DNA of 36,626 nt from positions 1 to 36,626 of IMG/VR virus record IMGVR_UViG_3300005915_000052, one strand, 5' to 3'. Position 1 is the first letter of the stretch, and the number at the start of each line of letters is the position of its first letter. This document shows positions 1 to 36,626 of the stretch, one piece after another. The notes under the pieces are model-generated. The model had not been told where the DNA came from. It was given only the letters and a program-made list of their open reading frames with translations, and did no database searches. Both the position numbers and the translations under genes were made by a program. This DNA comes from a virus.

Positions 1-538
1 CAATTATGTAACTTAAACCGAAACTTGATGGAGATACCCTTGGATCATATATACCGCCAGACATACAATCGTCTACACCACTATTATCTTCATCGGCAAC
101 AGCATCAGATATGGTAGACTCTATAGCACGACACGTTTCTCCATTACCACTACTAACAAGTTCAAGCTCAAGACCATACATAGTATCGCCTCTTAACTCA
201 TCCCAACACCACGGTTTAACTAGTCCAAGATTTTTTTCAAATAAAATATCATCAAAACTAACTCTTACAATATATTCATCATCAACTTTATATATACCAC
301 AATTGACTGTTGTTACATCACATGCCCACAAATTATTAATAGTCCATCCGCAATCAGACCCAATATGAGCTAAAACAATGCTACCATTTACAAACGTTTC
401 ACAAAGAGCACAACCATTTTCACCTTCACCATTTTCTATACCACGAAATGTAACTTGCATACAACATGGGGCATATCCTAATTGACAATTTTCACATCCA
501 CAACCCGCACATACGTCACAACAACATCTATGACTCAT
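1..538 (-). CDS. Cys-rich putative tail protein, C-terminus cut by window edge
   Basis: The frame is open from an ATG at 538 to the left edge, about 179 codons without a stop, so the C-terminus is missing. GGGGAG sits about 8 nt before the ATG, inside the end of the preceding gene, whose stop lies only 3 nt upstream, so the two are probably co-translated. The N-terminus is extremely cysteine-rich: residues 5-26 hold a CCC run and several CxC and CxxC spacings (CDVCAGCGCENC). Further Cys residues continue through a segment reading CALCETFVNGSIVLAHIGSDC. This spacing suggests zinc binding or a disulfide-stabilised extracellular module. Its place after the tail hub suggests a distal tail or fibre component, but I do not recognise a family. 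The plus-strand frame at 111-368 is its antisense shadow. Confidence 0.8.
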   Translation of the reverse strand, partial: MSHRCCCDVCAGCGCENCQLGYAPCCMQVTFRGIENGEGENGCALCETFVNGSIVLAHIGSDCGWTINNLWACDVTTVNCGIYKVDDEYIVRVSFDDILFEKNLGLVKPWCWDELRGDTMYGLELELVSSGNGETCRAIESTISDAVADEDNSGVDDCMSGGIYDPRVSPSSFGLSYII

Positions 539-541
539 AAT

Positions 542-3500
542 TTATTCTCCCCATCCAGAAGGCATACCTGGAGATGTACAATCCATATCAATAACTCTTA
601 AATACCAACCGTACTCATCTGAAGGTGTACAAACGCCTTCTCCTGTAGCTCCCTTACCTGGCTCTGGAACACCTGTACGAAAATCAAATGCCTTACATAC
701 TACGCTATCATCATAATCAATATAATTAGTTTCTGGATTTGGTATACCCAAAGCTACATCAGCAGCGACACCACTACCAATACTCCACGAAATCATTTTA
801 AACGGAACTGACGTATTAGGCCCCGTAGCATAATACCTATCTTGACTAGCATCATAACAAGTAGTAGCTATCATTCCACTTGTGAAAATAGCATATATAT
901 TATTGTAGACATCAATAACATCGCCACTACTACCCACACCATGACCTATCATTCTTCCTTTTGCTGGTTGATCTTCGCCATAAGGTAATAAAGTTTGAAA
1001 TAATTTAACGTGCCTTACTACCGGAGGAGCAGACCATACTTTTCTTCTATAATCCCACCGTACATCTAATGGGCCGGTTTTCCATAAATTAGGTTTACGA
1101 AGCCAATCAGTAGCAAATTTCAATTTAGGATCATCAGGATAATCTTCTGAAAAATTAGGAACGGGTTTACTATCTACGTCAAATCCCCATCCAGAAATAA
1201 CGAGTGGTCCCTTTAAAGCCATTCCACGATACCAACCTTTTGTACTATAATTATCATGTGGATGCCGCACACTTAAATCAACAGGATATGTCGCATCTCT
1301 AGCTATATATTCAATATCATGTCCAGCCGACACACCCAATAATGCCGTCTCTACCATATCACTATCTAAAAACGGATTCAATGTTTCAGAAGTAATAGGC
1401 AATTCCCCAGATGAATACGTTGGCATCCATCCCGATCCAGACATATATTCTGGCTTAAAATATTCGCTACGTTCAAAAGCAGGAAGCGGCATACTCACAG
1501 ACGCACCACCAATATAAGTAACTGGTGGATTTCCAGAAACGCCAATATTTCTTGTAGAAAACGGTCTTACCAATCCATTCATATCCATGAATGCTCTATT
1601 ACCATAGTCAAATCTATTTACTTCTGGAAAAGTTTTTCTCAATTCGCTTATTACAACATTAGAACGATATCCATTATCCGTTTCTGGATCGATCACATTT
1701 TCTCCACCTAACATATCATGGCTTGAAGCTGTAGTATAACGAATAGCTCTATGAATATTATATTGCCAAAATCCATACACACTATCAAAAGTTGTTTTAA
1801 ATTTATTAAGAGTAAGTAAACGAAGTGCTCTTTGTGCTTTTCTTGCCCACTGCCCATTTCTCTTAATAGTACCAACATATTGATCTGTTAATTTACCATA
1901 ATCGGGCGTATAGGTTTTCATAGTATAATTTGTAAGAATAGGAGATGATCCACCTTGTATACTAACGCTAACATTAGTCACCAAAGGACCGTCGCTATAT
2001 AACTCACTCCCTAAACTAACACTTGGCGGCTCAGGTACAGATACAGCACCCTGTTCTATCACATAATTAGTGCTTAACTGCCCATAAACCCATGCGTCTG
2101 CCGCAAAATTCATATTAGATCTATTACCAAAATTCCATGGGGCAAACTCAGAGTTTCTTTGATAATTAGTTTTTCCGGCCGAATTTGGTCCTTCGTTTTC
2201 CAAACTACCAACCATTGATGCCCACGGACCATATACAAGTCTAGTACTTTGTAGTGGAATAGCTACCTTATTAGGAATTAAAAAGAGAGGAGCAATAGAA
2301 TATTTTACTTTATCTGAGCCAACTCTTTCTGCTAATTTAGCAAAATTATCTTTTTCTGAAAGAAACGCAATACCATACTTCTGTATAGCCATCGCCCAAA
2401 AACCCATAAGTATTTCTACTCCAGGTTCTGGATTAAAAGTATAAACGGGCCCTGGTAAAGAAATAATAGCTCTCCAATCTCCAGGATAAACCATCACAAT
2501 ATCTTCGACTTGACATTTGACATAAGCTATAAATGGATTAATTTGAATATAATCATCTTTATTATTTATGGCTGATAAATCAAGAGGATAAGACGACTCA
2601 AACCCAACAAAACCAATAATTTTACCATCGTCTTGCCTAAAATGCTCTAAATAAGCAGATCCATGAGCTAGTCCAAGAATAGACGTTTCACACCAACCGC
2701 CATCTCTAGCTGGAATCCAATTTGTTTCTATAGTGTAAGGAGCATCATCTGCGGCTTTCATACATAAATAAGGAAGTTTTACTAAAAATTTTCTACCAAA
2801 ATAAGTCTGTGCATATTGTGAAATAATATGATAAACTTGTTCCATTCTTTGCCATGCTAGATCCTCATCAACAGAGGCTATAGCATCAGCTTGACTAAGT
2901 GCAAGCAAATCTTTAGGAAGTATTACACCACCAACAATAGCAGCATATGCGAATGTCCCTACGTCTGGTAAAGTATTTTCACAGACCCAATGTAATGTTC
3001 TAACAAGATATGGTTGTCGTGTAATAACATAATTTCTCCATTGAGTTTCACCTTCTAAAGCAAATCTTAATTCTGTAGTAGTAATCCTATACATTCCCCA
3101 TAATCCTGGGATACCCCAACCATTCATTAACACATCAAAATAATGTTCGCCAGTAAAACCACTTGTAACTAATCCATAACCAGGAATAGTGCTATTATTT
3201 ATATCTTTTCCCCAATAAGGCCAAATATTTGCTAATAAAGGATTGGGCGTAGTGTTCCAATCTATTTGCCAAATATCTTGACGATATTCTCCAGTAAGAA
3301 AAGCATTTGTATAAGCATCTCTTAATTCAAGACCTCTACTCTTACTTTCTACTCCAGATACACCACCTAAACTCCCTCCAATAGATCCAAGATTTAAACG
3401 ACTATCAATTGGAGATCCAACGGCAGTATCAACATAAAAAGCATTATTATCATTCGATTGTTCTTTTCTATCAACCACACGCACTTTAATAGTATTATGA

Positions 3501-4273
3501 TTAATCAATTCATAAAAATAATCACAAGAAGAATATTCACACACTTCTGCAATTAATTCTCCAAGAGACATAAATTCGGAAGAAAATCGTATATCACTAC
3601 TCAAATGTGGTAATTCACTTAAATCAAAATTATAATCATGATCACGATAATTAATTTTACTACCAAATATACTACCGCTTTGATTAAGTAAATAAGTAAG
3701 AGCTGCCCTAATTTGATGCCATGGTAATCCACCCCCACTATCTGCTCCACCAAATCCAGAAGCTGGAGTATATTGTAAGAATATATTCATTCCATATGGA
3801 GGATATGTACCAAAAGTTGCCATTTCCGCACAACGTATACCCAAATTATGTTCTAACCATCCATATACATTCACTAAATTAGGAGTACTCAAAGTATTAC
3901 CAATATATCCACCTAAAATAACTTGTGTACCATTCACAATATTTTGTGGATCTATCATTTTTACCGAATAAGTTTTTGCTCCACTAGCAGAATCTCTTTC
4001 TTTCCAACTCTGAATAATACCACCAAATTGAAACGCCCCAAATCTCAGCGTTGCCGGATATCCTAATTGTGGTGGATTGAAAAAATCTACTGTAGCAATA
4101 GAAGAAGCACCATTGCCATAATCACCATAAGATAAACCCCCGCCATTGCACTCATCCTGCACAACTACAACATCAACTGATCCCATTTGACCATTCCATC
4201 CACCTGATGCATGATAAGATGAAAGAGAAGCACCTAAAAATTGCGTCCTAGTATATCCAGCAGGACAAACCAT
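542..4273 (-). CDS. Large tail hub / baseplate-like protein (1243 aa)
   Basis: Very large structural protein in the distal-tail cluster, two genes after the repeat proteins that follow the tape measure. I chose the ATG at 4273 because GGAG lies about 6 nt upstream. The frame extends 4 codons further to a TTG without better support. The N-terminal ~130 residues include FGAFQFGGIIQSWKERDSAS and KTYSVKMIDPQNIVNGTQV, the style of a tail hub or tail-tip protein N-terminal domain, followed by a long aromatic- and Gly/Pro-rich region typical of virion proteins. The length fits a hub, tail-associated lysin or receptor-binding platform. No peptidase or muramidase motif was recognised. The hub call rests on position, size and general character. 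Confidence 0.8.
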   Translation of the reverse strand: MVCPAGYTRTQFLGASLSSYHASGGWNGQMGSVDVVVVQDECNGGGLSYGDYGNGASSIATVDFFNPPQLGYPATLRFGAFQFGGIIQSWKERDSASGAKTYSVKMIDPQNIVNGTQVILGGYIGNTLSTPNLVNVYGWLEHNLGIRCAEMATFGTYPPYGMNIFLQYTPASGFGGADSGGGLPWHQIRAALTYLLNQSGSIFGSKINYRDHDYNFDLSELPHLSSDIRFSSEFMSLGELIAEVCEYSSCDYFYELINHNTIKVRVVDRKEQSNDNNAFYVDTAVGSPIDSRLNLGSIGGSLGGVSGVESKSRGLELRDAYTNAFLTGEYRQDIWQIDWNTTPNPLLANIWPYWGKDINNSTIPGYGLVTSGFTGEHYFDVLMNGWGIPGLWGMYRITTTELRFALEGETQWRNYVITRQPYLVRTLHWVCENTLPDVGTFAYAAIVGGVILPKDLLALSQADAIASVDEDLAWQRMEQVYHIISQYAQTYFGRKFLVKLPYLCMKAADDAPYTIETNWIPARDGGWCETSILGLAHGSAYLEHFRQDDGKIIGFVGFESSYPLDLSAINNKDDYIQINPFIAYVKCQVEDIVMVYPGDWRAIISLPGPVYTFNPEPGVEILMGFWAMAIQKYGIAFLSEKDNFAKLAERVGSDKVKYSIAPLFLIPNKVAIPLQSTRLVYGPWASMVGSLENEGPNSAGKTNYQRNSEFAPWNFGNRSNMNFAADAWVYGQLSTNYVIEQGAVSVPEPPSVSLGSELYSDGPLVTNVSVSIQGGSSPILTNYTMKTYTPDYGKLTDQYVGTIKRNGQWARKAQRALRLLTLNKFKTTFDSVYGFWQYNIHRAIRYTTASSHDMLGGENVIDPETDNGYRSNVVISELRKTFPEVNRFDYGNRAFMDMNGLVRPFSTRNIGVSGNPPVTYIGGASVSMPLPAFERSEYFKPEYMSGSGWMPTYSSGELPITSETLNPFLDSDMVETALLGVSAGHDIEYIARDATYPVDLSVRHPHDNYSTKGWYRGMALKGPLVISGWGFDVDSKPVPNFSEDYPDDPKLKFATDWLRKPNLWKTGPLDVRWDYRRKVWSAPPVVRHVKLFQTLLPYGEDQPAKGRMIGHGVGSSGDVIDVYNNIYAIFTSGMIATTCYDASQDRYYATGPNTSVPFKMISWSIGSGVAADVALGIPNPETNYIDYDDSVVCKAFDFRTGVPEPGKGATGEGVCTPSDEYGWYLRVIDMDCTSPGMPSGWGE

Positions 4274-4274
4274 A

Positions 4275-4421
4275 TTATTCTCCAATCATATACAAAATAA
4301 TGTTTTGAAATTGCTTTAAATTACCATTACTTTTTAATGTATTTGCTCTGTGACTGATAATCCCTATATTATCTTTGATATATCCTTGATTTGAATCTAT
4401 AACGATTTTATCATACCGCAT
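4275..4421 (-). CDS. Small hypothetical protein (48 aa) between two large tail genes
   Basis: This short frame fills most of the 180-nt gap between the 916-aa repeat protein and the tail hub. Its stop lies 1 nt before the hub ATG. The ATG at 4421 is preceded by GGAGAAGG about 10 nt upstream. An in-frame ATG at 4448 would give 57 aa, but its AAAGG abuts the start codon, so it is less likely. The product begins MRYDKIVIDSNQGYIKDNIG and is mildly basic, with no signal peptide or membrane segment. Close packing and a good ribosome binding site support it as a real gene. Function unknown. Confidence 0.55.
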   Translation of the reverse strand: MRYDKIVIDSNQGYIKDNIGIISHRANTLKSNGNLKQFQNIILYMIGE

Positions 4422-4455
4422 TTTGTACAAACCTTCTCCATAAAGCATCCTTTGT

Positions 4456-7206
4456 TTATTGACAATTCTGATAGATCCATGACTTATTTCTAGAATATAA
4501 TCCAGAAAATGGATTCCACGATTCCTGATTTTTCTCTATTAATACAATAGTAGTAGTCGGTTCAATATTATCAAGCACGTTTTCGACATTGGGTTTACCT
4601 GCGTCGAAAGAACAATTGGGAGTTGGATCAACCTGAATACTAATCGTAACCGTTCTTCTCAATGGAGTATCACCGCCTTTGTCTTGGATAACTGAATCCC
4701 CACCAAGAACCGGAACTACGGCAAATATATCATTAGCTAAGTCATCAACTATATTAATACTTTCATTAATAGCATTTACACCGGCAAAACAAGAAGATTT
4801 TTGTTTATACTCATAAACATAATTTATAATTCCTCTTCTTCTATTATGAGACACCGATTTACTTATTTCTATGTAACCATCTGGAGCAGTAGGAGTGTTG
4901 GCTTCATAACCAGTAAGAGCATTATTATATTTTCTATCTGTATTACTATCCTGGTCACAATATCCAGTTATAGTCCCAGAATAAGATTTAATAGCACCTT
5001 TCTCTGTTATACTTTCACGCTCCGCAATAGTTTCTTCCCAATCATATGGCACAGAACGCGAACTATATGTAATAGTATAACGAACTGTACCTTCTCTTTC
5101 GTTTTTTACAAGAGATTTATTCATTCTATGATTTGCACCATCTGGCACAGATATTGTATAAAAACCAGATTCTGCATTTGAAAGAGCACTACCAGAATTT
5201 CCAGTACAAAAACCTTTAACTATACCAGATTGTACATAAACTATGTTACCACAGTCACCATTACTATAATTAGTAGTAACATCTTCATAAACAGTATAAG
5301 CAGTAGTTTCTTCCAAAAACTCATAAGAAAACGAGATTGTATTATTAAACTCATTGTATTTTTTTGTCGCACTTAATACTTGAGCGTTATCAATATAACT
5401 AGAAACAAGAGAAGCGGTGACATCGGCATAATTCGTTATAAATTCGTAATCAGCACTTTCCCAAGCGGATCTAGTACTAGTTCTTTTCCCGGTAATAGTT
5501 CCTTCCATTGTGACATGTTTATAACCACAATCGTTAGATCCTTCCTTAACAGAAAAAGTAATGTTTACATCTGCTCCTCCGTCATAATCATTAAATACAT
5601 AATTATAAATAATTTGTCGAGTATGTGCATTATAAGAAATATTTGTGCTCTGGGCTTTATTATCTAAAGAACCATTCCCATTATATTTTGCATTTGCTGA
5701 AATATATGCTTCTTCTTCTGTTACAGTATCGCCAAAATATGTTTCGGCGGCACTATAACCAGCAACACAAAATGCCGTAATTGTTCCCGCAACAGTAACA
5801 GAATTATGATCTTTAATTTTATCATATTCGATAGAAATAGTTTGGTCGTTCACATATCCGGTTTCCCAATCATGATAACTATAATTATAAGAAATTTGTC
5901 CAATATATGAATTATATGTAATACTTTTTTCTGATGGCCCCTGTAAAATTCCTCCTCCACCATAATCCGAATAAGCATCTTCTGCATTAGATAAAATAGC
6001 TCCCTCAACAGTAGACCAAAGAGTAGTCGCATTTGTATATGCCGAATTTGTATCATCTTTAATACCTTGTACAGTACCACTCACAGTAATAGTTATTTTA
6101 TTACAATCTACTTCATTTGTAGAAACTGCAATCGACTGATCATTTGTACCGCCAAAAGTATTATTATCATAAATATATGTATAATTAATAGTTCTATGAG
6201 TTTCATCATAAGTTATAGAAGTATTGACTGGTAGAACAGATAATGCTACGCCAGAAATAGAACTATTGGCTGTACTATAAAGAGTCGGTTCAACAACGTC
6301 TGTGAATTCGGCTTGTGCAGCATCATACCCAGTTCCATCCGACTCCTTTAATCCAGCAATTTGGCCAGTAATAGTAACTGTGTAATCTGCCGTATTAAGT
6401 GGAACATCTCTTCGTCTTTCAACAGCTACAGTTTGGGTAGTATAAGTGGTATCTGTTGACATCATCCAGGTTTCACGAATAGTATAAACGCCGCTATACT
6501 CATCAATAGTCTGTGTCAAAACATAATTATAAGCAGAAAAAGAGTCGGCAAGATTAAAACCTGGATCATTTTTAATAATAGTATTATCAATACCGACACC
6601 ATCTAATTCATCATTCACATAATTATAAGCCTTTTGCCACCCAGCTTTAATTTCTGCTGTAGCTACAAGATACTGTTCTCTAGACGAACATGTAATGGTA
6701 TGAGTAAGATTATAAGTATCTTCTGGATCTTCGTTATATTGTAAATCCCAAATTTCATCGAATTCTTTTAATGAATCATAATCGCTATCAGTATTACCGA
6801 TTTGTGCTTCTAAAACAACGGTATAATCGCTCTTGTTTACCCACTGTGTTACATTGACTGGTTCAGTTGGGAAATCTATAGATGTTACTTTTGCTATCCA
6901 TTTAGTTGAAGTAGCGACTCCTTCAACGTCGGGTTGAATTTCAAAATATAAATAATCTTCTGCGAATAAATCTCTTAATTCTTGTTGTTTTGCTAAAAGA
7001 TCTGCAAGATAAGAGAGAGAGAAATCATCTGGCGGATAACCAGACTGATCATATAATCCACCCATGCCGTAAACAAAAGTACCATTCAAAGTAATCCTTA
7101 ACAAACTCCCAACAGAACTACCGTCTTCTGTACGAGACCAAACCTTCTCTATAGATAGATGTGGACTAGGAATTATTTTTTGATCGCCATAGGAAACCCA
7201 TGCCAT
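4456..7206 (-). CDS. Modular repeat tail protein (916 aa, about seven ~90-aa repeats)
   Basis: An N-terminal domain of about 160 residues (PSPHLSIEKVWSR, then a LLRITLNGTFVYG stretch) is followed from about residue 165 to 830 by roughly seven diverged tandem repeats of 85-100 residues. Each repeat has an opening strand of the form VTxxGTIxG, a middle helix with an Ala-rich segment, a Lys/Asn-Ile-x-Tyr-Asn strand and a closing IxYxYxF strand. The repeats look like beta-rich modules in series, as in extended tail or fibre proteins. A GGGAG lies before the ATG at 7206. Its place between a beta-helix protein and the tail hub suggests a distal-tail spacer or fibre. No enzymatic motif was seen. The structural role is inferred; the repeat is visible in the translation. 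Confidence 0.8.
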   Translation of the reverse strand: MAWVSYGDQKIIPSPHLSIEKVWSRTEDGSSVGSLLRITLNGTFVYGMGGLYDQSGYPPDDFSLSYLADLLAKQQELRDLFAEDYLYFEIQPDVEGVATSTKWIAKVTSIDFPTEPVNVTQWVNKSDYTVVLEAQIGNTDSDYDSLKEFDEIWDLQYNEDPEDTYNLTHTITCSSREQYLVATAEIKAGWQKAYNYVNDELDGVGIDNTIIKNDPGFNLADSFSAYNYVLTQTIDEYSGVYTIRETWMMSTDTTYTTQTVAVERRRDVPLNTADYTVTITGQIAGLKESDGTGYDAAQAEFTDVVEPTLYSTANSSISGVALSVLPVNTSITYDETHRTINYTYIYDNNTFGGTNDQSIAVSTNEVDCNKITITVSGTVQGIKDDTNSAYTNATTLWSTVEGAILSNAEDAYSDYGGGGILQGPSEKSITYNSYIGQISYNYSYHDWETGYVNDQTISIEYDKIKDHNSVTVAGTITAFCVAGYSAAETYFGDTVTEEEAYISANAKYNGNGSLDNKAQSTNISYNAHTRQIIYNYVFNDYDGGADVNITFSVKEGSNDCGYKHVTMEGTITGKRTSTRSAWESADYEFITNYADVTASLVSSYIDNAQVLSATKKYNEFNNTISFSYEFLEETTAYTVYEDVTTNYSNGDCGNIVYVQSGIVKGFCTGNSGSALSNAESGFYTISVPDGANHRMNKSLVKNEREGTVRYTITYSSRSVPYDWEETIAERESITEKGAIKSYSGTITGYCDQDSNTDRKYNNALTGYEANTPTAPDGYIEISKSVSHNRRRGIINYVYEYKQKSSCFAGVNAINESINIVDDLANDIFAVVPVLGGDSVIQDKGGDTPLRRTVTISIQVDPTPNCSFDAGKPNVENVLDNIEPTTTIVLIEKNQESWNPFSGLYSRNKSWIYQNCQ

Positions 7207-7218
7207 TATTTTTCTCCC

Positions 7219-9213
7219 TTAATACCCGTGAACATATAAAATAGAACTGCCATTTAATTCAGCAAGCACATTAGGCATTACTAAGTCCAAGTTTGCATTA
7301 TCTAAATAAGCTCCGGCAATATACATAGTAATATATGAATTATCTAATGCACCTCTATGAGAAATAAAGAGAGGAATGTTATCGTTAATATTTGCATGAA
7401 CATTAGGAATTGACAAAACAATATTATCGGTAGACGATACTGTGCCCAACATATATAAGGTAGTATAAGAATTATCTACAATATGTACGTTTGGAATAAC
7501 TAAATCTATATTTTCAGTAGGAGTACCCAAGATTGCATTTACATAAAGAGGAATATAACTATTGTCTGCTTGGACGCTATTACAAAGAATAAGAGGAATT
7601 ATCGAAGACATATTCGGGCGATAAATATAAAGTGGTAATGAATCATTGTCAACATTGGCTCCAATATAAGTCCCGGTTCCTTTAACAAATAATGAGAAAT
7701 CTCCATAAACCCCCTCTTGACATACATAAAGAGGAATATTCCCCACTGCCGATGAATAATCTCCCGCTACAAAAAGATTAAGGTCTTCATTGTGGGGAAC
7801 TTCTGTTTGCAAGTTTTTAATAAAGAGAATAATATCTTGGTTTGAGGTTTGGCTATCATAAATTATGAGAGGAATATTTCCTGAAAATCCACTGGCCCCT
7901 TCAGTACTAACTCCATAAGTAGTCAAAGGAACATAAGAATTATCAGCACTTGCTAAACCATAAGTATATAAAAATATTGTCTTATACAGATCTCCAGTAT
8001 AACCCGAAGTGTATAAATCTATATTTCCTATATCTACAATATGCCCTTGAATATATAAATCAATATCATCGGTTGGAATTCCATATCCATATACATAAAG
8101 AGGAATACTTTCTGAAATATATCCTTTAATATATAAATCCACACTATCATTAAGTGCTCCGTACCCCTTAATAAATAACCCTATATATTCACTCAAAACG
8201 TATTCATGGGCTCCCATATCCCAATCAACACCACCACTATTCCTATCATATCCAGTAATATCAATATTAACATTTGTTGGAGATGTTCCCAAATCAATGC
8301 CAGCATTAATAGCAGAAGACCCATATTTTAACCAACCATCATAAGTCATGCGTACTTGACTACTTGGTAAATTTTCTTGATTAATAATACTACCTGTACC
8401 ACTAGCTGTAGCATCAGACGACATATTATATCCAACAGTAGCATTACTAAAAGTGGATGGGGAAAAACAATAATTATATACAGCTCCTGCATTAGTATTA
8501 TTAAAATTAATTAAACTAATTAAATTTCTATAATTAGCAAGGGTATGATCGACTAAACTATAACCATGTGCAGTTCCATCTATATAAACTGTACCGGCAC
8601 CAACCGCAAACACTGTACAATTGTTAACATTGCATGAATTAGACCACCAAGATCCAGCACGAATACCATGTGCTGAATCATAAGCATGAATACTATATAC
8701 AACACAATCCAATATATTAATTGTGGCGGTAGTATAAGCACCATTAGCAATAGCATAAACGCCATATGAAGAATTAGAAAAAAGAACACCTCCAACATAG
8801 TTTATAATTAAATTGTATAAATTACAATCACCATTTACATCAGCATGAATTCCATAACTTTTATTATCACTTCCTATTCCTATACCTCCAATAATTAACC
8901 ATTCTACGGTAAATATATAATCTGTAACTATAGATAACCCATAATTACTATCTACATTATAGCCACTAATTCTAGCTCCGATACTATCAGTACCACCATG
9001 TCTTTCTCCAACAGCCACAGTTAATGTTGCGGAATTTAGATTACTAGGTCCAAATGTTGCCGATTCATAAAAAACGGTATCGTTATAACATTCTCCAATA
9101 GCATCATCTCCTACCGAATAAATACCAACATCGTTTAAATCCGCTCCCCATAGTGTGATTGTGGAATAATCTCTAGAAGGATGAGATCCAATAGTTTTTC
9201 TTACTTCGGCCAT
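7219..9213 (-). CDS. Beta-helix plus short-repeat tail protein (664 aa)
   Basis: Two halves are visible. Residues ~1-340 look like a right-handed parallel beta-helix: Asn/Gly-rich rungs, then the sequence SSAINAGIDLGTSP and a closing WDMGAHEY motif, a known end-signature of parallel beta-helix domains in secreted and fibre proteins. Residues ~343-664 are about 20 copies of a ~15-20-residue unit with core hydrophobic-Pro/Asp-Leu-Tyr-hydrophobic (for example IPLYVYGYG, IDLYIQGH), often introduced by DNS or DNI. A good AAGGA precedes the ATG at 9213. It lies directly after the tape measure, so it is probably a distal-tail or fibre protein that contacts the host surface or glycans. Substrate and partner are unknown. 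Confidence 0.8.
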   Translation of the reverse strand: MAEVRKTIGSHPSRDYSTITLWGADLNDVGIYSVGDDAIGECYNDTVFYESATFGPSNLNSATLTVAVGERHGGTDSIGARISGYNVDSNYGLSIVTDYIFTVEWLIIGGIGIGSDNKSYGIHADVNGDCNLYNLIINYVGGVLFSNSSYGVYAIANGAYTTATINILDCVVYSIHAYDSAHGIRAGSWWSNSCNVNNCTVFAVGAGTVYIDGTAHGYSLVDHTLANYRNLISLINFNNTNAGAVYNYCFSPSTFSNATVGYNMSSDATASGTGSIINQENLPSSQVRMTYDGWLKYGSSAINAGIDLGTSPTNVNIDITGYDRNSGGVDWDMGAHEYVLSEYIGLFIKGYGALNDSVDLYIKGYISESIPLYVYGYGIPTDDIDLYIQGHIVDIGNIDLYTSGYTGDLYKTIFLYTYGLASADNSYVPLTTYGVSTEGASGFSGNIPLIIYDSQTSNQDIILFIKNLQTEVPHNEDLNLFVAGDYSSAVGNIPLYVCQEGVYGDFSLFVKGTGTYIGANVDNDSLPLYIYRPNMSSIIPLILCNSVQADNSYIPLYVNAILGTPTENIDLVIPNVHIVDNSYTTLYMLGTVSSTDNIVLSIPNVHANINDNIPLFISHRGALDNSYITMYIAGAYLDNANLDLVMPNVLAELNGSSILYVHGY

Positions 9214-9225
9214 ATTATTTCCTTA

Positions 9226-12200
9226 TTAAGCAATTGAAGCTGTTGACATAGAAGGACCATGTTCATTAAGATTCTTAGCAAATTTTTGAAGTTCTATACG
9301 AATAGCATTATTAGCAACTGCCGCCAATTGTGTAGAAAGATCGCTTAAAGCTTCGGCCCCATTAATATTCACATTTAATTCTTGTTGAGTTTTTAAATTA
9401 ATAGCATCTGGAATAGCACTAGCTAAACTCTCTTCTATACGTGGGCCTATATTATTAATAGCTGATGCAAGTTCTGGGATTCCTTCTTTGAAACCAACTA
9501 AATGTTCTCCTAGTTTAAGAGTGCTATCATTAAATTGAGTTGCAAAACTATTTAGATTACTAGTTCCTGTGGTTAAAACATCTCCAAAAGTTGAAAGTCC
9601 AGCTATCAAATTTTGGGCTCCAGCATCAATACCATTACCCATTGCTGTTCCCATACTCGGCGGCGGTGGAAGACCCATACCACCTGCACCACCACCCATA
9701 GGACCTATGCCACCTCCACCACCTCCACCACCTCCTCCACCAACTTTTGATTGAAGTAAATTTTGTAGATTAGTCTGTAAAGATTGAAGAAACTGATTAA
9801 AAGTTTGAAGTTGGGCATTAGTTTGTGTTAAATTTTTCTGGAATATCAACATGGGACTTTCATGTTTTGCATCATCAATTCCCTTAGCCCTACGTCGTAG
9901 AGCAACAATTGCCCCAGATCTTCTATCAAATTCAGCTTGTTTACCAGGCATCCCACTTAAATTTGTACCATATTTTCTCATAAATTTATTTTTATCCCTA
10001 AAAAGCCTTTTTTCCATTTTATCGGCTTCATAAGTGTCCTTTGCTCTTCTCAATTTTTCTTCTCTTGTTATCACGTATTTTCCACGATGCCACTCTGCTC
10101 CTTGTGGTTTATTTTGCCCAACAAGAAAACCTGGTGTACCTCCACCAACTTGTTGTTGCTGCTGTTGTGTACGAGGTCGAGGTAATCTCCGAACATTTGG
10201 AGGAGTCATAGTTAAAGTTGTTATTGGTTGTTGTGGAATTCCTGCCGCAGGAGCAATAGTGGGTAAACTTTGTCGTATAGCTTGATCTAAGTTTCCTATT
10301 GGCTGAATTTTGGTATCTGAAGGTGCAAGACCAGCTATTATTGCTTGATATCTTTCTTCGGGGGTCATAAAAGTCATAGACTTAATTGGTTTAGGTATAC
10401 GTCCACTATCGCCAAGTCGTTTGTTTCCGGCAAGTGGTCCGAATATTCCTTGAGGTATCCCAAACATACCACCGCTTGGTCCAAGAGATCTAGATGAAAT
10501 TGCTGGTCTTTCTATAGGCGGTCTTTCTTGAGGAACACTAAAAGCAGAAAATCCAATCTGCCCAGGAGTAGGTAAAACATTCCTAGGAGCACCAACACCA
10601 ACCATACCTCCAGGCACACCACCTCTAGGAGCACCAACACCAACCCCACCTCCAGGCACACCAGTAAATCCAGGAACACGAGGAGCAGATTGTATTCCAA
10701 CACCAGACGTTAAACCAGGCATTAAACCAAGAAATTTAGTATAAAATTCGGCATGCATTTTTGTAAGTTGAATAAAGAATTTGTCGGCAGCTATTATTTC
10801 TCGATCTACAAGAGCAGCTTGAGCTAAAAGAGTATTTCTCTGTTCTTGAAGTACCTGTCTTTGTAAATTTTGTTTTTCAGTATTTTCTGGGAGCATCCAT
10901 TTACCGCCTGCTCTCTCTAAAAGTTTTTCAAGTAATTGTCCCCCAGTCTGTTTAGTACCCATAAAATTTTCTACTCCAGAAAATCTCTGCAATCCAGAAA
11001 CCGCCATTTGCTGAGATTCTATGTTGGGCATTCTCAAAAGAGAACCTCTCCTAACTGCCATTTGAGCAGCCCTAGTTTCCTTTTGCATTTGTTGTCTTTG
11101 TTCCATACCTCCACTAAAAAATTCCTCCAAAACTCCTAATTTACTTGTCCTACTCTTTTCCACTTCTCCCAACCTTTGCATATAATCAGCAGTTCTAGCT
11201 GTGGCATCTGCAAGCATCCTTAGTTTATCTTTTACGTCACCAATTGTCAAACTAATTTTTGATTGTTCAAATTTATCAGAAGTATTATCGAATGCAGTAT
11301 AAAGACTATCTAACTCTTTAATCAAAGATTGTACTGTGCCACCCGCTACACCCTGTAATATGCCAGTTCCTATTCCTGTTTGTGTTGGAAGTCCAGCCCA
11401 TTGTCTTTGTTGTGAAATAACATCGCCAACACCCTTAGCAATACCTAAACGAGCTTGTCGAATATCTGCTAATTTATCAAAATATTGCTTAACATTTCCC
11501 AACATTTGTTGGTGCCATGCTTTTAGTGCATCACCAGCATCCTTCACACCCGATCCAAAATCCTTGAGAGCCGGAGATAATTCTATCATTCTTTGCTTAA
11601 CTGCATCCCAACCACCAGTTTTAATCAAATCTTCAATTTCTTGAAAATCTAATTTAGACAAAGCTTCCAAAAATATTGCTTTTATTTCATTACTAATTCC
11701 TTTAAAAATACCCTTTCCAGTACTTTTAAAATATGCAGCTATATCAATACCAGAAGTTCCACTTTGTTGTACTGCAAGTGTAATATTTGCTTCCAAAGAT
11801 CTTAACACTTGGTCTATTTGGGATGAAGTTTCCGTAGTCCCAGGTAATATTCGCTCTATACCAGAAGACGCAACTGTAGATCTAAATCTTTGTGAATACA
11901 TAGGGGATTCCAAACCAGTCGTACTAGGTAATAATGTTTCTGGTTGAGATATATCTTTGAGAGGTCTAGTAATATTTTTAAGAGTACTAGTTTTAATTTT
12001 CATAACTGCCATCATAGAAGCAATACCGTTAGATAATGCGTCATTAAAAGTAGATATAATACCTTCTGTAGCTTCAGCTTCTCTCTTAGTTTTTCCCCAG
12101 CTATCATAAAACTCTCTTATTTCATCATTTACATAACTATGTAATGCTACATAATCCATCATTTCTTTAGAAATTTTAGACAAAAACTCGGATGATACTC

Positions 12201-14442
12201 CGCTTTTAGCTAATTCGTTAAACATATCAGTAAAATTAGCTAAAACTGGCAGCAAAAAATTCTGATCTATCTTGCCTTTAACGTTCTTCATAGACTCATC
12301 TATTGTTTTTTGTATAGCTTCTCCTATTAATTCTGGTATTGCAGCAGTTTTATTACTTACTGGATCAAAATTTTTCATCCAATCCCATGGATTCTTAGAC
12401 ACTTTAGATTTTGCTTTATCCAATTCTGTACCATATTTTCCTAACCCCTTTTGAAAATCCACCATCATTATTTTTGCTTCAGCGACCGATATACTTTTAC
12501 CAAATTCTAACATTCGGTTGCTAAGTTCATTAAGAACTGACGACAATGGAACATCAGCAGCTTTTGCTATTTGATCACGATAAGCGTCAACAAAAGTTTT
12601 AAGACCAGCTACAGAACCAATCAAAACACCTAACGCAGGGCCAGCCATTAAACTAGTTATACCACCAGCAGTTAAACCAGCACCAATACCTTTTGTTGTT
12701 GGTTTTTCTGATTGAGTTAATAGTCCACCAGCTATCATAGAACCCATACCAATAGAACCGGCAGTTATACCTGTTCTTTGCGACATATTTTGCATACCTT
12801 CTCTTGGTGTAAAACTACCACGCTGATGTTGTGTTTTATAAGCAGTATCCCATCCAGTCTGTGTGCGACGAGGACCCCAAAACCTACTTTTGTCTTGTAA
12901 TCTACGTTCTCTATGAGGGAAAAAGAAAGGAGTTTTTTTAGTATATCCCGGTGTATAAAATCCACCATATGGTCTCCCTACTGGTGCAGTAGCACCACTC
13001 ATTCCACCACCTAAAATTTTGCTACCAACACCAAATTTTTTAAATAACGCAGCACCACCAATAACAGCCAAAATAGGTAAAATATCTCCAAGAGCAGCTA
13101 CTAAATCTAAAACAGACTTCGTCGCAGTTAAAACCCCACGAGCTAAACCTTGAAAACTATCACCTTCAGTAGTAACCTCTCTAAACATATTTTTAAAAGA
13201 TGCGGCAACTTTATTTACCTCATATTGCGTAGTTTGAGACCATATTTGAAAATCTCTATCCATTTCATCTACATTACCACTAATTGCACGAATATTTGCT
13301 CTCACTTGTGGTAATGCTCGTAAAAGAGCTGCTCCAAACTCACTTCTACGAATACCTCCTAAAATTTGTTGCAATTGCTGAGCCTCTCTACTCGTTCTAC
13401 CAAGTTTAGTTTGTAAATCTGCGATATCTGAAATAACCTCAATAATATTACGTACTTGACCTTTATCAAAAATTTCAACTCCTCTTTCCTCAAGAAATTC
13501 TATGGTTTTTGGTCTACGAGTAATACGAGTTTCAATAGTACGCAAACCACGCGAAACTTCACCAAGAGGTCTACCAGTTTGTGATCTCAAAGCTGCCACA
13601 AGACCAATAGTTTCTTCAAAAGAAATATTAAGTCCTTCATTAAGAGAAGCAAGAATTGTTGTACTATCAATAAGTTGGGCAACGTTTACATATTGCATTT
13701 TAGAAAGTTTAATTGTCTTTTCAAAAGCTTGACGAGTTTCATTCATCGACATTTCAAAAGTATTGCTCCACACAATCATGGCTTTAGCAGCAACTTGTAA
13801 ACCTTCGGAACCAACTTGTGCATTTGTTCCTAATAATGCCAATATAGGTAACGCTTGTTTAACTTCGGAAATACTTTTACCAGCCTGTAATAACTCTTGA
13901 GAGTTTTTAGCAAGAACATCTGTTGCTATACCAAATTTCATAGATAACTCAGAAATTTGATCACCAAATTTAGACATATTTTTTACATTAGTACCTAAAA
14001 TTTGAGCCATATCAGCTAACTGAGCTTCAAATTTTACAGCACCACTCATTCCTTTATAAGCTGCCATAATAGCTAAATGCAGACTTAAATAACCACCAGT
14101 AAGAGTAGCAACGTCACGTATTGAAGTAGACATATAACGGGTTTGTCGCTGAAGACTATGATTAAGATCTCTTGTAACCCGATCAGTTTTCATAGTTGCA
14201 CGAGCTAATCCCTGTTGTTGTGTAATAGCTCTAGTAGCAACAACTGCACCACCCGCACCACCCGCACCACCTATACCACGACCTCCCTGCTGACCAGCAA
14301 CACGACCGGCAACCATATTTATGCGTGCAACACTACCACGCAATATGGTCTCTATCTGTGCCCTAGCTCTACGTACAGACGTTTGATTGGCTATAACATT
14401 AAGTTTAGCAGTTAAAATAAATCTGCGTGAAGGACCGGCCAT
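9226..14442 (-). CDS. Tail tape measure protein (1738 aa)
   Basis: Longest gene of the window and the tail length determinant. Residues ~115-340 match the TP901-type tape measure core: a FEAQLADMAQILG segment, a KNSQELLQAGKSISEV helix, then LNISFEETIGLVAALRSQ and GEVSRGLRTIETRI. Hydrophobic segments follow (around ALGDILPILAVIGGAALF and GLTAGGITSLMAGPALGVL), as expected for a protein that enters the host envelope. Long helical stretches alternate with low-complexity parts: GVGAPRGG repeats, a Q6 run and an 11-Gly run near the C-terminus. GAGGAG precedes the ATG at 14442. At about 0.15 nm per residue, the common rule for tape measures, the tail would be near 260 nm; this number is an inference. 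Confidence 0.95.
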   Translation of the reverse strand: MAGPSRRFILTAKLNVIANQTSVRRARAQIETILRGSVARINMVAGRVAGQQGGRGIGGAGGAGGAVVATRAITQQQGLARATMKTDRVTRDLNHSLQRQTRYMSTSIRDVATLTGGYLSLHLAIMAAYKGMSGAVKFEAQLADMAQILGTNVKNMSKFGDQISELSMKFGIATDVLAKNSQELLQAGKSISEVKQALPILALLGTNAQVGSEGLQVAAKAMIVWSNTFEMSMNETRQAFEKTIKLSKMQYVNVAQLIDSTTILASLNEGLNISFEETIGLVAALRSQTGRPLGEVSRGLRTIETRITRRPKTIEFLEERGVEIFDKGQVRNIIEVISDIADLQTKLGRTSREAQQLQQILGGIRRSEFGAALLRALPQVRANIRAISGNVDEMDRDFQIWSQTTQYEVNKVAASFKNMFREVTTEGDSFQGLARGVLTATKSVLDLVAALGDILPILAVIGGAALFKKFGVGSKILGGGMSGATAPVGRPYGGFYTPGYTKKTPFFFPHRERRLQDKSRFWGPRRTQTGWDTAYKTQHQRGSFTPREGMQNMSQRTGITAGSIGMGSMIAGGLLTQSEKPTTKGIGAGLTAGGITSLMAGPALGVLIGSVAGLKTFVDAYRDQIAKAADVPLSSVLNELSNRMLEFGKSISVAEAKIMMVDFQKGLGKYGTELDKAKSKVSKNPWDWMKNFDPVSNKTAAIPELIGEAIQKTIDESMKNVKGKIDQNFLLPVLANFTDMFNELAKSGVSSEFLSKISKEMMDYVALHSYVNDEIREFYDSWGKTKREAEATEGIISTFNDALSNGIASMMAVMKIKTSTLKNITRPLKDISQPETLLPSTTGLESPMYSQRFRSTVASSGIERILPGTTETSSQIDQVLRSLEANITLAVQQSGTSGIDIAAYFKSTGKGIFKGISNEIKAIFLEALSKLDFQEIEDLIKTGGWDAVKQRMIELSPALKDFGSGVKDAGDALKAWHQQMLGNVKQYFDKLADIRQARLGIAKGVGDVISQQRQWAGLPTQTGIGTGILQGVAGGTVQSLIKELDSLYTAFDNTSDKFEQSKISLTIGDVKDKLRMLADATARTADYMQRLGEVEKSRTSKLGVLEEFFSGGMEQRQQMQKETRAAQMAVRRGSLLRMPNIESQQMAVSGLQRFSGVENFMGTKQTGGQLLEKLLERAGGKWMLPENTEKQNLQRQVLQEQRNTLLAQAALVDREIIAADKFFIQLTKMHAEFYTKFLGLMPGLTSGVGIQSAPRVPGFTGVPGGGVGVGAPRGGVPGGMVGVGAPRNVLPTPGQIGFSAFSVPQERPPIERPAISSRSLGPSGGMFGIPQGIFGPLAGNKRLGDSGRIPKPIKSMTFMTPEERYQAIIAGLAPSDTKIQPIGNLDQAIRQSLPTIAPAAGIPQQPITTLTMTPPNVRRLPRPRTQQQQQQVGGGTPGFLVGQNKPQGAEWHRGKYVITREEKLRRAKDTYEADKMEKRLFRDKNKFMRKYGTNLSGMPGKQAEFDRRSGAIVALRRRAKGIDDAKHESPMLIFQKNLTQTNAQLQTFNQFLQSLQTNLQNLLQSKVGGGGGGGGGGGIGPMGGGAGGMGLPPPPSMGTAMGNGIDAGAQNLIAGLSTFGDVLTTGTSNLNSFATQFNDSTLKLGEHLVGFKEGIPELASAINNIGPRIEESLASAIPDAINLKTQQELNVNINGAEALSDLSTQLAAVANNAIRIELQKFAKNLNEHGPSMSTASIA

Positions 14443-14543
14443 ATATTATCTCCTCACAAGAAAAAAGCTATATTATCAAATAATACATATTCACATTACA
14501 CAAAAATATGCACTATCCGACAATATAGCACTATCCGCAAACA

Positions 14544-15395
14544 TTACTCTTCTTTATCTTCTTTTACTTCTTCTACTTCTTTTTCTACTACAATAGGATT
14601 GTCATCATCATCAAGAAATGGCTCAAACTTAAAATCATAATTTCCCTCTTCGTCAATAGGACTACCATCTACATCAATAAGTTTTTTGTCCTCATTAATC
14701 AAACGTCCCCAATTATCAATAAGTTGACCATCTTCATTTACCTTACAACCATCTTTATTAATAAGTCGAAGATTATCATCAATAAAACCCCATTTTTTAA
14801 GAAATTGGTTTTCCACTAAAGTAGCTTCATAATTTTCACTAAAACCAAATTGAAGAGATGCAAATTTTTCAGCAGCAGCTACAGCAAAATCTTCACCAGC
14901 CTTCTCCAAATAATCTTCTAAATTTTTAAAATAAGGTTTTCCAGTTTCATTATCAACAAAACACTGAGCAAACAAAGCATTAAAACGGATATTCTCTGCT
15001 TGTCCCTCAGCAGTATAAGCATCCAAATTTGTTCTTTCTGCCAATAATTGTTGTAATTCTTGACGAATAGAACGCATACCTATGGCAATTTTACGAGCTT
15101 CTTTTAATTTAATACCACCCTTGGAAAGTTTTTTCTCTCCATCATCCAAATTCTGAAAAAGTTCTCGATATTTCTTTTCTCGATTTTCATCCCATAAACC
15201 CTGATCTTCCATATACTTATTAAGAGTAGATCTAAGAATAGCACCACTTTTAAGGGAATCTGCAAATGCTTTATTATGTTCTAAACGAGCCTTCTGAAGA
15301 ATAGCCCGAGTTGGAATAATAAAAGCAAAATGTAAAACCTTAGTTTCTTCATTATCATCTACATATTCAAAATCGAATAATTCCTTCTTTTTCAT
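14544..15395 (-). CDS. Putative tail assembly protein with acidic repeat tail (283 aa)
   Basis: Sits immediately upstream of the tape measure, the usual place of tail assembly chaperones. Residues 1-200 are mainly helical and charged. Residues ~203-252 form an unusual Asp/Asn-rich repeat, with units like LINKDGCKVNEDGQLIDNWG, built on L-I-[ND]-x-[DN]-G. The C-terminal 30 residues are strongly acidic (DDDDNP, then Glu/Lys). An AAGGGA lies before the ATG at 15395. I looked for a programmed frameshift extending the frame past the TAA at 14544 and found no long extension in either shifted frame. The chaperone role is inferred from position only. Confidence 0.75.
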   Translation of the reverse strand: MKKKELFDFEYVDDNEETKVLHFAFIIPTRAILQKARLEHNKAFADSLKSGAILRSTLNKYMEDQGLWDENREKKYRELFQNLDDGEKKLSKGGIKLKEARKIAIGMRSIRQELQQLLAERTNLDAYTAEGQAENIRFNALFAQCFVDNETGKPYFKNLEDYLEKAGEDFAVAAAEKFASLQFGFSENYEATLVENQFLKKWGFIDDNLRLINKDGCKVNEDGQLIDNWGRLINEDKKLIDVDGSPIDEEGNYDFKFEPFLDDDDNPIVVEKEVEEVKEDKEE

Positions 15396-15409
15396 TGTTC
15401 ATCCCTTCT

Positions 15410-15790
15410 TTAGTTTTCCTTTTTAATCACAAAATTCGTTTGATACCTCTGCCACGAAACAGTATGATTAGAAATTTCTGTTAAAAGTGATCGTAATTGC
15501 TGATTTCCATGATTAAGAACATTAGTTCTTACATTATCCCACAAACCCTTCATTTCTTTCTCATGATCATCCAGATCTTCTATACTTTTCCCATGACCCC
15601 ACAAAAACCCAAAAGTATCTTCAAATGCGGCAAGAGAACCAATAAAACACGTTTGCATTTTTTTAGATACTATTTTATTAAATCGCTGCTTAGATTCTTC
15701 CAAATATTTTTCTTGATTAACTTCTTTTATCTTTTTTCTAAGCCCAGATAATTGATTATAACTATATTCATTAGGTTGTAAATTAAACAT
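15410..15790 (-). CDS. Conserved-looking phage protein of the tail assembly region (126 aa)
   Basis: Small, mostly helical, charged protein between two other pre-tape-measure genes. It contains FIGSLAAFEDTFGFLWGHGK followed by LWDNVRTNVLNHGNQQLR, a combination I associate with an unnamed family in large phages (FGxLWG, then GNxQxR). An AAGGAG lies 6 nt before the ATG at 15790, and the stop is 15 nt before the next start. Position suggests tail assembly chaperone or tail structure, but no biochemical role can be read from the sequence. Confidence 0.75.
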   Translation of the reverse strand: MFNLQPNEYSYNQLSGLRKKIKEVNQEKYLEESKQRFNKIVSKKMQTCFIGSLAAFEDTFGFLWGHGKSIEDLDDHEKEMKGLWDNVRTNVLNHGNQQLRSLLTEISNHTVSWQRYQTNFVIKKEN

Positions 15791-15801
15791 TCCATTCTCC
15801 T

Positions 15802-16860
15802 TTATTTTCCTTTTACGGTTTTTTGAAATTGTTGCATCGCTTTCTGCTGTATTGCCATTCTAGAATCCGGCATGTGTTCTTCCTTAACTTTTCCATGTCT
15901 AGCCATCATCTTTGCTCTCTGCCTTTTTATTGCTTGAGCATGTGGAGAATTAAGGGCATTTATTCTTTGAGCATCTTCTCTAGTTTCCGCTGGAATAAAT
16001 ACTTCCTGTGCCCCACTGGCTTTGTCTTTGTGTTTTTGACCTAATTTTTCTTGTTTATCATCATTTCTTTTTCTACTTTGGACAATCAGCCATCCATCCA
16101 AGAGCAAATCATCTTCTATTACTTCGTCTGGCGGACAATCCATGCTTTCATAAACATTATTATACAATTTAGACCATCCAATAAGAGACTTTTGTTCTTC
16201 TGTCATGTATATAGCAGGAATTCCAAACAATTCTTGACTATTTTTCCCAGCAGACCAAGTATTTCTCCAAGCATTAGTTTGAGATAGTTTTCTTATTTCA
16301 GAATCAGAAACTTGACTTTCAAAATACGCTTCTGTTAAATTCTTTAATAAATAAGCATTATCATCGATATCAAATACATGTCCGTCTTTTAATAAATTAC
16401 ACGAAACCAGATATTCTGTTCTAACTAGAGAAGCTACTCCATGAGCCGCATAAATATCATATTTATATTTTTCTTTAGATAACTCTCTAAGCTCTTCATT
16501 ATTTTTGGATATTTGTTTTCTAAGTTGATCACATCTTTTGCCCTGAAACTTAGTATAAGAATACCATAAATCACACTTTAAATTATCCATAATAGACGGC
16601 AGAGTAATCATCCTATCTTGTTTTTTTAAACTCCATAAATTATTATGTAATAAATATTTGTACAATTCATCTTCAGAAAAAACACCAATTAACACAGCAT
16701 CTTTATATGTTTCTTGACAAAGACAATCGGCTTCATATATATGTATTGGAGTAGGAGATTGAATATTATAAATAGAATTTCCAATTTTACATTTAATGTA
16801 TCCTACCAATATCTTCTGTAATTTCAACCTTAATTCAAGGTTAAACAGATGATCCTCCAT
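15802..16860 (-). CDS. Hypothetical tail-region protein (352 aa)
   Basis: The first ~260 residues look globular (PTPIHIYEADCLCQETY, then LRELSKEKYKYDIYAAHGVA). The C-terminal ~90 residues are highly basic and Gln-rich, ending QQKAMQQFQKTVKGK. GGAGGG precedes the ATG at 16860. The gene overlaps the upstream coiled-coil gene by 20 nt, so the pair is probably translationally coupled. Between tail tube and tape measure, a tail assembly factor is the simplest guess. No catalytic motif was recognised. Confidence 0.75.
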   Translation of the reverse strand: MEDHLFNLELRLKLQKILVGYIKCKIGNSIYNIQSPTPIHIYEADCLCQETYKDAVLIGVFSEDELYKYLLHNNLWSLKKQDRMITLPSIMDNLKCDLWYSYTKFQGKRCDQLRKQISKNNEELRELSKEKYKYDIYAAHGVASLVRTEYLVSCNLLKDGHVFDIDDNAYLLKNLTEAYFESQVSDSEIRKLSQTNAWRNTWSAGKNSQELFGIPAIYMTEEQKSLIGWSKLYNNVYESMDCPPDEVIEDDLLLDGWLIVQSRKRNDDKQEKLGQKHKDKASGAQEVFIPAETREDAQRINALNSPHAQAIKRQRAKMMARHGKVKEEHMPDSRMAIQQKAMQQFQKTVKGK

Positions 16861-17104
16861 TATTTTGTTCCCTCCGTAATTCTTCTTTTAATCTAGAATT
16901 TTCCTCCATTAATCCAGATATTTTATCTTGTAGCGTTTTTATAAAAGCTTTAGCCTGTTCATTAACCGTATTAATACGATGATGAGTATCAATATACAAA
17001 GATCCCACAAGTTTAGCTATTTCATCATACTGAATAGGCTTTTCTTGTGGGATCTTATCTACATCTATTTGTTCAATCGGAATTCCTTGAGTTGTCCTAC
17101 TCAT
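16841..17104 (-). CDS. Small coiled-coil protein (87 aa)
   Basis: Residues ~40-80 form a predicted coiled coil (FIKTLQDKISGLMEENSRL, Glu/Lys/Leu heptads) after a short N-terminal part. AGGAGAAGG lies just before the ATG at 17104, and the 3' end overlaps the next gene by 20 nt. It lies directly after the tail tube gene and before the tail assembly candidates. Function unknown; a small assembly chaperone or adaptor would fit the position. Confidence 0.7.
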   Translation of the reverse strand: MSRTTQGIPIEQIDVDKIPQEKPIQYDEIAKLVGSLYIDTHHRINTVNEQAKAFIKTLQDKISGLMEENSRLKEELRREQNNGGSSV

Positions 17105-17157
17105 TATCCTTCTCCTAAATTACGAAGATTTTCCCACCATTTATACCAATTTAATTT

Positions 17158-18252
17158 TTAGAAATTTGCATTTGGGTCCATTGGATGGGTAATAGTCATA
17201 ACATTGAAATTTGTATAAGTATAAGTTATTTCCTGGTTTCCACCACCAGCATCACCACCAGTTACTCCAACAGATGAAAGCTTATTTTTTGTACCAACAT
17301 TAACAGTAAGACCTTCACAAAGAGCAAGTTGGATAGTTTGATCTGTTAAGTTATAATGACCACAAGGACCACCTGCCTCATCATAAATACCCTCTTCTGT
17401 AGCAGAAATCATATCTCCAGAAACGGACATAATAGTAATTTCACTAGTTACTTCTACAGGATATGTAGCATATCTGTGATAAGCTCCACGTCTTCCAAGT
17501 TCAAACATAGGTTCTCTACCTAGATCAGCATTCATAGAAATTCTTTGAACGCGACATGGAAAGTTCCCAGCAGAATCAGGAACATTATAACCATCACTAT
17601 CAATACCAGGAAGTTCTGTTGGTAACAAAGTATAGGACGCACTTGCCCCAAAAAGAACATCTTCTCTTCGGTTAACACCTCCAGAACCACCAATAGAAAG
17701 AGGATTATCATCATTACTAGAAATTGCACTACCATCCCAATTGGTTCCGTCATCATACGTACCACCAGTCAATAAACCGGCACCGGTATGACCAACCCAA
17801 ATCTTGTTATTTCCAACAAGCGTTACAGACTCTGTACAATTTCCATCTACCGAAGCTTGATAACCAAGAGAAGAAACGTAGAGTCCAGATAACTGCACTT
17901 CGCTTACAGGAGTCCCAGTAGCACTTTCGTTTTCATCAGAATAAATAGGAACACCAACGGTACAAGATTCTTTAGCACGAGCGATCAAAGAACTTGCTGT
18001 AGCATTTTGACTCACCAACGTAATAATTGGCGGCCATCCATCACACACCTTTTCTAGTGTAAGTTCTACATCAGGAATTCCTTCAATATTTTCATAAATA
18101 GCAATTTGCCCAATTTCAAACACCTGTTCTAAATTAAAAGTAGTAGTCATTCCTGCTGATTGAAGACCGTGAATTGTATCAAAAGATTCGCTCCCAACCG
18201 GAGCGATACCAAGTTTATATATAGCATAAAGTACACGAAGATTGTCAGCCAT
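17158..18252 (-). CDS. Probable major tail tube protein (364 aa)
   Basis: Beta-rich Thr/Ser/Gly-rich structural protein. The N-terminus has FNLEQVFEIGQIAIYENIEG followed by IPDVELTLEKVCDG, the layout of tail tube subunits (a long hairpin strand, then a V-E-L-T-L-E-K strand). A middle Ser/Gly-rich insertion (residues ~110-200) might form a surface domain. ACGGGAG precedes the ATG at 18252. The gene has its own promoter-like element 70-85 nt upstream, which fits a high-copy virion protein, and lies between the neck genes and the tape measure genes. No separate contractile-sheath gene is present nearby. The tube call is inferred from position and sequence style. Confidence 0.8.
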   Translation of the reverse strand: MADNLRVLYAIYKLGIAPVGSESFDTIHGLQSAGMTTTFNLEQVFEIGQIAIYENIEGIPDVELTLEKVCDGWPPIITLVSQNATASSLIARAKESCTVGVPIYSDENESATGTPVSEVQLSGLYVSSLGYQASVDGNCTESVTLVGNNKIWVGHTGAGLLTGGTYDDGTNWDGSAISSNDDNPLSIGGSGGVNRREDVLFGASASYTLLPTELPGIDSDGYNVPDSAGNFPCRVQRISMNADLGREPMFELGRRGAYHRYATYPVEVTSEITIMSVSGDMISATEEGIYDEAGGPCGHYNLTDQTIQLALCEGLTVNVGTKNKLSSVGVTGGDAGGGNQEITYTYTNFNVMTITHPMDPNANF

Positions 18253-18322
18253 GTTTATTCTCCCGTTTCTAATTTATTAATAAAAGAAAGAATTATTTAT
18301 TTATAAAATACATAGTTTACTA

Positions 18323-18345
18323 TATATATTATACACTTTTTATTA
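18323..18345 (-). promoter_or_regulatory. Promoter-like element before the tail tube gene
   Basis: On the minus strand the sequence reads AAAAAGTGTATAATATATA, with a TATAAT hexamer (18333-18328) preceded by GTG and an A-rich flank that continues AGAAAAATAATAA further upstream. No TTGACA-like hexamer is found at the usual distance. It lies in a 109-nt noncoding gap and points at the tail tube gene. Nearly the same sequence occurs before the capsid operon. Confidence 0.65.
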
Positions 18346-18361
18346 TTTTTCTCTTGAATAT

Positions 18362-19345
18362 TTATATTGCTGGTAATATAATAGTCGTAGTCAAAGAAAC
18401 GACACCTCTATACAACCAACCGTTTATTGGGTCCATTGATTCTCCAACCGCATTAGAGATCCATCCCTTAGTCCAACGATAACCATTATCGCCAGTTGGT
18501 TGGGTTAAGAGAGGGTATTGAATAGGATCGTCAACTGGAGCACCGCGATAGTCTAAATCGTAAGGATAACTCCCGCTTTCTTTAAGTATTTTTCTATTAA
18601 TAAGATAAAGAGATTTATCGTTTTGCATACTTAAAATATCAATCCACTGATTTTTATCAAAATTATTTTCTGTCATAATATAAAGAGCGACATCTTGATC
18701 TACCCATTGTCCACCCCCCAATTGATATGGACGAAAAGTTCTATTTGGAACCACTTCCACACCAATTGCTGGTAGAGAACGTCGTATGTCTGATAATTGA
18801 CCCCAATCTCCAGAACCCATTTGTAAATAAGTGCTTCTTTCAATACGATTAGATTCAAACATTAATTCTTGGAAAAACGGTTTATTAGCTGGTACAAAAC
18901 TAATTATTCTATAAGAAAAATTAGCTTCTACTCTAGAAGAAGTACTAACCGTATTAGCAAAAACAACTCTTCCATTAGGATAATCTATATAATGTTCGTA
19001 ATCTGTTCCTGTAGACGGAGTTGCATAAAATGTACCACCAACATTTACTCCACTAGCTATTATTGGGGTCGGAGAAAAAGTTATACCACTTTCCCAAACC
19101 CAATCGCTTTTAAATCCTTCCCAGATCTGTCCATCTGTATATCGCGGATCTTTTACTGGCCTCAAACGAGCATAATTTCCTCCTAGCATACCACTGGCTT
19201 GGTCTCTTTGAATATTCTGATACGCACCAATATTAAGACCAGCCCATTTTAACCAAGAAATAAATCCCCACAATAAATTTTCATTATACTGGTCATGATG
19301 CACATTACTTACACCTTTAAATGTAAGCGGATCTCTGAGTCCCAT
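18362..19345 (-). CDS. Virion structural protein of the neck region (327 aa)
   Basis: Trp- and Tyr-rich protein beginning MGLRDPLTFKGVSNVHHDQY, with a central segment EHYIDYPNGRVVFA. Such composition and strand-rich character fit a neck, tail terminator or connector protein. GAGGAG precedes the ATG at 19345. It is the last gene of the neck operon, just before the tail-tube promoter-like element. The exact role cannot be assigned from sequence alone. Confidence 0.8.
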   Translation of the reverse strand: MGLRDPLTFKGVSNVHHDQYNENLLWGFISWLKWAGLNIGAYQNIQRDQASGMLGGNYARLRPVKDPRYTDGQIWEGFKSDWVWESGITFSPTPIIASGVNVGGTFYATPSTGTDYEHYIDYPNGRVVFANTVSTSSRVEANFSYRIISFVPANKPFFQELMFESNRIERSTYLQMGSGDWGQLSDIRRSLPAIGVEVVPNRTFRPYQLGGGQWVDQDVALYIMTENNFDKNQWIDILSMQNDKSLYLINRKILKESGSYPYDLDYRGAPVDDPIQYPLLTQPTGDNGYRWTKGWISNAVGESMDPINGWLYRGVVSLTTTIILPAI

Positions 19346-19359
19346 TTATTTTTTCTCCT

Positions 19360-20064
19360 CTAAGATCTTTGTATAATAAGAATTGCTCTTGCAAAATGAC
19401 GCATAATATCAAGTCGAGCTTCATCTAAAGCTCTAGTAATCCAATTATTATTTATAGTACCAGAATATTTTAATGGAACTCTCCACATTTTTTGAGTGTT
19501 AGCTTGACCAGCAACACTTTTATCACCTCTATGAAACATAAGCCCTAAACCAGTACGACTTTTACTACTATTAACTGCTCTATAATAATGGGTTCTTATA
19601 ATAATTCTTTTTCCTAATGTTAATAACCATTCTAACCAAGGAATTGGCGTACTTTCTCCTTGTTGATTTACCGATATATATTGAGATGCTGGACTACTAA
19701 GCACTTTTTGAAAATCCGCATAAATAGCACTCACATATATAGACCCACGCAAATTTTGTCCTTTTACACAAGTATGCTGCCAACCAACACGTATTTCGTT
19801 AGACCAAATTCTAAAAAGCTCTTCACATTCTCCAACAGGATCTACAATACCAAGTTGAGCCTGTAAATCATGTGAAGCAGAAGAAATAAGGGATTTATAT
19901 TCTGGAGCATCGCGAATTTTTTGCATAATTGTTCTGCGAACTTGTGCTTCAAAGGAATGTCCAATACTTTTGTTTAAAAAATCATCTACCATAGTAGCTA
20001 AATTATTGAGCACTCTATTAGTAAAAACCCTTTCATTTTCTACTAATTCCATTACTATATCCAT
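19360..20064 (-). CDS. Head-tail connector / neck protein (234 aa)
   Basis: Residues ~140-225 hold PIPWLEWLLTLGKRIIIR, SRTGLGLMF and WRVPLKYSGTINNNWITRAL, a pattern I associate with neck or head-closure proteins in large tailed phages. The N-terminal half is helical. GGTGGAGGA precedes the ATG at 20064, and that ATG overlaps the upstream stop by one base (TAATG), indicating coupled translation. Order after the connector genes supports a head-closure or tail-joining role; the precise class is uncertain. Confidence 0.75.
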   Translation of the reverse strand: MDIVMELVENERVFTNRVLNNLATMVDDFLNKSIGHSFEAQVRRTIMQKIRDAPEYKSLISSASHDLQAQLGIVDPVGECEELFRIWSNEIRVGWQHTCVKGQNLRGSIYVSAIYADFQKVLSSPASQYISVNQQGESTPIPWLEWLLTLGKRIIIRTHYYRAVNSSKSRTGLGLMFHRGDKSVAGQANTQKMWRVPLKYSGTINNNWITRALDEARLDIMRHFARAILIIQRS

Positions 20065-20621
20065 TATCCTCCACCCTCTCTCGTAAAATAACCAATAAAA
20101 AATCTCTTCTTATCTAAACCCCAAGGAATACATTCTCCCTTTCTTTGGACAAAATATCTACGAATTCCCTGAATATCAGAACTAAGAAGGATTTTAGTCG
20201 CATTTTCTATTTTTGGTAAATCTTTCATATATCCAATAATCATCACAACATCTTGAGATGTCCCCCAATCTATATTTTTCATATTAATAAAACCCTTCAT
20301 TATATCATAAGAAGGATTATAATATACTCTTAAAGTAATATCTTCAGTAGATTCGGCTGTAAGTAATCCCCTACCATGACAAAGTGGGCAAAGTGTAAAG
20401 TTTGTGAATTCTTGCGGTCCATCAGCTTTATAAATATTAGAAGATCTACCAGTTTCTGGATCACGAAAACAATTAGAGCACTCATCTATTTTTGGGGGAT
20501 AATAAAGAGTACATGTAATACCAACAATATTTTCAAGAAGCCCACCACAAATCCAATTATATTCATCTATTATTTCAGACGAAATTGTGAATGATCCTCT
20601 AGTATTTTCAAAATTTGTCAT
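20064..20621 (-). CDS. Neck-region protein with a four-Cys zinc motif (185 aa)
   Basis: Two CxxC pairs, C48/C51 (CSNC) and C78/C81 (CPLCHGRG), resemble a zinc ribbon; the second pair with HGRG looks like half of a DnaJ-type CxxCxGxG element. The rest is strand-rich (EDITLRVYYNPSYDIMKGF) with GYMKDLPKIENA near the C-terminus. GAGAATAAA precedes the ATG at 20621. The stop overlaps the next ATG by one base. It lies among the head-tail joining genes, so a small structural adaptor stabilised by zinc is likely. The metal is inferred from Cys spacing only. Confidence 0.75.
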   Translation of the reverse strand: MTNFENTRGSFTISSEIIDEYNWICGGLLENIVGITCTLYYPPKIDECSNCFRDPETGRSSNIYKADGPQEFTNFTLCPLCHGRGLLTAESTEDITLRVYYNPSYDIMKGFINMKNIDWGTSQDVVMIIGYMKDLPKIENATKILLSSDIQGIRRYFVQRKGECIPWGLDKKRFFIGYFTREGGG

Positions 20622-20635
20622 TTTATTCTCAATAA

Positions 20636-20830
20636 TTAGGCGGTATAATAATCTTTATTATCAAATCGACCAGTTAATCTATCATTAATTTCTGAAGTCT
20701 CTATAGATGTTCCAACAAGCCTATCAAGGTATTTATGATTTCCACAAATATCCACCCCAACAATAGCTCTACCACCAACTACATTATTAGCAGAAATAAT
20801 TTTTACACATACATTTCCAGTATCAGCCAT
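20636..20830 (-). CDS. Small hypothetical protein of the neck operon (64 aa)
   Basis: A 64-residue product, MADTGNVCVKIISANNVVGG to its start, with a regular strand pattern and one NDRLTGRF segment near the end. AGAAAGG precedes the ATG at 20830, and the gene sits with short gaps (12-14 nt) between two neck genes in the same direction. No family recognised; the packing makes it a likely real gene. Confidence 0.65.
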   Translation of the reverse strand: MADTGNVCVKIISANNVVGGRAIVGVDICGNHKYLDRLVGTSIETSEINDRLTGRFDNKDYYTA

Positions 20831-20842
20831 TTCATTACCTTT

Positions 20843-21493
20843 CTAAAGATATTCAATATTCACATAAACTGAACCAAAATTACGAGTTACTTCCTCTACC
20901 ACCTTCGGAGAAATAGAGAAAACAATGAACCAATCATTCACAGAACTACGTTTGTATTGATATAAACCAGCATATTCCCCATCTTCTCCTGGACCTTTCC
21001 ATAATTGAATCCATTCACCACTTCCAGCATTTTCCCATTCTTCATAGTTTTTCGTATTTTCTACTTGGACCCTCCCAGGATGAATAATTTCTGCTATTTT
21101 TGCTCTCACACCAATAGGGAAATTATCTAAGCTAGTTCCATCATAAAGCTTTACTTTGGCTTCCATTATTTTAACAGAGGTCGCTGTTATAAATCTAATA
21201 TTAAGGACAGATTGATAATTTGGAATATAAGACAATTTTATTGGATCTATCAAATCATTAAGATAACCAGAAGAATTATTATAAAACTTAGTATTCCATG
21301 GTAATTGAGCTATACCCTGTTCTCTAGAATCTACAAGGTAAGTATTTGTTTGCCAATCTCCAACAGAAACATGTTCTTCTCTTCCACCTCTACCATAAAA
21401 ACCTAGTTTATAATCACTCTCTTTAATATTTAAACGATCTCCGCCAATAAAAGTAAGAAAGTTTATACCATTATTTTCATCGTAATTTGCCAT
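20843..21493 (-). CDS. Hypothetical neck / head-completion protein (216 aa)
   Basis: Strand-rich, with a Gly/Trp-containing segment EWIQLWKGPGEDGEYAGLYQ and a C-terminus FGSVYVNIEYL typical of a beta-barrel edge. Middle residues 65-150 contain IKLSYIPNYQSVLNIRF. AGAAGG lies about 11 nt before the ATG at 21493, which is 2 nt from the upstream stop. It follows the connector-like gene and may be a head-completion component. The function is a guess from order. Confidence 0.7.
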   Translation of the reverse strand: MANYDENNGINFLTFIGGDRLNIKESDYKLGFYGRGGREEHVSVGDWQTNTYLVDSREQGIAQLPWNTKFYNNSSGYLNDLIDPIKLSYIPNYQSVLNIRFITATSVKIMEAKVKLYDGTSLDNFPIGVRAKIAEIIHPGRVQVENTKNYEEWENAGSGEWIQLWKGPGEDGEYAGLYQYKRSSVNDWFIVFSISPKVVEEVTRNFGSVYVNIEYL

Positions 21494-21495
21494 TT

Positions 21496-22020
21496 TTAGG
21501 AAAACCTTCTTCTATTCCCATCACCAAATGAATCTAAATTTGTACTTGATCCACCGCCCATACCAATATTATACGGACCTAAAATTGCTTCACCCACAGA
21601 ACCATCTCCAACATGATATGCAACACGAGCATTTTCATATCTCTCTCTAGCCGCATTAAATAAATGTCTCTTCTCCTCAGCAGATGCTCTCATATCTATG
21701 GCAGAAGGCCCATCTTTTAAAGACACAGCTTTAGTAGCAGATGTTCTATAATCACTTTCTGCCACCATAATAGCAGCTTTAAAAGCAGTAAGTAATTGAA
21801 AAAATCTTCCGTTTTGACCTTTACCGGCAGGATCAGGAGAAATAGAATCATCAGAAATATCTACTCTATAGTCATAACTAAAATCTTCGCTCATAACCAC
21901 ATCTAAAGCGGCAACAGTAATAAGAGTTTTTAGTCTTACATCAGAATATGTATAACCAGTATCCAAATCATCATCGTCAATTAATGAACGCACCATACGA
22001 ATTATATCATTCGGCCACAT
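21496..22020 (-). CDS. Head-tail connector (adaptor) protein (174 aa)
   Basis: The helical, acidic N-terminus MWPNDIIRMVRSLIDDDDLD is followed by VRLKTLITVAALDVVM, a layout seen in gp6/gp15-like head-tail adaptors that bind under the portal. Residues ~78-145 are a long helix containing FQLLTAFKAAIMVAESDYRT and RYENARVAYHVG. The C-terminus is Gly/Ser-rich. AAGGA precedes the ATG at 22020. It is the first larger gene after the post-capsid small genes, the right place for an adaptor. Assigned by fold pattern and position. Confidence 0.75.
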   Translation of the reverse strand: MWPNDIIRMVRSLIDDDDLDTGYTYSDVRLKTLITVAALDVVMSEDFSYDYRVDISDDSISPDPAGKGQNGRFFQLLTAFKAAIMVAESDYRTSATKAVSLKDGPSAIDMRASAEEKRHLFNAARERYENARVAYHVGDGSVGEAILGPYNIGMGGGSSTNLDSFGDGNRRRFS

Positions 22021-22032
22021 ATTTATATATCC

Positions 22033-22179
22033 TTACAAATCAGTATTTATAATATCAAAAAAGAATTCATCAACACTATAAAATTGGTTAGCCAATACAT
22101 ACGTACTTATACCATTATTATATTGTTCAATAATACAAATTTTGTTATTTTCTAAATTATTTTGTGAATTAGTTATCAT
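22033..22179 (-). CDS. Very small protein (48 aa)
   Basis: A 48-codon frame fills the gap between the 37-aa gene and the connector gene. Its ATG lies inside the last codons of the 37-aa gene (11-nt overlap) and its stop is 12 nt before the next ATG. The product includes CIIEQYNNGISTYVLANQFY and ends SVDEFFFDIINTDL. No convincing Shine-Dalgarno is seen, so translation would rely on coupling. The composition is protein-like, with hydrophobic and aromatic residues in ordered spacing. Function unknown. Confidence 0.6.
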   Translation of the reverse strand: MITNSQNNLENNKICIIEQYNNGISTYVLANQFYSVDEFFFDIINTDL

Positions 22180-22282
22180 TATAAATTTTCGTATACTCTA
22201 AAATTTGCTGATTCGATATTTCAGCATATGTACGACCAAGCGGATCATTACTAATCTCTTCGTTGAGAATAAAATATTTCAT
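22169..22282 (-). CDS. Very small conserved-looking protein (37 aa) with NDPLGRTYAE motif
   Basis: The ATG at 22282 overlaps the preceding stop by one base (TAATG), and AAGGAG lies just upstream, an excellent translation start. The product contains NDPLGRTYAEISNQQILEY. A DPLGRGYA-type segment occurs in small or N-terminal parts of phage neck proteins, so this may be a free-standing version. It sits first after the 248-aa gene and before the connector. Strong start signals and the recognisable motif make it probably real, although only 114 nt long. Confidence 0.7.
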   Translation of the reverse strand: MKYFILNEEISNDPLGRTYAEISNQQILEYTKIYNDN

Positions 22283-23028
22283 TATTTCTCCTTATTAATA
22301 ATAATATTGCCCAAACCAAATACCGCTTTTTTTCTAATATCTACATCAATATTTTTATCAACTATTTTATCTCCAGTACCAGAAGAAAATCCTGGTAAAT
22401 CTCTCCATGAAACATATCTATTTCTTTTTTTTGTTTTATCTGTCCTATCAGATGATATAATTAAATCTCTGGCCTTTTTATCATCAAAATCCTCCGTAGA
22501 GACAAAGAAAAAATGTTTCAAATCTACTCCACCAGCAGGCCAGAATTTATTCTCATCTATACAATGAGAAGTATAATATTCTATACCATCCCATATTCTT
22601 CTTGCATTATCTATAGAATAATCGCTTTCGCCATCATACCAAATCTCTCCTCCGTTTTCTCCAAAAAATGGCATTCCATCGCTTATATGTCTTTTAATAT
22701 AAGTTACTACATCCATATTATAATTGGGATTGGTAGAATAAGGAGAATAAACAACGCTCTCTCCAGACCATAAATCTCTTTTTATAACTTCCTGACGACT
22801 AACTCTTTCAAATCGATAACGATATATTTTTGCAAGAGAAGACTGAAGAAGAGGATAAGACTTACCAAGAAAACCACCTACCCTTGGTTGCCACGGATCA
22901 TTATTAAGACGAGGCCAAAAAATATGTTCTGCATTTTTCCACAAAATTTGTTTATCATTAAAAACACAAAGAATATCCCCATCATCATATTGCGGAGATT
23001 TTCCGATTTTGAGAACTATTTCAGCCAT
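22282..23028 (-). CDS. Hypothetical structural-region protein (248 aa)
   Basis: First gene after the capsid terminator. It begins MAEIVLKIGKSPQYDDGDIL, has Trp-rich segments (LWKNAEHIFWPRLNN, DPWQPRVGGFLGKSY) and a basic C-terminal end. AAAGGG precedes the ATG at 23028. Its position between the major capsid gene and the head-tail adaptor suggests a head-completion or accessory capsid role. I do not recognise the family or any catalytic motif. Confidence 0.75.
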   Translation of the reverse strand: MAEIVLKIGKSPQYDDGDILCVFNDKQILWKNAEHIFWPRLNNDPWQPRVGGFLGKSYPLLQSSLAKIYRYRFERVSRQEVIKRDLWSGESVVYSPYSTNPNYNMDVVTYIKRHISDGMPFFGENGGEIWYDGESDYSIDNARRIWDGIEYYTSHCIDENKFWPAGGVDLKHFFFVSTEDFDDKKARDLIISSDRTDKTKKRNRYVSWRDLPGFSSGTGDKIVDKNIDVDIRKKAVFGLGNIIINKEK

Positions 23029-23058
23029 AAAAATACCCTTTTAATAAATATTCTTTAT

Positions 23059-23072
23059 ATTGTATTATGTAC
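23059..23072 (-). promoter_or_regulatory. Possible promoter for the neck operon
   Basis: On the minus strand the segment reads GTACATAATACAAT, matching GTGTATAATATAAT from the capsid and strand-switch elements at 11 of 14 positions. It lies 26-36 nt after the terminator U-tract and about 30 nt before the 248-aa gene, so it could restart transcription of the neck genes. It is a weaker copy and no -35 hexamer is visible. Confidence 0.35.
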
Positions 23073-23088
23073 CTTTATAAAATTTTTC

Positions 23089-23122
23089 CAAAAAAAAACC
23101 CCCACAATATAGCAGGGGTTTG
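23089..23122 (-). terminator. Rho-independent terminator after the major capsid gene
   Basis: Minus-strand sequence AAACCCCTGC, a short loop containing TATATT, then GTGGGGGTTT followed by a run of U (nine A on the plus strand, 23090-23098). The stem pairs AAACCCC with GGGGTTT. It begins 16 nt after the capsid stop and would end the capsid transcript. Confidence 0.85.
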
Positions 23123-23137
23123 TATAGTATAATTACT

Positions 23138-24139
23138 TTAGAGTGAAAGTGCTATGCATCTTCGGTTATCAAGAATACCGAAACCACCTTCCCACCATCC
23201 ATAATAACCAGCTCTTTGCAGTCTATGAAGAGTAGGATCTTCAAATAATACAACGTCCTGTTTGACCGGCATAACAAAAGAGTCGTCTTTACTCTTATCA
23301 ACACCGACCATTAATTCAACGTCACCACTAGCTAAACTACCACCAAGAGTATTAGTAAAATAAAGTTGGTATTCTTGGTTTTCGCCAAACTCATCAATAT
23401 CATGCAAATTAACATTAAAGACTCTATTTAAACTACCGTCAGCAGCAGTAAAAATCTCTCGGCGAGTCATTTCATCAATTTGATCAACGCCCCAGTCTCT
23501 GATATCTTCCATAGCTTCTGGGCTCAAATAAAGATCAGAAAGTGCCCCTTTGTTTACAGAAGTACTATTACCACCACCTTGGCGTCTCATAGTAGTTTTA
23601 CCAAGACTCACAACCCTCTTAGTAAATTGACCAGCAGCAGCAGCATTATCATAAACTATAATATTACGATCTACAACTGCATTAAGAAGAGTATGCCATC
23701 CATCGTCATTTTTCTTTTTAACAAAACTTGCCTCTAAAACCTGCATAGAACGGCCTACAATATCCCATCTTGCTTCCCTTGCATATCTAAGAAGCCAATC
23801 AATAGACGAACCAATTCCATAGGTAGGAATCATGATATAATCGCCTTCAATATGCTGCTCAGGTATACGACCATGCTGCGGAATAGAATAGGCAACATAA
23901 TCTCTCTCAGTACCAGGGGCAATTGGATCAAGCGGCCATTCTGGAGGAGCACCTGGACCAAGTGGAGTTTCGGTAAAGATTTCACTAACAATATCACCCG
24001 AAAGAACTCCCTCGCGAAGAGGTGTCTGAAGTGCTACAGCTAGTTGTGCAGCCGCTAGTTCTGCCTCATCTTTATTAGCAGAAGTAGTTCGTACTAAAAG
24101 CTCATTCATTTCTGGAGTAGGTTGAAACTTCTTAATCAT
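23138..24139 (-). CDS. Major capsid protein (333 aa, HK97-type fold expected)
   Basis: Placed after protease-scaffold and small capsid genes and followed by a strong terminator, the classic location of the major head protein. The N-terminal ~70 residues are helical and charged (TSANKDEAELAAAQLAVALQ), like the cleaved delta or spacer region. Residues 75-110 hold PQHGRIPEQHIEGDYIMIPT. The central part has a long helix (YAREARWDIVGRSMQVLEAS) and LSDLYLSPEAMEDIRDWGVD, a phrase typical of HK97-fold capsid A-domains. I selected the ATG at 24139, since AGGAG sits 9 nt upstream; an ATG 9 nt earlier is too close to that site. The end is WWEGGFGILDNRRCIALSL. Confidence 0.92.
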   Translation of the reverse strand: MIKKFQPTPEMNELLVRTTSANKDEAELAAAQLAVALQTPLREGVLSGDIVSEIFTETPLGPGAPPEWPLDPIAPGTERDYVAYSIPQHGRIPEQHIEGDYIMIPTYGIGSSIDWLLRYAREARWDIVGRSMQVLEASFVKKKNDDGWHTLLNAVVDRNIIVYDNAAAAGQFTKRVVSLGKTTMRRQGGGNSTSVNKGALSDLYLSPEAMEDIRDWGVDQIDEMTRREIFTAADGSLNRVFNVNLHDIDEFGENQEYQLYFTNTLGGSLASGDVELMVGVDKSKDDSFVMPVKQDVVLFEDPTLHRLQRAGYYGWWEGGFGILDNRRCIALSL

Positions 24140-24186
24140 TTTTATCATCTCCTAGTTAAAATTTATTTACTGTTATCATCAAATTA

Positions 24187-24657
24187 TTATACTGGTAAAT
24201 TAACCCATATTTTATAATATCCATCAGCATCAGCAGTACCCTCAAATCGACCAATAGATTTTGGATAAGTTTGATCTACAACAATTGCGTCACAAAGTAA
24301 ACCGCTTTGATGAACAAATATCGGATCACCAGCAGATGGAGTACATTGTGGGTTAATCGAATTGGTAAGTACCCAACCCTGTTTCAGAATTGTGATTTTA
24401 CTACCCTTTTGGACTTCGTCTTTGTGTTCATTAATATGTTGTCTTGTTAAATCAAGATCAACAACATCATTAAGCAAAATGCCAAGAGGCATATAACCAG
24501 AAGAAGTTGTAAGATAACGAGCTTCATTAGCCGACTGATCAAGAGCAGCACCGGAACCAGCAGTATACTGACCAACACAACCACCTCTTGTACCAGTTGC
24601 ATTCATCACATAAGAAATATCAGTTATTGCTTCATATCTATTAGACTTTAAACCCAT
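24187..24657 (-). CDS. Small capsid / decoration protein candidate (156 aa)
   Basis: A beta-rich protein between the protease-scaffold and the major capsid gene, the usual place of head-stabilising or decoration proteins. It contains GYMPLGILLNDVVDLDLTRQ and KGSKITILKQGWVLTN, then PSAGDPIFVHQSG, a pattern I associate with capsid-associated proteins in which a recombination-like phrase of Gly/Val strands recurs. AAAGGGAG precedes the ATG at 24657. The decoration role is inferred from position and composition. Confidence 0.8.
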   Translation of the reverse strand: MGLKSNRYEAITDISYVMNATGTRGGCVGQYTAGSGAALDQSANEARYLTTSSGYMPLGILLNDVVDLDLTRQHINEHKDEVQKGSKITILKQGWVLTNSINPQCTPSAGDPIFVHQSGLLCDAIVVDQTYPKSIGRFEGTADADGYYKIWVNLPV

Positions 24658-24690
24658 TGATTTAATCTCCCTTTAATAATTTATCAAAAA

Positions 24691-26196
24691 TTACTTTTCA
24701 GTACTAGATTTGCCACCACGAATATATTTAGACACATCTAAAGCAAGTGCCTGCATCTTATTTGTATGTTCTTCGTTTTCGTCATCGGAAGCTGAAGATA
24801 AATCAGCATCATTACTCTCTTCTTCAAGATTATCTAGACTGCCCTCAGCAATTCCTTCACTACCTTCTTCATCATTCTCGTTAGATTTTGGAATCGTAGA
24901 ATCTTCTGAAACAGATTCGTTAGATTTATCAACAATTCTTTTATACATTGCGACAATTTCTACAAACTTTTCATCATCGAGACTAATAAATTTAGCCACA
25001 ACATTCTCAGACTCTGATTTATCTACACCCTCATCAATGAGCATAGAAACACGATTTACCTTTTTAGCTTCCACTTCCATAGAATCTAGACTAGCAACCA
25101 TTTGCCCAAACTTAGTTTTCATATCACTTAATGACTGCTCAATTTCTTTACGAGACTTTTCAGAATCATTATAAGAAGCTGTCATTTCATCTAATTTTAC
25201 TTTTATATTATCAACTTCAGTGCCTTTTACGGCAATTTCTGTATCTTTAGCTTCTAATTTAGAACAAACAACCTGTTCGTCCATATCACGCAACCTTTTT
25301 TGAGCATTTGCAAGATCTTTCTCTAAGTCACTAATTTTTTCCTTATATTCATTTGAACGATCAATATTATCAGACATAAAAGAATCTCCCTCTGTATAAG
25401 TATTTAATACGAAATTAATTTGCTTTTTATCATCAATAAATTCACCAATGAAGGGATTAACATTACCCTTGCCAAATAAGAAAATACTATTAGGATTAGC
25501 TGGATTTTTAACCAATCCATTACCAATAAAGGCAAGATCACGAATTATTCTCCCAAGTTTAGCATTTCCATACGTGCCTTTCCCACCATAAGCTCGTAAA
25601 TGTTTAGTTAAAAATGCTGTACTTTCATTTCTTTGTACAACAGTATTTTCTCCATTTTCAGACTTAAAACCATAATCAAAATTATCAAAGAGACACTCCA
25701 TAGAGACATACCAAGAGCCAGCAAGAATTTCTTCTATAAGTTGTGCTCTTTCTTGTTTTAGTTCTTCATCCCTCTGATCAACAGATTTATATATAACACT
25801 TTGAGTAATTAAATTAAATTGATCCGGCAATTCGTCTTCTACAATATCGTCGGGAATTAATTCATCATCAAAAGTATATCCAAAAGAATCTATAACATGA
25901 CCAATAATTTGGCGTGGTTTATGGTGTAAATTAAATGGTTTATTTGATACGGTTTTACGAGCAGCCCAAGTTTCATGTTTATCAAAAATATCATCGTTTT
26001 TATTCCAACCTAGAGTAACATAAATATTTTTGGCTGGAAAAAGATCATTCACGGTAATATTTGCTTTATCAAAATTTAAACTTAATTGAGTAACATTATC
26101 GGTACTAGGAGTTAAAAGCGAATTAGCTACGACAACATTATAATTACTAATAGCCAATTCAAGATTGTCTTTTTTTTCACATTTGTAAATTTTCAT
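24691..26196 (-). CDS. Prohead protease fused to scaffolding domain (501 aa)
   Basis: Residues ~1-265 resemble a prohead maturation protease of the T4 gp21 type: HHKPRQIIGHVIDSF provides candidate catalytic His (H91/H92 or H100), and SWYVSMECLF gives the candidate nucleophile Ser165 with nearby acids. Residues ~280-385 are a heptad-rich coiled coil (EKISDLEKDLANAQKRLRDM), followed by an acidic Ser/Glu-rich tail (430-485) and a basic end, as in head scaffolds. Protease and scaffold in one chain would let the scaffold be removed by its own protease. Its promoter-like element lies 37-50 nt upstream; the Shine-Dalgarno before the ATG at 26196 is weak. The triad is proposed from motif context, not proven. 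Confidence 0.85.
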   Translation of the reverse strand: MKIYKCEKKDNLELAISNYNVVVANSLLTPSTDNVTQLSLNFDKANITVNDLFPAKNIYVTLGWNKNDDIFDKHETWAARKTVSNKPFNLHHKPRQIIGHVIDSFGYTFDDELIPDDIVEDELPDQFNLITQSVIYKSVDQRDEELKQERAQLIEEILAGSWYVSMECLFDNFDYGFKSENGENTVVQRNESTAFLTKHLRAYGGKGTYGNAKLGRIIRDLAFIGNGLVKNPANPNSIFLFGKGNVNPFIGEFIDDKKQINFVLNTYTEGDSFMSDNIDRSNEYKEKISDLEKDLANAQKRLRDMDEQVVCSKLEAKDTEIAVKGTEVDNIKVKLDEMTASYNDSEKSRKEIEQSLSDMKTKFGQMVASLDSMEVEAKKVNRVSMLIDEGVDKSESENVVAKFISLDDEKFVEIVAMYKRIVDKSNESVSEDSTIPKSNENDEEGSEGIAEGSLDNLEEESNDADLSSASDDENEEHTNKMQALALDVSKYIRGGKSSTEK

Positions 26197-26232
26197 AATT
26201 TATATTTACCAAAAAAAATAATTATCTACTCG

Positions 26233-26253
26233 ATTATATTATACACTTTTTTT
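26233..26253 (-). promoter_or_regulatory. Promoter-like element before the capsid operon
   Basis: On the minus strand the element reads AAAAAAAGTGTATAATATAA and continues TCG, with a TATAAT hexamer preceded by GTG. An A-rich upstream flank includes AGAAAAATAATAAA, shared with the tail-tube element. The -35 position is ATAATA, not consensus. It lies in the 66-nt gap between the 113-aa gene and the protease-scaffold gene, so it should raise capsid gene expression. Confidence 0.65.
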
Positions 26254-26262
26254 ATTTTTTTA

Positions 26263-26604
26263 TTATTTTTCTAACACGCCAAAATATTTGGCAATATCTA
26301 ATGCAACATTATTTGTGTTTATTTTGCCTACGAAACTAGGCAAATTATTATCATAAACACAGTTACCACAAGCACTTATGTCATTATACTGACTGTGACT
26401 AGACGAATAATAACTAACTTTTTTAATTATTCCGTTCTCATCTTTATTAGCTACTTCTACCACAAGTTCTAAATGTTTATCTTTGGAATTATCAAAAGAA
26501 TATTGATAACAACTTACGCCGTTGACATCAGATACTTTTTTACCATCAATTTCCACAATAAAATTTTTTTTATCCGTATCTATATTTATCACTACAATAG
26601 CCAT
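26263..26604 (-). CDS. Small hypothetical protein after the portal (113 aa)
   Basis: I set the start at the ATG at 26604 because GGGAG lies about 10 nt upstream; the longer frame begins with a TTG overlapping the portal end. The product begins MAIVVINIDTDKKNFIVEID and is strand-rich, then contains an HSQYNDISACGNCVYDNN segment with a CxxC pair. It is the last gene before the capsid promoter-like element. No family recognised; a small head-associated protein would suit the location. Confidence 0.7.
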   Translation of the reverse strand: MAIVVINIDTDKKNFIVEIDGKKVSDVNGVSCYQYSFDNSKDKHLELVVEVANKDENGIIKKVSYYSSSHSQYNDISACGNCVYDNNLPSFVGKINTNNVALDIAKYFGVLEK

Positions 26605-26621
26605 ATTATATTTTCTCCCAT

Positions 26622-28820
26622 TTAACAATTATATAACGCATAAGCATATACTTGAAGCATTCTTAATTCATCCGTAGTTGGCTCTTCCCCCTTTTTATTT
26701 ATCGTGTGTTTTACTAATTTATTATACACCTTTTTTATATTATCATCAATATTATATTGACCATTATCTAATGCTAACAACACATCTTCCTTAGAAATAT
26801 CGTAAAAAAGAGGACAAGAACACAAAAGCCCAAATTTCATATTTTCCAAACCCTTTATTTCTCCATGCGACAAACTTCTTTGATTAGCTTTACCAAAATG
26901 CTGTAAAATAGCTGGAGTAATAATTTTAGAGATTTTATTTAAAGCTTCCTTAGCCCACACACAGGCAACCAAAAAGTCCTCTGACGCACCCAAAGGTTTT
27001 GGATTTCTTTGTCTCTTTTCATCATCTTTAGATCCTTGTGGACGCCCATCTGTCGATTTTTCTTTTTTATTTTTATCGTTTTGTCCAGAATTATTTGTTG
27101 TATTAGTTTTCGATTTTAATTGTTTTTCAAAAGGGGTATCCACATCATTAATATAAGGATATTCATCGTTTGGCAAATCAAGAGTAAGATAGCCTCTTGG
27201 TAATGAAGATTTGATATATTCATGTATTTTTTCAGGAGCGTGCCATGGACCAGCCTTATCATTCATAACGCCCCTCTTTCTAGCCTTCATTTCTCTCTTT
27301 ATTTTTAATTGCTCAATCTCTGGATCTTCATTAAATCTTTCCGCAAGAGTATCAATACTAATAATATCCCTATCAGCAAGTTGAATAAAGAGTTTTTTCA
27401 TAGATGCTTCATCACTCAAAATTTGATTATCAAACTCAATACGAGCACCTCTTTGAAAATCCATAGCTTGACGTACCAACTCTATTTCTTCTTCCCAAAA
27501 AGAAGTAACAACCATCCTACCATATTCTAGTCTTTTAATTAAAGTTTGAAGAGAAATATAATTATTTGTAAATCCAGATGAAGTAGCAGCCCCTGTAAGA
27601 GTAGGCGGTACACCAAGTCCAGCGTAAATTCTATTCATTACCGGCGTATATTTTTCATCACCCAAAAATTCATGTACATCTGTACTAGTTTCTTCAAATG
27701 TTAATTCGGGACCCCACACAATATCAAAAGCACCACCGCCAGGATTACTAAGCAAAATATTAATTAATCTATTAACTGCTATATCAGTTGGGAAAATCCC
27801 CTTTTCTAAATCCCCCAACTTCCACAGTCTTATCTGAGAGATAATACTATCTAAAGCGGCACGATCTGCAAGTTTCATTTTTTCCAAATCTTTAAGTTCA
27901 TCAAGAATAGCATAAATCATAGGATCTGCCCATACATTCCAGTCATCTCTTTTATAATGTCGAACACTAATCTTTCTAGAATCCAACGGAATTAGTCTTT
28001 GTCCATTATGAATTGCACTTAAAATATCAGCAGGAATACCACTAATTAAATCATTAAGTCCCTTAGATTTGAGAGAATTATTTATTAAACGGGCAAGTTT
28101 ATTACTAACTTTAATAGCATACTCTTGTCTTCCAACAAACGGACCTAATTCCTCTCCCAATGCATCCAACATTAAAGGATTCATAAATACATACCTAATT
28201 GGTATAGTTCTGCGACCTACACGAACTTGCTGAGTAGGTTCAACATCCTGTTCTAACTTATCGGAATAAGCAGTCTTCATTTTTCTTTCTTCGTCATATT
28301 TAAGTTTTGCCAAATGTCTTTTAGCTACAAAAATACCACAACGATATAAATAATTCAGTGCTCTCTCTGTACGTTCTGCCCCATTAACTTTACGAAACCA
28401 CGCCCTATAAAACCTTTGTTGTCTATTATTTGGATGAACAATTTTTATACCCTGAGTACCAAAATCAGACATTAAATCAATTACGTTTCTTACTATACCA
28501 ACCTTACGATACGCTTCCATACATTGAGACATAATGTCTTTTGGTTTTGTTGGTAATCTTTCATTTGGTCTAAAATAATCATAATCACTACGACTATGTT
28601 GATCTCTAACAGAAATATTTGTCTCTATATCTTTATATCTATCACGACTACTATGAGAATATGACGACTTATTCAGCACACCATTATAACTATCCATTGC
28701 TCTAGCAAGAACATTTGAATTTTCACCAATATTATCACCAGTAATCACAACAAAACTTTGCGATTTACCTACTGCACTATCAACACTAATATCATAAGAA
28801 GATCCCTTTGGTATAGACAT
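26622..28820 (-). CDS. Portal protein (732 aa)
   Basis: Follows the large terminase by 4 nt, in the standard terminase-portal-protease-capsid order. Characteristic portal features: an N-terminal segment ending PKDIMSQCMEAYRKVGIVRN, a DEELKDLEKMKLADRAALD-like helix (residues ~307-327, leading to IISQIRLWKLGDL), the phrase RIYAGLGVPPTLTGA and a long helix LIKRLEYGRMVVTSFWEEEI. The C-terminal ~150 residues are Lys/Asn-rich and then helical, longer than many portals. The portal forms the dodecameric DNA channel and head vertex for the packaging motor. GAGGAG precedes the ATG at 28820. A promoter-like GTGTATAAT also occurs inside the 3' end of the gene (26721-26729). Confidence 0.92.
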   Translation of the reverse strand: MSIPKGSSYDISVDSAVGKSQSFVVITGDNIGENSNVLARAMDSYNGVLNKSSYSHSSRDRYKDIETNISVRDQHSRSDYDYFRPNERLPTKPKDIMSQCMEAYRKVGIVRNVIDLMSDFGTQGIKIVHPNNRQQRFYRAWFRKVNGAERTERALNYLYRCGIFVAKRHLAKLKYDEERKMKTAYSDKLEQDVEPTQQVRVGRRTIPIRYVFMNPLMLDALGEELGPFVGRQEYAIKVSNKLARLINNSLKSKGLNDLISGIPADILSAIHNGQRLIPLDSRKISVRHYKRDDWNVWADPMIYAILDELKDLEKMKLADRAALDSIISQIRLWKLGDLEKGIFPTDIAVNRLINILLSNPGGGAFDIVWGPELTFEETSTDVHEFLGDEKYTPVMNRIYAGLGVPPTLTGAATSSGFTNNYISLQTLIKRLEYGRMVVTSFWEEEIELVRQAMDFQRGARIEFDNQILSDEASMKKLFIQLADRDIISIDTLAERFNEDPEIEQLKIKREMKARKRGVMNDKAGPWHAPEKIHEYIKSSLPRGYLTLDLPNDEYPYINDVDTPFEKQLKSKTNTTNNSGQNDKNKKEKSTDGRPQGSKDDEKRQRNPKPLGASEDFLVACVWAKEALNKISKIITPAILQHFGKANQRSLSHGEIKGLENMKFGLLCSCPLFYDISKEDVLLALDNGQYNIDDNIKKVYNKLVKHTINKKGEEPTTDELRMLQVYAYALYNC

Positions 28821-28824
28821 TTAT

Positions 28825-30924
28825 TTATCTCCTCACAGAACCATAAGAATAATTATTTAAACCTTTAACAAAATTGTCCGGCCCAACATACATAGCACCA
28901 CTATTACGTTTTTCTTTTTTAGATTGACCAACAAACCCGCCAGCAAACTGATAATCCAACATAGGTTTTTCATGCAACATTGTACGAGCTATCATATTAG
29001 CAATAACAAGAGCACTATATCTATCTTTTCTAAGTCTACCCTTTTTACCTCCAGGTTTAATAATCTCTGGAGTATCCCATCTATCTCTACCATTTATAGA
29101 TTGGGTATGTTCAATAGTAGATAACTCATCTTTAAGTTCCTCTATTTCTCTCATACAATCTTCAAGATTATCATATTTTCTATCTGCCATTTTATCTTGA
29201 GCAGTAGCAGTAGCAATAGCCACAGGATCAAAATAAGGGAAAAGAATAGTCTTAGTTTCAAAATCTTTTCTAAGTCCATGATTAGCTTCTACGGTAAAAT
29301 CTGGTTTTGCAAATTGTACCATATGTAAAGAATGTAATCCAGCTTCACTATCTGTTGGCTTTTTTGCTTGTTCCCACCAAAACGGATCTTCTTGTTGTCT
29401 CACAATATATGGCCAAATTGGATATTCTCCGCTCTCTATTTCATTAGAATCATGTAAAGTCTCCCCAATAACAATTCCACCACCTTGACTATCAATCCCA
29501 ATATGTTCTGTAGGAAAAGTTTTCATAAGATTACGTATTTTTCTAGCACAATAAGCGTAAAAAGATCTATCAGTTCTTACCTCTTTATTTTTTCTTAACT
29601 GTTGACGATTAGCCGTCCAACAATATACAATTCTACAATGATCTTCACAAGCCTCTAAAATAACAATAGCAAAATTATCTCTCTCAGACGCTGGATCAAT
29701 ACCATAAACATATGTTTTTTCTATATCACCATGTATTCTCGCAGAAAAATGAACAGGTCCAGAAGGTAATTGTATTGGTTTATTAGTTACACAACTCTCA
29801 ATAGTGCTTCTTTTAAAAAACCCATCACTATCAGCCAACCACACACAAGCATATTCCATCCTATAAAAAGAAATATGAATTGTGGCTTTTGCTTGAGCAA
29901 TTTGAGTTTCGTCAAGAAATCCCTTTGGTAATATGGTCCATGGAATTCTAAAAACAGAATATTGTGTCCAATCAAATCCGTCTGGAACGTCCCCATGAAA
30001 TAATTCTTGAAGACGACCAATATCACCCTGAGACTGAATAATTTCCTTATATCTTTTCCAGTAATCGTAAAAATGATTAAAGGCATAATCAGCAGTACCA
30101 CTAATAATAATTTGGTTCCCAAAACCTATATTCTCTAATTCTTCATTTGCCTCAGTTAACATACCTAAAGATTGTAAAACTTCAATTCTATGCATATCTT
30201 TGACACGTTCGACAGGATTAGCACTCGTAGCAGCAAAACCCTTAATAACGACTTCAAAAATTTCTCTAGGAATTTTAGCAAACTCATCAGCAAGAATAAC
30301 ATTTGCACGTAAACCACGAATCTTATCACCCATACCAATAGGAATCGCTAAAACTTCACTATCTCCAATATAAAAATTACAACTATCTGGGTTTCTTTTT
30401 GGTCCTTGACGAATACTTCTTCCCGTCAAATTTTGTAAAATAGGAGAACTTTTCCATATTTGCTCCATATAATCAAAAACAATTTTCGATTGACGAAATC
30501 CACTACCAGTAATAATAATTTTACTTCCTTGATCAAACACGGCCTTTAAAATGGCATATAATCCAAGAGACCAACTTTTACTTGCTCCACGCGACATAAT
30601 AAGCATAGGAAATTTTCTTCTCCATAATTCATTTTGAATACATAACTGAAATGGATGTAAATCTAAATTGAACAATAATTTACATGTAAGAGCAAAGTTT
30701 TCTGGCCTTTTTAACATCATAAGTAATTCTTTAACAAAATCTTCTGGCTCAGTAAAAAGATCTTGTGGTCTAGCATCAAGAAGCATATTCTTAGCATCGT
30801 CAATATCAAAATTATCAGGAAGATTCATCATTTTGTTTTCGACCATCATACTTACTTGAGTATCAGGCACAAATAGATCAATCTTTTGTTGTGAATTTTG
30901 TAAATCTACCTTATTTCTTCTCAT
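28825..30924 (-). CDS. terL: Terminase large subunit (699 aa)
   Basis: DNA packaging ATPase and headful or cohesive-end nuclease. Walker A is visible as SRGASKSW (residues ~111-118) and Walker B as VILADEF (~209-215). The C-terminal nuclease domain shows YGIDPASERDNFA (Asp ~410) and IGIDSQGGG (Asp ~478), the acidic residues expected in an RNase H-like fold. The ATG at 30924 lies inside the end of the upstream nuclease gene (14-nt overlap), so it is probably translationally coupled; a TTG 9 nt upstream is less likely. The gene directly precedes the portal, with which the protein docks. The length is on the long side for TerL. Confidence 0.95.
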   Translation of the reverse strand: MRRNKVDLQNSQQKIDLFVPDTQVSMMVENKMMNLPDNFDIDDAKNMLLDARPQDLFTEPEDFVKELLMMLKRPENFALTCKLLFNLDLHPFQLCIQNELWRRKFPMLIMSRGASKSWSLGLYAILKAVFDQGSKIIITGSGFRQSKIVFDYMEQIWKSSPILQNLTGRSIRQGPKRNPDSCNFYIGDSEVLAIPIGMGDKIRGLRANVILADEFAKIPREIFEVVIKGFAATSANPVERVKDMHRIEVLQSLGMLTEANEELENIGFGNQIIISGTADYAFNHFYDYWKRYKEIIQSQGDIGRLQELFHGDVPDGFDWTQYSVFRIPWTILPKGFLDETQIAQAKATIHISFYRMEYACVWLADSDGFFKRSTIESCVTNKPIQLPSGPVHFSARIHGDIEKTYVYGIDPASERDNFAIVILEACEDHCRIVYCWTANRQQLRKNKEVRTDRSFYAYCARKIRNLMKTFPTEHIGIDSQGGGIVIGETLHDSNEIESGEYPIWPYIVRQQEDPFWWEQAKKPTDSEAGLHSLHMVQFAKPDFTVEANHGLRKDFETKTILFPYFDPVAIATATAQDKMADRKYDNLEDCMREIEELKDELSTIEHTQSINGRDRWDTPEIIKPGGKKGRLRKDRYSALVIANMIARTMLHEKPMLDYQFAGGFVGQSKKEKRNSGAMYVGPDNFVKGLNNYSYGSVRR

Positions 30925-31381
30925 ACTGTACAATTCTTTTAAATAGAGAGCGTGTTATTTCTTTACCGTATTTCCCACAAAACATAATTTTTATATTAGG
31001 ATATTGAATCATAATTTCAGATATTCTACGCACAATATATTTTCCGTTAATTTTTACATACTTTAACTTATACCGAGGAATACGAGCACTGACAGGATAA
31101 TGCACTAGAGTACTAGCATCAAATTCAAGAAGAATAAAGGAATGTTTAATATGGGCCATTCTCTCTATTTCCCGATCAAATCTTTTTTCTATAACATTGT
31201 GAGCAAATTCACTAATGCTACCTTTTCTTTCTATTGTAAAAATATCTTCATATCCCTCAAGAGAATAATCTCCAGTTTTTATTTTTCGAGTTATAGTTCC
31301 TTTACAATAACTGGTTTTATTAAATCTCCAACCATGCCCCATTTTTTCTTGACTATCTCTTATAACAAGAAATTTATCCAT
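30911..31381 (-). CDS. ERCC4-type (XPF-like) nuclease (156 aa)
   Basis: Contains the ERCC4 nuclease layout: VIRDSQEK (Asp9, Glu12), KTGDYSLEGYEDIF (Asp38), then TIERKGSISEF (Glu51-Arg52-Lys53) and an RFDREIERM helix. The family core is GDx(n)ERKx3D; here the final Asp position is Ser57, followed by Glu58. The family cleaves branched or flap DNA in repair and recombination. Alone, without an HhH domain, it is a minimal nuclease domain as found in some phages. GGGGA lies 6 nt before the ATG at 31381, which overlaps the dehydratase stop by 8 nt; its stop overlaps terL by 14 nt. Possible roles are trimming branched concatemers before packaging or repair; this is inference from context. Confidence 0.85.
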   Translation of the reverse strand: MDKFLVIRDSQEKMGHGWRFNKTSYCKGTITRKIKTGDYSLEGYEDIFTIERKGSISEFAHNVIEKRFDREIERMAHIKHSFILLEFDASTLVHYPVSARIPRYKLKYVKINGKYIVRRISEIMIQYPNIKIMFCGKYGKEITRSLFKRIVQYEKK

Positions 31382-33608
31382 AATTAATCCCCAAATCTAT
31401 TTTTTGCCCTAATTTATATCGGATTTCATTCTCCACCATACTTTTCACAAGATCTTTAAATGTAAAAAGGGGAGACCATTTTAATTTATTTTTTACTTTA
31501 GAATAATCACCGCATAAATAGTTTACTTCACATGGCCTATAAAATCTTGGATCTATCCGCACAAATTTCATAATATAGTCTTTGTCTTTAGATAGACCAA
31601 TCACAGAAAAAGATTCTTGTAAAAATTCCATTACAGAATGTGTTTCCCCAGTAGCCAAAACAAAATCGTCTAATTTATCATTTTCAAGTATTAAAATCAT
31701 ACCTTTACAAAAATCTACAGCATGTCCCCAATCTCTACAAGCATTTAAATTACCCAATGGAAGTTTATCTGAATTATGTAACCCATAAGGAATATATTCA
31801 CAATGCTTACTCCATTCATTAATTTTACGAGCTTTCTTTTTTCTATTTAGTTTGAGTTTTCCATTTGTCCATTTGATATATAAGTCTGCAATAAATTTCG
31901 CTATTTTACGAGTAACAAAATGTTCGCCTCGCAATAAGGGCGAATTATGTATTCTCATCAAATTAGGCCCAATAGCAAAAAAATTACTTTCTGTTTGCAG
32001 ATCGTAAAACCATCCGTCTTCACTTTCAGTATCAAAAATTTTAATAACTTCCGATAAATTCTCTTGAGCACAAACTTTATTATTATTTGCACTTCTTAAT
32101 TGAATATAATAACACCGATGATCTTTATCTTTATATTCACATTTCACTTTTGGGATTTGATGTAAAACATTATTAATAATAGTTAATAACCCCAAACATA
32201 ATGTGGCTGATTTTGTCGTAAATCCTTTATAATAATATCTTTCGTTTCCTTTTATTCTTCCGTCTGCCATATAATAACCATCTAAAAATGCCTTTTGAAT
32301 ATCATGATCGGCATTAAGTATAAACGACGGAACCCTTTTTTCTTTAGATCTTTTAGTATAAATATTACTTTTTATCCATTGTCCAAAACTAGAATGATTA
32401 TGAAGATTAAGCTTCCATACATCTTTAGTACAATTCTTAAAATCACCAACTCCAGTATTAATTAATGAATAACCATAACCGTAAATAGAAATTATTGATT
32501 CTACCTCTTTTAATAATAAATTTTTATCACAACCAGTCAATGTAATTTTCCCATTTTCATCAATATTACCATCTCTACAAACAAAACCCATAAAATGCGA
32601 CAATATTTTATCACAATAGTCGCTTTTTTGACATAATAAAGGATATTGACTATCAAATACCTCATCACCAACTTTAACATTTTGGCATTTAGTTTCTATA
32701 TCATCTTTCATACAAACTATATGATTATGTGTTGTTTCGCATACACAAGATCTTGTTTGTATTAGTCTCATTTTTTTAGACATATCTCTATAGCAAGTAC
32801 CAGCAAGAATATTTGTCCACTGTACACCATCCCAAATCTGCATATCTTGTTTATACTTTGGTAATATTGTTTTATAAGTATATCTACCGTCACCACTATA
32901 GAACATATCTTCTATTGGTAATATATCTATAAAATTATTTTTTATATTTTTGATTAATACAGGAAAATGTTTAGGAATTGACTCATGGTTAAAACTTATA
33001 CTTGAACAACATGGAATATTATAAGCTTCACGATAAGATTTTATCAAATGATAGGAAGCTAATTTTGATATAGCATACGGAGAATTTGGTGCGAATGGAG
33101 TATTCTCATCTTGAAATTTTATTAATTTCCCCCCATTCTTTTTTTGAGAAGAAAAGTTATTACCATACATCTCACTACTTGAAGCTTGTAACAATTTAGC
33201 TGTAAGACGCATATCTTTATGAATTTCTAAAAGATTCAGAACACCACTAGCATTAACGTTCCAAGTAAGAGAAGGTTGAGAAAAACTTACTTTTACGTGA
33301 GATTGTGCAGACATATTATATATATAATCTATTTTACCGCATTTCTTTAAAATACCACCAAATACATTGCGTATAGAAGATGTATCCGTTACATCGCCAA
33401 CCATTAATTGAAAATTAGGTTCTATATCATTATAATCTTCACACGGTAAATATAAATTAAGAAGACGCAATCTTTGAGTATTATCAGTACTACTTCGTCG
33501 TGTTACACCAATAACTATATCATTTCTGTCAATTAAGAGACGAGAAAGTATTGATCCGTCTTGTCCGGTACAACCAAATACAACGCTGACATTTCTTCCT
33601 TTAGTCAT
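31374..33608 (-). CDS. gmd: GDP-mannose 4,6-dehydratase interrupted by an intein (744 aa)
   Basis: Extended short-chain dehydrogenase that converts GDP-D-mannose to GDP-4-keto-6-deoxy-D-mannose, precursor of fucose, rhamnose or perosamine. The N-extein (1-209) has the NAD(P) motif GCTGQDG (Gly12/15/18), SVGVTRRSS-like GVTRRSSTDNTQRL, QASSSEMYG (Ser144 in place of the usual Thr, Glu146) and PYAISK (Tyr178, Lys182). The C-extein resumes at Ser556 with SPLLRGEHFVTRKI, then RDWGHA and RFYRPCEV. Removing the 346-residue intein joins FNHE to SPLLRGE, the uninterrupted family sequence, and leaves about 398 aa. That is longer than usual partly because of an insertion before GNLNACRDWG. AGGAAG lies 7 nt before the ATG at 33608; an upstream TTG is rejected. 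Confidence 0.95.
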   Translation of the reverse strand: MTKGRNVSVVFGCTGQDGSILSRLLIDRNDIVIGVTRRSSTDNTQRLRLLNLYLPCEDYNDIEPNFQLMVGDVTDTSSIRNVFGGILKKCGKIDYIYNMSAQSHVKVSFSQPSLTWNVNASGVLNLLEIHKDMRLTAKLLQASSSEMYGNNFSSQKKNGGKLIKFQDENTPFAPNSPYAISKLASYHLIKSYREAYNIPCCSSISFNHESIPKHFPVLIKNIKNNFIDILPIEDMFYSGDGRYTYKTILPKYKQDMQIWDGVQWTNILAGTCYRDMSKKMRLIQTRSCVCETTHNHIVCMKDDIETKCQNVKVGDEVFDSQYPLLCQKSDYCDKILSHFMGFVCRDGNIDENGKITLTGCDKNLLLKEVESIISIYGYGYSLINTGVGDFKNCTKDVWKLNLHNHSSFGQWIKSNIYTKRSKEKRVPSFILNADHDIQKAFLDGYYMADGRIKGNERYYYKGFTTKSATLCLGLLTIINNVLHQIPKVKCEYKDKDHRCYYIQLRSANNNKVCAQENLSEVIKIFDTESEDGWFYDLQTESNFFAIGPNLMRIHNSPLLRGEHFVTRKIAKFIADLYIKWTNGKLKLNRKKKARKINEWSKHCEYIPYGLHNSDKLPLGNLNACRDWGHAVDFCKGMILILENDKLDDFVLATGETHSVMEFLQESFSVIGLSKDKDYIMKFVRIDPRFYRPCEVNYLCGDYSKVKNKLKWSPLFTFKDLVKSMVENEIRYKLGQKIDLGINYG
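31944..32981 (-). other. Intein with LAGLIDADG-type endonuclease region (346 residues)
   Basis: In-frame insertion inside gmd, residues Ser210 to Asn555 of the precursor. The N-splice side is SIPKHFPVLIKN (Ser1 instead of Cys1) followed by a DILPIEDMF segment. Block B is visible as TTHNH (T293, H296). Two LAGLIDADG-like motifs, LSHFMGFVCRDGN (Asp346) and FLDGYYMADGR (Asp449), indicate a homing endonuclease domain. Block F is WFYDLQTESNFFAIG, and block G ends with MRIHN, then Ser as +1 (His554, Asn555, Ser556). All splicing residues for a Ser1/Ser+1 reaction appear present, so splicing is predicted. The insertion is beside the conserved NHESPLRGE sequence, a typical conserved-site target. Confidence 0.93.
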
Positions 33609-33804
33609 CGCCAATCTTCCTATTTTTCTTTATTTTTGTAGAATTTTTAAACAATACATTTTTATAATTTTTGGTTTGCGGACTTGGATTCCATTGAGTA
33701 CCAATGCCACCAATACTCATATATACACCATCTTTACTAACAACCCCGCCCTTTACGCTATTTTTTTGTTTCTTGTTCTTCTTCATTTCTTGGCAATTTC
33801 TCAT
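33601..33804 (-). CDS. Small basic hypothetical protein (up to 67 aa)
   Basis: Overlaps the upstream 296-aa gene by 47 nt and the dehydratase start by 8 nt, with GATGACTAA joining stop and start. The product is Lys-rich and contains GVYMSIGGIGTQWNPSPQTK in its middle. Two ATGs are possible: 33804 (with GGGGA upstream) and 33786 (weaker site). The portion from about 33757 to 33615 is not covered by another gene, and the overlapping layout matches the rest of the operon, which supports a real gene. Function unknown; perhaps nucleic acid binding because of its charge. Confidence 0.55.
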   Translation of the reverse strand: MRNCQEMKKNKKQKNSVKGGVVSKDGVYMSIGGIGTQWNPSPQTKNYKNVLFKNSTKIKKNRKIGDD

Positions 33805-34648
33805 TTACATTCCCCGCAGTAGTAGTATTATCTGGAGATATTAAAGGTTGATCCCAATGGCCATCCTCATACTCCATGCTCTCTTTCCATTGTTCTCTTA
33901 TCTGATCAGATGACAATCTCATTTTTTGCATATATTTTCCAAATTTTCTTCTCATCTCCGGTCTATCTAATTCTTTAATCATTTCCCAAATATTTTTACC
34001 AGACATTTCCGCTTGTTTAAGACGCTGACTACGTGTAGCTTTAAGTTGTTCTAATTTCTCGTCTTTCTTCTTTTGGTATTCTAGATGTTCTTTAGTCAGA
34101 GAACCAACCATTGCTTGCAAATTAGATCTCTGCATTTCAAGATTACTTATCAACATACTATCCATTTTATCTTCACCCTTTTTTAATTCAGCATTAATTT
34201 TTCTTTGAATCAATTCTATTGCAGAAAGGTTTTTCTTCTTCTGTTCTGCTGCACGCTGAGCCATAATTTCATGAAGAATTAAGTCTTTCATCATAATTTC
34301 GTCTGTATGGAGTACTCCTTGAGAAGCAAACTGCCCATGTAACTTAACCCACTCCTGTTCAAAAAGTTCTAATTCATATTGGAAAAGCAGCTTTTTTATA
34401 GGCCCCCAAAGATAAGATCCTTTTAAACGATACAAAACCTCTTTGTCTTCGGTAGTAAACCTATTTTTTTCTTCAAGTTCCGCTCTTTTTTCACCTATTG
34501 CTTCTGGGGTTTTTTTGAATAATAGAGATAAATCTTCATCACTCAGATCTGGACGATTTTGAATTTCGTCCAGCAACTTATTACTAAAACGCCCAGACTG
34601 TTTATGCTGTTTACTCAATGATTTCTTTTTAGTCATTTTGGCCATCAT
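33758..34648 (-). CDS. Coiled-coil protein upstream of the packaging genes, possible small terminase (296 aa)
   Basis: Begins MMAKMTKKKS with a basic tail, then residues ~25-60 (LLDEIQNRPDLSDEDLSLLF and a KKTPEAIGEKRAELEEK stretch) could form a helix-turn-helix, as in small terminase subunits. Residues ~120-220 are long charged helices with coiled-coil character, and the C-terminus is Glu/Asn-rich and acidic. No ATPase motif. The start overlaps the sigma factor end by 20 nt. A small terminase normally binds packaging-site DNA as an oligomer through an N-terminal HTH plus coiled coil, and the gene lies three genes before terL. The assignment is tentative; it could instead be a scaffolding or transcription accessory protein. 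Confidence 0.7.
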   Translation of the reverse strand: MMAKMTKKKSLSKQHKQSGRFSNKLLDEIQNRPDLSDEDLSLLFKKTPEAIGEKRAELEEKNRFTTEDKEVLYRLKGSYLWGPIKKLLFQYELELFEQEWVKLHGQFASQGVLHTDEIMMKDLILHEIMAQRAAEQKKKNLSAIELIQRKINAELKKGEDKMDSMLISNLEMQRSNLQAMVGSLTKEHLEYQKKKDEKLEQLKATRSQRLKQAEMSGKNIWEMIKELDRPEMRRKFGKYMQKMRLSSDQIREQWKESMEYEDGHWDQPLISPDNTTTAGNVNEKLPRNEEEQETKK

Positions 34649-35267
34649 TTTCCATAAGACCTTTTTCCTTTAATATTTTTTTAATAAAAGAAATCAGTTT
34701 TTGTTTTCTATTATTAGAAAGACGAGCACCCTGTAAAAACCTACAATAATCTTCTCTCATAGCAGACGACATATTTGCATTTATTGTATTCAAAATTTCT
34801 TGATTACACATATGTTCTAAAGCGTCTGAATTTACTACTACATCTAAATTATTATCACTCTGAGAAAACCCGTCACACATTAATATACTTTTAGATTTAC
34901 TCACCGCCAACCATTTGGTATATTCTTGACAATATGTTTTATTTTCAAATTCCCTACATTTATCAGTACAACCTAAATTATCAGCATCATAAAAACCGCA
35001 AGAAAGACACGGATTGCTCTGTGTAAAACATTGATTCCGACGAAGATTAATAAAGCGATTTCTTACATGCGTATAAAGAAAAGTCCTCAGAGATGTCTCT
35101 TTTTTGGGATTATATTTCTTGAGACCCCCTAAAGCAAAAACGCACCCTTCCTGTTTTATATCGTCCTGAGTATAATAACCAAATTTAAAATGACGAGATA
35201 ATTTTGTCGCAACATATTCAATATCTGAAAGAACACGATCCTCGGTATATCCCTTTGGTATTTTCAT
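34629..35267 (-). CDS. Phage RNA polymerase sigma factor with Cys-rich insertion (212 aa)
   Basis: Residues ~15-78 match sigma-70 region 2: ATKLSRHFKFGYYTQDDIKQ, then EGCVFALGGLKKYNPKKETS and LRTFLYTHVRNRFINLRR (core-binding and -10-reading helices). Residues 80-113 hold six cysteines (80, 87, 90, 100, 104, 113; a CLSC pair), suggesting a zinc-binding insertion. Residues ~155-205 (NMSSAMREDYCRFLQGARLS) resemble region 4. Size and layout fit phage late sigma factors such as T4 gp55-type proteins. I chose the ATG at 35267, with AAGGA directly upstream, over a TTG at 35411, whose extra 48 residues look non-coding. It may direct host polymerase to the GTGTATAATATAAT promoters nearby, which is an inference. 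Confidence 0.85.
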   Translation of the reverse strand: MKIPKGYTEDRVLSDIEYVATKLSRHFKFGYYTQDDIKQEGCVFALGGLKKYNPKKETSLRTFLYTHVRNRFINLRRNQCFTQSNPCLSCGFYDADNLGCTDKCREFENKTYCQEYTKWLAVSKSKSILMCDGFSQSDNNLDVVVNSDALEHMCNQEILNTINANMSSAMREDYCRFLQGARLSNNRKQKLISFIKKILKEKGLMENDGQND

Positions 35268-35473
35268 TTTCCTTATTCCTCTATATTTAAAATATAATCT
35301 AAAAAACTCCAAAGAGAACAAAGACTCCTCACATTCTACCCAGACAAATTCGCCATTGTATATTTTAGATGATAAACTATTTTTGCCATTTTCCCACAAC
35401 GGAGATAACAAATAATCCGATCTCTCTTTTTATATTCACTCTCGTTTTTATAAAAGGAAGGAACCATTTCAGA
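35268..35473. other. Noncoding gap between the 72-aa gene and the sigma gene (206 nt)
   Basis: No convincing gene is seen on either strand. The minus strand contains an AT-rich tract GAGTGAATATAAAAAG (near 35425-35440) that loosely resembles the late-type promoter elements. The upstream extension of the sigma frame (TTG at 35411) runs through it but lacks a good start. It may hold a leader or weak promoter for the sigma gene. Confidence 0.35.
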
Positions 35474-35692
35474 CTACTCTCTCAACTCAGTGGTCGTCTC
35501 AGTGGTCATCGATAAAGAAAATATAGCAAACTCCGAAATAGCAGCCTGTGCAAGCTCAGGAGAAGGATCTGCAATGTTCAATTCTTCCCCTATTTTTTTC
35601 TGGAGATTCGCACCAGCCATAGCATAAGACGGGAAAACTGTCTCTAGGGATGTTTCTTTTGGTGAAAAACTCATAACTATTTTCTTCTCCAT
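35474..35692 (-). CDS. Small hypothetical protein, first gene of the leftward operon (72 aa or 66 aa)
   Basis: Product starts MEKKIVMSFSPKETSLETVF and contains ADPSPELAQAAISEFAIF, then a Thr-rich end TTETTTELRE. GGAGAAG lies upstream of the second in-frame ATG (35674), with a longish spacer, while the first ATG (35692) lacks a Shine-Dalgarno, so the true start may be 35674. It follows the minus-strand promoter-like element at about 35800 and is the first gene of the leftward operon. No family recognised. Confidence 0.6.
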   Translation of the reverse strand: MEKKIVMSFSPKETSLETVFPSYAMAGANLQKKIGEELNIADPSPELAQAAISEFAIFSLSMTTETTTELRE

Positions 35693-35698
35693 TTTAAA

Positions 35699-35710
35699 GA
35701 GTGGACATTC
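35699..35710 (+). repeat. Isolated copy of the right-end GGACATT repeat
   Basis: GAGTGGACATTC matches the right-end array unit GGGTGGACATTT at 10 of 12 positions. It lies immediately upstream of the plus-strand promoter-like element and next to the start of the leftward operon, so it could be a shared binding site. Confidence 0.45.
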
Positions 35711-35726
35711 GCAGTATAAAAGACAG

Positions 35727-35741
35727 AAAAAGTGTATAATA
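35727..35741 (+). promoter_or_regulatory. Rightward promoter-like element
   Basis: The plus strand reads AAAAAGTGTATAATA with TATAAT at 35735-35740, the same core as the minus-strand elements. No -35 hexamer at the normal distance. It would drive the two plus-strand genes from a start near 35748, and it faces the leftward element at about 35800. Confidence 0.6.
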
Positions 35742-35796
35742 AAAAAGAAAGAGGGTGTGAGGGAATAGGATTGTAATGAGATTATGTTTCCTTCTA

Positions 35797-35827
35797 ATTA
35801 TATTATACACTAAATTTTTTTTGTCAA
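35797..35827 (-). promoter_or_regulatory. Leftward promoter-like element with TTGACA
   Basis: Minus strand: TTGACA (35827-35822), 14 nt, then TATAAT (35807-35802), overlapped by a second TATAAT 5 nt further (spacer 19). The core GTGTATAATATAAT is identical to the capsid-operon element. It is the only copy with a consensus -35 and would feed the leftward sigma and packaging operon. Confidence 0.6.
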
Positions 35828-35871
35828 TGGAGAAATAGGGAAAAATTAGAAAAAAGAGGGGGAATTTAAAA

Positions 35872-36243
35872 ATGACAATAAACTTGGCAACAAAAGAGGC
35901 GGCAAATATGGGAGGTGGAGAAAGAGAGTTAACTCCGAGTGGAGAATGGCTGAGAAGTGATGTGACTTTGCTGAGGGAAGGTTTAAATAATATTAAAGGG
36001 AGAGTTTGGGCTTTGCTCTACGTTGAAAGTGGGGATACTGTAAATACTGAAAGTGGTGGGAATGTGGGGAAAATTGGAAAGGGTGGGTTAGATGGGATGG
36101 GTACAGAGAGCGTAAGGGAGTTGTTGGGGGAGATTTATGATGAATGCAACAGAATATTGTGGGGAGAAGAAGAAGAGAGCGGAGAGAGAAAATTATATAA
36201 AAGCTTTAATTTAGATACTGCGGAGATGGTGAGCAATGAATAA
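35872..36243 (+). CDS. Rightward hypothetical protein (123 aa)
   Basis: First gene on the plus strand, transcribed away from the structural operon. GAGGGGG lies about 12 nt before the ATG at 35872. The product begins MTINLATKEAANMGGGEREL, has a helical part (SDVTLLREGLNNIKGRVWAL), a Gly-rich linker and a second helical part ending in SFNLDTAEMVSNE. It is acidic and may be all-helical. The coding strand is strongly purine-rich. The next ATG overlaps its stop, so the two genes are coupled. No family recognised. Confidence 0.7.
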   Translation: MTINLATKEAANMGGGERELTPSGEWLRSDVTLLREGLNNIKGRVWALLYVESGDTVNTESGGNVGKIGKGGLDGMGTESVRELLGEIYDECNRILWGEEEESGERKLYKSFNLDTAEMVSNE

Positions 36244-36400
36244 ACAGTGGACACTAGGGGAAGAACAGTTTATCAGGGAAAATTCAGGAAAAATGACAGA
36301 TAGGGAAATGTTGGAGAAAATAAGAATAATAAATCCGAAGCATGTGATTAATTTGGCGGCTTTGAGAAAAAAGAGACAGAGACTTTTCATTCACAAGTAA
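36236..36400 (+). CDS. Small HTH-like DNA-binding protein (54 aa)
   Basis: The ATG lies inside the last codons of the 123-aa gene (8-nt overlap, AATGAATAA). The product begins MNKQWTLGEEQFIRENSGKM, with W-T-x-x-E-E-x-F-I followed by a TDREMLEKIR helix and a basic C-terminus ALRKKRQRLFIHK. This is the shape of Myb/SANT-like or simple HTH domains used by small phage regulators. It is a natural candidate to bind the direct repeats that begin 14 nt after its stop. DNA binding is inferred from the pattern. Confidence 0.65.
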   Translation: MNKQWTLGEEQFIRENSGKMTDREMLEKIRIINPKHVINLAALRKKRQRLFIHK

Positions 36401-36413
36401 GAAAACACGGGGT

Positions 36414-36473
36414 CCAATGGAATTCGATAGAGCCCAGTGGGATTCAATGAAATTTAATGGGATTCAGTAGATT
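36414..36473 (+). repeat. Three degenerate 20-bp direct repeats
   Basis: Units start at 36414 (CCAATGGAATTCGATAGAGC), 36434 (CCAGTGGGATTCAATGAAAT) and 36454 (TTAATGGGATTCAGTAGATT), with an exact 20-bp period and core ARTGGRATTCRRT. The period is near two helical turns. The array lies in noncoding DNA after the HTH-like gene. Confidence 0.7.
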
Positions 36474-36508
36474 CGGTTTGGGGATAGATATTTTTAGTAT
36501 TTTTGGAA

Positions 36509-36574
36509 GGGCGGACATTTCGTGGTGAGAGGGTGGACATTTCATAGTTGGGGGGTGGACATTTAAGAAAGTAG
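36509..36574 (+). repeat. Three 22-bp spaced GGGYGGACATTT direct repeats
   Basis: GGGCGGACATTT at 36509-36520 and GGGTGGACATTT at 36531-36542 and 36553-36564, with an exact 22-bp spacing. The remaining 10 bp of each unit are not conserved. The array is noncoding, next to the 20-bp array, and ends in a GC-richer tail that reaches the window edge. Confidence 0.75.
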
Positions 36575-36626
36575 AAGTGTATGTTTTCGTATAAGGCCGC
36601 TGCCACCTCGCACGGGGGGATATCGA

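Follow-up and report, generated by a model that had tools for sequence, protein, structure and literature searches.

An intein in a viral GDP-mannose 4,6-dehydratase at an insertion site that recurs among viral contigs

An in-frame insert interrupts the GMD gene of the window

What is the insert that splits a GDP-mannose 4,6-dehydratase (GMD) gene in a viral contig, and is it an isolated occurrence? The DNA analysed here (the window) is the whole 36.6 kb stretch (36,626 nucleotides) of IMG/VR virus record IMGVR_UViG_3300005915_000052, and it is a fragment of a tailed phage genome, as shown by its terminase, its ERCC4-type nuclease and a match to a major head protein. On the minus strand, to which all window coordinates given here refer, an open frame at 31374-33614 encodes the GMD together with the insert, and no stop codon occurs across the latter. 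Two starts are available in this frame, an ATG at 33608 with a Shine-Dalgarno-like AGGAAG upstream and a TTG at 33614, of which the ATG seems the likelier start of the precursor. Read from there (31374..33608), the precursor has 744 aa (85.6 kDa) and matches GDP_Man_Dehyd at 1.9e-89. The gene adjoins that of the ERCC4-type nuclease (30911..31381; phrog_3490, 1.3e-12), which is syntenic in related phages, and the latter is followed by the large terminase subunit (28825..30933; phrog_9, 5.4e-11), which bears no intein and serves as a marker of the phage lineage. Several related phages share this arrangement of a single GMD gene, the ERCC4 nuclease and the terminase (28825-33614); we noticed no further sugar genes in the window.

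The insert itself (31944..32981) is a stop-free stretch of 346 codons, corresponding to a 40.2 kDa polypeptide that begins with SIPKHFPVLIKN and ends with RIHN. A sequence-only reading had described it as a complete intein with Ser1, a TTHNH block, two LAGLIDADG motifs and a terminal His-Asn followed by Ser, and all of these are found in the 346-residue translation. The domain limits were taken from a structure model (see below), using its strands. The N-terminal half of the Hint splicing domain would span residues 1-124 (32610..32981), with block A (SIPKHFPVLI) and block B, where residues 84-87 of TTHNH provide the TxxH motif (T84 and H87). The predicted LAGLIDADG homing endonuclease domain follows at residues 125-305 (32067..32609) with motifs FMGFVCRDG (130-138) and FLDGYYMADG (232-241), each contributing one catalytic acid (D137 and D240), as in two-motif enzymes. 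The C-terminal half of the Hint domain would cover residues 306-346 (31944..32066) and carries the block F aspartate D327 and the terminal H345-N346. Thus, the nucleophiles and terminal residue of a class 1 intein (Ser1, N346 and Ser+1) are present together with its block residues (TxxH, block F Asp and the penultimate His).

The flanking segments were delimited by alignment to GMDs. The N-extein (32982..33608) comprises 209 aa, contains the motifs GCTGQDGS, RRSS, catalytic SSE and YAISK, and ends with FNHE; the C-extein (31377..31943) comprises 189 aa and starts at Ser+1. Removal of the intein gives FNHE/SPLLRGEHFVTRKI (the slash in junction sequences marks the insertion point) within a 398-aa protein of 45.5 kDa. 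Alignments of the joined extein with solved GMDs (best E 1.7e-68) and with GMDs of related phages run through the junction, and the protein contains all the family motifs, namely TGQDGS, RR(S), S/T-x-E, YxxxK and the conserved Arg after NHES; the roles of the cofactor and catalytic motifs have been described (PMC3584063). With the NCBIfam model TIGR01472 it scores 301.7 bits, which is below the curated 415, but this is nonetheless by far its best family. The expectation that deletion of the insert would restore the GMD family sequence therefore holds for the alignment to uninterrupted GMDs, but not to the letter, as the junction NHE/SPLLRGE is one residue longer than in uninterrupted relatives, with an extra Leu. 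In the window (31929-31943), Leu-Leu replaces the first Arg of the otherwise conserved SPRRG after the splice junction. Both the additional Leu and the missing Arg might influence the enzyme after splicing.

Counting from the YxxxK motif, the conserved Arg downstream of the junction (codon 31929-31931) corresponds to Arg190 of BceN, which orients the substrate and NADP+ (PMC3584063). Because of this correspondence, the intein appears to be placed immediately ahead of an active-site residue. An assignment of NHESPRRG to the GMD "RR loop" was dropped, as the same study locates the loop around residue 37, at GxxRR.

Related phages carry the same gene with the site empty

Using the terminase as a query, we retrieved nine related contigs. 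In four of them (L005, L006, L009 and L010), the corresponding locus next to the nuclease and the terminase contains a GMD without an insert, and the sequence at the empty site reads NHESPRRGE or NHESEYRGE.

The terminases of some of these relatives carry inteins. In L009 (2407-7518, plus strand) the large subunit is encoded by one 1703-aa frame with three inteins, whose junctions are LGK/C..HN/S, GDG/C..HN/S and EFA/C..HN/S. Two inteins are present in the terminase of L011 (1463-5881, plus strand), and likewise in that of L012.

The same site is occupied in other viral GMD genes

We searched for further occupied sites with the pattern N[S/T/C]xxRGxxFVTRK, verified on the window and on the empty-site loci. 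The pattern targets Asn before Ser+1, because any intein at this position replaces Glu by Asn there. It recovered 29 other IMG/VR contigs, and all 29 contain a GMD with an intein at the identical position, NHE/S; both junctions are present in 24 of them. The counterpart pattern for the uninterrupted site gave at least 120 matches. The sequence-only reading had regarded GMD as an unusual intein host, and the window is evidently not a lone case. After three near-duplicates were set aside and the window was added, the 24 two-junction contigs gave 22 distinct inteins of 333-438 aa. Position 1 is Cys in 12 of these, Thr in six and Ser in four, while the +1 residue is Ser throughout; the description of Ser1/Ser+1 as a less common chemistry is thus borne out at this site.

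These results bear on the trivial explanation that the insert is an assembly chimera or a misread insertion. The contig is indeed metagenomic, yet its junctions are exactly in frame with splice residues at both ends, and two dozen other contigs have both junctions at the same site, so that the chance of an artefact is negligible.

A nuclease and a terminase in common with the window were found in seven intein-bearing contigs (L028, L040, L041, L043, L047, L054 and L055). L029 and others have no match to either protein of the window, and from their open reading frames they look like different tailed phages.

Two of the contigs (L036 and L042, both on the minus strand) carry a second GMD intein at FYQA/STSE, beside the catalytic Ser/Thr and Glu. 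This element has 391 aa, Cys1 and a Gly-Asn end, and is related (33%) to part of an EBPR siphovirus 2 methylase. The NHE/S inteins of L035, L036, L041, L043, L045, L049, L050 and L051 (382-438 aa) have an extra segment before block F; it resembles a helix-turn-helix, with Pfam HTH matches in two of the 22 members.

Searches elsewhere define the range over which the family was seen. Among 50,697 phage records no GMD intein was detected, and no record covered at least 80% of the precursor in one place. The only match of the window intein in these records was the DNA polymerase B intein of LR756508.1 (23%, E 3e-4), and Cys1 and Thr1 family members had none. The intein pattern was also absent from the 775 bacterial genomes of two sampled phyla (0/380 and 0/395); the uninterrupted-site pattern was present in 35 of 61 genomes of the second phylum. 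Short peptide patterns recovered no relatives of the intein or of the joined extein from viral contigs, the family having diverged too far to be caught by exact 8-mers.

Family profile and structure model identify the insert as an intein

Taken as a single sequence, the insert stays below the Pfam cut-offs for Intein_splicing (PF14890; 21.9 bits vs 35.8) and LAGLIDADG_3 (21.5 vs 22.5), and it matches the solved intein PI-PkoII with an E-value of 5e-7. Since PF14890 matches just four of the 22 family members, this model covers the GMD inteins poorly; LAGLIDADG_3 matches 20. A profile built from the 22 inteins matched solved inteins at E-values from 1.4e-21 to 1.5e-7, including TliVMA (1.4e-21), PI-PkoII (1.4e-13) and the Mvu TFIIB intein (5e-11). 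T84, H87, D327 and N346 are invariant among these 22 diverged sequences and H345 is kept in 17, while of the endonuclease acids D240 is present in all 22 and D/E137 in 21.

The AlphaFold2 model obtained with the 22-sequence alignment reached a pLDDT of 88.9 and a pTM of 0.89, compared with a pLDDT of 33 when the intein was folded without an alignment. Full-length inteins are the closest entries to it in the PDB (Foldseek, 4.6e-19), and superposition (VIA) gave Z 27.7 over 309 residues with 2cw7 and Z 25.4 over 310 residues with 7qsu. A Hint fold is predicted as well, as many mini-inteins match the model at 1.9-3 A over about 125-150 residues. The identification of the insert as a complete intein within a phage GMD is thus supported by three lines of evidence (the family profile, the predicted structure and the relatives with an empty site), and both checks proposed with the sequence-only reading, namely a match to known inteins and an alignable extein junction, came out in its favour.

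Intein and GMD phylogenies disagree

The intein tree places the window in one clade with L028, L029 and L035 (support 100). In that of the exteins, the window instead clusters with L041 and the GMDs that have an empty site (93), and L028 is found among GMDs bearing Cys1 inteins (100). Approximately unbiased (AU) tests gave the same picture: the exteins reject the intein clade of the window, L028, L029 and L035 (p-AU 1e-93), and, conversely, the extein clade that contains L028 is not compatible with the inteins (p-AU 7e-4), the clades being named after the trees had been seen and the margins being wide. Such strong disagreement between the two trees suggests that the intein moved between GMD lineages, and it supports lateral movement of the kind that homing predicts.

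We thus consider it highly probable (about 0.93) that the window GMD harbours a full-length class 1 intein which splices, homes and belongs to a viral GMD-site family moving between lineages. The anatomy, the predicted fold, the empty sites, the shared site and the tree conflict were observed here, and from them we infer splicing, DNA cutting and activity of the joined GMD. The precursor would be translated as a single protein, in which Ser1 would attack the Glu-Ser bond (N-O acyl shift), Ser+1 would receive the N-extein, and Asn346 would cyclise with the assistance of His345. The exteins would then join as ...FNHE-SPLLRGE..., yielding a GMD of about 45.5 kDa and a free intein of about 40 kDa. 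The latter is predicted to act as a LAGLIDADG homing endonuclease that cuts GMD genes lacking the intein at their conserved NHES site, and repair of the cut gene would copy the element in.

A different role could be imagined if the intein had become fixed as a regulatory switch of GMD, with conditional splicing, and were thus more than a selfish element. An insertion a few residues before the conserved substrate- and cofactor-binding Arg (PMC3584063) would keep the precursor inactive, and several phage groups have an intein at this site. However, the GMD of related phages at this place is free of an intein, the trees show transfer, and an active-site insertion is expected anyway from homing into conserved DNA; since nothing speaks positively for a switch, we regard it as unlikely.

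Splicing chemistry and the NX histidine

The Ser1/Ser+1 pair of the window raises a further question. In 56 of 58 inteins with Ser1 and Ser+1 (or Thr+1), a His of the NX motif, preceded by Arg or Lys, is conserved, and it was needed for splicing where tested (PMC10189870). We assigned the NX position by spacing to the block B His and not by structure. In the Mvu TFIIB intein, Arg-His is found at -22 from the block B His, and at that spacing the window has Tyr64-Arg65; there is no His 16-34 residues ahead of its block B His. L029 and L035 likewise lack it, and L028 has a His at -25 only. In place of the Tyr-Arg of the window, L028 and L029 have Tyr-Gln or Tyr-Lys. A Pro-His pair is conserved at -22 to -25 in each of the six Thr1 inteins.

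The Ser1/Ser+1 pair without an NX histidine, as well as the altered residues after the junction, would fit a degenerate intein which had lost splicing and homing and left the GMD dead. Against this, the 346 codons are open, all the invariant splicing residues and both endonuclease acids are kept, the catalytic GMD residues are retained in both exteins, and L028 and L029 of the same Ser1 clade preserve the same anatomy. Degeneration is therefore very unlikely, and we prefer the active, mobile intein. More tentatively, with the odds somewhat against it, GMD may be a major overlooked intein host of uncultivated phages in which the nucleophile at one site was switched between Cys, Thr and Ser, with the Ser1 branch, including the intein of the window, activating Ser1 without an NX histidine. 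If this is true, GMD-site inteins would form a natural series for the origin of oxyester from thioester splicing.

Relation to known inteins and significance

The element resembles the archaeal VMA inteins TliVMA and PhoVMA (7qss, 7qsu, 7qst) and PI-PkoII (2cw7) in its full-length Hint and LAGLIDADG architecture, and its model superposes with them over about 300-310 residues. It differs from them in sequence, with 16-18% identity over the structure-aligned residues, and in host gene, which is V-ATPase or DNA polymerase in those cases and GMD in the window.

The top viral structural match is the GMD of Pithovirus LCPAC304 (UniProt A0A481Z7I5, 791 aa; TMq 0.88, E 3.5e-30), whose host is a giant virus and not a tailed phage. 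On the basis of this structural match, the protein in UniProt/BFVD very probably contains an intein, so an intein-bearing GMD has very probably been deposited already. The genome paper does not mention inteins (PMC6401483). The nearest viral models after it are inteins of DNA polymerase B from a phycodnavirus, a pandoravirus and phage LR756508.1 (TMq 0.74-0.79). The LR756508.1 intein has Ser1 like that of the window, but a different host gene and site (YTD/TDS). This jumbo phage (L002) has the DNA polymerase B intein and another in a clamp-loader-like gene (2920-4785 and 6176-6934, plus strand).

The closest counterparts are L028 and L029, which share the NHE/S site, Ser1/Ser+1 and 49% intein identity with the window; their exteins are 46-47% identical to it and lie on other branches of the GMD tree. 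The gene order of L028 (GMD-nuclease-terminase) is like that of the window. Ser1/Ser+1 junctions like those of the window also occur in PolB16 OarG and other inteins, which have the conserved NX histidine (PMC10189870) where the window has Tyr-Arg.

No paper linking inteins with GMD was found in the literature covered, outside which lie most subscription journals and bioRxiv; two candidates (PMC9403480 and PMC12584671) were unrelated. Inteins in sugar-nucleotide enzymes are not without precedent, because one is known in the UDP-glucose dehydrogenase of the archaeon M. jannaschii. The kind of element is thus ordinary, and the recurrent GMD site is apparently undescribed.

For practical purposes, annotation may miss or split intein-bearing GMD genes, and mesophilic Ser1 and Thr1 inteins are useful in thiol-free protein ligation. 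The sister inteins of this site, with Cys1, Thr1 or Ser1, allow a comparison that single known inteins cannot offer. The finding extends the intein hosts of tailed phages to an enzyme of carbohydrate metabolism with a family at a recurrent site, and it supports the view that inteins track conserved DNA coding for active sites and not replication genes as such.
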